Part shown: piece after piece, positions 1-61,757 of the stretch
Layout of the letters: the number at the start of each line of letters is the position of its first letter
Numbering within the stretch: position 1 is the stretch's first letter
Source of the DNA: Flavobacteriales bacterium
Lineage (GTDB): Bacteria; Bacteroidota; Bacteroidia; Flavobacteriales; CAJXXR01
Assembly: GCA_025210805.1 (NCBI GenBank)
Contig: JAOAQX010000016.1
Location: 1 to 61,757 of the forward strand
Reading direction: 5' to 3'
Length of the DNA stretch: 61,757 nt
The notes under the pieces: model-generated
The model's input: the letters and a program-made list of their open reading frames with translations, nothing else
Told to the model about the DNA's origin: nothing
The model's database searches: none
Program-made: the position numbers and the translations under genes

Positions 1-450
1 CATCCGTTTATATTTGAATTTGTATCAGCGTACATTCCAGAAGTCGTAATATTCATTCCACCAAAACTATAAGAAGCATCACAAGTAGAAATATTCATTG
101 TATCTGATGATCCGGTGTTAAACACGATGTTCAATACTTCGATAGAATCACATCCGTTTACATTTGAATTTGTATCAGCATACATTCCTGCCGTAGTGAT
201 ATTCATTCCACCGAAACTATAAGAAGCATCACAAGTAGATATATTCATCGTATCTGATGATCCGGTGTTAAACACAATGTTTAGAACTTCTATTGAATCA
301 CATCCGTTTACATTTGAATTTGTATCAGCGTACATTCCTGCCGTAGTGATATTCATTCCACCGAAGCTATAAGTAGCATCACAAGTAGAAACATTCATCG
401 TATCTGATGATCCGGTGTTTATTGTTAAATTTAAAGTTACCACAGAATCA
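1..450 (-). repeat. 150-bp (50-residue) tandem coding repeats
   Basis: Three consecutive units start at 1, 151 and 301, each opening on the plus strand with CATCCGTTTA. By eye, units 1 and 2 differ at about 16 of 150 positions. Units 2 and 3 differ at about 5 of the first 119 positions, then diverge. Each unit encodes 50 residues with two cysteines (STCDA and NGCDS contexts), probably one Ig-like or beta-sandwich module. A more diverged fourth unit lies at about 451-570. The period is a multiple of three, so copy-number change would keep the frame. The array continues past the left edge, so the total number is unknown. Confidence 0.93.
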
Positions 451-2849
451 CAACCTGCTATAGAAAGTAATGAATCAACATATATGGTATCATTCATAAA
501 AGTAGTAGAACCATATATATACGACTCACAAGAAACAACTGTTAGTGTTGTATCTACTGTAGCACAAGGGCTAACTGCAGTGGCACACTCTGAAGTATGA
601 TTTCCTAAAGAATCGGTAAAATTCGCTCCTAAACTATTCCAATCTCCCACAGAATAAGTTAGCGAACCAATTTTTATAGCTGATTTACGCTGCAAAGTTA
701 CATCCTCGATATGATCAGATGAATTTCCAATTTCTCCAACAATATCTACAAGGATATTATTTTTATAGATTCCGACAGGATCATTTCCATTAAAGGTCAT
801 CGCTGAGCTTGATGTAACGGTGTCAGAAACAGCTTGTACAGCCGAAGGAGCTTGGTTATAACTAATCAGATAAACATCATGAGCGTTAATGGTTCCCTTA
901 AGATTTAAAGAATTGGTATTCGATTGCGAACCAGAATTATGCTTTTTTAATACATAATCATTCAAATCAATCGCAGAAGAAGTTGGATTATAAAGCTCAA
1001 TGGCTTTCGTATTTCCTTTTTCTGCATATTCAGAGATAAAGATTTCTGAACAATCTGGAGCAGGTAAAATAACGGTAACACTTGTTGTCACCACAGAATC
1101 ACATCCCAAGAAACTCGATAGTGTATCTACTGCTGTGGTATCTGTAAAATAGGTTGTTCCGTGTACGATTACCGAATCACTTCCACTTTTTGAATCCGTA
1201 ATTGTATAACTTGGGTGAACAATAATTTCATTAATTACGATACTATCGCAACCTCCCCCAAGTGGGAAAGTATCCAAAATGGTAGTATTCGTAAGGTAAT
1301 ACACACCGTTAAATTGCGTAGAATCACAATCTGAGAAAGTTAGGGTTGTATCCACATCACAGCTTGGTGGCTCACAAACTGAGTTATGCATTCCTAAACT
1401 ATCGATATTGTTTACTGAAAGAGAATACCAATCACTAGCATCATAAGTTAGCTTACCTAGCTGTACATTATTTTTTCTAACCAACGTTTTATTTTGAGCA
1501 AAATTCGTTGTAGTTCCCACTGAACCTACGATATCCACTAATGCATTTCCTTTGAACAAACCAATAGCATCATTTCCTGAGAATGAAAGAACTGAATTAG
1601 TTGTTGTTGCGTCGGCTAAGTTTTTTGTAGTGTTAAATGCTGAATTATGTGCAACCGTATAAGTTCCATAAGCAGGAATTGAAGCGGTTGACCAAGACGA
1701 ATAAATTGTACTATTGGGTGTGGTATTACTACCATCATATTTTCTTAATGAATAATTTGCTAAAGAAATTGCTGAAGCAGTTGGATTATATATTTCAATA
1801 GCACGGTTACTTGAATAACCTTCTAGATATTCTGTAATAAACAGTTCTGTACAAGGATTTGGTGATATATAAACTTCAATACTCGTAGAAATAACACTAT
1901 CACAACCAAAAATGGAAGCCAGAGTATCTACAACAGTCGTATCTGCATAATAAGTAGTTCCATTAAATATTAAAGAATCTACTCCGTTTTCAGATTCCGA
2001 GACAGCATAACTCGGGTGAACAATGATTTGATTATAAATCAAACTATCACAACCCGCAGCGTTTGTTAAAGTATCAGTAATAGTTGTATTCGCTGTATAA
2101 TACACTCCGTTAAACTGAGTACTATCACAATCAGAAAAAGTAAATGTCGTATCTGTAGCACATGCTGGCAAAGATGATTCACAGTCTGAGGTATGTTGAT
2201 CTACATCCGAAAGACTCACGACTTCCCATTCAAGAGATGGATTAAATGTTGTTGGATTGGTAGTAACACCTTTTTTGACCGTACTTTTTCGTCTTAGTGT
2301 TTTATTAGCCGTTGATACTCCCCCTGAAGACCAAGAACTTCCTGGGTCATACCCTACTTCTCCTATTAAGTCAATCATGGTTGTCCCATTATACAAAGCA
2401 ATAGCATCATCACCATTCCAAGATGCTCCACCACCAATATTGGTACCAGAACTTCCGTTTCCTACTTGGTGAACTCCATAAGAGGCTATCGTTCCAGAGA
2501 GTGCATAATCAACTCCTTCATTAAAGTCATCACCATTTACAAATTTGGTGATTTTATAACCCGAAAGGCTGATTGAGTTCCCTGTTGGGTTATACACCAC
2601 AACAAATTTAGAACCACTTCCTGGTTCATTATAACCCGAAAAAAACAACTCTGAACAATCAGAGTTTGAATTTGAAGCCATATTCATTGCATCAGCAATA
2701 GAGACTTGATTCTCCTGGGCATTTATTTGACATAAAACTGTCTCTTGCCCAAAATCTCCTAAATAACCCTTGCTTGCATATCCTTCGTATGCATAGGAGG
2801 AGAAACTAAACGTGGTGAACGCCAACACAATGGCAAACATCTTTTTCAT
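1..2849 (-). CDS. Large secreted lamin-tail-domain (LTD) repeat protein, 3' end beyond window
   Basis: An uninterrupted minus-strand frame runs from an ATG at 2849 to the left edge, giving about 949 codons with no stop. It begins with a signal peptide (MKKMFAIVLAF... ending near SSYA). Three LTD-like domains follow at roughly residues 60-190, 320-450 and 575-700; each has the pattern C-[ST]-E-[LI]-F-[IF]-[ST] ... YNPT ... I-x-L ... Y. They are separated by Cys-paired linkers built on DCDSTQFNGVYY and GCDS motifs. The C-terminal visible part is an array of 50-residue repeats. LTD proteins of Bacteroidota are usually surface-anchored or secreted by T9SS; the sorting domain would lie outside the window. 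I infer an adhesin or extracellular-matrix role. No catalytic domain is visible in this part. An upstream TAaaTTTG promoter box supports the start. Confidence 0.85.
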   Translation of the reverse strand, partial: MKKMFAIVLAFTTFSFSSYAYEGYASKGYLGDFGQETVLCQINAQENQVSIADAMNMASNSNSDCSELFFSGYNEPGSGSKFVVVYNPTGNSISLSGYKITKFVNGDDFNEGVDYALSGTIASYGVHQVGNGSSGTNIGGGASWNGDDAIALYNGTTMIDLIGEVGYDPGSSWSSGGVSTANKTLRRKSTVKKGVTTNPTTFNPSLEWEVVSLSDVDQHTSDCESSLPACATDTTFTFSDCDSTQFNGVYYTANTTITDTLTNAAGCDSLIYNQIIVHPSYAVSESENGVDSLIFNGTTYYADTTVVDTLASIFGCDSVISTSIEVYISPNPCTELFITEYLEGYSSNRAIEIYNPTASAISLANYSLRKYDGSNTTPNSTIYSSWSTASIPAYGTYTVAHNSAFNTTKNLADATTTNSVLSFSGNDAIGLFKGNALVDIVGSVGTTTNFAQNKTLVRKNNVQLGKLTYDASDWYSLSVNNIDSLGMHNSVCEPPSCDVDTTLTFSDCDSTQFNGVYYLTNTTILDTFPLGGGCDSIVINEIIVHPSYTITDSKSGSDSVIVHGTTYFTDTTAVDTLSSFLGCDSVVTTSVTVILPAPDCSEIFISEYAEKGNTKAIELYNPTSSAIDLNDYVLKKHNSGSQSNTNSLNLKGTINAHDVYLISYNQAPSAVQAVSDTVTSSSAMTFNGNDPVGIYKNNILVDIVGEIGNSSDHIEDVTLQRKSAIKIGSLTYSVGDWNSLGANFTDSLGNHTSECATAVSPCATVDTTLTVVSCESYIYGSTTFMNDTIYVDSLLSIAGCDSVVTLNLTINTGSSDTMNVSTCDATYSFGGMNITTAGMYADTNSNVNGCDSIEVLNIVFNTGSSDTMNISTCDASYSFGGMNITTAGMYADTNSNVNGCDSIEVLNIVFNTGSSDTMNISTCDASYSFGGMNITTSGMYADTNSNING

Positions 2850-2872
2850 AATTCTGCTTAAATAATATCCGA

Positions 2873-2880
2873 CAAATTTA
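2873..2880 (-). promoter_or_regulatory. Putative -7 box TAaaTTTG
   Basis: Read on the minus strand this is an exact match to the Bacteroidota -7 consensus TAnnTTTG. It lies 24 bases upstream of the ATG of the LTD repeat protein. I see no clear -33 TTTG at the usual distance, so the call rests on the -7 box and its position. Confidence 0.55.
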
Positions 2881-3003
2881 ATTTCTTTGATTCCAATACA
2901 TTCACTTTGAAAATTAAGTAAAAGTTAATAAACAAAATGGTCTTGTAAATTCCAAATAATCACATCATGAACCCTAATATAGCTTTTAAATATTTTTTTT
3001 GTC

Positions 3004-3033
3004 CAAAAAAAAATGCCCACTGTTGTGGACATT
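3004..3033 (-). terminator. Rho-independent terminator of the SH3 protein gene
   Basis: On the minus strand the hairpin AATG-t-CCAC / GTGG-g-CATT with a four-base loop is followed by a run of nine or ten T. It begins about 40 bases after the stop codon at 3072. Confidence 0.8.
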
Positions 3034-3071
3034 CGTTTGTTCGTATATTTTAATAGATAATTCACCGATAA

Positions 3072-3473
3072 TCAATGATAAACAACTGGAGTTTTCACTC
3101 GATCCTTGATCCATTCTCTTACCCCACCATGATCTACACAGTTGTTTCTTTCGATAGTCATCACTTTATGGCCGTCTCTACAATAAGCTCCAACTCTACT
3201 GGTTTGTAATTCAAACTTTATATGCCCTTTGGCTATAAAATTTTTCTTTACATACCCTTCTTTATTTCCCACTTTAATTTTAATCCAATTATCATTTGTG
3301 CTACCAATAGCATAGACATTTGCATATTTTTTTTGGGTGGACAATACTTCGGTACCCATATCGCTAGGCTCTGCATAAACTTTGGCACTTTCTACAATAA
3401 TATGGCACTTGGTTTGTGCTTGAACAGAAACCGATAAAACCATAAAAAACAAGAGACTAAATAAGTATTTCAT
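3072..3473 (-). CDS. Secreted SH3-like protein with C-terminal Cys/HGGV module
   Basis: The product is 133 residues long. An in-frame start lies upstream, but the ATG at 3473 gives a clean signal peptide (MKYLFSLLFF..., cleaved after about residue 20) and has GGAG at a suitable distance, so I place the start there. Residues about 30-80 form a bacterial SH3 domain (VYAEPS ... VYAIGS ... W-I-K-I ... GYVKKNFI). The tail carries C98-x-D-G and C112-x-x-H-G-G-V-x-x-W, which resembles the short cysteine module of DUF3761-type proteins. SH3 domains in exported bacterial proteins often bind peptidoglycan. The role here is inferred, not shown. The gene is transcribed alone, from its own promoter box to its own terminator. 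Confidence 0.8.
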   Translation of the reverse strand: MKYLFSLLFFMVLSVSVQAQTKCHIIVESAKVYAEPSDMGTEVLSTQKKYANVYAIGSTNDNWIKIKVGNKEGYVKKNFIAKGHIKFELQTSRVGAYCRDGHKVMTIERNNCVDHGGVREWIKDRVKTPVVYH

Positions 3474-3521
3474 AACAACTCCAATTATTTTTTCTAAAAT
3501 TTCTTCTATCTGATGATTTTT

Positions 3522-3529
3522 CAAATTTA
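3522..3529 (-). promoter_or_regulatory. Putative -7 box TAaaTTTG
   Basis: Exact minus-strand match to TAnnTTTG, 49 bases upstream of the chosen ATG of the SH3 protein gene. It supports the start at 3473, because a start further upstream would leave almost no leader. Confidence 0.55.
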
Positions 3530-3701
3530 CCTATAAAATATAAGCTTTTCAAACAAGAAATCAATTTCGAAATTAAATAGTATCATTTTTGAACTAATTT
3601 GCTTATCTATATTAAAATTTGATCATGAGCATTTCAATTCCCATTTTGTTTTTTTCCCAGCTTGGATGTTTTTATTTATCTTGGACTAAAAAAACTACCA
3701 A

Positions 3702-4955
3702 ATGAATATCGTTCACTATTTTCTACTTTTATTTTGCTTCCAAATACTTCAGTTGAATGCTCAAAATATTAAACAAGCTAAAGAAGATCTTAAAGTTCTT
3801 TGTTCAAAGGAAATGAACGGTAGAGGGTATTCTTTTGATGGTGTTCAAAAAGCTGAATTCTTCCTTAGTTCAAGAATTAAAAATATGGGATTGACTGTTC
3901 AAAAACATGCATTTGAACTTGATGCCAATGTGTTTGAGTCGAAAGTAAAGTTATCAATAGACGGGAAATGTCAAGTTGCAGGTAAGGATTTTATAGTAAA
4001 TGCCTCGTCTCCTTCTCTAAAAGGGAAATATTATTTAAAAAAAATTGAGATCCAACAAGGGAAATCTGAGGTCGTTCGCCAAATTCAAAAATTGAAATCA
4101 AGCGAGATTGCTATTTTCGATCAAGAAGAAATTAACAGTAGTCCTCATAAAAATGATATTCAAGAAATTCTAAGAGCATTACCTTGGGTTCAAGACATAA
4201 AACCCGCTGGAGTGATTCTCTATAATCAATCAAAGCTTACTTTTTCGAGCAGTACAAAACAAGCACTGAGACCGCTTTTTTATACCACAAAAAATATTTC
4301 TAAGAATAAAAAAGCAAAAATAAATTTACACGCTAAATTGCTTAAAGATTATCCTACCAATAATATTCTTGTAGAAATTCCAGGAAAAAATACAGACAGT
4401 ACGTACCTCATTACGGCACACTATGATCATATTGGAAACTTAGGGAAAAAAGTTTATTTCCCTGGTGCCAATGATAATGCTAGTGGTGTTGTTTTTCTAT
4501 TAAATTTAATGGAGCATTTCTCTAAAAATAAACCTAAATATTCCCTTAAATTCATTCTCTTTTCGGGAGAAGAAATCGGACTTTTAGGTTCTCATGCTTT
4601 AGTTGAAGATCAAATTATTGATTTAAACTCGGTAAAATTCTTACTTAATTTTGATATTTTCGGTACAGGAGATGAAGGCGTACAAATTGTCAATTCATCT
4701 TTATATAAAAAAGAATATCAACTATTTAAAGAAATCAATAAAGAAAAACAACTAATACCTGCTATAAAAGAAAGAGGCTATGCTTGTAATTCTGATCATT
4801 GTGCTTTTGAAAAAGAAGGAGTTAAAACATTTTTCTTTTACACCCTAGGCGGGATAAGAGCCTATCATGATATTTACGATAAATCTGAAACACTACCTCT
4901 CACGGAGTTCGAAGATTTACACAAATTAGTAGTCAGTTTTATCGAACGAAATTAA
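3702..4955 (+). CDS. M28-family zinc aminopeptidase, exported
   Basis: A 417-residue protein with a signal peptide (about residues 1-20, ending LNAQ). The C-terminal half is a peptidase M28 domain. The expected ligands of the two zinc ions are visible: H240 with D242 (AHYDH), D258 (GANDNASG), E290/E291 (SGEEIGLLG), D318 (NFDIFG) and H389 (AYHD). These proteins cleave N-terminal residues from peptides in the periplasm or outside the cell. The N-terminal 200 residues are less conserved and probably hold a PA-like or cap region. No T9SS sorting domain is seen, so a periplasmic location is more likely. Its last four bases overlap the stop of the convergent lipoprotein gene. Confidence 0.9.
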   Translation: MNIVHYFLLLFCFQILQLNAQNIKQAKEDLKVLCSKEMNGRGYSFDGVQKAEFFLSSRIKNMGLTVQKHAFELDANVFESKVKLSIDGKCQVAGKDFIVNASSPSLKGKYYLKKIEIQQGKSEVVRQIQKLKSSEIAIFDQEEINSSPHKNDIQEILRALPWVQDIKPAGVILYNQSKLTFSSSTKQALRPLFYTTKNISKNKKAKINLHAKLLKDYPTNNILVEIPGKNTDSTYLITAHYDHIGNLGKKVYFPGANDNASGVVFLLNLMEHFSKNKPKYSLKFILFSGEEIGLLGSHALVEDQIIDLNSVKFLLNFDIFGTGDEGVQIVNSSLYKKEYQLFKEINKEKQLIPAIKERGYACNSDHCAFEKEGVKTFFFYTLGGIRAYHDIYDKSETLPLTEFEDLHKLVVSFIERN

Positions 4956-5482
4956 GGGGTAAAAAATCCTTTTAATTCAGATTCCCATTCTTCAATGGTT
5001 TTTTGCTCGTATGCTTTATAAAAACTAAACCATTCTCTTGTTCCTTCGTTATAGTAAACAACTGCTTTATAAAAACCCTCGTCTAAAGAATGAACATCAA
5101 TTTTTAGATCTGTACCCTGTTCTCCCTCTTGTGATATCAAAGAATATTCCTTGATGTCTGTATCTAAATAAGAAAAACGAGAATTTTCAAACTCGATACT
5201 TTCAAACATATTCGTGGTTTCTCCAGGTAAAATAAAAACCTTTTCAATAGATACTTCAGGATTCCAAGTATAGATATTCAATTCTCCTATACTAGGATTT
5301 GGATAATACTGAGTTAAGTAACCATAATTATTAGGATTTCCTACAGTTGTATGACCATCAGATTGTTTTGGTCTTAACTCTGTTCCTGTTACCATTTTCT
5401 CTCCTTGAGAATAACTAAACTGGTCTCCACATGAAATAAGAGACCAGCTAAATAACAATATGATTAAATAGTTTTTTTTCAC
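4952..5482 (-). CDS. Lipoprotein with a T9SS sorting-domain-like beta-sandwich
   Basis: A 176-residue product whose N-terminus ends in the lipobox L-I-S-C (Cys18), so it is expected to be a lipid-anchored envelope protein. Residues about 59-155 read like a type A T9SS C-terminal domain: YPNPSIGELNIYTW, then hydrophobic strands, then L-K-I-D-V-H-S-L-D-E-G-F-Y-K-A-V-V-Y. Genuine sorting domains have YPNP ... LNI ... V-S-L-x-x-G-x-Y in the same order at the extreme C-terminus. Here about 20 residues of charged tail follow and the N-terminus is lipidated. I infer a sorting-domain fold reused as a structural module. No enzymatic motif is present. Confidence 0.75.
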   Translation of the reverse strand: MKKNYLIILLFSWSLISCGDQFSYSQGEKMVTGTELRPKQSDGHTTVGNPNNYGYLTQYYPNPSIGELNIYTWNPEVSIEKVFILPGETTNMFESIEFENSRFSYLDTDIKEYSLISQEGEQGTDLKIDVHSLDEGFYKAVVYYNEGTREWFSFYKAYEQKTIEEWESELKGFFTP

Positions 5483-5570
5483 AAATATCTTTTTATACCG
5501 TTTACGTTGTTAATTTACCTATATATTTTGTTTCTTTTTCGAAGTTTTTCGTTGTAGAACATCTCTTAAT

Positions 5571-5655
5571 CCTCCCGAAAAGTCAGAACAAGCTCTGGAA
5601 TTCAAATCCCTCCCGAAAAGTCGGGACAAACTATTTGAAGGAGGTAAGGGGATGT
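5571..5655 (+). repeat. Degenerate copies of dispersed palindromic repeat (copy A)
   Basis: Two partial units lie here, at 5571-5612 and 5609-5655. Both contain the core CCTCCCGAAAA-n-TC-rGgACAA, and the second ends with GGTAAGGGGATGTT. The first unit matches the inverted copy at 44145-44184 over about 40 bases with a few changes. The 325-base gap between the lipoprotein gene and mutB consists mostly of such units. I see no gene in it. Confidence 0.7.
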
Positions 5656-5706
5656 TGCATATTGTTTCATAATCGAATAGCATTTCTTTAGTTTCTTTTT
5701 ATAGGG

Positions 5707-5810
5707 GGTGTTTACTTTGTGTAACATCCCCCTTCCCCTCCCGAAAAATCGGGACAAGCTATTCAAAGGGGCTTATGACAGTGAGTAAATTAACACCATA
5801 AATGGTATTA
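5707..5810 (+). repeat. Dispersed palindromic intergenic repeat (copy B)
   Basis: Bases 5707-5775 match the inverted segment 44330-44261 over about 70 bases with one substitution and one single-base gap. The core is a perfect hairpin, TCCCGA-AAAA-TCGGGA. It is followed by a second palindrome, TAACACC-n6-GGTATTA (5791-5810), whose last three bases are the stop codon of mutB. No T-run follows the hairpin, so it is not a standard terminator, though it could help stabilise or end the mutB transcript. Confidence 0.85.
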
Positions 5811-7934
5811 CTTGTTTGCATCAATCAATATTTGTAAAATTTCAATAGCGGCTTTGGCAATCACTGTTCCTGGGCCAAAAACACCAGCAACACCAGCTTC
5901 ATATAAATACTCATAATCTTGCGGAGGAATCACTCCTCCTGCTATTACCATGATATCTTCTCTTCCTAGGTTTTCTAACTCCTCTATCACTTTAGGAACT
6001 AAAGTTTTATGACCTGCTGCTAAAGAAGAAACCCCCAGAATATGAACATCATTTTCAACAGCCTGTTTCGCTGCCTCTTGAGGTGTTTGAAAAAGTGGAC
6101 CTATATCTACATCAAAACCTAAATCTGCAAAAGCTGTGGAGATTACTTTGGCTCCTCTATCATGACCGTCTTGTCCCATTTTGGCAACCATAATTCTCGG
6201 TCTTCTTCCGTCAATTTCTGCAAATTCGTCACTCAATTGTAGGGCTTTTTGAAAATACTCATCTCCCTTAGCTTCTTTCATATACACACCTTTTATGGAT
6301 CTTGTTACGGCTTTAAATCTCCCAAAATGTTTCTCTAAAGCGTCTGATATTTCACCTAAACTAGCCCTTTTTCTTGCAGCATCTACAGACAATGCCAGTA
6401 GGTTCCCATCACCTGTTTTGGCAGATTCACTCAGTTTGTTTAGCGCATCTTGCACTTCTTTTTCGTTTCTTTCTGCTCTTAGTTTTGTGAGTCTTTCTAT
6501 TTGTGCAATCCTTACGGCAGTGTTATCAACTTCAAGGGTATCTATTGCCGTTTCTTTTTCAAGGCGATACGCATTTACTCCTACAATGATATCTTTACCA
6601 CTATCTATTCTTGCTTGCTTTTTGGCAGCAGCTTCTTCTATTCTCATTTTGGGGAGTCCGGTCTCAATTGCTTTAGACATCCCTCCTAGTTCTTCTATTT
6701 CTTGAATGAGTTTCCAAGCTTTATCAGCAATTTCTTTAGTCAGATTTTCTACAAAATAAGAGCCACCCCATGGATCCACCGTTCTACAAGTTTCTGTTTC
6801 TTTTTGAATAAAAATTTGAGTGTTTCTCGCTATTCTTGCCGAAAAATCTGTGGGTAATGCAATTGCCTCATCCAATGCATTGGTATGTAGTGATTGTGTT
6901 CCTCCAAAAGAGGCTGCCATGGCTTCAAATAGCGTTCTTCCTACATTGTTAAAAGGATCTTGCTCCGTAAGACTCCACCCACTTGTTTGACAATGCGTTC
7001 TAAGAGACATCGATTTAGGATTTTTTGGTTTGAATTGACTCATCAATTTTGCCCAAAGCATTCTGGCGGCACGCATTTTGGCAATTTCCATAAAATGATT
7101 CATCCCTATTGCCCAAAAGAAAGAAAGTCTTGGAGCAAAGCTATCAATATCCATTCCTGCTGCAATTCCTGTTTTTACATATTCTAAACCATCAGCAAGG
7201 GTGTAAGCCAGCTCAATATCAGCTGTTGCACCAGCCTCTTGCATGTGATATCCCGAAATAGAAATAGAATTAAATTTCGGCATATTTTGAGAAGTATATT
7301 CAAAAATATCTGCAATGATTTTCATAGAATGCTTTGGAGGATAGATATAGGTATTTCTCACCATAAACTCCTTCAAAATGTCATTCTGAATAGTACCACT
7401 GAGTTTTTCTTGAGGTACGCCTTGTTCTTCTGCCGCAACAATATAAAATGCCAAAATAGGTAAAACGGCTCCATTCATAGTCATTGAAACAGACATCTTA
7501 TCCAAAGGAATTCCATCAAAAAGAATTTTCATATCCAAAATGGAATCGATGGCTACACCTGCTTTTCCTACATCACCCACCACTCTATCGTGATCACTAT
7601 CATATCCTCTGTGTGTGGCTAAATCAAAGGCTACCGAAAGTCCTTTTTGACCTGCTGCTAGGTTTCTTTTATAAAATGCGTTGGATTCTTCTGCGGTTGA
7701 AAAACCTGCATATTGCCTAATCGTCCAAGGTCTTCTCACATACATAGTTGAATAGGGTCCTCTAAGATTTGGAGCAATTCCTGCCACAAAATCAATATGA
7801 GAAAGACCTTCTTCATCCTCTTTATCATAGGCGTTTTGATAGGTGATTTCTTCGGGACTTTCCCAAGATTCTTCCTTTTTGAAAGATTTTGATTCTTGAG
7901 TTTGATAAGGTATTTGGCTAAAATCTTTTTTCAT
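5808..7934 (-). CDS. mutB: Methylmalonyl-CoA mutase, large subunit
   Basis: The product is 708 residues with the ATG at 7934 ([11 protein letters not shown]); an open stretch upstream belongs to the end of mutA in another frame. The enzyme interconverts methylmalonyl-CoA and succinyl-CoA using adenosylcobalamin. The N-terminal TIM-barrel domain has the family segments [20 protein letters not shown] and [10 protein letters not shown]-like [13 protein letters not shown]. The C-terminal cobalamin-binding domain (about 575-708) has D-G-H-D-R-G with His near 591 as cobalt ligand, then the GG near [11 protein letters not shown]. It forms a pair with mutA seven bases upstream. Together they link propionate and branched-chain or odd-chain breakdown to the TCA cycle. 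The stop codon lies in a repeat palindrome. Confidence 0.97.
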
Positions 7935-7941
7935 TTGGCTA

Positions 7942-9270
7942 TTATTTTTCAGAATCCAATCTTTTTTGTTCGTCCTGCCAAGCAATTCGCATCGCTGGAA
8001 TATGGTAATTTGCAAAAGGAGCAAGTTCTTTTTCCAATTCTTCTTTTAATGAATCATTTGGATTTGGGTAAAGATTCGTCCCTAACAAAGGTTTTTCTTG
8101 ACACTCGTATCTTTCCACATCTTTGAGATGATGATCGGCTAGCTTGGATTTTAATTTCCCAGAATTACAATATTCTTTTAGACTTTCTTGCTCTAATTCT
8201 TGAAAAAATTGATACGCTTTCTTTTCAAGCTCCGATGTTATTGTTTCTATATAATAAGCTCCATTCCCAGCATCTGCAACTTGATGTATATTAGATTCCT
8301 CCTTGAGCATTATTTGCTGATTTCTTGAAATATGCGCTGAAAACTCATTAGGATTCTTATACACAATATCGTAAGGCATAGAAACTATTGCTTGAGCTCC
8401 ACCTAATGCCGCAGATAAAATTTCGGACCCGATTCTTAGCATATTCACATTTGGATCATACAAAGTTTTATTTCTTAAACTATTCTCGACACTAAAAAAT
8501 GTTTGAGCAGTAGTATCATACTCTTTGGCAAGAAAATGAATCATATTTCTGAATGCACGCTGTTTGGAGATTTCAAAGAAAAAGTTTCCTCCATTGGCAA
8601 GTTTTATATGCAAAGAATTGAAAACTTCTTTTCCAAATTCTTCCACATATTCTTGTATCAATGAAGCTCCAATTGCAATTTGCTCAAACATTCTTGCTCC
8701 AGAATTCTGTAAATAAGTAAGATCTATACAATAAGTAAAGTTTGCCTTTTCTACTCGTTTAATCCCCTCAAAATACGCCCCAAGATCCATTCTTCCAGAT
8801 TGAAAAAATGAAGATAAAATATCATAATCTAATCGCAATACAACCGTTTCTTTTTCTTCAGAAGAAAGACCTTGGTAAAAATCGTTTACTAAATGAAAAT
8901 TATGGGACTTTAATACGAAAGTTAAACCGATGTTTTGCACATAAACATTCTGAAAAAGCAAAGAAAAATCCACATTTGAAGCTCCTCCAAAATCTATTCT
9001 TAATCCCGAAACTCCTTTGTTTAAAAGAGATAAAATAAGTCCATTTGTATCGGCCTCATTCTGATAATGAATATTTTCAACAATTTCCCAATTCCCTAAT
9101 TCAAAATTGAGTCCATTGCTCGTTCTATCTTCTTTAGTGTATGCCGGATTTACTGATATACCTTCATCAGATTGCCAAATAAGAGTTTCCTCAAAATCAG
9201 CACCCTTGAGGTCTGTAATAATCTTCTCATGCCAGCTCTTTGCGCTTTGTTTTTCAAAAGTTTCGAACAT
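7942..9270 (-). CDS. mutA: Methylmalonyl-CoA mutase, small subunit (short form)
   Basis: A 442-residue protein starting at the ATG at 9270 ([18 protein letters not shown]); upstream in-frame codons are less likely to be translated. It has the N-terminal linker and mutase barrel of the family (for example [51 protein letters not shown]). It stops before any cobalamin-binding domain. Small subunits of the Propionibacterium type are over 600 residues; the shorter form is usual in flavobacteria as I recall. It should be a catalytically silent partner of MutB. The first 30 residues supply the subunit-contact arm. The gene is immediately upstream of mutB and divergent from the barrel gene at 9371. 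Confidence 0.9.
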
Positions 9271-9370
9271 TTTATCTATTTTGTGGATAATTAGAGAGCT
9301 AAAATACTTATTTTTGAGCATTAAAATATTGGTGACTTACCGATTATTCTATAAACTTTACAGAAATACA

Positions 9371-10174
9371 ATGAAAAAAGGACTCATTACACTGCTATTG
9401 TTTTTTGTTTCAATCTCTTCTTTTGCTCAATATGAGATCAGACATCATATTACTGCTGGGATTAGTTATTCCAATTTATTTGCTTGGAATAAAGATACTT
9501 TTGAATTGGCGGCAAATGAATTTGTTCACGAACACGCAGTCAGTAATCCTAATATAAAACAAAATTATCGCAAGAATGATTTAGCTTTTAAATCAGTGGG
9601 GAAAATGAATGGTTTCATCGGTTATAGAATGACTATGGATTTCAACAAAAGATTTAGCTTAGATTTTGGAGCTACCTTAATCAGAAAATCTTATGATACA
9701 GAAGTCAATAGGGAAATTTATAATTACGACACACACCGAGACATGTATAGACTCATTCCAGAATTCTGGTTTCCGAGTAAACAGTTAATGGATTATGATG
9801 AAGGTTTTGAAGCATATTTCTTAGAATTCCCTGTAAAGTATAAACAAAATATTAATAGTATTATTTCTCTTTACGGAGGAGTCACTTTTGGTGTACTCAT
9901 GTATAGCAATAACAAAAACAAAGTTTTAGGTGTTAATAGAATAGACAGGACAGTATCTGAAGGAAAAACAAGCTATGTAATCTATCAGTATAACACAAAT
10001 TTAGCTACAGATATTTCTTCTTCTGTGGGAATCGATTTTAACTTCTATGACAATGTTGCTGTTTTCCTACAGTTAGATTATGGTTTAATGTCTATAGACA
10101 ATCATAGAGATAGTAGAATCAAATTTGTGGGTCTCCGCTTAGGAACAGCAATTACTTTTGCAAAGGTTCACTAA
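9371..10174 (+). CDS. Outer-membrane beta-barrel protein
   Basis: The true start is the ATG at 9371, which begins a 267-residue protein with a signal peptide (MKKGLITLLLFFVSISSFAQ). An earlier in-frame start would run antisense into mutA. After the signal come repeated amphipathic strands (ITAGISYSNLFAW, FIGYRMTMDF, LDFGATLIRKSY, LYGGVTFGVLMYS, SSSVGIDFNFYDNVAVFLQLDYGL). It ends in FVGLRLGTAITF, typical of small PorT-like barrels of Bacteroidota. I cannot assign a substrate or name. It is divergent from mutA with about 100 bases between. Confidence 0.75.
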   Translation: MKKGLITLLLFFVSISSFAQYEIRHHITAGISYSNLFAWNKDTFELAANEFVHEHAVSNPNIKQNYRKNDLAFKSVGKMNGFIGYRMTMDFNKRFSLDFGATLIRKSYDTEVNREIYNYDTHRDMYRLIPEFWFPSKQLMDYDEGFEAYFLEFPVKYKQNINSIISLYGGVTFGVLMYSNNKNKVLGVNRIDRTVSEGKTSYVIYQYNTNLATDISSSVGIDFNFYDNVAVFLQLDYGLMSIDNHRDSRIKFVGLRLGTAITFAKVH

Positions 10175-10240
10175 AAAAATGTGAGAAATATTGCTTTTAA
10201 TAGGCGAAAATATCTCCCTCTTTTTCCATCAATATAGACT

Positions 10241-10261
10241 GTAACCCACATCACGGGTTAT
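10241..10261. promoter_or_regulatory. Operator-like palindrome upstream of sqr
   Basis: Inverted repeat GTAACCC-n7-GGGTTAT, seven pairs with one G-T wobble as RNA. It sits about 50 bases before the start of the sulfide:quinone oxidoreductase gene. A -7-like TAacTTGG at 10277-10284 would place the palindrome centre close to -38, a normal place for an activator of the Crp/Fnr type. This is inference from position and symmetry. Confidence 0.45.
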
Positions 10262-10311
10262 AACATTTATTTGAGCTAACTTGGATTGATTTTTAACAAA
10301 AACACAGAGTT

Positions 10312-11568
10312 ATGCACAGTCAAATATTAATAATTGGTGGTGGTACAGGTGGAATAATGACCGCTACCAAACTAAAAAAGGAATATCCGAAAGCAGAAAT
10401 TGCAATCATAGAACCTTCTGATAAACATTATTATCAGCCTGCATGGACATTGGTGGGTGCCAATGCTTATTCTTATGACAAAACCGTGCGACCTGAAGCT
10501 TCTGTAATGCCCAAATGGGCAAACTGGATTAAGGATTATGCCGAGTCATTTGCCCCAGAAAATAATACCTGTACACTTCGTTCTGGAAAAACTATTACTT
10601 ATGATTTCCTTATTCTCAGCCCTGGAATCCAAATAGATTTAGATGGGATTGAAGGTTTGGCAGAAACTATGGGAAAAAATGGGGTTTGTTCAAACTATGT
10701 TGACCCTAACTATACTTGGGAAGTTCTGAAAAATTTCAAAGGTGGAAATGCCATTTTCACTTTACCCATTACGCCAATAAAATGCGGAGGAGCTCCTCAA
10801 AAAATCATGTATTTAGCAGATGATTATTTTGTAAAATCTGGTGTAAAAGAACAAACCGATGTTATTTTTGCCACTCCTGGTGGTGTAATCTTTGGAGTAA
10901 CACCTTTTAAGGAAGAACTTGAGAGAATTATTGACAAAAGAAAAATACACACTCAATATAATCATGCCCCAATAAAAATTGATGGTGAGAAAAAAGAAAT
11001 TACTTTCAGGCTCACCGCCGAAGAAGAAGGTGGTTGTATTATTACCTCAGATGGAAAAGAGGTATTTGCCAATACCGAAGGTAATTTTGAAGTAACCGAA
11101 AAATTTGACATGCTTCACTTGGCTCCGCCACAATCGGCTCCCGATTTTATTAAAAATTCCCCCTTTGCAAACGAAACAGGATGGATCGATGTAGATATAA
11201 ACACGCTGCAACACAATAAATATCCGAATGTTTTTGCTCTTGGAGATGCCGCAGCACTACCTACTGCAAAAACAGGGGCAGCAATAAGAAAGCAAGCTCC
11301 AGTTGTTGCGGGAAACATCAAACATTTAATAGAATCTGGAAAATTAGGAGAGAAAAAATACTATGGATATTCTTCTTGTCCATTAGTAACTGGATATGGT
11401 AAAATGTTATTAGCAGAATTTAAGTATGATAATGTTCGAGACTCAGACCCCATGTTAAGCAAACTAATGGACACAGGTAAAGAATCTTGGTTTATGTGGG
11501 TACTTAAAAAATACGGACTTCCATATTTGTACTGGAACCAAATGATGAAAGGTAAAATGATGGACTAA
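10312..11568 (+). CDS. sqr: Sulfide:quinone oxidoreductase (FAD-dependent)
   Basis: A 418-residue flavoprotein of the two-dinucleotide-binding-domain superfamily. The N-terminal FAD site is I-I-G-G-G-T-G-G (residues 7-14); the second FAD contact is A-L-G-D-A-A near 309-314. Two cysteines match the redox pair of sulfide:quinone oxidoreductases: C158 (IKCGGAPQK) and C356 (SSCPLVTGYGKM). The C-terminal segment ESWFMWVLKKYGLPYLYW is amphipathic, fitting monotopic membrane binding. The spacing resembles the mitochondrial-type enzyme. It would oxidise sulfide to persulfide or polysulfide and pass electrons to menaquinone. It stands alone, between a palindrome and a terminator. A general NADH-dehydrogenase-like flavoprotein is the alternative, but the two cysteines argue against it. 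Confidence 0.88.
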   Translation: MHSQILIIGGGTGGIMTATKLKKEYPKAEIAIIEPSDKHYYQPAWTLVGANAYSYDKTVRPEASVMPKWANWIKDYAESFAPENNTCTLRSGKTITYDFLILSPGIQIDLDGIEGLAETMGKNGVCSNYVDPNYTWEVLKNFKGGNAIFTLPITPIKCGGAPQKIMYLADDYFVKSGVKEQTDVIFATPGGVIFGVTPFKEELERIIDKRKIHTQYNHAPIKIDGEKKEITFRLTAEEEGGCIITSDGKEVFANTEGNFEVTEKFDMLHLAPPQSAPDFIKNSPFANETGWIDVDINTLQHNKYPNVFALGDAAALPTAKTGAAIRKQAPVVAGNIKHLIESGKLGEKKYYGYSSCPLVTGYGKMLLAEFKYDNVRDSDPMLSKLMDTGKESWFMWVLKKYGLPYLYWNQMMKGKMMD

Positions 11569-11592
11569 TCCATTATGAGTCATCCTTATCCT

Positions 11593-11624
11593 AGAGCTTT
11601 CATTTTCTTGAAGGCTCTTTTTTA
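11593..11624 (+). terminator. Rho-independent terminator after sqr
   Basis: Hairpin AGAGC-TTTC / GAAG-GCTCT (one G-U pair) with an eight-base loop, followed by six T. It starts 25 bases after the sqr stop. Confidence 0.75.
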
Positions 11625-11722
11625 TTGGTATCTATTTCTCCAATTTATTCTATGTTAAAATATTTTTATTCTTTTTAACCAAAACTACCTAAAAGGAAAG
11701 CATATTTTCACTTAATATTAAT

Positions 11723-11730
11723 TATTTTTG
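11723..11730 (+). promoter_or_regulatory. Putative -7 box TAttTTTG
   Basis: Exact TAnnTTTG match, 71 bases before the ATG at 11802 of the subtilase. It lies upstream of the alternative start codon at 11748 as well, so it does not by itself decide the start. Confidence 0.5.
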
Positions 11731-11801
11731 GATACCAAAATTATGCCTTGACAGGCCTGCACTGTAAAACGCATAAATCAAGAAAATTAAAATCAAACTA
11801 T

Positions 11802-13478
11802 ATGAATTGGACTTCTAAAGTTGTTGCATTTTCCCTACTAATGGGAAGCTCAGTAGCCATGGCTCAACATGGAAATACTGAAGTTGACAAAGACATCCTA
11901 AACTGGTATAACAACAGTAAAACAGGGGTAAGAACAGACAAGGCTTATGCCGAACTATTGAAAGGAAGAAAATCTAAGCCAACAGTAGTTGGAGTAATTG
12001 ACTCTGGAGTAGATATTGAGCACGAAGACCTTAAAGGGAAAATTTGGGTAAACAAAGGAGAAATCCCAAATAACGGTATTGACGATGACAAAAATGGATA
12101 TATTGATGATATTCATGGATGGAATTTCTTAGGAAATGCAGACGGAAGAAATGCCAATGATGCACAGCTTGAAGTAACGAGAATTTATGCTCGTTTGATG
12201 AAAAAATTCGATGGTAAAGAAGAATCGGAAATTGCTAAAGCTGATTTGAAAGACTACAAATATTACCTTAAGGTAAAAGAAGTAGTTACCAGTAAAAGAG
12301 AAAGTGCAAAAGCAGGAATGGATCGTATGAAATCTATCCAGTCTTCAATAGAAAAAGCACATAGCAAAATGGTAGAAAAATATGGTGAAGACTATACTGC
12401 CAAAGATATTACCAAAGAAATGGAAGAGACAAAAATGTCTGATCCTAAACAAAAAATGGCTTTTGCCTCTTTGGAAAACAAAGATGCAATGCTAGAAAGA
12501 CTCAAAGGTGGTCTAGACTATTTCTCTGGTCAATATAATTACTACTACAACCCAGATTTTACAGGTGATAGAGATATCATCGGTGATAAACCTTCAGATT
12601 TCTCTGATACACAATATGGAAATGGCGACGTAGAAGGTCCTGATGCTGGACACGGAACGCACTGTGCGGGAATCATTGGAGCAAACAGAGGAAACGGAAT
12701 TGGGAATGATGGAGTTGCTGATAATGCAATCATCATGTCTCTAAGAGCCGTTCCTAATGGTGATGAAAGAGATAAAGACATCGCTTTAGCTATTCGTTAT
12801 GCCGTAGATAACGGAGCGCAAGTTGTAAGTATGAGTTTCGGGAAAGACTACCCAGAAAATAGTGCTGAAGTGATCAAAGCAATTCGTTATGCTGAGAAAA
12901 AAGGTGTTTTACTAGTGCATGCTGCTGGTAATGATGGAAAAGATGTAGATGTTGAACCTAAATTCCCAACATCAATGTATCCAAGTATGTCAGAAAGATT
13001 TACTAACTGGTTAGACATAGGTGCTGCAACAAGATTTGAAAAACCACAATACAAAAAAATGAAAAGAGATAAGTGGTGGAAAATCTGGAAGAAACGCAAA
13101 AAAGTAAAAACATACAACGGTCGTGCAGCTTCTTTCTCAAACTATGGAGATAAAAAAGTAGATATTTTTGCACCAGGAAAAGAGATTTACTCAACAATTC
13201 CTCAATCAGATTACGCTACATTCCAAGGAACTTCAATGGCTTGTCCTATGGTGTCTGGTCTTGCAGCTCTTTTGAAATCATATTTCCCTGAGTTAACCAT
13301 GTTTGAAATTCGTGATATTATCTTAAAATCTGCTAATCGTGATGATTTTAAAGTAATCAAACCAGGAAAAGGAAAAAAAGGTCCTGAAACAGTGAAATTC
13401 TCAAGTTTATCAAGAGAAGGTGGAATTATTGATGTTTACAATGCAGTAAAAATGGCTATTGAAAAAACTTCAAAATAG
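11802..13478 (+). CDS. Subtilisin-like serine peptidase (S8) with large helical insert
   Basis: A 558-residue protein. I start it at the ATG at 11802 because MNWTSKVVAFSLLMGSSVAMAQ is a good signal peptide; the 18 codons before it are not. The catalytic triad is D67 (VIDSGVD), H284 (GHGTHCAG) and S478 (GTSMACP), with oxyanion N377 (AAGND). About 217 residues separate Asp and His, far more than the 30-odd in subtilisin. Much of this, about residues 115-240, is charged and helical. A basic patch (WWKIWKKRKKVK, near 425-436) precedes the active-site Ser segment. There is no pro-domain of normal size and no T9SS domain, so a periplasmic or membrane-associated enzyme is likely. Its substrate is unknown. 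Confidence 0.9.
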   Translation: MNWTSKVVAFSLLMGSSVAMAQHGNTEVDKDILNWYNNSKTGVRTDKAYAELLKGRKSKPTVVGVIDSGVDIEHEDLKGKIWVNKGEIPNNGIDDDKNGYIDDIHGWNFLGNADGRNANDAQLEVTRIYARLMKKFDGKEESEIAKADLKDYKYYLKVKEVVTSKRESAKAGMDRMKSIQSSIEKAHSKMVEKYGEDYTAKDITKEMEETKMSDPKQKMAFASLENKDAMLERLKGGLDYFSGQYNYYYNPDFTGDRDIIGDKPSDFSDTQYGNGDVEGPDAGHGTHCAGIIGANRGNGIGNDGVADNAIIMSLRAVPNGDERDKDIALAIRYAVDNGAQVVSMSFGKDYPENSAEVIKAIRYAEKKGVLLVHAAGNDGKDVDVEPKFPTSMYPSMSERFTNWLDIGAATRFEKPQYKKMKRDKWWKIWKKRKKVKTYNGRAASFSNYGDKKVDIFAPGKEIYSTIPQSDYATFQGTSMACPMVSGLAALLKSYFPELTMFEIRDIILKSANRDDFKVIKPGKGKKGPETVKFSSLSREGGIIDVYNAVKMAIEKTSK

Positions 13479-13502
13479 TATCCCTACCATAAAATAAGAT
13501 TT

Positions 13503-13543
13503 ACCCATTCTCAAAATAATATTGAGAATGGGTATTTTTTTTT
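13503..13543 (+). terminator. Strong rho-independent terminator after the subtilase
   Basis: Twelve-pair hairpin ACCCATTCTCAA / TTGAGAATGGGT followed by nine T, 24 bases after the stop codon. Confidence 0.92.
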
Positions 13544-13703
13544 CGTCACAAATTTGTTATTTATACCATACGTTTTAGTAAGTAATCAAGTTTTATATTT
13601 ATCCTACGATATAGTCGTCTTCTAAAATCTTGAACATTCATTAACGAAAAGAACAATTTATATTAACACTTTCTGTATAATTTTATCGAAATAATAAAAA
13701 CAC

Positions 13704-14444
13704 ATGAACCTGATAGTATTTGATATAGACGGAACCCTTACTGATACAAAAAAAGCAGATGATAATTGCTTGGAAGAAACCATGAAAAAGCTTTTTGGAA
13801 TTTCTTTAGATGGAATTTCTTGGGAAGATTTCCCCCATGCTACAGACTGGTGTATTAGCCAAGAAATTTTCAAAAAACACTTTAATAGGCTACCTTCTGA
13901 AGAAGAATACCAAGAAATCAAATCTGTATTTTTAACTTTACTTCATCAACAATTACAAGAAAAACCTTGGCGATTTAAAGAAATACCTGGTGCCAAAAAG
14001 TTTTTAGAGATTCTTCAAATGTTGCCCGATTTCCATATTGCATTTGCAACTGGCTCTTGGGAACAGTCCGGTTTACTCAAACTACAAGGGAGTAATATAT
14101 TAGATAAAAAAACGAGTAGTAATTATGTAATCTCCAATAGTGATTTGTTTATTAGCAGAGAAAATATTGTGTTGAATGCGATTCACCAAATGGAGTATAC
14201 TCATAAAACAAGATATCAAAACGTATTGTATTTTGGCGATGGATCTTGGGATTTAAAAACCTGTAAAAACCTTTGTATTCCAATAATTGGTGTTGATTTT
14301 CATAAAGATAATCAGTTATTAAATTTGGGATTAAGTGAAATCATTCACGATTATATTAATATTGAGATGGTTATGAATACGATTTATCGTAATCTATCAA
14401 ATCCCGTTATTTGTCATAAAAATTCCAAACAATACCAAATCTAA
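13704..14444 (+). CDS. HAD-superfamily hydrolase
   Basis: A 246-residue protein with the HAD motifs in order: DIDGTLTD (nucleophile D7, acid D9), A-T-G-S near residue 112 as motif II, and GDGSWD near 178 as the Mg-binding acid motif. The cap inserted after motif I is helical and about 90 residues long, so it is a C1-cap phosphatase of the phosphoglycolate-phosphatase kind. The substrate cannot be read from sequence. The last 38 bases overlap the 3' end of the convergent porin gene. Both reading frames end normally, so this is not a frameshift. Confidence 0.85.
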   Translation: MNLIVFDIDGTLTDTKKADDNCLEETMKKLFGISLDGISWEDFPHATDWCISQEIFKKHFNRLPSEEEYQEIKSVFLTLLHQQLQEKPWRFKEIPGAKKFLEILQMLPDFHIAFATGSWEQSGLLKLQGSNILDKKTSSNYVISNSDLFISRENIVLNAIHQMEYTHKTRYQNVLYFGDGSWDLKTCKNLCIPIIGVDFHKDNQLLNLGLSEIIHDYINIEMVMNTIYRNLSNPVICHKNSKQYQI

Positions 14445-16170
14445 AAGTTTGATGTTTCCACACATGGTGTGGAGCAATATAGTTTCCATCCTTTTTGACA
14501 AATCTGGTTAAGTTTTCATATAGAATATACCCAGTAAAGGATTCTACTTTCATCGTTAAAAAGAAATCTAACATTGGGTAATTTCCTACTTTTATATCAT
14601 TTTGGATATAAAACTGACTCGTAGAAGGCATGAATTGATTGGCATAATAAGAACTAAAATATTCCAACTGAAAGCCTGCTGTAAAATGAGCTGCTCCAAG
14701 CCATTGAAACTTAACTCCTCCTAAAAGTGTTCCATGAAATTTTGGGTATCTTATATAGTTTCCTTCAACCTGCTGAAACCTCAACATACCTTTAGTGACC
14801 CAGCGTTTGTTTTCTTTAATATAATTAGCCTCTAGACCTAATATATGTTGATTTTCTGAGGTTTGCTCTGGTCTTTTTGCAGAATTAATAAAGATAAAAT
14901 CATTAAAAGAATTGAAAAAACCAGTTACCTTCAAGTCTCTAATGGGCTGATAATGCAATATGATATCTGTCCTTTTAGTGGTCTTTAATTTTTGATTCCA
15001 CTCATAGAAATTTGAACGATATCTGGTGTGAAACCAGCTGGGGTAAGACTCTTTATAAGCCAAAGAAGCAGAAAGATAATCCGTTAAATCATACTGTATA
15101 TTTCCTTGTAAAATACTTGATTCATTTTCTCTTTGCCGAATTTCCATTTGTCCTGAAATTCTATTTTTCCATCTATAGTCAGCATTTAAGCCATATTCCG
15201 TATAAGTTGTTGAAAAATCATTATTAAGATAACGACTTCTTTGTATGAAAAAACCACCCTTGAGCTGCCAGTTTTCATTCTGATAAAAAAGTTTTATATC
15301 TTGTGAGAGAACAGAAGTATTGACTGAATCAATTGCGTTCCCTGTACTGTCTTTTACCGTTTCATAAAACGGTTTAGAAATATGTGCACCATAAAAAACA
15401 CTGGGTTGAAACATTGGATCTCTATCCTGAAATTTTTCATTTGAAGAGCGAATTTTGGTATGCGCTTCTACCCCACTCTTCACCAGACTATCTTTTTTCA
15501 AATAGATTCTATTCTCCCACATCCACAAGTTAAAAGTTTGTGTATTTTGTGCTTGATCTGAAAGTAAAACAGGGATTGCTCGTTCGTTTGATTCTAAATC
15601 TTCGTTATAAACTGTGTCGTTAGCCAAACCTCCGTTTTCTAACAAAAGTGATTTACGATGTGTGTAAGATAATTTAGATTCATATTTCTTTTGGTATGGA
15701 TGTAATTTCACTTCCGCCTTTAAAAAGGTATGTTCTTTTGATTCATTTTGAAAGAAACCTTGTGAAGAAATTCTATGATAAAAAACTCCGAAAGAAAAAT
15801 CTCGAAATAACTGGGTATGGGTTGCTTCAATATTCTGACTTCTTTTATTGGTCTTTTTATAGTGGAATCTTAAAAATTTATAAGTAGGAGAATAAGGTAA
15901 TGAGTCTTTAGACATCCTGTATAAATCATAAGCACTTTCTTTAAATGGATTCTGATACAGTTTGATTTCCAAAGGTCTTAAAGACTGATATGCACCCCCT
16001 ATATTTGACATGGCATAATGCCCTTGAAGATTTACATTTCCCACATCACTTTTAAGCAATCCTGCATAGTTTATTGCATTATTTCTCTCCTTAAACTCTA
16101 AGCTATCTTGCTGAGCAAAAGCAATATTTGATATTACGATAAGAAATAAAAGTATGACTTTACGGATCAT
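14407..16170 (-). CDS. Putative outer-membrane porin (Porin_10-like)
   Basis: A 587-residue protein with signal peptide MIRKVILLFLIVISNIAFAQ, followed by many alternating-hydrophobicity strands. It ends in FRFGIVWNFYDK with an aromatic near the terminus, as in beta-barrel proteins recognised by BamA. It resembles the long putative porin family widespread in Bacteroidota, usually around 600-700 residues. No TonB plug or SusD neighbour is present, so passive diffusion is more likely than active import. Its ATG overlaps the marC stop (ATGA), so the two are cotranscribed. Confidence 0.75.
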   Translation of the reverse strand: MIRKVILLFLIVISNIAFAQQDSLEFKERNNAINYAGLLKSDVGNVNLQGHYAMSNIGGAYQSLRPLEIKLYQNPFKESAYDLYRMSKDSLPYSPTYKFLRFHYKKTNKRSQNIEATHTQLFRDFSFGVFYHRISSQGFFQNESKEHTFLKAEVKLHPYQKKYESKLSYTHRKSLLLENGGLANDTVYNEDLESNERAIPVLLSDQAQNTQTFNLWMWENRIYLKKDSLVKSGVEAHTKIRSSNEKFQDRDPMFQPSVFYGAHISKPFYETVKDSTGNAIDSVNTSVLSQDIKLFYQNENWQLKGGFFIQRSRYLNNDFSTTYTEYGLNADYRWKNRISGQMEIRQRENESSILQGNIQYDLTDYLSASLAYKESYPSWFHTRYRSNFYEWNQKLKTTKRTDIILHYQPIRDLKVTGFFNSFNDFIFINSAKRPEQTSENQHILGLEANYIKENKRWVTKGMLRFQQVEGNYIRYPKFHGTLLGGVKFQWLGAAHFTAGFQLEYFSSYYANQFMPSTSQFYIQNDIKVGNYPMLDFFLTMKVESFTGYILYENLTRFVKKDGNYIAPHHVWKHQTFRFGIVWNFYDK

Positions 16171-16742
16171 CCAGCTATGACGATTTTTAAGTTTCCTAAA
16201 AATAATTTGACCGCTATTGCCATCAAAATAATTCCAAAGATACGCCTCATCACATCAATTCCACCTTTTCCTAATAATCTTTCTAGCTTTTTAGTCGTTT
16301 TTAAAACTAAATAAACAAATGCAAGATTGATGAGTACGCCAAAAATAATATTAATCATGTCGAACTCGGCTCTCAATGAAATTAATGTAGTTAAAGTTCC
16401 AGAACCTGCTATTAAGGGAAAAGCTATAGGTACAATTTCTCCTGTTCTAGATTCTCCATCTTCCTTAAATATTTCGATATTAAGAATCATCTCTAAGGCA
16501 AGAAAAAACATTACAATAGCACCAGCAATGGCAAAAGAAGGAATATCAAGATGAATCAGCTTGAGTATTTTTTCACCCAAAAAAAGGAAGGCAATCATAA
16601 TTCCACCTGAAACTAAAGTCGCTTTTTCAGATTGAATATGCCCCATTTTGGTTCGTAGATCAATAATAATGGGAACGGAACCCAGAATATCAATAACGGC
16701 AAACAAAGTAAGTGAGATCGTAATAATTTCGGAAAAATTCAT
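16167..16742 (-). CDS. marC: MarC-family integral membrane protein
   Basis: A 191-residue polytopic protein with six predicted membrane segments and the family segments LFAVIDILGSVPIIIDL and IAFPLIAGSGTLTTLISL. MarC-family proteins are inner-membrane proteins once linked to multiple antibiotic resistance; that link was later withdrawn, and the transported molecule is still uncertain. The downstream porin overlaps it by four bases. Confidence 0.88.
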   Translation of the reverse strand: MNFSEIITISLTLFAVIDILGSVPIIIDLRTKMGHIQSEKATLVSGGIMIAFLFLGEKILKLIHLDIPSFAIAGAIVMFFLALEMILNIEIFKEDGESRTGEIVPIAFPLIAGSGTLTTLISLRAEFDMINIIFGVLINLAFVYLVLKTTKKLERLLGKGGIDVMRRIFGIILMAIAVKLFLGNLKIVIAG

Positions 16743-16832
16743 AGTTTCATGTTTTTAAGACTTAAAATCTCATTCAAAAAAATGGCGTTTTCACCGAGAA
16801 TCAACAACAAAATAAATAGCTTATTTCGTTTA

Positions 16833-17309
16833 TTAAAGTACTCTAAAATATATCGTTTTTTCGGCTCCAATTTCACCGTCAATTTCTTGTCTCAGAATAA
16901 GCTTAAAAGTATTATTTTTCCACTTAACTGCTGTAGGCAAATGTCCTAATAATGTTTGAGCAAAGTATGATCCTTTTTGCTCGGCAACAACCTTAAGTCC
17001 AGGAATACCTTTTACTTCTATTGGTGAAGGTACAATTGGGTCCCAAACACCAGTGGGTAATTCTCTGTAAACTAAAGCATCCGTTTTTCCTTCCTTAAGC
17101 CCATAATATGAGTGAACTGTTATGGGAAAAACGAAATCGGAACCACTACCTGGAAGTTTAATAACAGAGATCAACTCCCCTTTGTAGGAATTATTATTAT
17201 AAAATACTTCAATCCTTTTTTCAACAGGTATATCCTTCTCACAAGAAAAGTTTATCGTTAACAAAGAAAATAGAAATACTATGGTGATATATTTTGAGAT
17301 CGAACGCAT
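16833..17309 (-). CDS. Small lipoprotein of unknown function
   Basis: A 158-residue product with an N-terminal hydrophobic stretch ending in the lipobox I-N-F-S-C (Cys23). The mature part is mostly predicted beta strand (IEVFYNNNSYKGELISV, FPITVHSYYGL, FKLILRQEI). No known motif is recognised. Only eleven bases, an A/T homopolymer region, separate it from the upstream barrel gene at 17321-18034, so the two probably form one transcript and may act together at the outer membrane. Confidence 0.75.
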   Translation of the reverse strand: MRSISKYITIVFLFSLLTINFSCEKDIPVEKRIEVFYNNNSYKGELISVIKLPGSGSDFVFPITVHSYYGLKEGKTDALVYRELPTGVWDPIVPSPIEVKGIPGLKVVAEQKGSYFAQTLLGHLPTAVKWKNNTFKLILRQEIDGEIGAEKTIYFRVL

Positions 17310-17320
17310 GCTTTTTTTTT

Positions 17321-18034
17321 TTAGATATTTACAAACAACCCTAGAGTGAATCTTCTTTGAGCCAGAGCCCCAAATTCATTATTGACTTCTAATTGTATTT
17401 TAAGCCAATCTTTCAAATAATATTCTCCTCCAAAACTCAAGAAAGAATATGCCCATCCTGAAGATTCAAAAGATTTCTGTTCCAATACTCTAGCTCCTAT
17501 AGTATTTGTATATTCATAATAAATATCTGTACTAATTTGTTTTCTAGATAATTTTATAGGTAAATAAAGTCTAAACTTATAATTTTCTACTTGTGAAGTA
17601 GAATACTGTGTTCTAAATCGTAGAAAAGAAGGGGAATATTTTATCCCCGCAGAGATTTCTGACATAGATGCAAATACTTGTTCAAATGTCACAATTCCCT
17701 GATTATTTATCGTACCAGCTATCCATTCTGTTGCACCTGTATTCTTGTAACCTTTATACATTGCAAATTCTCCAAGAGCAGAAAAACTAGACGATATATG
17801 AGCTTCGGTTTTAGCCCCAGCTCCATACAGATCTATATTTGACGTACCAATAACTTTAAGAAGAACACCTCCTAAAACCTGTTTTTTGGTTGTGAAAATG
17901 GCAGGATCTCTAAAGTGCATATAATTCCCTGTAATACCTACAGAAATCATTTTTTTCTTGGGATGGATAGGCTGTGCATTTCCAAAACCAATTCCTAAGC
18001 ATAGAATAATTAAAACCGAAACAATAAACCGCAT
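17321..18034 (-). CDS. Exported beta-barrel-like protein
   Basis: A 237-residue protein with signal peptide MRFIVSVLIILCLGIGFGNAQ. The rest alternates polar and hydrophobic residues in about ten strands (VSVGIT-like SVGITGNYMHF, LRFRTQYSTSQVENYKFRLYLPIKL, SFLSFGGEYYLKDWLKIQLEVNNEFG) and ends FTLGLFVNI. This fits an eight- to ten-stranded outer-membrane barrel. I do not recognise a family. It is followed at once by a lipoprotein gene and is divergent from the oxidoreductase operon, with a promoter box on each strand between them. Confidence 0.7.
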   Translation of the reverse strand: MRFIVSVLIILCLGIGFGNAQPIHPKKKMISVGITGNYMHFRDPAIFTTKKQVLGGVLLKVIGTSNIDLYGAGAKTEAHISSSFSALGEFAMYKGYKNTGATEWIAGTINNQGIVTFEQVFASMSEISAGIKYSPSFLRFRTQYSTSQVENYKFRLYLPIKLSRKQISTDIYYEYTNTIGARVLEQKSFESSGWAYSFLSFGGEYYLKDWLKIQLEVNNEFGALAQRRFTLGLFVNI

Positions 18035-18070
18035 AAATCTATTTTTACAATAAAATCAAGTAAAAATCTG

Positions 18071-18078
18071 CAAAATTA
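18071..18078 (-). promoter_or_regulatory. Putative -7 box TAatTTTG, minus strand
   Basis: Exact TAnnTTTG match on the minus strand, 37 bases before the ATG of the barrel gene ending at 18034. It lies in the same short intergenic region as the plus-strand boxes at 18109 and 18130. Confidence 0.5.
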
Positions 18079-18129
18079 TTGACTACACAAAAAATACTGA
18101 GGAAAAAATACTTTTGAATTTATATTTAT

Positions 18130-18137
18130 TACTTTTG
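18130..18137 (+). promoter_or_regulatory. Putative -7 box TAcTTTTG
   Basis: Exact TAnnTTTG match 20 bases before the ATG of the oxidoreductase gene. A second identical TAcTTTTG lies at 18109-18116. With the minus-strand box at 18071-18078 this makes a compact divergent promoter region. Confidence 0.55.
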
Positions 18138-18156
18138 GTGGTACTAAATTTTAGCT

Positions 18157-19131
18157 ATGTTAAAGATAGGTGTATTGGGTGCTGGTCACCTTGGAAAAAT
18201 TCACATCAGAATACTCAAAGAGCTCAAAAACTACGAATTAGTAGGTTTTTATGATCCTAATCCTGAAACGTGTATAACCACAGAAAAAGAATTTGGCATC
18301 AAGGCATATTCTTCTATGGAAGAACTCATCGAAAAGATTGATGTAGTGGACATTGTAACCTCTACGATCTCTCATTTTGAATGTGCTAAAAAAAGTTTAG
18401 CACAAGGAAAACACGTTTTTATAGAAAAACCCGTTACACATACGATAAAAGAAGCTCGTGAATTATCAAATTTAAGAGAACAAGCAGGTACCCGAATTCA
18501 AATTGGACATGTAGAACGATTTAACCCTGCTTTTTTGGCTGCTCAAGAGCATATCAAACAACCGATGTTTATTGAATGTCATAGATTAGCAGAATTTAAC
18601 CCAAGAGGAACCGATGTTTCTGTAATTTTGGATTTAATGATTCATGATCTCGATATACTTTTGCACACCGTAAAATCTGACATCAAGAATGTGTATGCTA
18701 ATGGCGTTTGTGTGGTTTCTGAAACTCCAGATATTTGCAATGCACGGATAGAATTTGAAAACGGCTGTGTGGCAAATCTTACAGCAAGTAGAATTTCTAT
18801 GAAAAACATGAGAAAAACACGTTTTTTTCAAGGTGATGCCTATATTTCTGTAGATTATTTGGATAAAAAGGCGGAAATTGTCACTATGAACGAAGTAGAT
18901 AAAACAGAAGAACACCCGTTTAAAGTCTATTTTGAAAACGACAAAACCAAAAAAGAAATCAACTTTCATCAACCAGAATGTGCACCAAACAATGCCATTC
19001 TTGAAGAACTTAAAGCCTTTGCCAACTCTATAGAAAACAACACAACACCTGTAGTTAGCCTTACAGATGGAACTAAAGCTTTAGAACTTGCTTATCAAAT
19101 TACAGAACAAATAAGCCATATACATGTATAA
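18157..19131 (+). CDS. Gfo/Idh/MocA-family NAD(P)-dependent oxidoreductase
   Basis: A 324-residue protein with the N-terminal Rossmann motif G-V-L-G-A-G-H-L-G (residues 5-13) and the family signature E-K-P (about 91-93). The segments I-G-H-V-E-R-F-N-P-A and H-D-L-D near 166-169 resemble sugar-nucleotide dehydrogenases such as the UDP-N-acetylglucosamine 3-dehydrogenase GnnA. The exact substrate cannot be deduced. It heads a tight operon: the next gene overlaps it by eight bases, followed by a sugar transferase. A role in making a modified sugar for envelope glycans is therefore a reasonable inference. A divergent promoter region lies upstream. Confidence 0.87.
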   Translation: MLKIGVLGAGHLGKIHIRILKELKNYELVGFYDPNPETCITTEKEFGIKAYSSMEELIEKIDVVDIVTSTISHFECAKKSLAQGKHVFIEKPVTHTIKEARELSNLREQAGTRIQIGHVERFNPAFLAAQEHIKQPMFIECHRLAEFNPRGTDVSVILDLMIHDLDILLHTVKSDIKNVYANGVCVVSETPDICNARIEFENGCVANLTASRISMKNMRKTRFFQGDAYISVDYLDKKAEIVTMNEVDKTEEHPFKVYFENDKTKKEINFHQPECAPNNAILEELKAFANSIENNTTPVVSLTDGTKALELAYQITEQISHIHV

Positions 19132-20038
19132 AAACATTTTTACTTTACTTTTTATTATTGGAGGAATTATTTCTTGTAACAAAGAAGCTGAAATTCCTGC
19201 TTATATTTATATAGAAGACATTAAACTAGAAACCACTAGTGAACAAGGATCTGACAGAGATAATATGGTAGATATCTATCTTTCTGCAAATGATCAAATA
19301 ATTGGAGGTTTTGAATTTCCTTGTACGATTCCTGTACATCATTTTGGAGATGAAGTGGAACTCTCGGCAAGAGGTGGAATAAAGCTTAATGGTCAAGCAG
19401 GAACAAGAGCTCCTTATGATTGTTTTGATATTGCAGAACTCTATAATTCAAAGGGTGAAAAAACCAATAAATTTTCATTAAAACCAGGGGAAGTTACTAC
19501 GGTAAAAGTGACTCAAAAATACAAAGAGAATCTAGACTTTATAGAATTAGAAGATTTTGAAGGACCGGGAATCTCTCTCGAAAGTATAGAACTTAAAGAC
19601 ACCACAAAAACTCCAGCTATTTATAATGCAGAAGTAAAAAAAACCGAAAATGATGTATTCGAAGGAGATTTTTCGGGAACTGTAACGCTTACAAAGGAAA
19701 AAAGTGGAATTTTCTTAGCGACTTCAAAAGAATTTGAAATCCCTGAGCTAAACAGTAGAAATTATTTAGAATTGGACTATAAATCGGATATACAAATTGC
19801 ATTTGGAATTTGGTACAACACTGGTAGCGGTTCCCAAACTTTTATTATGGGAGGAGTAAATGCAAAAGAGGATTGGAACAAGATCATCTTTAGAATAATT
19901 CCCGAAAAACAAAAAGATCCGAATGCGGGATTACCTGCGGCAGATAAATACAAGTTTTTTATATCCGCATCTCTACCCGATGGAAAAGATCAAGCGAGTT
20001 TCTCTATAGACAACCTTAAACTAATTCACTCTAAGTAA
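19124..20038 (+). CDS. Lipoprotein of unknown function
   Basis: A 304-residue product with lipobox I-I-S-C (Cys18). The mature region has two beta-rich parts. The second, about 185-302, looks like a jelly-roll or carbohydrate-binding-like sandwich (FEIPELNSRNYLELDYKSDIQIAFGIWY ... WNKIIFRIIPE ... SFSIDNLKLIH). I do not recognise a named family. Overlaps with its neighbours (eight bases upstream, one base downstream) show translational coupling within the operon. It may assist glycan display or sense the product of the sugar transferase; that is inference only. Confidence 0.78.
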   Translation: MYKNIFTLLFIIGGIISCNKEAEIPAYIYIEDIKLETTSEQGSDRDNMVDIYLSANDQIIGGFEFPCTIPVHHFGDEVELSARGGIKLNGQAGTRAPYDCFDIAELYNSKGEKTNKFSLKPGEVTTVKVTQKYKENLDFIELEDFEGPGISLESIELKDTTKTPAIYNAEVKKTENDVFEGDFSGTVTLTKEKSGIFLATSKEFEIPELNSRNYLELDYKSDIQIAFGIWYNTGSGSQTFIMGGVNAKEDWNKIIFRIIPEKQKDPNAGLPAADKYKFFISASLPDGKDQASFSIDNLKLIHSK

Positions 20039-21450
20039 TGAACAAAACCCTTCAGGTTTTAAAATATCTTGGTTTAGACTACCTTGGCTCAGCTGTGGCT
20101 TGGGGGCTGTTTTTTATTTATAGAAAGGTTTGTATAGAAAAAATGAACCTTTTGATGAGTGAATATATTTCTGATGAAAATTTCATTAAAGGTATTCTAG
20201 GGGTTTCAGGAATATGGATACTTATTTATGCACTTTTAGGAAATTATCGTCATATCTACAAGAGATCTCGTCTTATTGAGTTTGGAAAAACGATTGCACA
20301 GCATTTTGTTGGGGTTATTATTATCTTTTTTCTTTTCTTAATTGATGATCAGGTTGAAAAAACCAGTCAGTACTACTCTGCTGTTTTTATTTACTTTTTA
20401 CTTCAAACATTCTTTGTGTTTCTTTTTAGATACCTTCTTCTTAGAAGTACCAATAAAAAAATACATACAAAAAAAATAGGCTACCCTACACTTCTTGTAG
20501 GCGGTGGAGACGAAGCTGTAGATCTCTACGTTAAAATGGAAAATAACTTTCGCTCTTCAGGAAATATTTTTAAAGGCTATCTTTCTGCAAAAGAAGGAGA
20601 AGAACAAAGACTTTCAAATTATCTTCCTAATCTAGGTAATATTTCAGACCTTTTTCACGTTATCAAAGAGAAGAATATTCAAGAAGTCATTGTGGCAACT
20701 GCTGAAAAAGATCATAAAATAGCACTCAATATCATTGAAAAGCTAGAGGATACCCCCGTGGAAATTAAAACAATTCCTACGATGTATGATATCTTGAGCG
20801 GTTCTGTGAGAATGTCTTCTATGTTTGCCGTTCCTCTAATCACAATAGAAACAAAGCTCATGCCCGTATGGCAATCTGTGGTTAAAAGAATTCTTGATAT
20901 CATTATTTCAGCTTCCGTTTTACTACTTCTTTCACCTTTCTATATTTTTACAGCTATTTTAGTAAGAATGTCTTCCAAAGGACCGATCTTTTATAAACAA
21001 AAAAGAATTGGAATTCATGGAAAACCTTTTAATATCATCAAATTTAGATCCATGTATGTGGATGCCGAAGCTTGTGGACCACAACTTAGTAAAGATGATG
21101 ACCCCAGAATAACTCCTTGGGGAAAAATCATGCGAAAATATCGCATAGACGAAATGCCCCAGTTTTTCAATGTTTTAATTGGAGAAATGAGTATCGTGGG
21201 ACCTAGACCAGAAAGGGATTTCTATATCCAACAATTGGTAAAAAAAGCACCCTATTATCGTCAACTTCATCGAGTAAGACCTGGAATCACCTCTTGGGGA
21301 ATGGTGAAATTTGGCTATGCCGAAAATTTAGAAGAAATGCTTGAAAGGTTAAAATTTGACCTTATTTACATAGAAAATTTATCTTTGCTGAATGATTTTA
21401 AGGTTTTGGTCTATACCATCCTTATTGTCTTGCAAGGACGTGGAAAATAA
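20038..21450 (+). CDS. Undecaprenyl-phosphate sugar phosphotransferase (exopolysaccharide initiation)
   Basis: A 470-residue polytopic enzyme. The N-terminal half has about four membrane helices and a CoA-binding-like Rossmann region (TLLVGGGDEAVDLY, about 152-165). Another helix (RILDIIISASVLLLLSPFYIF) leads into the bacterial sugar transferase domain at about 280-470, with KQKRIGIHGKPFNIIKFRSM, D-P-R-I-T-P-W-G, R-Y/K-R-I-D-E-M-P-Q and S-I-V-G-P-R-P-E. Enzymes of this type transfer a hexose-1-phosphate to undecaprenyl phosphate at the inner membrane, starting capsule or exopolysaccharide repeat units. The start overlaps the lipoprotein stop (TAATG). Confidence 0.93.
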   Translation: MNKTLQVLKYLGLDYLGSAVAWGLFFIYRKVCIEKMNLLMSEYISDENFIKGILGVSGIWILIYALLGNYRHIYKRSRLIEFGKTIAQHFVGVIIIFFLFLIDDQVEKTSQYYSAVFIYFLLQTFFVFLFRYLLLRSTNKKIHTKKIGYPTLLVGGGDEAVDLYVKMENNFRSSGNIFKGYLSAKEGEEQRLSNYLPNLGNISDLFHVIKEKNIQEVIVATAEKDHKIALNIIEKLEDTPVEIKTIPTMYDILSGSVRMSSMFAVPLITIETKLMPVWQSVVKRILDIIISASVLLLLSPFYIFTAILVRMSSKGPIFYKQKRIGIHGKPFNIIKFRSMYVDAEACGPQLSKDDDPRITPWGKIMRKYRIDEMPQFFNVLIGEMSIVGPRPERDFYIQQLVKKAPYYRQLHRVRPGITSWGMVKFGYAENLEEMLERLKFDLIYIENLSLLNDFKVLVYTILIVLQGRGK

Positions 21451-21463
21451 AAACACAACAAAA

Positions 21464-22351
21464 ATGAAGAATATTAGCGTTATTGGAGCAGGAACCATGG
21501 GAAATGGAATCGCTCATACTTTTGCGCAGTTTGGGTATCAAGTTTCATTGATTGATATCTCACAAGATGCTTTGGATAAAGCAGTAGCAACTATTGGTAA
21601 AAACCTTGACAGAATGGTTGCTAAAGAAAAAATTAGCGAAGCAGATAAAAATGCAACTCTCGGAAATATTACCACTTTTACAGCCCTAAAAGATGGAGTT
21701 GTAGATGCCGATTTAGTAGTAGAAGCAGCAACAGAAAATATCGATTTAAAATTGAATATTTTCCGTCAAATGGATGAATTTGCTCCTGAAAAAGCCATCC
21801 TTTCTACCAACACTTCTTCGATTTCTATTACAAAAATTGCTTCGGTTACCAATAGACCTGAAAAAGTGATCGGAATGCACTTTATGAACCCTGTACCGAT
21901 TATGAAATTGGTAGAAGTAATTAAAGGATATTCTACTTCTCAAGAGGTATGCAATCAAGTTTTTGAAATGTCTAAAAACTTGAAAAAAGTTCCTGTAGAA
22001 GTAAATGACTATCCAGGATTTATCGCAAACCGTATCCTAATGCCTATGATCAACGAAGCTATTTATAGTTTGTATGAAGGTGTAGCGGGTGTTCAAGAAA
22101 TAGATACTGTAATGAAGCTTGGAATGGCACACCCAATGGGACCACTTCAACTAGCTGACTTTATTGGATTGGATGTTTGTCTTTCTATCCTAAATGTACT
22201 TCATGAAGGATTCGGAAACCCAAAATATGCTCCATGTCCATTATTAGTAAATATGGTAACAGCTGGTAAAAACGGAGTAAAATCTGGTGAAGGATTCTAT
22301 GATTATAGTGAAAGCCGTAAAGCTGAAAAAGTGAGTAAGCAGTTTGCTTAA
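21464..22351 (+). CDS. hbd: 3-hydroxyacyl-CoA (3-hydroxybutyryl-CoA) dehydrogenase
   Basis: A 295-residue enzyme starting at the ATG at 21464, 13 bases after the sugar transferase stop; an earlier in-frame start would sit inside that gene. The NAD site is G-A-G-T-M-G-N-G-I-A (residues 8-17). The catalytic region is H139-F-M-N-P-V-P, followed by the C-terminal helical domain (PGFIANRILMPMINEA, GPLQLADFIGLDVCL). It oxidises 3-hydroxyacyl-CoA to 3-ketoacyl-CoA in fatty-acid or butanoate metabolism. It is the last gene of the operon, closed by a strong terminator. Its link to glycan genes is probably only positional. Confidence 0.93.
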   Translation: MKNISVIGAGTMGNGIAHTFAQFGYQVSLIDISQDALDKAVATIGKNLDRMVAKEKISEADKNATLGNITTFTALKDGVVDADLVVEAATENIDLKLNIFRQMDEFAPEKAILSTNTSSISITKIASVTNRPEKVIGMHFMNPVPIMKLVEVIKGYSTSQEVCNQVFEMSKNLKKVPVEVNDYPGFIANRILMPMINEAIYSLYEGVAGVQEIDTVMKLGMAHPMGPLQLADFIGLDVCLSILNVLHEGFGNPKYAPCPLLVNMVTAGKNGVKSGEGFYDYSESRKAEKVSKQFA

Positions 22352-22388
22352 TCCTTTCTAAAACGGAGGAATTGCTCCAAAATAATGA

Positions 22389-22426
22389 AACGCAAAAAGT
22401 CTTTCTTTGACTTTTTGCGTTTTTTA
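22389..22426 (+). terminator. Strong rho-independent terminator after hbd
   Basis: Hairpin AACGCAAAAAGTC / GACTTTTTGCGTT with a seven-base loop, followed by a T-run, 37 bases after the stop. Confidence 0.93.
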
Positions 22427-22464
22427 TCTAGATAATAGTAAATTAGAACAAAAAATAAATTATA

Positions 22465-24459
22465 ATGAAGATAATCTTACACCTTTTAATTATAGGTCTG
22501 TTATTTCCCTTTGCTCTCAAAGCCCAAAAAGACACTTTAGAAGTAAATTCTAAAATAGAATCTGTTGTTGTATTTCCCAATGGAGCACAGATTACGAGAA
22601 AAGCCCAAAAATTTATTCCTGCTGGTAAATCACATTTAATAATTAAAGGCTTACCCCTACAAACAAATTTAAAAACACTTCAAATTCAATTTCCAAAAGG
22701 ACTTGAACTGGTTTCCTTAACACCACAAGTTGATATTGGAAACAATTTACTGATACTCAACAAATCTAAAAAGCTGAGGGAAAAAATCGAAAATATAAAA
22801 ACCGAAATTTCCAAACAAAACAGCAAGCTAGTTGTTTTGAAAGACAAAAAGGAAGTTCTGAAGAAAAACAATAAAATTGAAACTGGTGAAAAAGGTCTGA
22901 GTTTAACTCAGCTGCAATCTATTGTAGATTATTACGAAAAACAAATAACAGGTATTGAAAATAGTAAAATCATTATTAGAGAGAAAATCAAACAACAAGA
23001 GAAAGAGATCTTTGATTTAAAACAACAACTACATACAAATACCACAAAAAAGAGCCTACAAACTTTAAATCTTATTTTAAAAGTCAATACATCTAAAGCA
23101 TTAAAAAGGCATTTTTCTTTGACTTATACAAACCCAAAAGCAGGATGGATACCTAGTTATGATTTCGTGGTGAAATCTACATTCAAACCCTTAGAAATAA
23201 AATATAAAGCTACCGTTTTTCAATCTACACAAGAAGACTGGAACAATATAAAAATGACCTTATCGACTTCTGATTTGTACAGAGACAAAAGTATCAGAAA
23301 GCTAACGCCTTGGTTATTTGAAAGAGGAAATAGTAATCATCCATTAGACAAGGAAAAAATATCTTATGGGAGTTTGAATGTAAAAGTTATTGATAGTAAA
23401 TACCAAGAACCTATTTCTAATGCAAAAGTTTCTATTTTTCATGGTTCAAAACTCGTACACCAATGTTTTACAGATAATTTAGGGAAATTCAAGGTTCATC
23501 CACTATTAGACAACAGTATTTATACCGTAAAAGTGGAATCTCATGGATACCAAACTAACTCAAAAAAGATGTATTCCAATGGGGAACTCAACTCTGTTCA
23601 GCTGAGTAAAGAAAACCATTATGCCCAAGTAAAAGCAGAAATCATTGAGAGTGAATACAAAGAAGAGTTCATGGCTGATGAAATGGAGCTAAAAGAAATT
23701 GTACCAAGTATAGATAATGGTCTGAGCGTAAGAGGTGGAAGAGGTGGCGAAGTAGTCTATTATGTGGACGGAGTAAAGGTAAATGGAAATTCTTATAATC
23801 AAGCAAAATCCACAAACACCATCTCACTCTCAGCCCTAGAACATAATGACAAAATAGAAAGTGATTTCACCTATTCATTAAAACAGAAAATGACTGTTTT
23901 AAGTAACGGAGAGGCTCATAATTTTGATTTACAAACCACCAAGGCCGTAACAGATTATGAATACATAGTAGTACCAGAGCTCAAAAAAATCGCTAACCTA
24001 CAAGTGTTATTACCCGATTGGGAAAGTTTAAGACTTCAAGATGCTCCCGTGCATTACTATTACGAAAACAGATTAGTGAATCAGGCTGATTTTGTAAATG
24101 AAAACTTCCAAGATACACTAGCCTTAGATTTCACTGAGGATAATGGAATCATTACAAGAAAGAAAAACATTAAACTACAAGAATCCAAAAAGTTCTTTAG
24201 TGGAAAAATCAAAGAATTCCGATCAATAGAATTGGAAGTAAAAAACAATAAAAATACCCCTGTTCAAATCAAATTACAAGATGTGCTTCCTATTTCAGAA
24301 TTTGAAGATATCGTGATAGAAATTGAAGAAATGACTCTGGAACCGAACGAAAAAAGCGATCAAGGAATCTATACTTGGAAATTTTTGCTACAGCCAAAAG
24401 CAAAGAAAACAATCACTTACAAATACTCTGTAAGATATCCTAAAAAAATGCTCAGGTAA
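22465..24459 (+). CDS. MuiA-like DUF4139 protein with inserted carboxypeptidase-regulatory and plug-like segments
   Basis: A 664-residue exported protein (signal peptide to about residue 20, LKAQ). Residues about 28-120 match the DUF4140 N-terminal domain (IESVVVFPNGAQITRKA, IKGLP). A coiled coil follows at about 100-190. The DUF4139 beta-rich domain opens near 210 (LTYTNPKAGWIPSYDF) and resumes near 465 to the end. The DUF4139 part is split by an insert: residues about 303-380 look like a carboxypeptidase regulatory-like domain (LNVKVIDSKYQEPISNAKVSI ... YTVKVESHGY). Residues about 420-441 (S-V-R-G-G-R-G-G-E-V-V-Y-Y-V-D-G-V-K-V) copy the hallmark of TonB-receptor plug domains. The family is named after a mucoidy inhibitor but its biochemistry is unknown. 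It is monocistronic, after a terminator. Confidence 0.85.
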   Translation: MKIILHLLIIGLLFPFALKAQKDTLEVNSKIESVVVFPNGAQITRKAQKFIPAGKSHLIIKGLPLQTNLKTLQIQFPKGLELVSLTPQVDIGNNLLILNKSKKLREKIENIKTEISKQNSKLVVLKDKKEVLKKNNKIETGEKGLSLTQLQSIVDYYEKQITGIENSKIIIREKIKQQEKEIFDLKQQLHTNTTKKSLQTLNLILKVNTSKALKRHFSLTYTNPKAGWIPSYDFVVKSTFKPLEIKYKATVFQSTQEDWNNIKMTLSTSDLYRDKSIRKLTPWLFERGNSNHPLDKEKISYGSLNVKVIDSKYQEPISNAKVSIFHGSKLVHQCFTDNLGKFKVHPLLDNSIYTVKVESHGYQTNSKKMYSNGELNSVQLSKENHYAQVKAEIIESEYKEEFMADEMELKEIVPSIDNGLSVRGGRGGEVVYYVDGVKVNGNSYNQAKSTNTISLSALEHNDKIESDFTYSLKQKMTVLSNGEAHNFDLQTTKAVTDYEYIVVPELKKIANLQVLLPDWESLRLQDAPVHYYYENRLVNQADFVNENFQDTLALDFTEDNGIITRKKNIKLQESKKFFSGKIKEFRSIELEVKNNKNTPVQIKLQDVLPISEFEDIVIEIEEMTLEPNEKSDQGIYTWKFLLQPKAKKTITYKYSVRYPKKMLR

Positions 24460-24519
24460 CTCCTTTTTAGGTAGAATATAAAAATTTCTTGATAATCTTG
24501 CAGAGAATTATCTAAAACT

Positions 24520-24694
24520 ATGAAACCTAAAAAAATACAAACTACTGGTAGAAAAGTGTTTTCTACCAGTAGTTTTTCATCCTTTGTTTAGCTTTAACCT
24601 TATCTGCAACAGCTCAAGAACAGGAAGTGGTGAACCCCAAAATACCCAGAAGTGGCGCTCTTTAGGAATTGTGTATAATTTTAATAGCAATTAA
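24520..24694 (+). pseudogene. Remnant of an exported beta-barrel gene
   Basis: An ATG at 24520 opens with MKPKKI and is then interrupted by a 35-base, almost perfectly palindromic segment. In another frame the sequence continues as the rest of a signal peptide (FFILCLALTLSATAQEQE) from about 24574, reaching a stop near 24664. In a third frame the end reads WRSLGIVYNFNSN and stops at 24694; this looks like the closing strand of an outer-membrane barrel (compare FGIVWNF at the end of the porin in this window). The simplest reading is a gene that has lost its middle by deletion and its frame by small changes. It could also be chance in AT-rich DNA, but the two ends are in the right order. Confidence 0.45.
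24539..24575 (+). terminator. Perfect 17-pair hairpin; possible terminator of the MuiA-like gene
   Basis: AAACTACTGGTAGAAAA and its exact complement flank a three-base loop GTG, followed by a short T-run. It begins 80 bases after the MuiA-like stop codon, so it could end that transcript. It lies inside the signal-peptide region of the adjacent gene remnant, which suggests it may be an inserted element. Confidence 0.6.
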
Positions 24695-24861
24695 AAAACT
24701 TTACAAATTCTGTTGGCTTTCAACACCTAATAACTAGAGAAGTATACAAATTCTGCAAACTCATCTCTGTGAATTTATTTTTTTATAGACAAAATATAGC
24801 AATTAGTAGATTTTCATTATCCAAAATTAACAGAACACAATGTCAAATTGACTAAATAGTG

Positions 24862-24869
24862 TACTTTTG
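24862..24869 (+). promoter_or_regulatory. Putative -7 box TAcTTTTG
   Basis: Exact TAnnTTTG match, 26 bases before the ATG at 24895. It falls at the upstream in-frame codon at 24859, so transcription from here would exclude that codon and supports the start chosen for the PLP enzyme. Confidence 0.55.
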
Positions 24870-24894
24870 CACCAATTATCTAAAAAAACCTTGG

Positions 24895-26142
24895 ATGGAT
24901 TTATTCGAAAAATTAAAGGGAAATAGAGGTCCCCTAGGACAGCATGCTAAAGATGCACATGGGTACTTTACTTTTCCAAAATTAGAAGGACCAATTTCTA
25001 ATAGAATGCACTTTAGGGGAAAAGAGGTTCTAACTTGGAGTATTAACAATTACTTGGGATTTGCGAATCATCCAGAAATAAGACAAGTAGATGCTGAGGC
25101 ATCAAAAGAATGGGGATTATCTACTCCTATGGGATCTAGAATGATGTCTGGAAATACAGCCATTCATGAAAAACTAGAAAGAGAACTAGCAGATTTTGTT
25201 CAAAAAGAAGATGCTATCCTCCTGAACTTTGGATACCAAGGAATGCATTCAGCAATAGATGCTTTGGTTGACAGAAATGACGTAATTGTTTACGACAGTG
25301 ATTCGCATGCTTGTATTATTGATGGAGTACGCCTACATCAAGGAAAAAGATTTGTTTTTCCTCATAATGACATCGAAAACTTAAAAAAACAACTCGAAAG
25401 AGCCACAAAACTTGCTGAAAAACAAAATGGAGCAATCCTATTAGTTACAGAAGGAGTTTTTGGAATGAGAGGAGATCTTGGAAAGCTTAAAGAAATAGTT
25501 GCATTAAAAGAACAGTATAATTTCCGTCTTTTTGTGGATGACGCTCATGGTGTAGGAACTATGGGAGCCGAAGGAAGAGGAACAGGAGAACATTTAGGAG
25601 TTCAAGATGGAGTGGATATCTATTTTGGAACATTTGCTAAGAGTTTTGCCAGTATCGGAGCATTTATTGCATCTACAGAAGATGTTGTAGAATTTTTGAG
25701 ATACAATACCCGTTCTCAAATATTTGCAAAATCACTCCCAATGCCACTTGTTGTGGGCGCTAGAAAAAGATTAGAAATGATGAGAGATGACCTTTCTCAC
25801 AAAGAAAATCTTTGGAATATAGCCTCAAGCCTACAAAATGGACTTGAAGAAGCTGGATTCAATATCGGAAACACAGAGTCTTGTGTGACACCTGTTTACC
25901 TACAAGGAGGACTCGGAGAAGCTACAAACCTTACGGTTGATTTGAGAGAAAACTTTGGTATATTCTGCTCAATAGTAACATATCCAGTAGTGCCAAAAGG
26001 AGTTATCTTATTAAGATTAATCCCTACTGCCATTCATACAGAAGAGGATGTAAAATATACTATAGAATCTTTTACCAAAATAAAAGACAAACTAGAAAAT
26101 GGAGAATATGTCTCTGATTCTATTGCAAATATCAGTGAGTAA
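24895..26142 (+). CDS. spt: Alpha-oxoamine synthase, probably serine palmitoyltransferase
   Basis: A 415-residue PLP enzyme of the alpha-oxoamine synthase family, starting MDLFEKLKGNRGPLG. Family features include the N-terminal W-S-I-N-N-Y-L-G-F-A, the H-A-C-I-I-D-G substrate-site segment, T-E-G-V-F-G-M-R-G-D, the PLP-phosphate-side D-D-A-H-G-V-G-T-M-G and the Schiff-base lysine in T-F-A-K-S-F-A-S-I-G. Bacteroidota use such an enzyme to condense serine with acyl-CoA as the first step of sphingolipid synthesis. Related enzymes use cysteate (sulfonolipids) or glycine (2-amino-3-ketobutyrate ligase). The sequence resembles the Bacteroidota SPT group as I know it. The acyl-acceptor amino acid cannot be proved from sequence. 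The gene stands alone with its own promoter and terminator. Confidence 0.82.
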   Translation: MDLFEKLKGNRGPLGQHAKDAHGYFTFPKLEGPISNRMHFRGKEVLTWSINNYLGFANHPEIRQVDAEASKEWGLSTPMGSRMMSGNTAIHEKLERELADFVQKEDAILLNFGYQGMHSAIDALVDRNDVIVYDSDSHACIIDGVRLHQGKRFVFPHNDIENLKKQLERATKLAEKQNGAILLVTEGVFGMRGDLGKLKEIVALKEQYNFRLFVDDAHGVGTMGAEGRGTGEHLGVQDGVDIYFGTFAKSFASIGAFIASTEDVVEFLRYNTRSQIFAKSLPMPLVVGARKRLEMMRDDLSHKENLWNIASSLQNGLEEAGFNIGNTESCVTPVYLQGGLGEATNLTVDLRENFGIFCSIVTYPVVPKGVILLRLIPTAIHTEEDVKYTIESFTKIKDKLENGEYVSDSIANISE

Positions 26143-26163
26143 CACTACCCACCTATAACCATA

Positions 26164-26205
26164 AAAAGACCATTCAAAAATAAAATTTTGAATGGTCTTT
26201 TTTTT
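26164..26205. terminator. Strong bidirectional terminator between spt and msrBA
   Basis: Sixteen-pair hairpin built on AAAAGACCATTCAAAA and its complement. It has an eight-T run on the plus strand and a five-T run on the minus strand. It lies between convergent genes and can serve both. Confidence 0.93.
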
Positions 26206-26271
26206 GATTCTTTATGAGCGATCAACTATTCACTGTCGTGGTAAAAATGGTAGATATTTTTTTTAATAACA

Positions 26272-27318
26272 TCACTTCAACAATTCTGGAAATAATTTAA
26301 TTGCCTTCTCATACCTTGGGATAGAAACAGCCTTTACATAAGAATGATTTGGATGTTTCTTTACATAATCCTGATGATATTCCTCTGCTCGATAGAACTT
26401 CCCCTCTTTTTGGACTTCTACTGCTAGTGGCTTTGAATAATTTCCAGAATTGTTCAGTTGTTCAATCCATTTATAGATGCGCTTCTTTTGTTTTCTATTT
26501 TTGTAGAATATCATAGAACGATATTGTCTTCCCCGATCATTACCTTGTCCATTAACCTGTGTAATATCTCCCGAATGGAAATAAACACGAAGTAAATCCT
26601 CATAAGAAATTTCTTTAGGATTATAGTACACCTGAACCGCCTCTGCATGATTTGTTTTTCCTGCTCCTACTTCTTGATACGTCGGATTTGCTCTTTCGCC
26701 CCCACTATAACCTGATATCACAGCTTTCACACCTTTGATAGATTCAAAAATTTCTTCTACACACCAAAAACAACCTTGTGCAAAAACGGCGGTTTGAATA
26801 TTGGATTTCTCTACAAAATAAAGACTTTCACCGTTAATACAATAGCGTAATCCTGTGGGTTCTGGTCCATCATGAAAAACATGACCCAAATGGCCATTAC
26901 ATCTTTGACAAACAACCTCATCACGAGTCATTCCATGAGAAAAATCGGCACCTACTTCAATACTTTTTTTCGTCATCGGTTGCCAAAAACTTGGCCAACC
27001 TGAACCCGAATCAAATTTATGACGAGAAGAAAACAACGCATTATTACAAGCCGCGCAAATATAAGTACCACTACCTTTGTTATCGTTATAAGAATGTGAA
27101 AATGGTCTTTCTGTACCTTTTTTTCTTAGTATATGAAACTGGGCAGGGCTCAATTCTTTCTTCCATTGCTCTTCAGATTTGAATACGGGATTCGACCAAT
27201 CTTTGACAATTTCAATTTTCTGAGAGTTAACGGTTTCTTTCTGATGCTTCTTCACTTCTTGGGCACAGCCAACCATTACATATACAGAAGACAGCAAAAT
27301 AAGTACGATATTTTTCAT
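26272..27318 (-). CDS. msrBA: Bifunctional methionine sulfoxide reductase MsrB-MsrA, lipoprotein
   Basis: A 348-residue fusion. An N-terminal lipobox (M-V-G-C, Cys18) predicts lipid anchoring in the envelope. The MsrB domain spans about 50-172, with zinc cysteines C88, C91, C137 and C140 and the catalytic C160 in R-Y-C-I-N. It reduces methionine-R-sulfoxide. The MsrA domain spans about 175-335, with catalytic C183 in G-C-F-W-C and [16 protein letters not shown]. It reduces the S form. The order B then A is the reverse of the more common MsrA-MsrB fusion. Together they repair oxidised methionines in exported proteins. The reducing partner in the envelope is not encoded next to it. Confidence 0.95.
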
Positions 27319-27651
27319 TCTACTTATGAGTTTTAAAATTACCCTTTTGTAATCTACAATTAGGTTTCCTTACCAAAAAAAGTAGTTATTTTTAATAAAT
27401 ATCTATCAAACTAGATTCTTCAAAATGCTTTCGTAGAAAAGTATCACTTAATTCAGAAAAGCTATAAACAGCTAAATTTCGATGATTCTCTTAGGAATTT
27501 CTGTTTCATTTCACTTTATAATGAGTATTGAAGTGTCTTTGATAAATGAAGTGCAGTCAGAAAATTTATCAAAATCGACATGTGTTAATACAGTAAAACT
27601 ACTATTTCCAAATTATCTCATTCAAAGCTAACAAAATATCAATAAAAATAT
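27319..27651. other. Gene-free intergenic region containing a 10-bp inverted repeat
   Basis: No credible coding frame in 333 bases between the divergent msrBA and rplM genes. The only structure I see is TTTGATAAAT (27538-27547) and its exact complement ATTTATCAAA (27564-27573), separated by 16 bases. It lies about 80 bases upstream of the rplM -7 box. It could be a regulator site or a small hairpin; its target is unknown. Confidence 0.55.
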
Positions 27652-27659
27652 TAAATTTG
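27652..27659 (+). promoter_or_regulatory. Putative -7 box TAaaTTTG of the ribosomal operon
   Basis: Exact TAnnTTTG match about 60 bases before the rplM start. Transcription would begin near 27664 and include the short hairpin at 27677-27695 in the leader. Confidence 0.65.
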
Positions 27660-27676
27660 CAGACTATTTTAAGTGT

Positions 27677-27695
27677 AATGCGCCCATTGGCGTTT
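27677..27695 (+). promoter_or_regulatory. Leader hairpin upstream of rplM
   Basis: GCGCC-CATT-GGCGT forms a five-pair, GC-rich stem with a four-base loop in otherwise AT-rich DNA, flanked by A and T runs. It sits in the predicted 5' leader of the L13 operon. Autoregulation by a ribosomal protein is a fair guess; the T-run following it (TTTT) is too short for a confident terminator. Confidence 0.4.
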
Positions 27696-27718
27696 TAACA
27701 AACTAAAAATCAGATATT

Positions 27719-28171
27719 GTGGATACATTAAGTTACAAGACAATTTCTGCTAATAAGAATACCGTTTCAAAAAAATGGGTTCTTGTAGATGCAGAAGGAC
27801 AGACTCTAGGACGTATGGCATCAAAAGTAGCCAAGATCCTAAGAGGAAAGCACAAGGTGGATTTTACACCTCACGTGGACTGTGGAGATAATGTTGTTAT
27901 TATCAATGCAGAGAAGATTGTGCTTTCTGGGAACAAAATGGAAGAGAAGGTTTACCTTCGCCATACAGGTTACCCTGGAGGACAAAGAGAAAGAACTGCC
28001 AGAGAGATTATGGATAAATTCCCTACTCGATTGGTAGAAATGGCAGTAAAAAACATGTTGCCAAAAAACAAATTAGGAGCGCAAATGTACCGTAACCTAA
28101 AAGTTTATGCAGGAACAGAGCACAATCAAGAAGCTCAAAAACCTGAAATGATTAACCTAAACGACTACTAA
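27719..28171 (+). CDS. rplM: 50S ribosomal protein L13
   Basis: A 150-residue protein starting with GTG: no ATG lies in position, and the N-terminus MDTLSYKTISANK is the form I know from flavobacteria. L13 core motifs are present: W-V-L-V-D-A-E-G-Q-T-L-G-R-M-A-S, H-V-D-C-G-D-N-V-V-I-I-N-A, H-T-G-Y-P-G-G, and the C-terminal M-L-P-K-N-K-L-G. It binds 23S rRNA early in large-subunit assembly. rpsI follows after six bases, the near-universal L13-S9 pair. Confidence 0.98.
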   Translation: MDTLSYKTISANKNTVSKKWVLVDAEGQTLGRMASKVAKILRGKHKVDFTPHVDCGDNVVIINAEKIVLSGNKMEEKVYLRHTGYPGGQRERTAREIMDKFPTRLVEMAVKNMLPKNKLGAQMYRNLKVYAGTEHNQEAQKPEMINLNDY

Positions 28172-28177
28172 AAAAAG

Positions 28178-28564
28178 ATGGAAAGAATTCACACAATCGG
28201 TAGAAGAAAAAAGGCTATTGCCAGAGTGTACCTTTCACAAGGAACAGGAGCAATCACTGTAAATGGAAGAGATTTTAAAGAATACTTCCCAACAGGTACT
28301 TTACAATACAAACTTGAGCAAGCTCAAGCTTTGGCCGGTGTTGCAGGACAATTCGACGTAACAGTAAATGTTATCGGAGGAGGATTAACAGGGCAAGCTG
28401 AAGCAATCCGCCTTGGTATTGCTAGAGCACTTTGTGAAGTGAATGAAGAAAATAGAGCAATGCTCAAGCCTTATGGATTACTTACTAGAGACCCAAGAAT
28501 GGTTGAACGTAAGAAATTCGGACAAAAGAAAGCGAGAAAGAAATTCCAATTCTCGAAACGTTAA
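28178..28564 (+). CDS. rpsI: 30S ribosomal protein S9
   Basis: A 128-residue protein with [11 protein letters not shown] at the N-terminus, [19 protein letters not shown] in the middle, and the basic tail [17 protein letters not shown] ending K-R, which reaches the decoding centre of the 30S subunit. Full length for the family. Confidence 0.98.
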
Positions 28565-28579
28565 TTCGGTGTTTAGCAT

Positions 28580-28622
28580 CCAAATTGTCGAGACCTTATT
28601 ATTTAAGCTACTAGGCAATTGG
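28580..28622 (+). promoter_or_regulatory. Candidate structured leader between rpsI and rpsB
   Basis: CCAAATTG (28580-28587) can pair with CAATTGG (28616-28622) with one bulged A, enclosing about 28 bases that include GTCGAGACC. The 97-base gap is larger than other gaps in this operon and is free of coding. S2 is often autoregulated through its own leader in bacteria, so this is a candidate element. Confidence 0.35.
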
Positions 28623-28661
28623 CAAATTATGTTAACAGGAAAGTAAACCCAAAAAGAAATT

Positions 28662-29450
28662 ATGTCAGTAGAAATCAAAAAATTACTAGATGCAGGTGTA
28701 CACTTTGGACACCTTACCAGAAAATGGCATCCTAATATGGCGCCATATATCTTCATGGAGCGAAATGGTATCCACATTATCGACTTAAACAAAACAGCAG
28801 TAAAACTAGAAGAAGCAATTAATGCACTTCAAGTTATTGCACGCTCTGGAAGAAGAGTTCTTTTCGTAGCAACGAAAAAGCAAGCAAAAGAATTGATTGC
28901 AAACAATGCCAACGAAATGAACATGCCATATATTACAGAAAGATGGCCAGGTGGTTTGTTGACAAACTTCGTAACTATCCGTAAAACCGTTAAGAAAATG
29001 ACGGCTATTGATAGAATGAAGACCAACGGAACTTTTGAAACTCTTTCTAAAAAAGAAAGACTTCACGTAACTCGTCAAAGAGAAAAACTAGAGAAAAACT
29101 TCGGGTCAATTAAAGATATGAACCGCTTACCAGGTGCAATCTTCGTAATTGACATTAAAAAAGAGCATATCGCTGTTGCCGAAGCAAAAAAATTGGGTAT
29201 TAAAATCTTCGGAATCGTAGATACAAACTCAAACCCTCTAGATGTTGATTACGTAATCCCAGGAAACGACGATGCTTCTAAGTCTATCGGAGTAATTATG
29301 GAATACGTGAAAAACGGAATCCTTGAAGGTTTAGCAGAAAGAAAAGCTGAAAACGAAGCCAAAGAGCAAGCGAAAGCTAAAGCTGAAAAAGCCGAAAAAG
29401 AAGCAACTGAAGCGAAAGCTGAGGAACCAAAAGCAGAAGAAAACAAATAA
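28662..29450 (+). CDS. rpsB: 30S ribosomal protein S2
   Basis: A 262-residue protein with the S2 hallmarks L-L-D-A-G-V-H-F-G-H-L-T-R-K-W-H-P-N-M, I-I-D-L-N-K-T, F-V-A-T-K-K-Q-A, R-W-P-G-G-L-L-T-N-F and P-G-A-I-F-V-I-D. The last 35 residues are an Ala/Lys/Glu-rich tail, longer than in E. coli S2 and probably disordered or a single helix. A hairpin separates it from tsf. Confidence 0.98.
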   Translation: MSVEIKKLLDAGVHFGHLTRKWHPNMAPYIFMERNGIHIIDLNKTAVKLEEAINALQVIARSGRRVLFVATKKQAKELIANNANEMNMPYITERWPGGLLTNFVTIRKTVKKMTAIDRMKTNGTFETLSKKERLHVTRQREKLEKNFGSIKDMNRLPGAIFVIDIKKEHIAVAEAKKLGIKIFGIVDTNSNPLDVDYVIPGNDDASKSIGVIMEYVKNGILEGLAERKAENEAKEQAKAKAEKAEKEATEAKAEEPKAEENK

Positions 29451-29462
29451 TTAATCTTAAAA

Positions 29463-29496
29463 AAATAACCATTTAATCTCGAATGGTTATTTTTTT
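29463..29496 (+). terminator. Terminator or attenuator between rpsB and tsf
   Basis: Eleven-pair hairpin AAATAACCATT / AATGGTTATTT followed by T. Because tsf starts 25 bases later and has no clear promoter box of its own, this is more likely a partial attenuator or processing hairpin than a full stop. Confidence 0.75.
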
Positions 29497-29520
29497 AAGC
29501 AATTCAAAAAAACAAACAAA

Positions 29521-30351
29521 ATGGCAAAAATTACTGCAGCAGAAGTAAATAAGCTAAGAAAGCAAACAGGAGCTGGAATGATGGATTGTAAGAAAGCTCT
29601 TGTAGAAGCAGAAGGAGATTTCGAACAAGCAATTGATATCCTTAGAAAAAAAGGACAAAAAGTAGCCGCTAAGAGAGCTGACCGTGAAACAATGGAAGGT
29701 GCTGTTTTAGCAGGAACTACTGAGGACAATTCTAAAGGATTTGTAATCTCTTTGAACTGTGAAACAGATTTCGTTGCTAAAAATGATTCTTATGTTGCTC
29801 TTGCAAAATCTATTCTAGATGTAGCAATCGCAAATGACCCAAAAAGTTCTGAAGAACTATTGGCTATGAACATCAACGGAATGACTATCGCTGATAAACT
29901 TATTGAACAAACAGGGGTTATCGGAGAAAAACTTGAAGTGAAGTTCTTCGAGCGTATTGAAGCTGGTTTCGTAGGATCTTATATCCACGCTGGAAACAAA
30001 ATTGCAACAATCGTTGGACTTAACAAATCTGTTGACAATGCAGCTGAGTTAGCAAAAGATGTAGCGATGCAAGCTGCCGCTATGAACCCAGTAGCATTGA
30101 ACAAAGATGGTGTAGATCAAGCAACAATTGACCGTGAACTAGAAGTAGGTAAAGATTTGGCTCGTCAAGAAGGGAAACCTGAAGCGATGTTAGACAAAAT
30201 CGCAATGGGACGTCTAAACAAATTCTTTAAAGAGAATACTTTGGTTGCTCAAGCATTCATCAAAGACAGTAAAGTAACTGTTGAACAATATCTAAAATCA
30301 GCTGACAAAGAATTGGTAGCTGTAGATTTCAAAAGATGTAGCTTGGTATAA
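29521..30351 (+). CDS. tsf: Translation elongation factor Ts
   Basis: A 276-residue protein, nucleotide exchange factor for EF-Tu. The UBA-like N-terminus has V-N-K-L-R-K-Q-T-G-A-G-M-M-D-C-K-K-A-L and the adjacent core has the EF-Tu contact motif N-C-E-T-D-F-V-A. The dimerisation region contains I-H-A-G-N-K-I-A-T-I-V-G. Length and layout are normal. It closes the ribosomal operon with a strong terminator. Confidence 0.98.
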   Translation: MAKITAAEVNKLRKQTGAGMMDCKKALVEAEGDFEQAIDILRKKGQKVAAKRADRETMEGAVLAGTTEDNSKGFVISLNCETDFVAKNDSYVALAKSILDVAIANDPKSSEELLAMNINGMTIADKLIEQTGVIGEKLEVKFFERIEAGFVGSYIHAGNKIATIVGLNKSVDNAAELAKDVAMQAAAMNPVALNKDGVDQATIDRELEVGKDLARQEGKPEAMLDKIAMGRLNKFFKENTLVAQAFIKDSKVTVEQYLKSADKELVAVDFKRCSLV

Positions 30352-30375
30352 TTTAAACCAAAAAACACAATTTAT

Positions 30376-30412
30376 AAAAAGCCTTTTCAGTTTCTGAAAA
30401 GGCTTTTTTTTT
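30376..30412 (+). terminator. Strong rho-independent terminator after tsf
   Basis: Fifteen-pair hairpin AAAAAGCCTTTTCAG / CTGAAAAGGCTTTTT with a three-base loop, then a long T-run, 25 bases after the stop. Confidence 0.95.
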
Positions 30413-30475
30413 ATCTTATAATTGGAGGATTCAAAGTTTATCAATAGTGCTATTGCTATTGAGCTTCGTTACGCA

Positions 30476-31237
30476 TTAGGTTTTCTCGACATCATTAATC
30501 TCATTGAAGCTTAGTGTTAAGCCATCTTTAAAATAGCTTATTTCAGAACAATATGAAATGTTAAATTTAGTGTTATACAAATTATAATACTCAACATGAA
30601 TCTTAAAACTTGGAAAATCACTGGATATTTCTGAAGCAATCTGTACTACACAACTTAAATAGGCGAGTATCTGTTTGTTCATAGGTACTGTTCTACTTTC
30701 CCTTAGAGGAATAACTTGAGAAGTTCTTACTCCATTAAGTTTTTCAATATTATTGTGTATTTTAGAAAGAGTTATTTCAGTAGAGCTTTCTCCAAGTAAT
30801 GCTTTAGTGATTATTAATTTTTCCGTATCATTTAATTCTGTTTTATAAATTTTAGTTTGTAGCATTTTATCTTTATCTATTTTTTTTAAAAAATCATCCA
30901 ATTCCAACTTTTCGTATTCAAACCATAATTTGATTTTTTTTGCATTTCCATTTCCGATATTATGTAACTCTAAAAAGAAGTACCTACCTTCATCATCAAG
31001 CCATTCAAGTTTATTATGTTTCTTTTCAAGATGCATGAAATATTCATCAGAAAGCACAAGTTCTGGTCGATGAGAATCCTCCATTAATGCAGTTTGTCTT
31101 TTCATAACTTTGTAACTCATGAAAGCTACTATAGTTGTCAAAACCGCAATCAATAGATTTATCCAAGTACTCAAATCTACAGAGGCGAATTGAGGGAATA
31201 TTATCACTATATTTTCAAAAATTGAATCAAAATTCAT
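30476..31237 (-). CDS. Single-pass membrane protein of unknown function
   Basis: A 253-residue product. One membrane helix lies at about residues 22-44 (WINLLIAVLTTIVAFMSYKVM), followed by a soluble domain that opens with R-P-E-L-V-L-S-D. It continues with Y-F-F-L-E-L-H-N-I-G-N-G-N-A-K-K-I-K-L-W-F, a pattern seen in many unassigned one-helix proteins whose beta-sandwich follows a membrane stalk. No catalytic motif is visible. It stands alone between the tsf terminator and a gene-poor stretch, in convergent orientation to tsf. I cannot assign a function. It is the least core-like gene in this part of the window. Confidence 0.75.
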   Translation of the reverse strand: MNFDSIFENIVIIFPQFASVDLSTWINLLIAVLTTIVAFMSYKVMKRQTALMEDSHRPELVLSDEYFMHLEKKHNKLEWLDDEGRYFFLELHNIGNGNAKKIKLWFEYEKLELDDFLKKIDKDKMLQTKIYKTELNDTEKLIITKALLGESSTEITLSKIHNNIEKLNGVRTSQVIPLRESRTVPMNKQILAYLSCVVQIASEISSDFPSFKIHVEYYNLYNTKFNISYCSEISYFKDGLTLSFNEINDVEKT

Positions 31238-31581
31238 AAAATGTTACGTTTTTTAGAACTCAATATCTAGGAATCTTCTTAATTCTCATTTAAAAGATTT
31301 TTGAGTTTTATGTATATAATGTCCACTTATTATTATCCTTTTTCTTCCATGATTAATGAAAGAAAATCGATATCAAATCTGTTATAGCAACACAGTTGAT
31401 AGATATCTTAAACGAAACTTCGTTAAAGAGCAACCATTTTTTAGTGTTTCAAACTATTCTTGATAAATCAACTCTATATTATTGATTTTCAACAATAATC
31501 CTATGTCTTTTCTTGATTTTTTTAAATCGATTTTTTGAATTGATTATCTGTTTTACTATTCAAATACAATATCTTACTTGA
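31238..31581. other. AT-rich stretch with no gene seen
   Basis: About 340 very AT-rich bases with frequent stops in all frames. I see no terminator and no TAnnTTTG box serving the gene at 30476-31237. It contains a few short imperfect inverted repeats (for example TTATTG ... CAATAA near 31471) that are unremarkable in such sequence. Confidence 0.6.
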
Positions 31582-31602
31582 TATGTTTACAAAATTACAA
31601 CA

Positions 31603-31851
31603 TTGCAAATAAAATTGTATGCTCAAGAAAATATTATAGAAAAGCTTTTTAATTTTTGGGATATTTCAAAAGAAATATCCGTAGAAACCTACCTTAATCA
31701 AAGAAATAAAATAGAACAAAGCATTGATGATCTAAGAAACGAATTGGCTCAAATAAAATATAGCAAAAACTATCATGAAATAACAAGGGACTTAAAAAAT
31801 GACATAAATTCTTCAATAGGATTTCATTACTATGAAAGATTAAAAAATTAA
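31603..31851 (+). CDS. Possible small helical protein or gene remnant
   Basis: An open frame of about 90 codons from a stop at 31579 to TAA at 31851, with no ATG near its beginning; the first plausible start is TTG at 31603, giving 82 residues. The translation is charged and helical (YLNQRNKIEQSIDDLRNELAQIKYSKN) with a short C-terminal YYERLKN. No family is recognised. The missing start and gene-poor surroundings favour a decayed fragment over a functional gene. Confidence 0.3.
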   Translation: MQIKLYAQENIIEKLFNFWDISKEISVETYLNQRNKIEQSIDDLRNELAQIKYSKNYHEITRDLKNDINSSIGFHYYERLKN

Positions 31852-31956
31852 TAGAATCGTAATTTCAAACAGTTAAAGTAATAAACCACACTCAGAAAAA
31901 AGTCTATTTGGATTGAAAATTGTATAACTTTATCTTTCAAAACTTATTTCTGGACT

Positions 31957-34101
31957 ATGAAACCATTTCTTATTTTAGCATTTTTCTTTTTGTCATTTCT
32001 CGGTATTCAAGCACAACCCTATTTCGGACAAAGATTTTACCCAGATATAGAAGTAAATAATCAAGATAAATACATTCCTTGGACAGGTGGTTTAAATGCG
32101 CCCCAGTTCAATGAAATGGATCTTAACAAAGATGGAATCAAAGATCTTGTGATATTCGACAGAGCCGATAATCAAGTCATCTGTATGCTTTATAATCCAT
32201 GGAATCCAAACAGCCCATATAGTAGAAAACCTGAATTTGAAAAAAACTTTCCAAAGTTAGAAAGCTGGATGCTTACCGCAGATTTTAATAATGATGGTTT
32301 AATGGATTTGTTTACCAATTATTCAGGAAGAGTACTCTACTATCGTCAATTGGCTACAAATCCCATTACATGGTCTGATCCCGATACTTTAAGAACCAAA
32401 AGAGGTCCTACAACAACCAGTAAGCTCTTCGTTTCGGCAATTGATGTACCTGCTATTGAAGATGCCGATGCAGATGGTGATTTAGACCTCTTAACATTTG
32501 GCGTGTTAGGTACAAAGCTAGAATTCCATGAAAACATAGGAACAGCCAGTAATTATGAACTCAAACTAACAGATAGATGTTATGGAAGGTTTACAGAAAA
32601 CTTCTCAGACAATAGTGTTACCTTACATGACTGCGATGACGGAAATGCAGCCCCTCCCCTCGCCTCAAGACACTCGGGTTCTACCGTTACTATTTTTGAT
32701 ATAGATGGCGATAATGACAAAGATATGTTTCTAGGCGATGTTTCTTTTAACAATATTGTTATGCTAAAAAACACCCCAAATGCTGGTGTGGCAACCATGA
32801 CTGAACAAATTTTCACTTTTCCGAATAACAAACCTATAGATGTTCAACTTTTTCCATTAGTAAAATTCATTGACCTTGATAAAGATGGAGATCAAGATAT
32901 GCTTGTTACACCCAATAGTTCAAATAATTCTGTAACCAAAAACAGTGTTTGGCACTATAAAAATACAGGGAATGAGATCGTACCACAGTTTGATTTTCAA
33001 GAGGAAAATTACCTTCAAAAAGATATGATCGATATAGGAAAATTCTCTATTGTTAGATTATTTGATTTTGATCAAGACGGAGATAAAGACCTTTTTGTAA
33101 GCAGTGGTGAACGTTTTGATGCTTCCAAAAATTTTATTTCCTCAATATATTATTATAAAAATATAGGAAATAATATAACTCCTAAATTCAAACAGATTTC
33201 TAATGATTTTGGAGGATTTTTATCAAAAAACATTGGTTTACAACTTGCCCCAAGCTTTGGAGATCTAGATTCTGATGGGGATTTTGACATTATCATGGGA
33301 AATAAAAATGGGCAAGTCATTTATTTTGAAAATACCACTAACAATGCTGCACCCAGCTATATTTACAATAATTCACTGTTCAACTCTGTAAATGTAGGGG
33401 TTTCTTCAAAGCCTTTTCTCTATGACTTAGATGGGGATTTTGATTTAGACTTACTCGTGGGAGAAAAAGATGGGAATATCAATTATTATGAAAATACAGG
33501 AACGCAATCAAATCCACAGTTTTCACTAAACCCAGATACAAATAAATTTGGCGGTATAGATCTAGTGGACAACTTTGGAAACGGATATACAGATCCTACA
33601 ATTGTTGAGATGAATAATAAAATGCACCTTATTATTGGAACAGCAGAAAGAGGAATCCATGTTTTTGATAGTTTAGAAAACAATCTCAAAGGCAATTTTA
33701 GAAATAAAACACTTACTGAAAATCTTCAAAAGTTTGACAATAAAAGATATCTAAGTCCAACAATTGCGGATATAAACCAAGATGGGAAAATGGATATGAT
33801 TCTAGGGAATATCAAAGGCGGATTGGAGTATTTTGTTGGAATTGACAAGAATCAAATCAGTGTAGTAGAAATAGATAACCCACAAGAAGTTATCATATAT
33901 CCTAACCCTGCAAAAACTCATTTATCTATCCAGAGTAATCATTCATTTGAAAGTTTTCTGATCTATTCTATTTCAGGAAACTTGATTCAAAAAGGAAACT
34001 ATCAAAAAGAAATTTCTGTAGAAAACTTATCTCCTGGATCTTATCTCATAGAATTAAGAAACAATTCAAAAAGAGCACTTCTAAAATTTATCAAGATCTA
34101 A
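31957..34101 (+). CDS. FG-GAP/VCBS repeat surface protein with T9SS type A sorting domain
   Basis: A 714-residue exported protein (signal peptide MKPFLILAFFFLSFLGIQAQ). About nine repeats carry the calcium-loop pattern D-x-[DN]-x-D-G-x-x-D-[LIM] (for example DLNKDGIKDL, DFNNDGLMDL, DADADGDLDL, DLDKDGDQDM, DLDSDGDFDI, DINQDGKMDM). They should fold as a beta-propeller like integrin-alpha FG-GAP domains. The last about 75 residues are a type A T9SS sorting domain (IIYPNPAKTHLSIQS ... FLIYSISGNLIQKG ... NLSPGSYLIELR ... LLKFIKI). This sends the protein through the outer membrane and attaches it to the surface. A likely role is adhesion or matrix binding. The final 48 bases are exactly duplicated just after the stop. 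Confidence 0.93.
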   Translation: MKPFLILAFFFLSFLGIQAQPYFGQRFYPDIEVNNQDKYIPWTGGLNAPQFNEMDLNKDGIKDLVIFDRADNQVICMLYNPWNPNSPYSRKPEFEKNFPKLESWMLTADFNNDGLMDLFTNYSGRVLYYRQLATNPITWSDPDTLRTKRGPTTTSKLFVSAIDVPAIEDADADGDLDLLTFGVLGTKLEFHENIGTASNYELKLTDRCYGRFTENFSDNSVTLHDCDDGNAAPPLASRHSGSTVTIFDIDGDNDKDMFLGDVSFNNIVMLKNTPNAGVATMTEQIFTFPNNKPIDVQLFPLVKFIDLDKDGDQDMLVTPNSSNNSVTKNSVWHYKNTGNEIVPQFDFQEENYLQKDMIDIGKFSIVRLFDFDQDGDKDLFVSSGERFDASKNFISSIYYYKNIGNNITPKFKQISNDFGGFLSKNIGLQLAPSFGDLDSDGDFDIIMGNKNGQVIYFENTTNNAAPSYIYNNSLFNSVNVGVSSKPFLYDLDGDFDLDLLVGEKDGNINYYENTGTQSNPQFSLNPDTNKFGGIDLVDNFGNGYTDPTIVEMNNKMHLIIGTAERGIHVFDSLENNLKGNFRNKTLTENLQKFDNKRYLSPTIADINQDGKMDMILGNIKGGLEYFVGIDKNQISVVEIDNPQEVIIYPNPAKTHLSIQSNHSFESFLIYSISGNLIQKGNYQKEISVENLSPGSYLIELRNNSKRALLKFIKI

Positions 34102-34148
34102 TTAAGAAACAATTCAAAAAGAGCACTTCTAAAATTTATCAAGATCTA
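34053..34148 (+). repeat. Exact 48-bp tandem duplication at the end of the FG-GAP gene
   Basis: Bases 34053-34100 and 34101-34148 are identical. The stop codon TAA (34099-34101) is created at the junction. The second copy is in the same frame and repeats the last 15 residues before a TAG at 34147-34149. That end also contains the stop codon (34146-34148, complement) of the convergent HerA-like gene. The lack of any difference points to a very recent event, or to an assembly error. Confidence 0.97.
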
Positions 34149-35723
34149 GTAAGTTCTTCTTCTACGCCGTCTTGTTTTTTTGATTCCAAGAACGCCCATA
34201 ATTCCACGAGTAAATTCTCTAACAATAATTGTAGTTGCTTTACTTAGGAGGCTTTCGCCAAGAGATTGTCTTTTTCTTCCTCCAGATCGCCTTCTAGAAC
34301 TCGCAGCTTTCTCTTTTTCCTTTTGTTTTTTGAGTGCTGCTTTGCGTTCTTCTTCTTGTGCTTTTTCTATTTTTTCTGAAAGAATTTCATACGCACTTTC
34401 TCTGTCAATATCCTCGGCATATTCTTCTACCAGTTCAGAATGATCAATGATTTTATCTATTTCCTTTTCGGTAAGAATATCCATTCTAGAAATCGGAGCT
34501 CTCAAAAGCGTATGTACCAAAGGTGTAGGGATTCCTTTTTCGTTTAGACAAGTAATCATTGCCTCTCCAATTCCCATTGAAGTCAAGAGTTCATCGGTAG
34601 TATAAAAAGTAGTTTCGGGATAATTTTCAGCTGTTTTCTTAATCGCTTTACGATCTTTTGCCGTAAATGCCCTAAGCGCATGTTGAACCTTTAGCCCTAG
34701 TTGACTCAGAACTTCTTCAGGAACATCTGTGGGCAATTGAGTACAGAAAAATACACCCACCCCTTTTGATCGGATAAGCTTAATGATAATTTCGATTTGA
34801 TCGAGCAATTCATTTGTAGCTTCCTTAAAAACAAGGTGTGCTTCATCTATAAATAAACAAAGTTTAGGTTGATCGTCGTCCCCAGATTCTGGAAGGGTTT
34901 CATATATTTCTGCTAACAGACTCAACATGAATGTTGAAAATAATTTTGGTTTATTTTGGATATCTGTTAGACGGATAATAGAAATCTGTCCTTGTCCATT
35001 TCTTTCCTGTAACAAATCTTCAATATCAAAAGATTTCTCTCCAAAAAACTTCTCTCCTCCTTGTTCTTCTAGCTCTACTATTTTTCTTAGAATGGCGCTT
35101 ACAGATCTCCCTGAAATATATCCATATTCTTTTTCTATTTCCTTTTTCCCTTCAGAAGTGAGGTATTGGAGTGTTTTCCTAAGATCTTTTAGATCCAAGA
35201 GTGGTATTTTTTGGTCATCGCAGTATTTAAACATTATACTCACAATACCCATTTGAGTTTCATTTAAGCCCAATATTTTGGATAGTAAAATGGGACCAAA
35301 CTCTGATACGGTAGCTCTTAGCTTCACGCCTTTTTCATCAGAAATACTCATGAGTTCCACAGGTAATCCTTGGGGTTCATAAGGTTCTCCGATCGCTCCG
35401 TGTCGCCAAACAATATGATCATTAGAACTACCAGGTTGTGCTAAACCGCTCAAATCACCCTTGATATCCATTAATAAACTAGGAATCCCTTTTAAAGAAA
35501 GTTGCTCTGCAAGTACTTGAACAGTTTTTGTTTTCCCTGTACCAGTAGCCCCAGCTATTAAACCGTGTCTATTAAGTGTTTTTAGGGGAATTTTCACTTT
35601 GGTTTCAGCTACAGGCTCTCCATTGAGCATTCCACCACCAATAGTAATAAAATCTTTCTTATAGGTATATTTAGTTTGAATTTCTTTTTGAAATTCAAGG
35701 GTGATTTGATCCTTCTTTTCCAC
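34146..35723 (-). CDS. HerA-like ATPase (DUF853/YjgR family)
   Basis: A 525-residue cytoplasmic ATPase. Walker A is G-A-T-G-T-G-K-T-K-T (residues 58-67), Walker B is L-C-L-F-I-D-E-A-H (D293-E294), and a sensor-like F-F-C-T-Q-L-P-T-D follows near 325. This matches the DUF853 helicase group related to HerA. After about residue 450 comes a charged, probably coiled tail and a very basic C-terminus ending in RRRRRR. Function in the cell is unknown; DNA or RNA translocation is inferred from the family. Its start lies four bases after the upstream TlpA-like gene, so they share a transcript. Confidence 0.88.
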   Translation of the reverse strand: MEKKDQITLEFQKEIQTKYTYKKDFITIGGGMLNGEPVAETKVKIPLKTLNRHGLIAGATGTGKTKTVQVLAEQLSLKGIPSLLMDIKGDLSGLAQPGSSNDHIVWRHGAIGEPYEPQGLPVELMSISDEKGVKLRATVSEFGPILLSKILGLNETQMGIVSIMFKYCDDQKIPLLDLKDLRKTLQYLTSEGKKEIEKEYGYISGRSVSAILRKIVELEEQGGEKFFGEKSFDIEDLLQERNGQGQISIIRLTDIQNKPKLFSTFMLSLLAEIYETLPESGDDDQPKLCLFIDEAHLVFKEATNELLDQIEIIIKLIRSKGVGVFFCTQLPTDVPEEVLSQLGLKVQHALRAFTAKDRKAIKKTAENYPETTFYTTDELLTSMGIGEAMITCLNEKGIPTPLVHTLLRAPISRMDILTEKEIDKIIDHSELVEEYAEDIDRESAYEILSEKIEKAQEEERKAALKKQKEKEKAASSRRRSGGRKRQSLGESLLSKATTIIVREFTRGIMGVLGIKKTRRRRRRTY

Positions 35724-35727
35724 GAAA

Positions 35728-37116
35728 TTATTTTAGGGTTTTGAACACTTTATTCAGTTCTTCAATATTCTTTGCTTGGCTAATGATTTCATTCTTTTTG
35801 TTTAGAATAAAAATAGCAGGTGTACCTGTTACAAAGTAATTTTTGACATTTTCAGATTCCCATTTTTTAAACTCCGAAGTATGTTTAAAATTTGGAAAAC
35901 TTATGATGGTGTTTTTATAAGAAGTAGGATCTGTATCTAAGCTTACGGCTATTGCCTTGGCATTTGGATGCCAGTCAAACCATTTATTTAACTCAGGCAT
36001 CATTTGCATACAATGTGGACACCAAGACGCCCAGAAAACAACAATTTTATAATCAGAATCTAAGGAATTTAACATATTTTCTTGCCCTTCACCTGTAATG
36101 GCAGGAGCTATATTTCCTTTTTTCATTCTTTTATATCCTTCAATTCTTCGTTCTCTTTTGTGCTTTATTTCATCGTTATCACATGATCCCTCTTCTCCAT
36201 AGACAAGGTCGATATGTCTAACTACAATATCAAAACCAGATGGAATAAACAATTGGGTAAGCAAATTTACGGCTTTACCTTTTACCTCTGTATCGGTAAT
36301 TTGATCCATTATTTCATCTACTCCAGTCACCATTTCAAGTTCTAAATCTTCTCTCTGTAGATGCTTATTCTTATTATAAACCATCCCTAAATACCTATTA
36401 AATAGGTTTTGGTAAGCAGGAGAATTCCATAATTCTGGCTGATTTAAATCATACATTTTAAGACTGTTTAAAAACAATAAACTATCTTGATGTTCTCTTT
36501 TAGCAGAAATATCTACATACAATTTTGGCTTCATGCTCAATAATGCACCCAAAAATTCATGATCTGCTTTTGCTCTTTCGATAATTTGATCATTTCTTTT
36601 AGATAGAACTTTGAGTTGTTTTTTGATTTGTTTCAAAAATTTCTCGTCTCCTTCTAGCGGATAAGTCAACCATGTGTTTCTAAGCAAACTAAGTGCCTCA
36701 GAATTTTTCAAATTTTCATCTGAATATGATTTCCATTTTAAATTAATGGGATCTTTTGTCTCAAAAACTTTATTTGGTTCTATTCTTCTAGCATTCACAT
36801 CTCGTTTATGAATAAACAATTCTACATCGTTTTCTCCCGTAATAATTACATCAAAAACTAGCTCTACACCATGTTCTTCTTTTAGATACAATTGGTACAT
36901 TCCTTTTTTGCAATTATTTGGAATGGCTGTTTTAAATTTATTATTATCGACTTTGATCTCTGTAACCACATCATTTGTAACACCGTATTTCTTCAATGAC
37001 AATTCCTTTATGGTGTATCCTTTTTCTACAGCTCCTTCAATAAAATGTTGTTTTTGCCCACAGGCGACATTAAATAGTAAAAATAGTAATGAAGTGATCC
37101 AAACACTTTTTTTCAT
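35728..37116 (-). CDS. TlpA-like thioredoxin-fold lipoprotein
   Basis: A 462-residue protein whose N-terminus ends in the lipobox N-V-A-C (Cys19). The first 330 residues are a beta-rich N-terminal domain (AhpC/TSA-associated DUF4369-like start, IEGAVEKGYTIKELSLKKYG) followed by helices. The C-terminal about 120 residues form a thioredoxin fold with W-C-P-H-C (C366/C369) and the cis-proline segment V-T-G-T-P-A-I-F-I. It should act as a periplasmic thiol-disulfide reductase or isomerase. The partner is unknown. The window also has MsrBA and several cysteine-rich exported repeats that would need such help. Confidence 0.85.
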   Translation of the reverse strand: MKKSVWITSLLFLLFNVACGQKQHFIEGAVEKGYTIKELSLKKYGVTNDVVTEIKVDNNKFKTAIPNNCKKGMYQLYLKEEHGVELVFDVIITGENDVELFIHKRDVNARRIEPNKVFETKDPINLKWKSYSDENLKNSEALSLLRNTWLTYPLEGDEKFLKQIKKQLKVLSKRNDQIIERAKADHEFLGALLSMKPKLYVDISAKREHQDSLLFLNSLKMYDLNQPELWNSPAYQNLFNRYLGMVYNKNKHLQREDLELEMVTGVDEIMDQITDTEVKGKAVNLLTQLFIPSGFDIVVRHIDLVYGEEGSCDNDEIKHKRERRIEGYKRMKKGNIAPAITGEGQENMLNSLDSDYKIVVFWASWCPHCMQMMPELNKWFDWHPNAKAIAVSLDTDPTSYKNTIISFPNFKHTSEFKKWESENVKNYFVTGTPAIFILNKKNEIISQAKNIEELNKVFKTLK

Positions 37117-37243
37117 TTCTCCGATTTTATTAGTTGTTTATAATTTTTTTTATACCAAATAAAAATCAAGACAAGGGACTTAAAATTAATTAATGGTTTC
37201 TTATCTCTTATTCAAGAATTTATTTAGCAATAGTTTCAATAGT

Positions 37244-37720
37244 TTATTTTTCTTTTTGTAGCGTCAAATAAAGTTTCTTAGATTCTTGATCGACTCCTTC
37301 AAACCTCAAGACTGTATCTCCTTGAGCAATTGTGTCTAAGTATATTCTTCCTTCTTGGTATGAGTTTGTGAAATCTAAACGGTAATATCCAAAATCAAAT
37401 TTTTCGTCCTGCCCATGCATTTCAAGATAGTCTCCTGGAAGTCTTTCTAATTTTCCTGAGTATGTTTTTATTTTATTGCAATTTGGCAAATCTTCCAAGG
37501 CTTCGATTAAAGTTATACTTCCATTTTTATTGAAAATATATCCTGATTTTTTCAAATCACAAACATGATAAATAAGAGGTTGACCATCATAAAAACCTGC
37601 ACTTACAATCCATTTATTATAGATTCGTGTATCGGGTTCTAATGTTGGGATTTGTTTTTCGCAAGAAAGTACCCCCACAAAAACTAAAAATGTCACTAAA
37701 AAAGCTGAAATATATCTCAT
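37244..37720 (-). CDS. Small lipoprotein, lipocalin-like
   Basis: A 158-residue product with lipobox V-L-S-C (Cys20). The mature part has a strand pattern and K-W-I-V-S-A-G-F-Y near the start, which suggests a lipocalin-like or META-like beta-barrel. Two cysteines (about 54 and 81) could form a disulfide. Its N-terminus (MRxIS ... SCEKxIP) resembles that of the lipoprotein at 16833-17309, but the rest does not clearly align. It lies 29 bases after the phosphodiesterase gene and probably belongs to that transcript. Confidence 0.75.
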   Translation of the reverse strand: MRYISAFLVTFLVFVGVLSCEKQIPTLEPDTRIYNKWIVSAGFYDGQPLIYHVCDLKKSGYIFNKNGSITLIEALEDLPNCNKIKTYSGKLERLPGDYLEMHGQDEKFDFGYYRLDFTNSYQEGRIYLDTIAQGDTVLRFEGVDQESKKLYLTLQKEK

Positions 37721-37749
37721 GATGTATTTTTTTGTAAAAATAATAATTT

Positions 37750-38247
37750 CTACGGATTTTTCGGTTTTGATATTACTTGCATGTTCTCTATTTTCCCTTG
37801 ATCTATAGAAAATTTAAGCATTGTTCTTTCTTGGTGAAAACCACTTTTGCCAAAAGCCCCTGGATTGATATGTAAAACAGAAAAATTGTTATCATACATA
37901 ACTTTCAGAATGTGTGAATGTCCACAAATAAAAATATCGGGTTGAATTTGCTTGAGTAGCATCTGTATTTTGGTATTAAACTTAGGTGGATAGGCTCCTA
38001 TATGTCGGATCCAAATTTTTTTACCTTCACAAAAGAAAATTTGATCTTCTGGACAACGAACACGAATATCCTGTCCATCAATATTCCCATAAACAGCTTT
38101 TACAGGTGCAAAAGTTTCCAAATAATCTAACACTTCTTGACTACCGATATCACCTGCATGCCAAATTTCGTCTGCGTTTTGATAATGTGCTGCCGCCTCT
38201 TTATCTATAAAGGCATGAGTATCCGAAAGAAGAAGAATTTGCTTCAA
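37750..38247 (-). CDS. YfcE/MJ0936-type metallophosphoesterase
   Basis: A 165-residue calcineurin-like phosphoesterase. Metal ligands are visible in order: S-D-T-H (D9, H11), H-A-G-D-I-G (D33), G-N-I-D (the N of the usual GNHD/E motif, with Ile replacing His), and the C-terminal C-G-H-S-H with H-I-N-P-G-A. Members hydrolyse phosphodiesters in vitro; the natural substrate is usually unknown. It is two bases from the preceding lipoprotein gene. The His to Ile change in the GNHD motif is shared by other small YfcE-like proteins, so I do not call it inactive. Confidence 0.9.
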   Translation of the reverse strand: MKQILLLSDTHAFIDKEAAAHYQNADEIWHAGDIGSQEVLDYLETFAPVKAVYGNIDGQDIRVRCPEDQIFFCEGKKIWIRHIGAYPPKFNTKIQMLLKQIQPDIFICGHSHILKVMYDNNFSVLHINPGAFGKSGFHQERTMLKFSIDQGKIENMQVISKPKNP

Positions 38248-38249
38248 GA

Positions 38250-38954
38250 CTATTTAATATCTGATGAGATCAGTTGATACGTTTTCTCCGCTAATAAATC
38301 ATTGTGATAAACCATCCCTATTCCAACGCTATACGCATTTTCATATCGCAACATTTTAACAGACTGAATAACCACATCCTCTCCAGAGGTAACAAGTTTC
38401 ACATTATAAGGCGTACCCTGGAAATTGTTTAAAAAGCCCCCTACATCATAAGCATAAATAACGTCTCCATGGAATGCGTTATTATCAGCATTATAACTGC
38501 TATAAGTGGGTCCTTCTATTTTTGAATAATACGTTCCAAATTTACTTTCTACTTTATATACTCGAAGATCTTTTTTCTCAATTGGCAATTTATTTCCACT
38601 ATCGTCAATATAGAAATTAGACTCTAAATAAGTGAAATTTTCATCCGTAATCGTTCTTGTAAAAAATTCATTTTCATGATAATCAAAATACGTTTCGGTT
38701 CTTTTCTTTACCCGATTTTTACCATCTTTACTCTCTACTATCTCTGTCTTAATATCTTGTAATTCTATCCTAACAGTATAAGGAACTAGAGCAATTGTAT
38801 CTGAGACCTTATAAGTCCAACTAGAACCAATATCAAAAAGCATATATCTTTTCATATCAGAATCAAAATCCTCAAGAGGAAGAGTCTCTTCATCTTTATA
38901 ACACGAGGTCAAAATCAAAAAAACTAAAAACGATAAAACGACTTTTATTTTCAT
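38250..38954 (-). CDS. Lipoprotein of unknown function
   Basis: A 234-residue product with lipobox L-T-S-C (Cys18). The mature protein is beta-rich with the opening D-I-G-S-S-W-T-Y-K-V-S, a pattern common to uncharacterised Bacteroidota lipoproteins that measure about 200-250 residues. No catalytic motif is visible. It heads the minus-strand group with the phosphodiesterase and the lipocalin-like protein. Confidence 0.75.
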   Translation of the reverse strand: MKIKVVLSFLVFLILTSCYKDEETLPLEDFDSDMKRYMLFDIGSSWTYKVSDTIALVPYTVRIELQDIKTEIVESKDGKNRVKKRTETYFDYHENEFFTRTITDENFTYLESNFYIDDSGNKLPIEKKDLRVYKVESKFGTYYSKIEGPTYSSYNADNNAFHGDVIYAYDVGGFLNNFQGTPYNVKLVTSGEDVVIQSVKMLRYENAYSVGIGMVYHNDLLAEKTYQLISSDIK

Positions 38955-39143
38955 AATACATAACTATTTTCGCTAATTTACAACAAAATTTAATACTGCT
39001 ACAAATTTTATAAAGTGATTCAGAAAAGGATATTTTGATGCAAAAAAAACAATTTTTGATGATTTTTCCCACAATATTTCGACTAAAAATACGATAAACA
39101 ATATAGTTTCGTAAAATCACAAGCAAGCTTGGTTCAAGTCTGT

Positions 39144-39174
39144 TTTGGTTTATGAGTGGTATTAGTTATCTTGC
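39144..39174 (+). promoter_or_regulatory. Putative sprE promoter with -33 and -7 boxes
   Basis: TTTG at 39144-39147, a 19-base spacer, then TAtcTTGc at 39167-39174. This matches the Bacteroidota layout TTTG-N17..23-TAnnTTTG except for the last two bases. It would start transcription about 25 bases before the sprE ATG. Confidence 0.5.
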
Positions 39175-39205
39175 ATGATATTTTGTAGGAATTGTGATCT
39201 AAAGA

Positions 39206-41779
39206 ATGAAAAAACGTTTTTTCCCTTTTATACTCTTAGTACTTTTATTTATTTCTAATGGATGTTCGGTAAAAAAGAATAAATTTTTAAACCGTAATTA
39301 TCATTGGGTTACAGCTCGATATAATAAATGTTATAACGCTCAAGTCTTGTTTGATAAAACGATGGAATCTTATCAGAATCAAATTAAAGAGGACTACGGA
39401 AGCACCTTACCTATTAGAAAATTAGGAAGTGAAGAGGAAGCAAAAACGCTACATACCCCTTTTGAAACAGTCATAAAAAAAACGAGTGAGGTTGTTCAAC
39501 GTCATTCTATGGTTATAAGAGGAGAAGAAAGAAATAACTGGATGGATGAGACATTTTTACTCCTCGGAAAAGCTTATTTCTATCGTCAAGAGTATGAAAA
39601 TGCAGCTCAAATATTTAATCACGGAAAAAAATACAAGAATCTAAGTGAATATGTAAGTCTGAAGATATGGGCTGCGGAAACTCAAGTTATGCTTGGAAAT
39701 TATGGAATTGCAGAAAGGCAATTGCAAGAAATTGTGGAAACAGACGATCTTAAAAAGAAACACAAAATACATATTTTAGAGACTCGAGCGGAGCTTTTTT
39801 ATCGTGATGATCAAATTAAGAAAGCGATAACGGCACTGGAGAAGACCATTAAGTATTTACCAAACTCTGGAGATCACATCGGAAGAAATTTCTATATTTT
39901 AGGGCAATATGCTTTAGAAAATGACCAATTAGAAGAGGCAACAACTTTTCTTTTTGAAGCCGAAAAAAGAGGAAAAGATCCTATTTTGGTCTTTAATTCT
40001 GTGCTTGCTCAAACAAAAAGCTTTAATCCCGAAACTCATTCAGCTTCAGAACTTTTTGCAAGTATTAAAAAACTTGAAAACAACAGCGTTTATAAAACAC
40101 TGATGGATCAAGTATATTATGCAAAAGGTGTGCTGCATGAAAAAATTGAAAATTATGACCTTGCTCTAGAAAACTATCAAAATTCTTTGGATACCAATTT
40201 TGACAACGGAATTCAATTAGCAAGAACACACCTAGCCAAAGGAGACCTTGAATTTCAATTAAAAAATTATAATCAGGCACAAGAACACTACGATGCCGTT
40301 ATGAATATAATAGATGAAAAATTCAAGAATTACGAACAAATTGAACAAAAGTGGAAATCCCTTTCGGATCTAGCAAAGCATTATCAGACCATTGATCTCA
40401 ATGATTCTTTACTTATCGTAAGTGCCTGGAATGAAGATCAACAATATTTGTGGGCAAAAAATAGAGCCTTGAGGGAACTGAATGCACAAAAGGAAAAAGA
40501 AGCCGAGAAACTGGCAACTTTAGAGAAAATAAAATCGAAAATAAACCTTGAAAACGGTAAGAAAAATATTAATTGGTATTTTGATGATAAAACCCTTATA
40601 GAGAATGGGAAAAAGCTTTTTAGCAATGTTTGGGGTATCAGAAAACTAGAAGATAATTGGCGAAGAAAAAACAAAGGAACCATAAATCCAGACGAAGAAA
40701 CAGAAATTACTGAACAAGAGGAAAACGACCTTAGTACAACTACTGAGGAAAACGCACTGATGCAAAAAGATAGTCTCACCGAAGAAGAAGCGATAGCAAT
40801 AGGTGATTTAATGGCGAAAATTCCAAACTCAACTAAAAGGAAATTCAAATTGCAAGACGAAATTGTGGAAGCTCATTTTGCCTTAGGAATGATTTATAAA
40901 GAATACTTAAAAGATATTCCAGAATCAGTAAATCAGTTTAGAATTATTGTAGACAAATATCCTAATTCTAAACATAAGCCTGCCTCCTATTATCATTTAG
41001 TCCGACTGCATGAAGCGGATCATAAAATGGAATTTGCCAATAAATACCGCTTAAAAGTTGCTCAAGAATATCCTGAAAGTATTTACCATAACTTATTAGA
41101 AGGAAAAATGGTGAAAGAACAAGAAGACCCAGCACTGACATTGTACAAAAAAGCATACAAAAATCTGAAGAAAGAAAAGTTTGTAACAGTTTTTTCTCTT
41201 TATGATGAATTTTCAAAACAATTTGAAGACCACAAGCTACATCCTAAATTCAAATTAGCTGTAGCAGAAGCACATGCGGGTAATGGCAGTAAAGATTTCT
41301 ATATAAATAGCTTGAAAGACCTTGTGAAGACTTACCCAGAAACTACAGAAGGAAACGTTGCGAAAAAGAGATTAAATTTATTCTTAAAGAACAAGCAAAA
41401 AAATGATCAGAAAAAAAGTATTTATAATGAAAGTACTGATGATGTTTTCTTTGCTCTTTTTCTCTGTGAAACCAGTAATGCTCAAGCACTACAAAGTTTT
41501 TTATCTGACTTTAGTTCACGTGCCTATCAACAAAAAAATATTGTGGTAAGTGCTATCATTTTTAAAGATGGAAAAAGTTTAGTGAGTGCCAAAGTATTTA
41601 GTGGACCAAAAGATGCTAAAAAGTTTATTGAACTCATGGAACTTGATCAAGATTATGCCAGTGTTCAAGGATTTATTGCTCAACCAATGACCATGGCTGC
41701 CAAGAATTACCCCATATTTTACAAAAGAAAAAATATCCAAGAATATTTGGATTTCGAAAAACAATATTTTAACAACTAA
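39206..41779 (+). CDS. sprE: SprE/PorW-like TPR lipoprotein of the type IX secretion system
   Basis: An 857-residue lipoprotein (lipobox S-N-G-C, Cys20). The mature N-terminus S-V-K-K-N-K-F-L-N-R-N-Y-H, then T-A-R-Y-N-K-C-Y-N, and the block Q-R-H-S-M-V-I-R-G-E-E-R-N ... E-T-F-L-L-L-G-K-A-Y-F-Y, is how SprE of Flavobacterium and PorW of Porphyromonas begin, as I know them. Many TPR units follow (about 110-430 and 550-740). A low-complexity acidic segment lies near 500-540. SprE/PorW is needed for T9SS function and gliding; it helps link the PorLM motor to the translocon. The window holds several T9SS cargo genes that would depend on it. It leads an operon with a histidine kinase and an enoyl-CoA hydratase. 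Confidence 0.8.
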   Translation: MKKRFFPFILLVLLFISNGCSVKKNKFLNRNYHWVTARYNKCYNAQVLFDKTMESYQNQIKEDYGSTLPIRKLGSEEEAKTLHTPFETVIKKTSEVVQRHSMVIRGEERNNWMDETFLLLGKAYFYRQEYENAAQIFNHGKKYKNLSEYVSLKIWAAETQVMLGNYGIAERQLQEIVETDDLKKKHKIHILETRAELFYRDDQIKKAITALEKTIKYLPNSGDHIGRNFYILGQYALENDQLEEATTFLFEAEKRGKDPILVFNSVLAQTKSFNPETHSASELFASIKKLENNSVYKTLMDQVYYAKGVLHEKIENYDLALENYQNSLDTNFDNGIQLARTHLAKGDLEFQLKNYNQAQEHYDAVMNIIDEKFKNYEQIEQKWKSLSDLAKHYQTIDLNDSLLIVSAWNEDQQYLWAKNRALRELNAQKEKEAEKLATLEKIKSKINLENGKKNINWYFDDKTLIENGKKLFSNVWGIRKLEDNWRRKNKGTINPDEETEITEQEENDLSTTTEENALMQKDSLTEEEAIAIGDLMAKIPNSTKRKFKLQDEIVEAHFALGMIYKEYLKDIPESVNQFRIIVDKYPNSKHKPASYYHLVRLHEADHKMEFANKYRLKVAQEYPESIYHNLLEGKMVKEQEDPALTLYKKAYKNLKKEKFVTVFSLYDEFSKQFEDHKLHPKFKLAVAEAHAGNGSKDFYINSLKDLVKTYPETTEGNVAKKRLNLFLKNKQKNDQKKSIYNESTDDVFFALFLCETSNAQALQSFLSDFSSRAYQQKNIVVSAIIFKDGKSLVSAKVFSGPKDAKKFIELMELDQDYASVQGFIAQPMTMAAKNYPIFYKRKNIQEYLDFEKQYFNN

Positions 41780-41782
41780 TAG

Positions 41783-43225
41783 ATGTTCTCAAAAGTAGGT
41801 TTAAGAACCAAAATCCTTTTGGCAAACTTGAGTTTGCTTCTTTTCTCTTTTCTCTTTATTGGGATATTTACTTATCTAAATTTCAACAAACAAAATGACA
41901 CTTACCACAGAAAAAGGTTGAAAAGAAAAGAACTCTCTCTTGTAAAACAAGTAGAATATCATCTGGCGAAAATCTCTCAATTTGTTAATCAAAAAAACTT
42001 TGTTCTTCATTTTGAAAATCACACAAAAGAACTCACAGACATCAATAATATAGATGTCAATTATTATAATTTGAAAGGGGAAGTCATTATACAATCTGAT
42101 CCTGAAATTTTCACAGAAAAAAGACTTCCTAAAAAACTTCCGACCAAAATTTTAAAACAAGTTTTAGAGAAAAATGATTATACCTTAGAGCATTCAGAAG
42201 GAGTTCGTTTTTTCTCCTCCTATTTTCTTATAAAGAATAAAAAAGGTGAAAATATTGCTATATTAAACATTCCATATTTCGATTTTGACAAAACCAAAAG
42301 TAACGACATAGAAACCTATCTTGGAGAATTATCTATAATCTATCTGTTTCTGCTGATTCTGGCTGTAGTAATGGTCTATATTTTGGCAAAATACATTACA
42401 GAACCGCTTAGAACCTTATCTGAAGACATCAAAAAAATGGAATTAGATAAAGATGCTCCACCACTTGAATGGAATGTAAATGATGAAGTAGGCTTATTGA
42501 TAAAAGAGTATAATAAAACAAGAGAAAAGCTAAAAGCAAGTGCCGAACTCCTCGCTCAAAAACAAAAAGAAGAAGCTTGGAAAGAAATGGCAAAACAAGT
42601 AGCCCATGAAGTAAAGAATCCGCTTACTCCTATGAAACTTCAGGTACAGTTTCTTCAAAAAAATCTAGATCCAACAGACGAAAATTTTAAAGAAGAGCTC
42701 GATGAATTTTGTCTTTCTATGGTAGAACAAATTGATAATATGACCAATATTGCCAATGCTTTTTCTGATTTTGCTTCTTTACCCAAATTAGCCATTGAAA
42801 AAATTGAGATTCACAATATTCTTCATCCCGTTGCAAAATTATACCAAAGTCAAAATCTAGATTTCACAACTTACAAACAAGAAATCTGTGTAATGGCAGA
42901 TAAAAATCAGCTTCATCAAGTTTTTATCAATCTTATAAAAAATGCCTACCAATCGATCCCTAATAATAAAGAACCAAAAGTGGTGATGAGTTATGAATCG
43001 GTGAATGATTTCTTGTATATTTACATCAAAGATAATGGTAGTGGAATTCCAACAAGGATTCAATCCAAAATATTTGAACCGAAATTTACCACCAAAAATT
43101 CTGGAAAAGGATTAGGTTTAGCAATGGTGAAAAACATAATTTTGGCACACGGAGGGAAAATAAAATTCCAGACTCAAGAAAATATCGGGACAACCTTTAT
43201 CATTAAATTACCCATCGAAAAATAA
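41783..43225 (+). CDS. NtrY-like membrane sensor histidine kinase
   Basis: A 480-residue kinase three bases after sprE. It has two membrane helices (about 10-32 and 183-203) bracketing a 150-residue periplasmic sensor domain, then HAMP (about 203-255). The DHp domain has phospho-acceptor H275 in H-E-V-K-N-P-L-T-P-M-K-L. The ATPase domain has N-box N-L-I-K-N-A, G1 D-N-G-S-G-I and G2 G-K-G-L-G-L-A-M-V-K. All kinase motifs are intact. No response regulator is encoded anywhere in the window, so the partner is elsewhere. Close coupling to sprE suggests it may sense envelope state, but that is inference. Confidence 0.92.
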   Translation: MFSKVGLRTKILLANLSLLLFSFLFIGIFTYLNFNKQNDTYHRKRLKRKELSLVKQVEYHLAKISQFVNQKNFVLHFENHTKELTDINNIDVNYYNLKGEVIIQSDPEIFTEKRLPKKLPTKILKQVLEKNDYTLEHSEGVRFFSSYFLIKNKKGENIAILNIPYFDFDKTKSNDIETYLGELSIIYLFLLILAVVMVYILAKYITEPLRTLSEDIKKMELDKDAPPLEWNVNDEVGLLIKEYNKTREKLKASAELLAQKQKEEAWKEMAKQVAHEVKNPLTPMKLQVQFLQKNLDPTDENFKEELDEFCLSMVEQIDNMTNIANAFSDFASLPKLAIEKIEIHNILHPVAKLYQSQNLDFTTYKQEICVMADKNQLHQVFINLIKNAYQSIPNNKEPKVVMSYESVNDFLYIYIKDNGSGIPTRIQSKIFEPKFTTKNSGKGLGLAMVKNIILAHGGKIKFQTQENIGTTFIIKLPIEK

Positions 43226-43232
43226 ACGAGAG

Positions 43233-44009
43233 ATGAACTATAATAATCTTTTGATCTCTATAGAAGATCATATTGGAACTATCACAATTAACAGACCGAA
43301 AAAACTTAATGCACTAAACAAAGAAACAATCTCTGAGTTACATGAGGCATTTAAAAGTTTAGCAAGCAATGATGAAGTTAAGGCAATTATCCTTACAGGA
43401 GCAGGTGAAAAAGCTTTTGTAGCTGGAGCTGATATCAGTGAATTTGCGAATTTTTCTGTTGAACAAGGTGAAGAACTCAGCCGTGTGGGACATGAAAGTC
43501 TTTTTACTTTCGTAGAAAAAATTGAAAAACCTATTTTGGCAGCCGTAAATGGTTTTGCCTTAGGAGGTGGTTTAGAATTGGCTATGTCTTGTCATATTCG
43601 TGTTTTTTCTAGCCATGCTAGAGTAGGTCTACCAGAAGTAAGCCTTGGGGTTATACCAGGATACGGAGGAACACAAAGACTGGCACAAATAGTAGGGAGA
43701 GGAAAAGCTATAGAAATGATTGCTACAGCAGGGATGATAGATGCAGAACACGCTTTGCACATCAACCTTGCAAACCATGTTGTAAGCCCAGATGAGCTTA
43801 TGGATGAAACAAGAAAAATGGCGAGTAAAATCATTAAAAACTCTAGTACTGCCATTGCCGCAGCACTAAGATGTGTTCAAGATTGTTTTGACAAAAACAC
43901 TGATGGTTTTGAAACCGAAATTAAAGAATTTGGAAAAGCATTTGGAACACCTGATTTTAAAGAAGGTACTACGGCATTTTTAGAAAAAAGAAAACCAAAA
44001 TTTCAATAG
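43233..44009 (+). CDS. Enoyl-CoA hydratase/isomerase (crotonase family)
   Basis: A 258-residue crotonase-fold enzyme. The oxyanion segment A-G-A-D-I-S-E lies near 64-70. The two catalytic glutamates are E115 (G-G-G-L-E-L-A) and E135 (G-L-P-E-V-S-L-G-V-I-P-G-Y-G-G-T-Q-R-L), 20 residues apart as in mammalian crotonase, so real hydratase activity is likely. It adds water to 2-enoyl-CoA in fatty-acid degradation. It is the last gene of the sprE operon, seven bases after the kinase, and is closed by a terminator. Confidence 0.94.
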   Translation: MNYNNLLISIEDHIGTITINRPKKLNALNKETISELHEAFKSLASNDEVKAIILTGAGEKAFVAGADISEFANFSVEQGEELSRVGHESLFTFVEKIEKPILAAVNGFALGGGLELAMSCHIRVFSSHARVGLPEVSLGVIPGYGGTQRLAQIVGRGKAIEMIATAGMIDAEHALHINLANHVVSPDELMDETRKMASKIIKNSSTAIAAALRCVQDCFDKNTDGFETEIKEFGKAFGTPDFKEGTTAFLEKRKPKFQ

Positions 44010-44036
44010 ATACAATCTTGAAATAAATTGAAAATG

Positions 44037-44073
44037 AAAGATTGTCTGTTCTTACGGCTGGCAATCTTTTTTA
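44037..44073 (+). terminator. Rho-independent terminator after the enoyl-CoA hydratase gene
   Basis: Stem AAAGATTG / CAATCTTT with a 17-base loop, then a T-run, 28 bases after the stop. Confidence 0.75.
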
Positions 44074-44144
44074 TTTTTGAAAATACCGACAATTTTAGTT
44101 TCTTTGTCTAGTAATCATACCATTTATAATCCCCACTTTAAAGG

Positions 44145-44184
44145 GAGATTTGAATTACAGAGCTTGTCCTGACTTTTCAGGAGG
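44145..44184 (-). repeat. Dispersed palindromic repeat (copy C), inverted match to copy A
   Basis: On the minus strand this reads CCTCCTGAAAAGTCAGGACA and continues AGCTCTGTAATTCAAATCTC. It matches bases 5571-5612 with a few substitutions. The hairpin is kept by paired changes: TCCTGA/TCAGGA here against TCCCGA/TCGGGA in copy B, which suggests selection on the stem or template switching. Confidence 0.75.
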
Positions 44185-44226
44185 TCTACAACGAAATACT
44201 CCGAATAAAGAAACAAAATATATGGA

Positions 44227-44330
44227 TAAATTAACACCGAAAATGGTATTAATCACTGAATAAGCCCCCTTTGAATAGCTTGTCCCGATTTTTCGGGAGG
44301 GGAAGGGGGATGTTTCACAAAGTAAACACC
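44227..44330 (-). repeat. Dispersed palindromic repeat (copy D), inverted match to copy B
   Basis: Bases 44261-44330 match 5707-5775 in inverted orientation, about 70 bases with one substitution and one extra G. The core hairpin TCCCGA-n4-TCGGGA is identical. Beside it lies the palindrome TAACACC-n6-GGTATTA (44232-44251), also present in copy B. Bases 44074-44400 contain no gene; they are made largely of these repeats. Confidence 0.88.
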
Positions 44331-44361
44331 TCTTAAAGTAACTATAACCTAAGGGTAAAAT

Positions 44362-44377
44362 TAACACGTAAGTGTTA
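44362..44377. repeat. Palindrome TAACAC-gtaa-GTGTTA
   Basis: A perfect six-pair inverted repeat 24 bases before the flippase start. Its arm TAACAC is shared with the palindromes at 5791 and 44232. It could be a shortened copy of the same element or an operator for the envelope operon. Confidence 0.6.
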
Positions 44378-44400
44378 TCACCTATGAATCTTTTTGAATA

Positions 44401-45858
44401 ATGACAAAAAATCTTCTTAAAAGAAATCTTATTCACACAGCTATTTATACCTTGAGTATCATTCTTTCTAAAGGAATAAGCGTGATTCTCACTCCTTGGT
44501 TTACCAAAGAATTAGATAAAGAATATTTTGGTCAAATGACCTATCTCTATACTTTTATTGCCTTTTCTACAGCAATCATCAGTATTGGGTTTGAAACAGG
44601 TTATTTTTACTTCAAAAATAAAAACAAACAAGAAAATGTTGAAGGAACCATGCATCTTAATCATGGGCTATTTCTACTATTTTTTTTAGTTCCTGCATTT
44701 ATTTGGGCAGAACCCCTTTCTATTCTTCTAATTGATTCAAAAGAATTTGTGAATCACTTTAGAACGCTTTTAGGAATTATGGCATTTGATATATTGAGTT
44801 TAATTCCCATGGCAGTACTTAGATATAAAGAAAAAGTACTCAGATATAGTCTTATAAGAATTCTCAATGCGCTTATCATTCTACTTTTTACTTATATATT
44901 TCTTAAATATCTTCCTGATCAAAAAGCTTTACCCTCTTGGATCCCCTTCAACACATTTAGTCAGAATGACTTGGTTTTCTATATCCTATTAGCAAACCTG
45001 ATAGCCTCTGGGATACAGTTAATCCTTCTTTTACCAGAAATAATTAAATTCCGTTGGAAATGGAAATTTGAGCTCATAAAAAAATATTATCAATATGGAA
45101 TTCCCATTGCTATAGGAAGTATGGCATACCTCATAAATGAACAAGCAGACACCATTTTCCTCAAAAAAATGCTTGAAGATGGAGAAGCTCAAATAGGAAT
45201 CTACAAAGCAAATTATCGTGTAGCCTTACTCTTAGGAATTATCATAACAGGTTATCGCATGGGAATAGAGCCTTTTTTCTTTAATCAAGCGGATAAAGCA
45301 GGGGCTAAAAAAAACTACTCCATAGTGATGAATATTTTTGTAATCATCAGTTTATTAGCAGGCTTATTCATAGTTTTTAATGAATTCTGGATTAAAGAGC
45401 TATATATAAAAGATCGGAGTTATCATGAAGGATTTAAAATTGTTCCTGTTCTCATTTTAGCCATTGTCTTTTCTGGAATATACAGTAATCTTTCTGTTTG
45501 GTATAAAATAAATAACCAAACAAAATACGGCATGACATTTACTTTGATTGGGGCAGGAATCACTGTTTTACTCAACTATATTTTGGTTCCAAAGTACGGT
45601 TATATTGCCTCGGCATGGATAACCCTATTCTGCTATTTTATTATGGTGCTTCTCTCCTATTCCTTTGGACAGAAAAACTACCCCATTGACTATAAAATTA
45701 AACGCATTTTAACGTATATTTTGCTTGCATCTGCATTATATTACCTTAGTTTGCATATTGAATATACCCAATGGTATTATAGAAATCTATTGTTAATTCC
45801 TTTTTTAGGTTTAATTTTAGGTTTTGAAAGAAAAACGTTGAAAAAAATTAGAAAATGA
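44401..45858 (+). CDS. Polysaccharide flippase (MOP/MATE-type, Wzx-like)
   Basis: A 485-residue protein with about 12-14 membrane helices across its length. The N-terminal F-x-x-x-G-M-T-Y-L-Y-T-F-style helix ([11 protein letters not shown]) and [10 protein letters not shown] near 245 are typical of oligosaccharide flippases in the polysaccharide-transport group. It would move lipid-linked glycan precursors across the inner membrane. It heads an operon in which dut overlaps by four bases (ATGA). The sugar transferase at 20038-21450 could provide its substrate, though the genes are far apart. Confidence 0.87.
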
Positions 45859-46295
45859 TAACGGACCAAGTCGAAATTATCAATAAATCGAAACATCAAA
45901 ATCCTGAATACAAAACAGAAGATTCTGCAGGAATGGATTTGTATGCAAATATCGAAGAGGACATTATTTTGAAGCCTTTAGAAAGAACACTTATCCCAAC
46001 AGGATTATTTCTAGCGATTCCACAAGGATATGAAGCACAAATAAGACCTAGATCTGGATTAGCCCTAAAGAAAGGTCTCACTTGCCTGAATAGCCCAGGA
46101 ACGATAGATGCCGATTACCGTGGAGAAATTGGAGTAATTATTGCCAATGTTTCTAACGAAGATGTTACCATAAAAGATGGTGAAAGAATTGCTCAAATGG
46201 TATTCGCAAAGTATGCCAAAATGGAGCTAAAAGAAGTAAACACACTTTCCGAAACAGTTCGAGGAACAGGAGGTTTTGGAAGCACAGGAGTATAA
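45855..46295 (+). CDS. dut: Deoxyuridine 5'-triphosphate nucleotidohydrolase (dUTPase)
   Basis: A 146-residue trimeric-type dUTPase with the five motifs: [39 protein letters not shown] and the C-terminal arm [10 protein letters not shown]. It removes dUTP and supplies dUMP for thymidylate. It is coupled to the flippase by a four-base overlap; this pairing reflects operon history more than function. Confidence 0.97.
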
Positions 46296-46326
46296 CAAAA
46301 ACAATAACTTGTAATAAAAATTCAAC

Positions 46327-47340
46327 ATGAAAATTATCATCCCAATGGCTGGACGTGGTTCTAGATTGAGACCACATACCTTAACTGTACCAAAACCATT
46401 AGTACCAATAGCGGGAAAATCAATTGTAGAAAGATTGGTAAAAGATATCACAAGTGTTTGTGGTTCACCAATTTCTGAAATTGCTTTTATCATTGGTGAT
46501 TTTGGAGATGAAGTAGAAGCTGAACTAAAGCAAATAGCTCAAGACATTGGAGCAAAAGGTCATATTTTTCATCAAGAAGAAGCATTAGGAACAGCACATG
46601 CCATTTTGTGTGCAAAACAATGCCTTGATGGAGAAGTAATTGTTGCATTTGCCGACACCCTTTTTAAAGCAGATTTCCAACTAGATCTCACAAAAGATGG
46701 AGTGATCTGGGTACAAGCTGTAGAAAACCCAGAGGCCTATGGTGTTGTAAAACTAGATAAAGACAATAATATCACCGATTTTATTGAAAAACCCAAAAAA
46801 CTCATCTCTAAAGATGCAATTATTGGGGTATATTACTTTAAAGATGGAACATTCTTGAGAGAAGAATTACAATATCTCTTGGATAACGACATCAAACAAG
46901 GTGGAGAATACCAGCTTACTCATGCTCTTGAGAACATGAAAGAAAAAGGGGCAAAATTTGGTGTAGGAAATGTAAAAGAATGGCTAGATTGTGGAAACCC
47001 AAGAGCGGCTATTCATGCCAATAACCGTATCTTAGAAATGAAATACGAAGAAGGATTAAATCTTGTTTCTTCTAAAGTAGAACTGATTAATTCTGTGATT
47101 ATCCAGCCTTGTTATATAGGCGAGAATGTAGTTTTAGAAAATTCTTGTGTAGGACCGAACGTTTCTATCGGAAAAAATTCTAAAGTGAAAGATTCTATCA
47201 TTAAAAATAGTTTGATTCAAAAAGAAACTACCATTCTTCAAGCGATACTTAGAGACTCTATGATAGGTAATTTTGTGGAATTCAAAGGAGGATCCGACAA
47301 AGTGAGTATTGGTGATTATAGTAGAATGATCAATGACTAA
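46327..47340 (+). CDS. Sugar-phosphate nucleotidyltransferase with beta-helix tail
   Basis: A 337-residue enzyme. The nucleotide-binding signature is M-A-G-R-G-S-R-L-R-P-H-T-L-T-V-P-K-P-L (residues 7-25), with D-T-L and the sugar-site E-K-P further on, as in glucose-1-phosphate thymidylyltransferases. The last 80 residues are hexapeptide-repeat-like (VVLENSCVGPNVSIGKNSKVKDSIIKN), a left-handed beta-helix, as in the RmlA-long or GlmU-type group. It makes an NDP-sugar for envelope glycans; the exact nucleotide and sugar cannot be read. The next gene overlaps by eight bases. Confidence 0.88.
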   Translation: MKIIIPMAGRGSRLRPHTLTVPKPLVPIAGKSIVERLVKDITSVCGSPISEIAFIIGDFGDEVEAELKQIAQDIGAKGHIFHQEEALGTAHAILCAKQCLDGEVIVAFADTLFKADFQLDLTKDGVIWVQAVENPEAYGVVKLDKDNNITDFIEKPKKLISKDAIIGVYYFKDGTFLREELQYLLDNDIKQGGEYQLTHALENMKEKGAKFGVGNVKEWLDCGNPRAAIHANNRILEMKYEEGLNLVSSKVELINSVIIQPCYIGENVVLENSCVGPNVSIGKNSKVKDSIIKNSLIQKETTILQAILRDSMIGNFVEFKGGSDKVSIGDYSRMIND

Positions 47341-49069
47341 AGAAGCCTTATATCATATATTTAGACCTTTGTCCAATTCTTTTGGCAAAGGTCTTCTTGT
47401 ATATTTACTATTGGGCGTAAGTACCCCATCTTTTTCACAAAAAACAACTTTCAAGTCTCAAAAAGACAAAATAAATTTTGAAAATCAGTTTTTTGCTTCA
47501 TTAGATCACAAAGTAAAAGGTGACCTAGAAGAAAGAGAAACTATACTAAAAACTGCTTCTGAGCAATTTTCTGAAATGGCTGTTATCGATTTTGAGTTAT
47601 CCAAACTTAATATCTCAAAAAATGATTTTGGGAAAGCTCTAGAATACGCAGAAAAAGCCGAAAAAAAAGAAGCAAAAAATATTTGGTACAAAATTCATTT
47701 GGCAGATTTATACAACCATGAATATCTCTACTCCAAAGAAGAAAAGCTTAGAGAGCAAATTGTACATAAATTCCCCCAAAGCACTTTACACTTAGGGAAT
47801 TATATAGAATGTTTAAAACTCAATAAGAAATATCAAAAAGCCATTGAGCAAATCAAAATCTTTGAAGAAAATTTTGGGCAAGATTTATTAACTACCAAAG
47901 AGAAAGTAAGCCTTTACAAAACTTTAGGTAAAGAAGACAAAGCATTAGAATCTATAGAAAAATTAGTCTCAAAAATACCCAACAACACAGAGTACCAAAG
48001 CTTTTTAGCCGATTATTACTTTAAACTAGGAAAGCTTGAACAAGCTAAAAATATTTTTGAAAACATTCTTAAACAAAACCCCGAAAACGGTAATGCAGCA
48101 CTCGGACTTTTTCGATATTATTACAACAAAAAAGAAATTGAAAATACCGATAAATATTTATTACAAGCAATCAAGTCTAAAGAACTCAACGAACAGGAAC
48201 GAAACACGGTAATTGAATACTACCGTCATGCCGTACAAAAGGGTACAAAAAGCAATAAAGAATTTCAAACCATTGTTAATATATTCTTAGAACAATCTCC
48301 AGAAAACTTCACATTGTATGAGTTGAAAGGAGACTTAATGAAAAATGTTTCCGAAAAAAATCATTGGTATAAAAAGGCCCTTGAAAAAGAGGAAAACATC
48401 AATCTATATGGCAAAGTAATTATCTCAAACCTCGTGGAATTTGAGCTTCAAGAAGCCTATGACTTTTCTCAAAAGGCAATAGAGAGTTACTCTTATGTCC
48501 CTAATACCTATTTATGGAAAGCACTTGCATGTCAAGGTTTAGAAAAAAACAACGAAGGTTTAAACACTCTAATAGAAGGTCTCGATTTCATTACCGATGA
48601 AACCGATATTGCTTTCAGGATGCATAGCTTAGCGGCTGAATTGGCAAGTATTCTATCAAAAAATAAAATAGTGTTATCTCATTATGAGCAAGCATTAGCG
48701 CTTAAACCCAATGATGCAACAACACTCAATAATTATAGTTATTTCCTTGCCCAAAACAACCAAGAGCTAAACAAAGCACTCAAGTTGATTGAGAAAGCTT
48801 TAGAATCACACAAAATTAGTCCTTCTTTTCTAGACACTTACGGTTATGTTTTCTATAAAATGGGAAAAAAAGAAAAAGCTTTGGAGCAATTTTTGAATGC
48901 CAAGAAGGCGAAAAGAGCGTTTGATTTTGATATTGAAATTCAAATAGCCAATTGTTATATTGATTTACAGAAAACTGCCGAAGCTAAAAAACAGTTGAAT
49001 TTCATGAAGGAAAATACCGAAAACGCGCACCAACTCGCAGAAATTGAGCAAAAAATAAAGAACCTATGA
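47333..49069 (+). CDS. Exported tetratricopeptide-repeat protein
   Basis: A 578-residue protein made almost wholly of TPR units (clear ones near 225-258, 452-485 and 500-535). The N-terminus is odd: a long polar n-region precedes a hydrophobic core (GLLVYLLLGVSTPSFSQ), so the signal peptide would be about 36 residues. No other ATG is available before the first TPR. It overlaps the nucleotidyltransferase by eight bases, and the DUF4292 gene overlaps its end by four. It is probably a periplasmic scaffold. Confidence 0.85.
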   Translation: MTKEALYHIFRPLSNSFGKGLLVYLLLGVSTPSFSQKTTFKSQKDKINFENQFFASLDHKVKGDLEERETILKTASEQFSEMAVIDFELSKLNISKNDFGKALEYAEKAEKKEAKNIWYKIHLADLYNHEYLYSKEEKLREQIVHKFPQSTLHLGNYIECLKLNKKYQKAIEQIKIFEENFGQDLLTTKEKVSLYKTLGKEDKALESIEKLVSKIPNNTEYQSFLADYYFKLGKLEQAKNIFENILKQNPENGNAALGLFRYYYNKKEIENTDKYLLQAIKSKELNEQERNTVIEYYRHAVQKGTKSNKEFQTIVNIFLEQSPENFTLYELKGDLMKNVSEKNHWYKKALEKEENINLYGKVIISNLVEFELQEAYDFSQKAIESYSYVPNTYLWKALACQGLEKNNEGLNTLIEGLDFITDETDIAFRMHSLAAELASILSKNKIVLSHYEQALALKPNDATTLNNYSYFLAQNNQELNKALKLIEKALESHKISPSFLDTYGYVFYKMGKKEKALEQFLNAKKAKRAFDFDIEIQIANCYIDLQKTAEAKKQLNFMKENTENAHQLAEIEQKIKNL

Positions 49070-49827
49070 TTTTTACCAAAAGAATATTTTATCTCATGAG
49101 CTTGCTGTCTCTTCTAGCTTTTGAGTCTTGTAATATTTTTAAATCCAAAGAAAAAAAAGAGAGAGAAAAGATTTATGTGAAATTTGAGGAACTCAACAAA
49201 AAACTTACGGAAAACCACAAAGCATTCAAAACCTTAGAAATAAAAGGAAAACTTGTGGCAAAAAAACCTATAGGGATTACGCTAAGACAAACAATGAGAA
49301 TTCAAAACAATGAGAAGATTTGGATCTCAGCTACCTTTTTAGGTATGGAGGTTTTACGTGCCAAAATTGATCAAAAGGAAATATCTCTTTTAGATAAAAA
49401 GAATAAAAAAAATTATGTGTTGAATTTTGAAAAATGGAATAAAAAATACCATACAAATTATAATATTCAGCATTTTCAAAAACTCATTCTAGGTCAGATA
49501 TTAAACCCTATTTCGAAGAATAGCTCTTATGAAATAAACGATAATTCTTTCAAAATATCTCAAGCAAATGAGCACTTAAAAATGACTTATTTCATTGAGA
49601 ATGCGATTTTGAATTCACAAAGTTTTGCAGATTTTAAGGGTAAAATGAGTGCGAGTTTCCAATATTCTGATAACTTTATCGAAGGTTTTATTCCAGAAGA
49701 GAGTTTATTTGAGTTACAAACCAAAAGTATTTATAAAGGAAGCCTTGTCTCTCAAAGTGTTAAAGTAGATTCTGAAATTAGTATGCCTTTTAAAGTAAGT
49801 TCTAAATATGAAAAGATTGAGTTATAA
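49066..49827 (+). CDS. DUF4292 lipoprotein (LolB-like fold suspected)
   Basis: A 253-residue product with lipobox F-E-S-C (Cys22). The body matches the Bacteroidota DUF4292 layout: F-K-T-L-E-I-K-G-K-L, M-R-I-Q-N-N-E-K-I-W-I-S, G-M-E-V-L-R-A-K-I and the middle segment F-Q-K-L-I-L-G-Q-I-L-N-P. Several authors place such proteins near the LolA/LolB superfamily; I treat that as likely, not proven. It lies between a TPR protein and the EnvC-like protein with overlaps on both sides (four and twenty bases), so these gene products probably cooperate in the envelope. Confidence 0.85.
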   Translation: MIFTKRIFYLMSLLSLLAFESCNIFKSKEKKEREKIYVKFEELNKKLTENHKAFKTLEIKGKLVAKKPIGITLRQTMRIQNNEKIWISATFLGMEVLRAKIDQKEISLLDKKNKKNYVLNFEKWNKKYHTNYNIQHFQKLILGQILNPISKNSSYEINDNSFKISQANEHLKMTYFIENAILNSQSFADFKGKMSASFQYSDNFIEGFIPEESLFELQTKSIYKGSLVSQSVKVDSEISMPFKVSSKYEKIEL

Positions 49828-51040
49828 ATTATTGACACTTGTCTTGGCAATTTTGCTAAATAGTTCTTGGGCAATTGGGCAAAATAAACAAAGCTTAAAA
49901 AACGAACTGCAATCTATTCAAAAAGAACTGACTAGAATAAACAAACAACTTAAAGAAAACAAAAAAGAAAGGAGAAGTTTTGAGCAAAATTTAAAACTCA
50001 TCAAAGATAAAGTTGGCTACCGAAAAAAACTGATAAACACCATTGTAAAAGAACTTTCGGTGTTAGAATATCAAATAAAAACCAAAGAAAAAAATATTAA
50101 AACTTCAAAACAAAGTCTTGATGTTTTAAAAAAAGATTTTGCAACAACACTACAAAGTCTTCAGAAACAAAGTAAGAATTCAAATAATTGGGTTTTTATA
50201 TTTAATTCAAAAAATCTACAAGATGCCTATAAAAGATATTATTATCTAAAACAATATGGTGATTATCGTAAAAACCAGAAAAAGGCATTGATTGAAGAAC
50301 AAAATAAACTACAGCAAAAAATCTTGGTGCTTAACAAAAAAGTAAATGAAAAAGAAGCATTAAAAGAGAAAAACCAACAAGCTAAACAAGAGTTAGTATC
50401 AGATCAAAAAGAGCTTAACAAATTACTCTCTAAAAATAAAAAGCAAGAACAAGATCTATATGCTCAGTATCTCAAAAAGAAAAAACAAAGAGATAGTTTA
50501 AATAAAAAAATTAGGGAAATAATAGCAGCAGAACGTGCTAAAAGAAAGAAAAAGCCTAAGAAATCGGGAAAAAAGGCCGTGGACTATTTAGATCTACCCG
50601 AAACAAAACTGGTTTCATCAAGGTTTGAAAAAAACAAAGGAATTCTGCCCTGGCCTGTTAGTAAAGGTAGAATCAAAAATAGATTTGGAAAACATCGTCA
50701 TCCTACGCTCCCCAATATCTTTCAAACCTTCAACGGGATCGAAATAAGCACAAACGAAAAAGAATCCGTAAAGAGTGTTTTTGGCGGAAAAGTGAGCTCG
50801 GTAATCGTGCTACCCAACGGAACAAAAGGTGTAATTATCAGACATGGAAAATATGTTACGATCTATGCAAACCTAAAAGATACCTCTGTTAAAAGAGGAC
50901 AAAAAGTAAAAGCAAGACAAATCATAGGAAGTGTATTTGGGACAAAAGCACAAGAAGCTGTTTTAAATTTCCAAATATGGAAAGAAAACAAAAAAGGTGA
51001 AACTAAAGTAAACCCAGAACACTGGCTCAAGAAAAAGTAA
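49808..51040 (+). CDS. envC: EnvC-like murein hydrolase activator with degenerate LytM domain
   Basis: A 410-residue exported protein (signal peptide to about residue 25). Residues about 28-260 are two long coiled coils, as in EnvC. Residues about 278-405 are a LytM/M23 fold with the zinc site lost. The H-x3-D motif is F308 and E312, the Y-A-H-L histidine is N355, and the second histidine of the H-x-H is N387 (V-L-N-F-Q-I-W). So it should not cut peptidoglycan itself; it should activate amidases, as EnvC does. It starts inside the DUF4292 gene (20-base overlap) and is two bases from a MacB-like permease, which suggests an FtsEX-like link. Confidence 0.9.
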   Translation: MKRLSYKLLTLVLAILLNSSWAIGQNKQSLKNELQSIQKELTRINKQLKENKKERRSFEQNLKLIKDKVGYRKKLINTIVKELSVLEYQIKTKEKNIKTSKQSLDVLKKDFATTLQSLQKQSKNSNNWVFIFNSKNLQDAYKRYYYLKQYGDYRKNQKKALIEEQNKLQQKILVLNKKVNEKEALKEKNQQAKQELVSDQKELNKLLSKNKKQEQDLYAQYLKKKKQRDSLNKKIREIIAAERAKRKKKPKKSGKKAVDYLDLPETKLVSSRFEKNKGILPWPVSKGRIKNRFGKHRHPTLPNIFQTFNGIEISTNEKESVKSVFGGKVSSVIVLPNGTKGVIIRHGKYVTIYANLKDTSVKRGQKVKARQIIGSVFGTKAQEAVLNFQIWKENKKGETKVNPEHWLKKK

Positions 51041-51041
51041 T

Positions 51042-52307
51042 ATGTGGTTAAGAAATCTTGTAAATATCATCAAAGAAGCTTTTAATTTTGCAACTTATTC
51101 CTTAATTGCTCACAAATTAAGAACTTCACTATCTTTATTCGGTATAATTATCGGAATATTTTCGGTGGTAATCATATTTGCAATTGTAGATTCTTTAGAG
51201 CGAAATATTCAAAATGATATAGAGCAAATAGGTAAAGATGTCATTTTTGTAAAGAAAATGAGTTTTTTTGACATCAAAACAAGAGCCGACTTTATTAAGC
51301 AAAAAGGGAGGCCTGCACTTTCTATTTCAGAAGCAAAAAAATTGGAAAAGCTCTGCACATCTGTGGAAGCCATTTCTTTTCTAGCTGGAGAAGAAGGAAT
51401 TACTATTAAAACGCCAAAAACGTCTGTAGAAAATGTGGTCGTTATGGGCGTTACCCAAAATTTTTCTCAAACAAGTACAATCAATGTTGAAGAAGGTAGA
51501 TATTTCTCAGAACTAGAACAAAACACTGCTGGAAATGTTGCCATTATTTCCAAAGAAATAAGTGATATTTTATATCCTATTAGAGGAGCTCTCAGCCAAG
51601 AAGTACACTATCGAGGAAAAAAATATACCATCATTGGAATCCTTAAAAGACAAGGAAAATCTATGTTCAATCAAAACGGGGGTTCTATGCTGTATTTACC
51701 AGCAAAAACACTTGGAAAAATTATCAACCTAGAGTCTGATCGTTTTGATGCCTCTTATATTGCAAAACCAAAAGAAGGTGTTAGTTTAACGCTATTAAAA
51801 TCTGAAATAGAACAAAAATATCGTTCTATCCGAAAATTAAAACCCTACCAAAAGAATAATTTTTCGACGATTTCTTCGGAAATGATTCAGGAAATGATCG
51901 GGCCTGTATTTGCAATCATGAACTCTGTGGGTGGAATTATTGGATTATTTGCACTTTTAGTAGGAACCTTTGGGATTTCTAATATTATGTCGGTGTCAGT
52001 AAAAGAACGTACAGGTGAAATAGGAATTCAAAAGGCATTGGGAGCCCCAAAGATTTATATATTAATACAGTTTTTATTTGAATCTATTATTCTCAGTTTC
52101 CTTGGAGGTGTGCTCTCTCTCCTATTTGTTCAGCTTGTATTCAATTACTCAAATAATCATCTTGATATTCCATTTAATTTAATCCTAAGTAACAATAATG
52201 TTTACCTTGGAATAATAATCTCGTTAATTGTAGGTGTTTTATCAGGTGTTTTTCCTGCGGCAAAGGCCGCTAATATGCACCCTGTGAAAGCCATTGCTTC
52301 AAAATAA
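51042..52307 (+). CDS. MacB/FtsX-type ABC transporter permease
   Basis: A 421-residue permease with four membrane helices: one at about 22-46 and three in the C-terminal FtsX domain (about 290-312, 345-365 and 385-410). The large periplasmic MacB-PCD-like domain lies between. The segment E-R-T-G-E-I-G-I-Q-K-A-L-G-A near 322-335 is the coupling motif of type VII ABC systems. No ATPase subunit is next to it, so it must use one encoded elsewhere. Members act by mechanotransmission, not by pumping; with the EnvC-like gene two bases upstream, control of murein hydrolysis is a fair hypothesis. Confidence 0.88.
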   Translation: MWLRNLVNIIKEAFNFATYSLIAHKLRTSLSLFGIIIGIFSVVIIFAIVDSLERNIQNDIEQIGKDVIFVKKMSFFDIKTRADFIKQKGRPALSISEAKKLEKLCTSVEAISFLAGEEGITIKTPKTSVENVVVMGVTQNFSQTSTINVEEGRYFSELEQNTAGNVAIISKEISDILYPIRGALSQEVHYRGKKYTIIGILKRQGKSMFNQNGGSMLYLPAKTLGKIINLESDRFDASYIAKPKEGVSLTLLKSEIEQKYRSIRKLKPYQKNNFSTISSEMIQEMIGPVFAIMNSVGGIIGLFALLVGTFGISNIMSVSVKERTGEIGIQKALGAPKIYILIQFLFESIILSFLGGVLSLLFVQLVFNYSNNHLDIPFNLILSNNNVYLGIIISLIVGVLSGVFPAAKAANMHPVKAIASK

Positions 52308-52437
52308 AAATTCGATACTTTTTTCGATCTCCATTTCGAGGGTTTTGTACAACTAATATCTTTTATAAAAAATAAAGTTTCCTTATCAATTTCTTCATAT
52401 AGCATTCTTTAACATTTATATTCCATTATTTTTTACA

Positions 52438-52445
52438 TAAATTTG
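52438..52445 (+). promoter_or_regulatory. Putative -7 box TAaaTTTG
   Basis: Exact TAnnTTTG match, 29 bases before the ATG of the T9SS cargo gene at 52474. Confidence 0.6.
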
Positions 52446-52473
52446 AGGATTATTAATCAAAAAGAACGAAAAG

Positions 52474-53187
52474 ATGAAAAAACTTTTATTAACTATGTTT
52501 GCCATGGTATCTATGGTAACTTTTGCTCAAAAAGATGTGGAAGTAATTATGTTTTCACCTACAGGTAACACAACGTATAATGTAGGAGATACAATCCTAA
52601 TGCGTGGTGGAGTAATCAATACAGGTACTGTAGATTTAGACACTAATACTGTATTTAACTACGGTTTAGAAATGGGACCTTACTACTTTAACATTGGACA
52701 AAACAACACAAGATATAGAAATGTACGTTTTGCAAATACTTTGACAGTAGGTGATACATTTGCTTTACCAGCTCATTTTGTAATTGCAGATCAAAATATT
52801 GCTGATAGTGTAAGCGTTCACTGGCAAATTTGTAAAGATGTTGTATTATTTGAGCTTGTTCAACCAGTAGATACTCTTGCAAGAATCACTGAAACAGATA
52901 ACAACAATAACAAAGCTTGTTCTAAACTTTACAATGTAGAAGTAAGCGAAGTTTACTATGCACAAGTAGATGTTTACCCAAATCCAGTACAAGATGTATT
53001 GAATATCAACATCACAAACGATGCTGCTATTCTTGAGATCAGCGATATGTCTGGTAGAGTTGTAAAAACTGTAGATGTTGTAAACGGAGTAAACCAAGTA
53101 GATGTTTCTGAGTTAGCTTCTGGAAACTATGTATTTACTTTGAATGCCAACTACAGAATTATGGCAAGAGGTAAATTCTCGAAATAA
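52474..53187 (+). CDS. Secreted protein with T9SS type A sorting domain
   Basis: A 237-residue protein: signal peptide MKKLLLTMFAMVSMVTFAQ, a beta-sandwich-like middle (about 20-155, opening VEVIMFSPTGNTTYNVGDTI, resembling CARDB/Ig-like domains) and a T9SS type A sorting domain (VDVYPNPVQDVLNINIT ... EISDMSGRVVKTVDV ... VDVSELASGNYVFTL ... GKFSK). It is short for a cargo protein and has only a single module, so it may be an abundant structural surface protein. Two mature cysteines (about 128 and 149) could form a disulfide. It is monocistronic with its own promoter and terminator. Confidence 0.92.
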   Translation: MKKLLLTMFAMVSMVTFAQKDVEVIMFSPTGNTTYNVGDTILMRGGVINTGTVDLDTNTVFNYGLEMGPYYFNIGQNNTRYRNVRFANTLTVGDTFALPAHFVIADQNIADSVSVHWQICKDVVLFELVQPVDTLARITETDNNNNKACSKLYNVEVSEVYYAQVDVYPNPVQDVLNINITNDAAILEISDMSGRVVKTVDVVNGVNQVDVSELASGNYVFTLNANYRIMARGKFSK

Positions 53188-53230
53188 TTTTTGATAGAAA
53201 TTAAGTCATAATTTCTATTTATTCCATATA

Positions 53231-53268
53231 AATCCCTTAATTCAAAAAGAATTAAGGGATTTTTTTTA
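53231..53268 (+). terminator. Strong rho-independent terminator
   Basis: Thirteen-pair hairpin AATCCCTTAATTC / GAATTAAGGGATT with a five-base loop and eight T, 43 bases after the stop. Confidence 0.95.
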
Positions 53269-53283
53269 TTCTAAAAAATCAAC

Positions 53284-53291
53284 TATTTTTG
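53284..53291 (+). promoter_or_regulatory. Putative -7 box TAttTTTG
   Basis: Exact TAnnTTTG match directly after the previous terminator, 21 bases before the ATG at 53313. It overlaps the upstream in-frame TTG codon and so argues against that codon as start. Confidence 0.6.
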
Positions 53292-53312
53292 CTAGAACCA
53301 ACCAAGAAGATA

Positions 53313-54023
53313 ATGAAAATTAGTAGCTCTAGTATTCCTAGCTGTGATAATTGCAAGCACAAAAAACACTCAGTATTTGCAGACTTACGAAAAGATGAGG
53401 TAGATCAACTCTCAACTATTAAATCATGTGGTTTTTATAAAAAAGGACAGATTCTATTTCAAGAGGAAAGCCGAATACCTGGAGTTTATTGTATTCATAA
53501 TGGAAAAGTAAAGTTATCCAGAATAGGTGTAGAAGGTAAAGAACAAATTATCCGATTTGCAAAAACATCGGATATGATTGGTTATAAATCTATGCTTTGT
53601 GATGAGCCACTTTCTGTGACAGCCACAGCCTTAGATGACACCTCGGTATGCTTTATCCCTAAAAGCTTTATTTTCAATACTATTGCGAGTAATAATATGT
53701 TTTCGAGGAAAATTATGGAAATTGCTTGTCATGAAATAGGTGAAGCCAATAAAATCATAACAAACTTAGCTCAAAAAACCGTTAGAGAACGCTTAGCTGA
53801 AGTTTTATTGATATTAGAAGCGACCTTTGGAAACAATGAAGAAAACTATCTTGATATTAAATTAACAAGAGAAGAAATTGCCAGCTTTGTGGGTACAGCT
53901 ACAGAATCTGTCATACGCTTGTTATCAGAACTCAAGAAAGATGAAATAATAGAATTAAAAGGGAAAAATATCCGAATTCTAAAGCCGAACAAGCTCGCTA
54001 GAATCGGAAATGTTTACGATTAA
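53313..54023 (+). CDS. Crp/Fnr-family transcription regulator
   Basis: A 236-residue regulator starting at the ATG at 53313. Its N-terminus carries C-D-N-C (C11, C14) and another Cys at about 39, as in flavobacterial Fnr-like proteins. These are too few in the usual spacing to be sure of an iron-sulfur cluster. Residues about 20-130 form the cyclic-nucleotide-binding-like barrel (G-Q-I-L-F-Q-E-E, G-V-Y-C-I-H-N-G-K-V-K-L). The DNA-binding helix-turn-helix is near 190-215 (T-R-E-E-I-A-S-F-V-G-T-A-T-E-S-V-I-R-L-L-S). It probably responds to oxygen, redox or a thiol signal. The 3' end overlaps the convergent glycosyltransferase by 45 bases. Confidence 0.93.
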   Translation: MKISSSSIPSCDNCKHKKHSVFADLRKDEVDQLSTIKSCGFYKKGQILFQEESRIPGVYCIHNGKVKLSRIGVEGKEQIIRFAKTSDMIGYKSMLCDEPLSVTATALDDTSVCFIPKSFIFNTIASNNMFSRKIMEIACHEIGEANKIITNLAQKTVRERLAEVLLILEATFGNNEENYLDIKLTREEIASFVGTATESVIRLLSELKKDEIIELKGKNIRILKPNKLARIGNVYD

Positions 54024-55043
54024 TTTTTTAGACACTTGATATTCTGGAATCCAAACAACGTTTGGATTTTTTTCTGCCCAATATTCTGCTAAATATTCTT
54101 GCTCTGTTTGTCCAGGTGTTGGAATCAGAATAATTTTTTTCTGTTTTAAAAATGGATAAATATCCATAAGACTTGAATATCCACTTCGGCAAATTATTAT
54201 ATCAGAATTTGTCAATTCAGCTGCCAATTCATCAGCATTCATAAAAGCATGATACTGGATTTTAGAACTTTTTACTTGATTCTTCTTAGACTTCTTTGAT
54301 TTACCTACTTTTCCTCCTGCTACAACAATTGTATCAATTTCGTTTAAAAGTTCTTCATTATCCATTACCTTCAGAACTCTTTTTTCAAAACGAGTCCGCT
54401 TAGGTTCGTTTCCAGATATCAATACAAAAATACGTTTCCCCTCTTTTTTAGGAATCGATACTTCTTTTTGATTGAGATGAGACAAAGGCCCTATATAATT
54501 AATCTTTAGGTGTGGAAAGTGACCATGTGTTAGATATCCTCCTAAAGAGGTCTGTTCCTCTTTAAAATCTGGCACCCATAATTCATCAAAATATTCCCTT
54601 AAATATTTTTGATGAATCCCATTAACAACTCGATCAATTAGTCGCCACTTTGTAGAGATATTCACTTGATGAATAAGCATATTAGACGGAACACCTTGAA
54701 GCCAAATTCCATAACGATTGTCTGAAATTATCTTTGAAAATTGTAACTGCTTATTTAAAGCTTTTAAACTTCTATGCTCGTTATAAACTGTTTTTACAAT
54801 ACGTGGGAATTGAAATACTATAGACAACCAAACTGGAAAATTTTTATGGTATCTAATTTGATAATCGGGTAAGTCTATAAAAGGAATATCTGGAAAACGA
54901 TTTAAAAGAAATTCCAAAGCAACTCCAGAAGAGGCTATGATGACTTCTTGGTTTTTATTTTCCAGTTCTTTTTCAATTATCGGGACGCAACGAGTTGCGT
55001 GACCTAAGCCCCAGTTTAAAGATGCGATTAATGTTCTTTCCAT
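53979..55043 (-). CDS. GT-B-fold glycosyltransferase (MurG-like)
   Basis: A 354-residue enzyme with the GT-B N-terminal motif N-W-G-L-G-H-A-T-R (about residues 10-18) and the C-terminal donor-site segment I-I-C-R-S-G-Y-S-S-L-M-D-I near 284-296, as in GT28-type proteins. L-I-S-G-N-E-P-K-R-T near 212 opens the second Rossmann domain. It would transfer a sugar from an NDP donor; the acceptor is unknown. It follows uppP by 11 bases, so it is the last gene of the lipB-ftsX-uppP operon. In other flavobacteria I recall truB near this place; it is not in the window. Confidence 0.85.
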   Translation of the reverse strand: MERTLIASLNWGLGHATRCVPIIEKELENKNQEVIIASSGVALEFLLNRFPDIPFIDLPDYQIRYHKNFPVWLSIVFQFPRIVKTVYNEHRSLKALNKQLQFSKIISDNRYGIWLQGVPSNMLIHQVNISTKWRLIDRVVNGIHQKYLREYFDELWVPDFKEEQTSLGGYLTHGHFPHLKINYIGPLSHLNQKEVSIPKKEGKRIFVLISGNEPKRTRFEKRVLKVMDNEELLNEIDTIVVAGGKVGKSKKSKKNQVKSSKIQYHAFMNADELAAELTNSDIIICRSGYSSLMDIYPFLKQKKIILIPTPGQTEQEYLAEYWAEKNPNVVWIPEYQVSKKLIVNISDSSELVRL

Positions 55044-55054
55044 AGTATTATTGC

Positions 55055-55846
55055 TTACGCTAGACTATAAAGCAATGCTATTAGTCCAACGATAAGGCAA
55101 TATACAGAAAAATAAACTAACTTACTATTCTTAACAAGCTTTATCATCCAATTACAAGCCAACAGACCTGTAAAAAAGGCGGCTATAAATCCTACGCCCA
55201 AATAAGCATAATCTACCTCTATATGAGAAGAGTTTAAATCAAGTGCTTTTTTTAACATCGCACCTAGAATTAAAGGAATTACCATCAAGAAGGAGAATCT
55301 TGCAGCTTTTGCTCTGTCATTTCCTAATAATACAGAAGTAGAAATGGTTGCACCAGATCTCGATATTCCGGGTAAAATTGCAATCGCTTGAGAAACGCCA
55401 ATAATTATTGCATCTTTGGTAGATACTGGTTTCCCCGTATCTTTAGCTTTATCTGCAAAATAAAGAAGTACAGCAGTTATTATCAGCATAAGACCAATGA
55501 GAGGAAGGTTTCCTGCAAAGGCTTTATCAAAATATTCTTCTAAAAACACTCCAACACTTGCTGCTGGAATCATAGATAAGACTACTTTCAAAGAAAATTG
55601 AAAAGATTCATTGTTTTCAAATTTTAGGAGTCCTTTAAAAATATCCAAAATATCTTTTCTAAAAACGACTACTGTTGAAAGAGCCGTTGCAAAATGCAAG
55701 ATAATGGTGAATAATAAGTTTTTGTCTTCGTCTAATGTGGTTCCAAAAATTGCCTTTGCAAGTTCTATATGACCACTTGATGAAACAGGTAAAAACTCTG
55801 TTAACCCTTGAATAATTCCAAGGATAATTGCTTCCAATAATTCCAT
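55055..55846 (-). CDS. uppP: Undecaprenyl-diphosphatase
   Basis: A 263-residue membrane enzyme with about eight helices and both family motifs: G-L-T-E-F-L-P-V-S-S-S-G-H (about 15-27) and P-G-I-S-R-S-G-A-T-I-S (about 159-169). It dephosphorylates undecaprenyl pyrophosphate at the inner membrane and so renews the lipid carrier for peptidoglycan and other glycans. It is six bases from the DUF3098 gene. Confidence 0.97.
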   Translation of the reverse strand: MELLEAIILGIIQGLTEFLPVSSSGHIELAKAIFGTTLDEDKNLLFTIILHFATALSTVVVFRKDILDIFKGLLKFENNESFQFSLKVVLSMIPAASVGVFLEEYFDKAFAGNLPLIGLMLIITAVLLYFADKAKDTGKPVSTKDAIIIGVSQAIAILPGISRSGATISTSVLLGNDRAKAARFSFLMVIPLILGAMLKKALDLNSSHIEVDYAYLGVGFIAAFFTGLLACNWMIKLVKNSKLVYFSVYCLIVGLIALLYSLA

Positions 55847-55852
55847 TGAAAA

Positions 55853-56095
55853 TTATTTCTTATTGTCAAAATTTTTCAGAACAGCTACTACTTTCACAAC
55901 CAATCCTACAAGGATAATAATAGGCGCCAAAGTGATTCTTCGGAAACTAAAAATATCTTCATTAAAAGACACTCCGTCTTCTGATCCACCTCCGATCATT
56001 AGGATGAACCCTATGGCTGTGATAATAAGTCCTAAAAATAATAATTGATAATTTCTTTTTCCAAATAATGGGGTGTTATTTTCTTGGTTTTCCAT
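55853..56095 (-). CDS. DUF3098 small membrane protein
   Basis: An 80-residue protein with two membrane helices (about 16-36 and 53-70) and a short charged C-terminus (NFDNKK). F-G-K-R-N-Y-Q-L-L-F-L-G-L-I-I-T-A-I-G-F at the N-terminus fits DUF3098, which is found next to ftsX and uppP in Bacteroidota. Function unknown; the position suggests a role in division or the lipid-carrier cycle. Confidence 0.85.
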   Translation of the reverse strand: MENQENNTPLFGKRNYQLLFLGLIITAIGFILMIGGGSEDGVSFNEDIFSFRRITLAPIIILVGLVVKVVAVLKNFDNKK

Positions 56096-56113
56096 TTTAG
56101 AATGTGTTTTTGT

Positions 56114-56986
56114 TTAAAGATAAAGTTCAGATAATTTTGCATGCAAATACTTGCGTACTGCAAAAAAAGAACTGACTAAAAATAATAAAGTTCCGAATAC
56201 AAAGATAACAGAAGCACTCAGTAGAAATTGGTTAATATTCGATAAAAAAGTGAAACTCGGTACTTGTTTATTGATATATTCAAGTGTCAAATATCCTAGT
56301 CCGATAGCCAAAAGTGCTGAAACGATCCCTATAGCGATACTTTGCTTTAAGAATGGCTTTTGAATAAAGCTGCTGGAAGCTCCCACAAGCTGCATCGTTC
56401 TTATTGAAAACCGCTTTGAGTAAACTGCCAAACGGATAAAGTTATAAATCAGAACTACAGCAATGATTAATAAAAAAACGGATACACCGATAAATATCAA
56501 ACTTATTTTTCCAATATTTTTAGTGACACCATAAAGAATTGACTTATCATATACGATATCCTGTACAATAGATTCTTTTTTGAGTTTATTTTCTATTGTT
56601 TCGAGTCCTTCAATACTTACAAATGAAGACTTAAAGCGAATATCATAGGCATCAAAAAGTGGATTAAAATCCAAAATTCCGATAATATCTTCTCCTAAGT
56701 TCTTTTTCATCTCTACGGCAGCATCCTCTTTGCTCACGTATCTGACTTCTTTTACACCTGTGAGATTTTTGACCTTTTTTTCAAAAGACTTTTTTGCCAA
56801 TGGTTTAGCATCTTGCTTTACGAAAACTGTGAATACAATTTCTTCCTTGATGTCTTGAGAAAATTTTTGGGCAGAAAACATAAAATTCACCCAAAGCAAA
56901 AGCATCAATAACAAAATAGTACTACTCACCACCACAATGATGGATGCCCAAGTAACTCGTTTGGATGTTCTTTTGGATGTTTTCAT
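56114..56986 (-). CDS. ftsX: Cell-division protein FtsX
   Basis: A 290-residue type VII ABC permease: helix 1 at about 14-36, a periplasmic domain of about 125 residues, then three helices (about 165-187, 217-238 and 255-277). F-S-I-R-T-M-Q-L-V-G-A-S near 192-203 is the ATPase-coupling segment. With FtsE it controls amidase activation at the division site, in many bacteria through EnvC. An EnvC-like protein is encoded at 49808-51040. ftsE is not in the window. The gene starts four bases after lipB. Confidence 0.93.
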   Translation of the reverse strand: MKTSKRTSKRVTWASIIVVVSSTILLLMLLLWVNFMFSAQKFSQDIKEEIVFTVFVKQDAKPLAKKSFEKKVKNLTGVKEVRYVSKEDAAVEMKKNLGEDIIGILDFNPLFDAYDIRFKSSFVSIEGLETIENKLKKESIVQDIVYDKSILYGVTKNIGKISLIFIGVSVFLLIIAVVLIYNFIRLAVYSKRFSIRTMQLVGASSSFIQKPFLKQSIAIGIVSALLAIGLGYLTLEYINKQVPSFTFLSNINQFLLSASVIFVFGTLLFLVSSFFAVRKYLHAKLSELYL

Positions 56987-56990
56987 ATTA

Positions 56991-57698
56991 TTATGCTTCT
57001 TCTATTAATTCAAACTCAAAGAGTGCTGTAAGCTTGTCTATAAGTTTTTCGGCTACTTCTTTCATATCTACTTTTTTTCTCAGTTCGATATCTAAAGAAG
57101 TCACCGCCTTATCTGTTATACCACATGGGATGATATTATTAAAATACTTCAGATCGGTATTTATATTAAATGCCAATCCATGCATGGTAACCCAGCGACT
57201 TGCACGTACGCCCATGGCACAAATTTTTCTGGCATTGAGTGTTCCCACATCTAGCCAAACTCCTGTTTCTCCCTCACTCCTTTCTGCAGAAATTCCGTAG
57301 TCTGCTAAAGTTTGAATAACAGCCTCTTCTAGGAATCGTAAATATTTATGGATATCTGTAAAATAATTATCCAAATCGATAATAGGGTAAATAACTATTT
57401 GCCCAGGTCCATGATAGGTAATATCACCACCACGATTTATTTTAAAAAATGTAGCGCCTGCTTCCTTTAGTTGTTCATTGTTTATCAACAAGTGATTGAG
57501 ATGTCCACTTTTTCCTAAGGTATAAACATGAGGATGCTCACAAAGCAACAAATGCCCTGGTGTAGGCTTTTGTTGTTCTGTGGGTAGTTTTCTATTTGCA
57601 GATTTTTGATCTACAATTTCTTTAAAAAGTTTTTCTTGTAAATCCCAGGCTTCTTGATATTCAATTTTCCCTAGATTTTTGAAATAGACTTTCTTCAT
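56991..57698 (-). CDS. lipB: Octanoyl-[acyl-carrier-protein] transferase LipB
   Basis: A 235-residue enzyme with the family blocks T-L-G-K-S-G, R-G-G-D-I-T-Y-H-G-P-G-Q-I-V-I-Y-P-I, the lysine in A-R-K-I-C-A-M-G-V-R and the catalytic cysteine in I-I-P-C-G-I. It moves octanoyl from ACP onto the E2 and H domains of lipoate-dependent complexes. lipA is not in the window. It lies eight bases after the isomerase gene and four before ftsX. Confidence 0.97.
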   Translation of the reverse strand: MKKVYFKNLGKIEYQEAWDLQEKLFKEIVDQKSANRKLPTEQQKPTPGHLLLCEHPHVYTLGKSGHLNHLLINNEQLKEAGATFFKINRGGDITYHGPGQIVIYPIIDLDNYFTDIHKYLRFLEEAVIQTLADYGISAERSEGETGVWLDVGTLNARKICAMGVRASRWVTMHGLAFNINTDLKYFNNIIPCGITDKAVTSLDIELRKKVDMKEVAEKLIDKLTALFEFELIEEA

Positions 57699-57706
57699 GT
57701 GCTTTA

Positions 57707-58684
57707 TTAAGACTTTCCTAATTCTGATTTTAAATAATCAATCACATTGACTTCTACAGGATCAACTTCATTCATTTCTGAAAGAAAAACTGAAACCCAA
57801 TCTCCTAAATGAATCCAAAACCAAGTGTTTTCTAGTTGGTTTTTACCCGTAGAATACATCACTTTTGTTTCAGCGTATTTAGAAATTATTTCGTTGTTCA
57901 AACTAAATCTTGTTGTATTTCTTGGATGATCTAATTCATTTTGCATAAACAAAACAGCCAAATCTGGATGATCTTCTGTCCACCCTACTAGCTCATTATG
58001 GTTCATTTCTGGTACAATGTGGTGCCAGCATAACATTTTTGAGTTTTCATTTATTTGTTGACGGAATCTTTCTGTTACTCCTGCAAATTTATCAACTCCA
58101 TAAAGTACGGGTTTCTTTTTGTAAAAATACTTTGCTAATTCTAAGGCTTGTTCTTTGATACTGTTTTGTTCTGCTTGAACATATTCAACAGCTTCACGCC
58201 ACATATTTTCAACATCTAAATCGATGAATCCATATTTTTTTAAACCAAAAATTAACTGACCTATAGAGTAGGTAAGCATCGCACGAGGAGAATTTCCTCC
58301 TGGCACTTGGATATAATCCAATCCTAATTCTTTTGATTTCTCAATAACTTGTCCTCCTGAGCTCACACAAAAGATATGTGCTTTTTTCTCCAGTGCTTCG
58401 TTCATGCATATTACGGTTTCTTCTGTATTTCCTGAATAAGATGAAACAACAACTAAGGTATTCTCATTTACAAAAGCAGGTAATTCATACCCCTTATTGA
58501 GCGTAATAGGAATATTAACGGTGTTATAAGTTAAATCTTTTACAATTCCTCCTCCAATACCAGATCCTCCTAAACCTGTTATTACTATATTTTGAATCCC
58601 ATTATTGGGTTTTACATCAATTTTTTGAGCAATCTCAAAAGCTTCATTAAGCTGGTAAACAAATGATTCTACTAATTTTTTCAT
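57707..58684 (-). CDS. SIS-domain phosphosugar isomerase (PGI/PMI-like)
   Basis: A 325-residue protein with two SIS domains. I start it at the ATG at 58684 (MKKLVESFVYQLNEAFEIA); the eight codons upstream begin with TTG and add nothing conserved. I-T-G-L-G-G-S-G-I-G-G-G-I-V near 39-52, S-S-Y-S-G-N-T-E-E-T near 85-94 and the catalytic-region P-E-M-N-H-N-E-L-V-G-W near 224-234 match the bifunctional phosphoglucose/phosphomannose isomerases. It would supply mannose-6-phosphate from glycolysis for glycans. It heads the operon running to the glycosyltransferase. Confidence 0.9.
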   Translation of the reverse strand: MKKLVESFVYQLNEAFEIAQKIDVKPNNGIQNIVITGLGGSGIGGGIVKDLTYNTVNIPITLNKGYELPAFVNENTLVVVSSYSGNTEETVICMNEALEKKAHIFCVSSGGQVIEKSKELGLDYIQVPGGNSPRAMLTYSIGQLIFGLKKYGFIDLDVENMWREAVEYVQAEQNSIKEQALELAKYFYKKKPVLYGVDKFAGVTERFRQQINENSKMLCWHHIVPEMNHNELVGWTEDHPDLAVLFMQNELDHPRNTTRFSLNNEIISKYAETKVMYSTGKNQLENTWFWIHLGDWVSVFLSEMNEVDPVEVNVIDYLKSELGKS

Positions 58685-59064
58685 AAAGCAATGTTTCTCG
58701 AAACGCAATTTACAAATTCTTACTAAACTTCTTTGGTGTAAAATCGCATTCTTAAATAAATTTTACAATAAAATAACCCAACGAAGATAATTCAAAATAT
58801 TGGGAATACTGAAGAAATCCATTGGTTTTTTATTGGTCAAAAAACTCAGGATATCAATGAAAATAAAGGGTTTTTAAAAAGGCCGTTCTGAAGTATTTAT
58901 CCCAATTGAAGAGTCTACCTCACTGATCGTAAAATTAAAAATGACTCTACTTTTTGAGTTTCTAAGCAATTATGCCATTGAAAATATTTTCAGACTCCCC
59001 ATTAATCAAAAAAATGAACATCTTTTTGAGATTTATAACACGTATTCTTCCTCAATAATTTTCG
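58685..59064. other. Intergenic region with no gene seen
   Basis: A 380-base gap between divergent genes. All frames have frequent stops and I find no RNA-like fold or repeat. The only regulatory signal is the -7 box at its right edge. No exact minus-strand box was found for the isomerase operon. Confidence 0.6.
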
Positions 59065-59072
59065 TAATTTTG
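59065..59072 (+). promoter_or_regulatory. Putative -7 box TAatTTTG
   Basis: Exact TAnnTTTG match, 27 bases before the ATG of the bacilliredoxin gene. Confidence 0.6.
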
Positions 59073-59098
59073 AGGTTCAATTTTTAAACCAAAAGAAA

Positions 59099-59509
59099 AT
59101 GTATCCAGAAGAATTAGTAGCTCCAATGCGTCAAGAATTAGTTGATGCTGGTTTTACAGAACTAAAGACAACAGAAGCTGTTGACAATATATTAGGACAA
59201 AAAGAAGGAACCACATTGGTCTTAGTAAATTCCGTTTGTGGATGTGCTGCTGCCAATGCAAGACCTGCAGTAATTGCCTCTTCTAAACACGCAAAAACTC
59301 CCGACAATTTTGTTACTGTTTTTGCAGGACAAGATGGCGAAGCTACCGCTCAAGCAAGAAAGTATATGCTTCCTTTCCCTCCTTCATCTCCTTCAATTGC
59401 TTTGTTTAAAGATGGAGAATTGGTTCACTTTTTAGAAAGACACCATATTGAGGGTAGAGATGCTTCTTTAATTTGCAATAATCTAACTGAAGCTTTTGAC
59501 GAGCTTTAG
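59099..59509 (+). CDS. BrxA/BrxB-family bacilliredoxin
   Basis: A 136-residue thioredoxin-fold protein of the YphP/YqiW group with the active-site motif V-C-G-C-A-A (about residues 47-52) and the conserved S-P-S-I-A-L-F cis-proline segment. Bacilliredoxins remove bacillithiol from mixed disulfides on proteins. Some Bacteroidota make bacillithiol; the synthesis genes are not in this window, so use of another thiol cannot be excluded. Monocistronic, with its own promoter box and terminator. Confidence 0.93.
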   Translation: MYPEELVAPMRQELVDAGFTELKTTEAVDNILGQKEGTTLVLVNSVCGCAAANARPAVIASSKHAKTPDNFVTVFAGQDGEATAQARKYMLPFPPSSPSIALFKDGELVHFLERHHIEGRDASLICNNLTEAFDEL

Positions 59510-59533
59510 GATGTTATTCTTTAATATTTTTTC

Positions 59534-59571
59534 AAACTCTCTCTATTAATTTAGAGGGAGTTTATTTTTTT
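59534..59571. terminator. Bidirectional terminator between convergent genes
   Basis: Twelve-pair hairpin AAACTCTCTCTA / TAGAGGGAGTTT (one G-U pair) with a six-base loop, followed by A and six or seven T on the plus strand. The stop codon of the minus-strand TPR gene (59562-59564) lies within it. Confidence 0.88.
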
Positions 59572-60410
59572 AGAGAAATTTCTTGAAGCCTATCTACTAC
59601 TTGTTCTAAAACAGGGATATCAAAGCACTCAACATAACTATCGATTTTATAATATCCGTTATTAATCAATTCTTTAGTTTGATGATAATTCTCAATTGCT
59701 TGAATAGTATCTTTTGTTTTTCGAAGTGCCTCAGCTTTCCAATAATACGCCGCTGCGCATTTATCATAATACTGAATCGCCAAATCGTAATCTTTTATGG
59801 CTAAATCCAAAGAATCCATTTTAGCATAAGAAATCCCCCGATATAAAAAAGTGTAAGGGTCCACCATCTTTCCTTCATCTTGTATTACTTTAGAAAATTC
59901 TTGAGTAGCTTCTTCAAATCGTCCCATTTGTTTTAATGCCAATCCTTTTAAATAATTGACGTTTTCTCCCCAAGCATAATCCACTTCATTTGGGGTCAGA
60001 TCATCGAATTGATTCAGTCTAAAAAATGCTCTTTCATAATCTCGGTAATAGTACAAAAGAAGCCATGAATAATAATACAAGGCATTTTTAGGGTTTATTT
60101 CAGCCGCTTTTTCTAGGTAAGGAAAAGCGATATGATAATCTCCACTTTTCGTAAAAGGTGTTGATTTTTCTTGCAAAGCTCCCGAAATATTATGACCCAA
60201 CGCAATAAGAGAATCACACCTTCTTTGATGAATAATGCTACCCTGAAAAGGTCTTTTATTATCTACATCTACTTGTATTCTGTTTATAAGATTTTCTTTT
60301 TCTGTTTGCTTAAGATGTGTGAAATCCATCTGATTATCGGACTTTTTAGAATCACATTGACAAACACAAAAAATGAATAAACTGCTAAGGAAATATCTCA
60401 ATGACTTCAC
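59562..60410 (-). CDS. TPR-containing lipoprotein
   Basis: A 282-residue product with the lipobox-like V-C-Q-C (Cys19; an alternative Cys at 15 or 17 is less central). After a 90-residue lead come about four TPR units (near 95-125, 148-180, 187-217 and 219-250; for example DLAIKDYDLAIQYYDKCAAAYYWKAEAL). It probably makes protein-protein contacts in the periplasm. Its first 26 bases overlap the end of the upstream lipoprotein gene, so they are cotranscribed. Confidence 0.83.
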   Translation of the reverse strand: MKSLRYFLSSLFIFCVCQCDSKKSDNQMDFTHLKQTEKENLINRIQVDVDNKRPFQGSIIHQRRCDSLIALGHNISGALQEKSTPFTKSGDYHIAFPYLEKAAEINPKNALYYYSWLLLYYYRDYERAFFRLNQFDDLTPNEVDYAWGENVNYLKGLALKQMGRFEEATQEFSKVIQDEGKMVDPYTFLYRGISYAKMDSLDLAIKDYDLAIQYYDKCAAAYYWKAEALRKTKDTIQAIENYHQTKELINNGYYKIDSYVECFDIPVLEQVVDRLQEISLKK

Positions 60411-61449
60411 TATTTTTTATTTTGAATGTTAGAAATTTATAAGAATCTACGGATGTTCCCGATGCCATGCCCGGTTCCCAAGACGTGAGTTTTTTACAAA
60501 TACTAAGTAGCTGTTGAGGAATATTTGAGTTAAAAGTTTTTTCTCGGTAGTCTTTATCGAGTTCCAAAACTTCAAAATTTCCCGTCTCTCCTATACAATT
60601 AATCACAAAACGTATTCTTACCAAACCATTTTCTTTCAAATTTGGAGCATGATACTGCTGAGAAACTATTTTTTGTATTCCATAAAGTCCACTAGAATAT
60701 TTTGCCTTTGTACTGAAATAATAATTCCCCAAATGGTTTTTTGCCAAAAACTGATTACATACTTGAAAACCTTTTTTGGATTCGAGATTTGTTTTTTCTT
60801 GGCTTCTATATCTAATTTTTTCAAAATGATCCCCCTCCCATCTCAACACGTTCATTTCCTCTTTCGAAATACTTAGAATTTGTTCTAAAAACTGATTATA
60901 TCCATTACAATCTAAAGGGCTGCCTTTTTTCTGTAAAAAGTAAGCATTTTCCATTTCTCCAAATTGATAACAAAAAACATTTGCTATACCTGTTTTCTTT
61001 TCCAGAGAATACACACGGTCTGTTTCAAATTGAAGAATTTCAGTTTTATTTTCCCAATTATATTGTTTGAGAAGTGCTTCTATTGATTTTCCTGCCAAAT
61101 TTTGCTGATCAACAAGTATTTTTTTAATGGAATAGTTACCAAAATTCAAAACCCCTTCTTCTAAAATATCCGAAGCAGCAATAGTATCCTCATTTAATAT
61201 CAAAAAGCTGTGATCAAAAAAGTAATCCAATTCATACTGTTTCCCATCCAATGTTTGGGTTTTTAATATTCCATTATTTTGAAAATTTAAAACCTGTGAA
61301 ATGGGATAATACAACCCTGAATCAACCGCACGTCCGCCTCCGATCCAGACTCCTGATATATCCATTTTCTCACTTTCGGGATTTAAACATGAAAAGAACA
61401 CGCATATCATACAATTCGCTAAAATAATCGCAAATAAATTCTTTTGCAT
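60385..61449 (-). CDS. Lipoprotein with TonB C-terminal-like domain
   Basis: A 354-residue product starting at the ATG at 61449, which gives a signal with lipobox F-F-S-C (Cys20). The in-frame ATG 69 bases upstream adds a charged stretch unsuited to a signal. The last 85 residues (L-V-R-I-R-F-V-I-N-C-I-G-E-T-G-N-F-E-V ... W-E-P-G-M-A-S-G-T-S-V-D-S-Y ... L-T-F-K-I) follow the pattern of the TonB C-terminal domain. In true TonB this domain contacts receptors; here it sits on a lipid-anchored protein without the membrane helix and proline linker. The middle part is unassigned. It precedes a TPR lipoprotein with a 26-base overlap. Confidence 0.75.
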   Translation of the reverse strand: MQKNLFAIILANCMICVFFSCLNPESEKMDISGVWIGGGRAVDSGLYYPISQVLNFQNNGILKTQTLDGKQYELDYFFDHSFLILNEDTIAASDILEEGVLNFGNYSIKKILVDQQNLAGKSIEALLKQYNWENKTEILQFETDRVYSLEKKTGIANVFCYQFGEMENAYFLQKKGSPLDCNGYNQFLEQILSISKEEMNVLRWEGDHFEKIRYRSQEKTNLESKKGFQVCNQFLAKNHLGNYYFSTKAKYSSGLYGIQKIVSQQYHAPNLKENGLVRIRFVINCIGETGNFEVLELDKDYREKTFNSNIPQQLLSICKKLTSWEPGMASGTSVDSYKFLTFKIKNSEVIEIFP

Positions 61450-61591
61450 TCTTGTTTTTATTGGTGAATATACATTTTTTCTTCTCTTAATCGCCAAATA
61501 TTTTATATCATTTGGCATTAAGCATCAGTAAACTTTATTTATAGGAGTCTGATGGCTAAGCAACTCTTAAGTTTAATACCCTAAACGGTAA

Positions 61592-61630
61592 CAAAAAATG
61601 AGTGTTTATGCAATACAAACACTCATTTTT
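61592..61630 (-). terminator. Rho-independent terminator of the right-edge gene
   Basis: Hairpin AAATGAGTGTTT / AAACACTCATTT with a nine-base loop; on the minus strand it is followed by TTTTTT-G-TT. It starts 26 bases after the stop of the partial T9SS cargo gene. Confidence 0.88.
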
Positions 61631-61655
61631 GAATAAAAACAACCTAAATTCATTC

Positions 61656-61757
61656 TTATTTTCTCACTATTTTTCTAATCAGCTTTTGTCTGCCATTATC
61701 CATTTCTATCAAATAAATACCAGATGGAATATCCAACTGAATTTCTTGTTTGTTAGA
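61656..61757 (-). CDS. C-terminal end of a T9SS cargo protein (5' part beyond window)
   Basis: The last 33 codons of a minus-strand gene that enters from the right edge. The translation I-Q-L-D-I-P-S-G-I-Y-L-I-E-M-D-N-G-R-Q-K-L-I-R-K-I-V, ending K and stop, is the terminal half of a type A T9SS sorting domain (the S-G-I-Y-L-I-E motif and basic end are standard). Nothing can be said about the rest of the protein. Confidence 0.85.
   Translation of the reverse strand, partial: SNKQEIQLDIPSGIYLIEMDNGRQKLIRKIVRK

Follow-up and report, generated by a model that had tools for sequence, protein, structure and literature searches.

Receptor-like N-terminal elements within the DUF4139 domain of a MuiA-type protein and its relatives in Bacteroidota

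A MuiA-type scaffold with an interrupted DUF4139 domain

The window, by which we mean the whole stretch of 61,757 nucleotides analysed here from a Flavobacteriales bacterium, encodes on its forward strand a MuiA-family protein whose DUF4139 domain is interrupted by a long insert. Its features are as follows (NTE, the N-terminal extension of SusC-type receptors):

22465..24459, +: MuiA-family protein of 664 aa, in the order DUF4140, coiled coil, DUF4139 (ATG start; Pfam, NCBIfam, AlphaFold2)
22564..22860, +: DUF4140, residues 34-132 (Pfam, 45.2 bits)
22744..23052, +: coiled-coil hairpin, residues 94-196 (predicted helices 94-135 and 147-196)
23116..23319, +: first half of DUF4139, residues 218-285 (Pfam and model; last strand before the insert at 259-267)
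23368..23604, +: CarboxypepD_reg/NTE-like Ig domain, residues 302-380 (Pfam below cut-off, confident strands, fold match)
23623..23853, +: low-confidence, predicted disordered stretch with the plug fragment, residues 387-463 (pLDDT below 50 at 387-431 and 436-463)
23716..23841, +: plug fragment, residues 418-459 (Pfam Plug; best match in the genome's own receptor, G000:C11:72062-72154)
23860..24444, +: second half of DUF4139, residues 466-660 (Pfam, phylum DUF4139 search, model)

The protein matches the NCBIfam model TIGR02231 (MuiA family) with 198.7 bits, which passes the curated cut-off of 112.6, and is the sole DUF4139 match in its genome. Residues 1-21 are hydrophobic and, judged by eye, resemble a type I signal peptide. 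DUF4139 itself is recognized as a single interrupted Pfam match (residues 218-660, 146.5 bits). The preliminary description of this locus put about 160 residues between its halves, a fair estimate; by the present alignment boundaries the gap measures 185 residues (279-463), compared with a median of 55 in relatives without receptor pieces. An AlphaFold2 model built from 85 aligned sequences (mean pLDDT 84.5) is mostly confident in the MuiA core. Searching solved structures by sequence with the window protein gave only chance-level matches (best E 0.033), and in a fold search with the model the matches listed concern the NTE part and the coiled coil, none the DUF4140/DUF4139 core. The window protein thus shares the entire DUF4140-DUF4139 scaffold with the MuiA family and differs from it by the cassette of receptor origin that its DUF4139 loop holds. 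In P. aeruginosa, MuiA has been described as an SbrI target with ties to swarming, biofilm, and envelope stress, and the accessible text of the respective reports describes no receptor parts in it (PMC10418997, PMC7603352).

An aminotransferase gene lies next to the DUF4139 gene. Open reading frames similar to the neighbours of the window gene were found in none of the 13 other stretches compared, two of which hold VWA and alpha-2-macroglobulin proteins, not DUF4139. No close orthologue was found; the only genome of the same family (G001, 83% complete) was matched just through the plug box of a receptor. Elsewhere in the window, the listed start of a 3-hydroxyacyl-CoA dehydrogenase frame overlaps the end of a sugar transferase frame (21392-21450), a later start being likely; the reverse-strand frame at 26272-27318 encodes what we take, from motifs recognized by eye, to be a fused methionine sulfoxide reductase; and the protein of the forward-strand frame at 31957-34101 has FG-GAP repeats and, at its C-terminus, a T9SS sorting domain (Por_Secre_tail, 42.4 bits), which together with the SusC-type receptors of the genome points to the Bacteroidota.

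The insert: an NTE-like domain followed by a plug fragment

A carboxypeptidase-regulatory-like segment had been noted in the insert from the sequence, and it is indeed present: a CarboxypepD_reg/NTE-like domain is confidently predicted at residues 302-380. The corresponding Pfam models stay below their cut-offs (CarboxypepD_reg, PF13620, at 304-368 with 31.6 bits against 32.3; PF13715 with 26.4 bits against 32.2), and the predicted model gives this region a confident seven-strand Ig-like fold, with blocks of 301-380 at pLDDT 85-97. In a Foldseek ranking of PDB chains, the segment 300-387 superposes on the NTEs of SusC(dex) (9hfj; Z 12.0, rmsd 2.3, 80 residues aligned) and of BT1763 (6ytc; Z 10.0, rmsd 5.0, 86 aligned). 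These NTE matches rank level with further domains of the CarboxypepD_reg and CnaB types, a spore lytic transglycosylase coming first (Z 12.8), and the fold does not single out receptors. The receptor assignment of this part is decided by the accompanying elements, the fold by itself being insufficient.

The second element is a fragment of 42 residues that contains the peptide RGGRGGEVVYYVDGV (residues 423-437). Pfam Plug aligns to residues 418-459 with model positions 46-86 of 107 at 16.5 bits (cut-off 23.9, E 0.012), which means that about 40% of the model (about 41 of 107 positions) is present and that Pfam does not recognize a complete plug domain. Of the 20 Plug matches at E ≤0.01 in the genome, that of the window protein is the weakest (E 0.0044). 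Neither Pfam nor NCBIfam detects a beta-barrel family in the protein, whose remainder is DUF4140/DUF4139, in line with the barrel-less architecture first described. The idea that the insert could be a disordered linker applies to one half of it: the plug part (387-463) is predicted mostly at pLDDT below 50, in contrast to the confidently folded NTE part.

The peptide had been read as the plug signature of SusC/TonB receptors. Its assignment to a TonB-dependent receptor plug stands; its assignment to SusC does not, the fragment belonging with another class of CarboxypepD_reg receptors. Residues 407-461 were compared with samples of the order (296 genomes) and of the class (395 genomes); apart from the protein itself, the best match in both was a 1237-aa TonB-dependent receptor of the same genome (36.6 bits, compared with 29.3 and 30.1 bits for the next-best matches in the order and class samples, respectively). 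The two sequences are 65% identical over 31 aa (E 1.4e-8 within that genome). In these two comparisons, most of the matching frames are about 1190-1300 aa long and share this type of plug box, which is not that of SusC. The own receptor (L116, G000:C11:68500-73500, about 1240 aa) is laid out as NTE, MDEVELV, and plug; receptors of this kind, with a strongly conserved plug box, recur in many genomes of the order and class. At the DNA level, 48 of 60 bases are identical between fragment and receptor. Recent copying or gene conversion from this receptor was considered and rejected, the third base being the same in nine of 17 identical codons with 7.2 expected (P 0.24). A general preference of such inserts for the receptor of their own genome was likewise discarded, as none was found in genus g24 or for L092.

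Judged by sequence, the resemblance of the plug fragment to receptors exceeds chance, because the E value against the own receptor is 1.4e-8 and unmistakable plugs occupy the same loop of relatives. We regard it as established, or nearly so, that the insert combines, in receptor order, an Ig domain of NTE type with a TonB-dependent receptor plug fragment, and a receptor origin of the insert is almost certain. Compared with the N-terminus of CarboxypepD_reg receptors such as SusC, with which it shares the NTE fold and the NTE-then-plug order, the insert lacks a barrel and a Ton box, has only a partial plug, and is lodged inside another domain. The best candidate Ton-box site in the window protein reaches 8.2 bits (p 0.083 with a matrix from 33 receptors) and is not significant.

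Receptor elements in the loops of relatives

DUF4139 matches were found in 108 of the 296 genomes of a phylum draw. We read 88 distinct proteins, of which 72 correspond to strong rows of this draw (E ≤2.3e-36, window protein included; the 43 weaker rows at E ≥4.2e-11 were left out) and 14 and two came from other searches; the receptors L016 and L028, a partial second reading in L004, and duplicates recognized by identical C-termini were dropped. Elements were called with local NTE and plug models and a Ton-box matrix built from 33 receptors. The plug model favours the window protein, because the training receptors included L116, and one protein (L008, E 0.004) was removed from the plug class by hand.

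The architecture, for which the preliminary description had proposed a search, recurs widely. At least one receptor N-terminal element lies in the same loop in 49 of the 88 proteins, or 38 of 72 in the phylum draw alone, with NTE called in 33 loops, a Ton box in 34, and a plug piece in 14. The combinations vary: NTE with Ton box (21 loops), Ton box (9), plug (6), NTE (5), NTE with plug (4, among them the window protein), all three (3), and Ton box with plug (1). The remaining 39 loops have no detectable element, so the core function needs none. Loop length ranges from 36 to 321 residues overall; loops without elements span 36-79 residues (median 55), and where an NTE is present the median rises to 157. 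It is established or nearly so, by sequence comparison, that many relatives across the phylum have varied combinations of NTE, Ton box, and plug pieces in the same loop. This recurrence of receptor pieces at one site also explains why barrel-less proteins can score as TonB plugs.

Curated models agree with these calls. Among 85 homologues scanned, all of which match the TIGR02231 MuiA model, Pfam finds CarbopepD_reg_2 in 33, CarboxypepD_reg in 32, and Plug in nine (the window protein is not among the nine at E 0.01), and NCBIfam finds the SusC model TIGR04056 in 30 and the SusC signature TIGR04057 in seven. The other families with more than two members, among the 25 of 38 Pfam families listed, are CooC_C (6), EMC7 (5), CILP (5), PEGA (3), and DUF7927 (3), most of which model beta-sandwich domains like the NTE. 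Plug scores in the same loop reach 72.1 bits in L049 (positions 4-107 of 107), 61.3 bits in L092 (20-107), and 60.3 bits in L032, a Paludibacteraceae relative. One DUF4139 member matched the BamP model weakly (E 0.0045). Tandem DUF4139 genes occur at L160:5177-7102 and 7125-9197 on the reverse strand (G041) and at L032:1198-3618 and 3608-5500 on the forward strand; their loops differ in receptor pieces, with NTE and plug beside NTE alone.

In BT1763, the Ton box VDEVVV (residues 81-86) follows straight after the NTE, and growth on levan is impaired by deletion of the Ton box, by its all-alanine mutation, or by deletion of the NTE, which the authors propose to confer specificity among TonBs (PMC7782687); a second report places the Ton box at D82-G88 (PMC7618045). 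Motifs of the LDEVVVTGYG type with at least 12 bits occur in 34 of the 88 loops against 0.33 expected (300 shuffles each), compared with 1/88 in the N-terminal and 1/88 in the C-terminal parts of the same proteins.

One variant is shared by six genera (G276, G592, G568, G571, G582, and G185; the G568 copy ends at a contig end), whose common DUF4139 protein carries NTE, Ton box, and plug pieces with pairwise identities of 45-65% in the NTE, 38-58% from Ton box to plug, and 43-66% in the core. Pfam Plug, run on four of these proteins, scored the G276 copy at 61.3 bits, the G592 copy at 44.5, and the G185 copy at 34.4; in G571 it found no match at E 0.01, and the plug piece rests on the alignment. 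A model of the G276 protein, based on 43 aligned sequences that include eight receptor N-termini, is confident for the NTE (311-380) and for a part of the plug (441-490; pLDDT 81-89) and not confident for residues 389-435, Ton box included. Unlike in the window protein, the plug part is therefore predicted to fold without a barrel. The L092 model (as L158) superposes on 9hfj with Z 12.9 and 38% identity over 79 residues, with no plug chain among the matches listed in its structure searches. Its NTE part also matches chain E of PDB 9n2d, an F. johnsoniae BAM complex (Z 8.3, 79 aligned, rmsd 3.6); the term NTE is absent from the main text of the accompanying paper (PMC12611786).

A literature search on DUF4139, on MuiA, and on plug-domain combinations, with subscription journals and preprints outside its reach, showed no description of such an architecture among the papers listed. 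The parts are known; their combination and its recurrence are undescribed in the literature searched.

Docking, decay, and other readings of the loop

Our tentative preference, somewhat short of an even chance, is that an envelope protein of MuiA type carries, in an interdomain loop permissive for insertions, a receptor-derived N-terminal cassette that docks to partners of the TonB system. The loop would thereby recruit the protein to TonB or to another of the periplasmic partners that receptor N-termini engage. Relatives bearing a Ton box could bind TonB directly and perhaps receive force, and NTE-mediated docking would be the only kind left to the window copy, whose plug fragment would be a short linear element or a remnant, not a working plug. 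A function of that fragment in the window protein is improbable; that the loop serves docking to TonB-system partners in the family at large is possible, with the balance still tilted against it. The pattern suggests a connection between MuiA-type proteins and the machinery that powers receptors, and we infer each step from the possession of these parts to the binding of TonB.

A partial precedent is PorE, a lipoprotein of CpoB-TolB-CP-Pal layout, which is likewise a non-receptor envelope protein with a CP/NTE-type domain; because this NTE-like domain is implicated in TonB interaction, TonB-like force transfer to PorE has been suggested (PMC12204202). Its scaffold differs from that of the window protein, and no Ton box or plug is described for it in the accessible text of that report (PMC12204202). 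By this parallel, docking would be the most economical functional reading, which for the window protein would depend on the NTE. Docking to TonB-dependent machinery, as proposed in the preliminary description, is plausible at the level of the family, given the 34 of 88 loops with a motif whose deletion or mutation impairs BT1763. Against it, the window protein has no significant Ton box and less than half a plug, a part that is predicted to be disordered. If the loop does bind TonB, the Ton system would have non-transporter clients, the role of the NTE could be approached outside a receptor, and there would be a first handle on MuiA/DUF4139 proteins in the phylum.

The main alternative, somewhat less likely in our estimation, is that a captured receptor N-terminus has been eroding lineage by lineage in a permissive loop without present function, leaving the window fragment as debris. 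The varied loop lengths and element sets fit this reading, as does the predicted disorder of the window's plug part. So do the changes on a quick tree of the protein core (loop excluded), which are at least 12 for NTE, 15 for the Ton box, and 12 for plug pieces (4, 8, and 7, respectively, forced by well-supported branches), counts that cannot separate gain from loss; long branches, the window's included, make placement on this tree unsure. On the same tree, however, clustering is seen for NTE and Ton box, whose counts no label shuffle out of 500 reached, and not for plug pieces, whose count was matched or undercut in 86 of 500. Erosion would also be expected to yield the pattern seen in two DUF4139 proteins of G058 and G428 (L165 and L166, 530 and 532 aa; 91% identical, core dN 0.012, dS 0.34): one loop retains a piece of the RG box and the other RDITSTAGQAAGV just upstream, and the two pieces are adjacent in the G058 receptor. 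Even if the pieces are relics, one site that repeatedly bears pieces of one gene family would be unusual domain evolution.

Substitution patterns speak on both sides. In five close pairs with an NTE, three of them from one trio, omega is 0.11-0.27 in the NTE, 0.06-0.09 in the core, and 0.19-0.94 in the tail after the Ton box. NTE codons are thus under purifying selection in these pairs, which runs against decay; the upper tail values are compatible with it, as is whole-loop omega in three of five short-loop pairs (0.48, 0.18, 0.07, 0.42, and 0.45). On the other hand, NTE values are 1.6 to 4.3 times those of the core, and constraint is not elevated in the ten codons of the Ton box (omega 0.21, 0.34, and 0.69 where computable, with few changes), both of which weigh against docking. 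Receptor-like peptides in relatives are 64-81% identical to receptors with third positions near random. For example, the loop peptide STKSTKVVTAEDIQNMAVRDITTVGG of a second G058 protein (L006, G058:C1:3673928-3677995) is identical to its own receptor at 21 of 26 residues, and nine of 21 third positions are shared with 9.0 expected from random codon use. Recent copying into L006 was not supported, none of seven receptors compared exceeding expectation at P <0.05 (lowest 0.065). We simulated neutral relics for all six pairs tried, with 1500 draws at each of 11 times; the largest probability was 0 for L006, 0.0007 for L167 and L168, 0.0067 for L166, 0.017 for L165, and 0.020 for the window protein, the last two values being weak because the stretches had been hand-picked for a good match. 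The retention of receptor-like peptides despite randomized synonymous sites argues against pure decay in several relatives and only weakly so for the window protein. The preservation of all three elements in six genera and the frequency of the Ton box are likewise difficult to reconcile with erosion.

It is unlikely that the NTE-like domain has no connection to TonB and is a generic module of Ig type that binds carbohydrate, peptidoglycan, or protein, the plug fragment having come along with it. Carboxypeptidases, pilins, and others share the fold at similar Z, and five of the 28 CarbopepD_reg_2 matches in the genome fall in frames 247-538 aa long, which is short by receptor standards; against such a module, the NTE co-occurs with Ton box and plug pieces in receptor order. 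Plug mimicry is very unlikely, whether the insert were to enter or block the barrel of a receptor or, as envisaged in the preliminary description, to mimic the plug of a receptor and so regulate it. This reading could draw on the best match to the genome's own receptor and on the fuller plugs of L049 and L092, the latter partly folded in prediction, but in genus g24 the own receptor is no better a match than those of sister species, and the L092 insert resembles orthologous inserts more closely than any receptor. For the window protein the proposal found no support, because it has no significant Ton box and too little plug, disordered in prediction, to fill a barrel. Finally, a chance likeness of a glycine-rich loop to the plug box, for which the sub-threshold Pfam score might be cited, is negligible given the E value of 1.4e-8 and the significant plugs in homologous loops.

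To return to docking, the cassette of NTE, Ton box, and plug is not confined to DUF4139 at the sequence level. On a wider version, which we consider unlikely, this phylum would have a whole class of envelope proteins that lack a barrel and are addressed by TonB: a portable cassette grafted onto unrelated periplasmic scaffolds (MuiA/DUF4139, VWA-YfbK, and alpha-2-macroglobulin) would let TonB recruit or pull non-receptors, and some members, the window protein among them, would keep only a specificity domain and a short plug peptide. A VWA/YfbK protein (L156:1794-3887, forward strand, G276) and an alpha-2-macroglobulin protein (L157:1-4848, reverse strand, G567) each carry CarbopepD_reg_2, the Ton box LDEVVV, and a Plug match (31.0 and 32.3 bits, respectively) without a barrel. 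Like the window protein, both are barrel-less scaffolds with receptor pieces; the scaffolds are unrelated to it, and the cassette lies at the N-terminus in L156 and mid-protein in L157.
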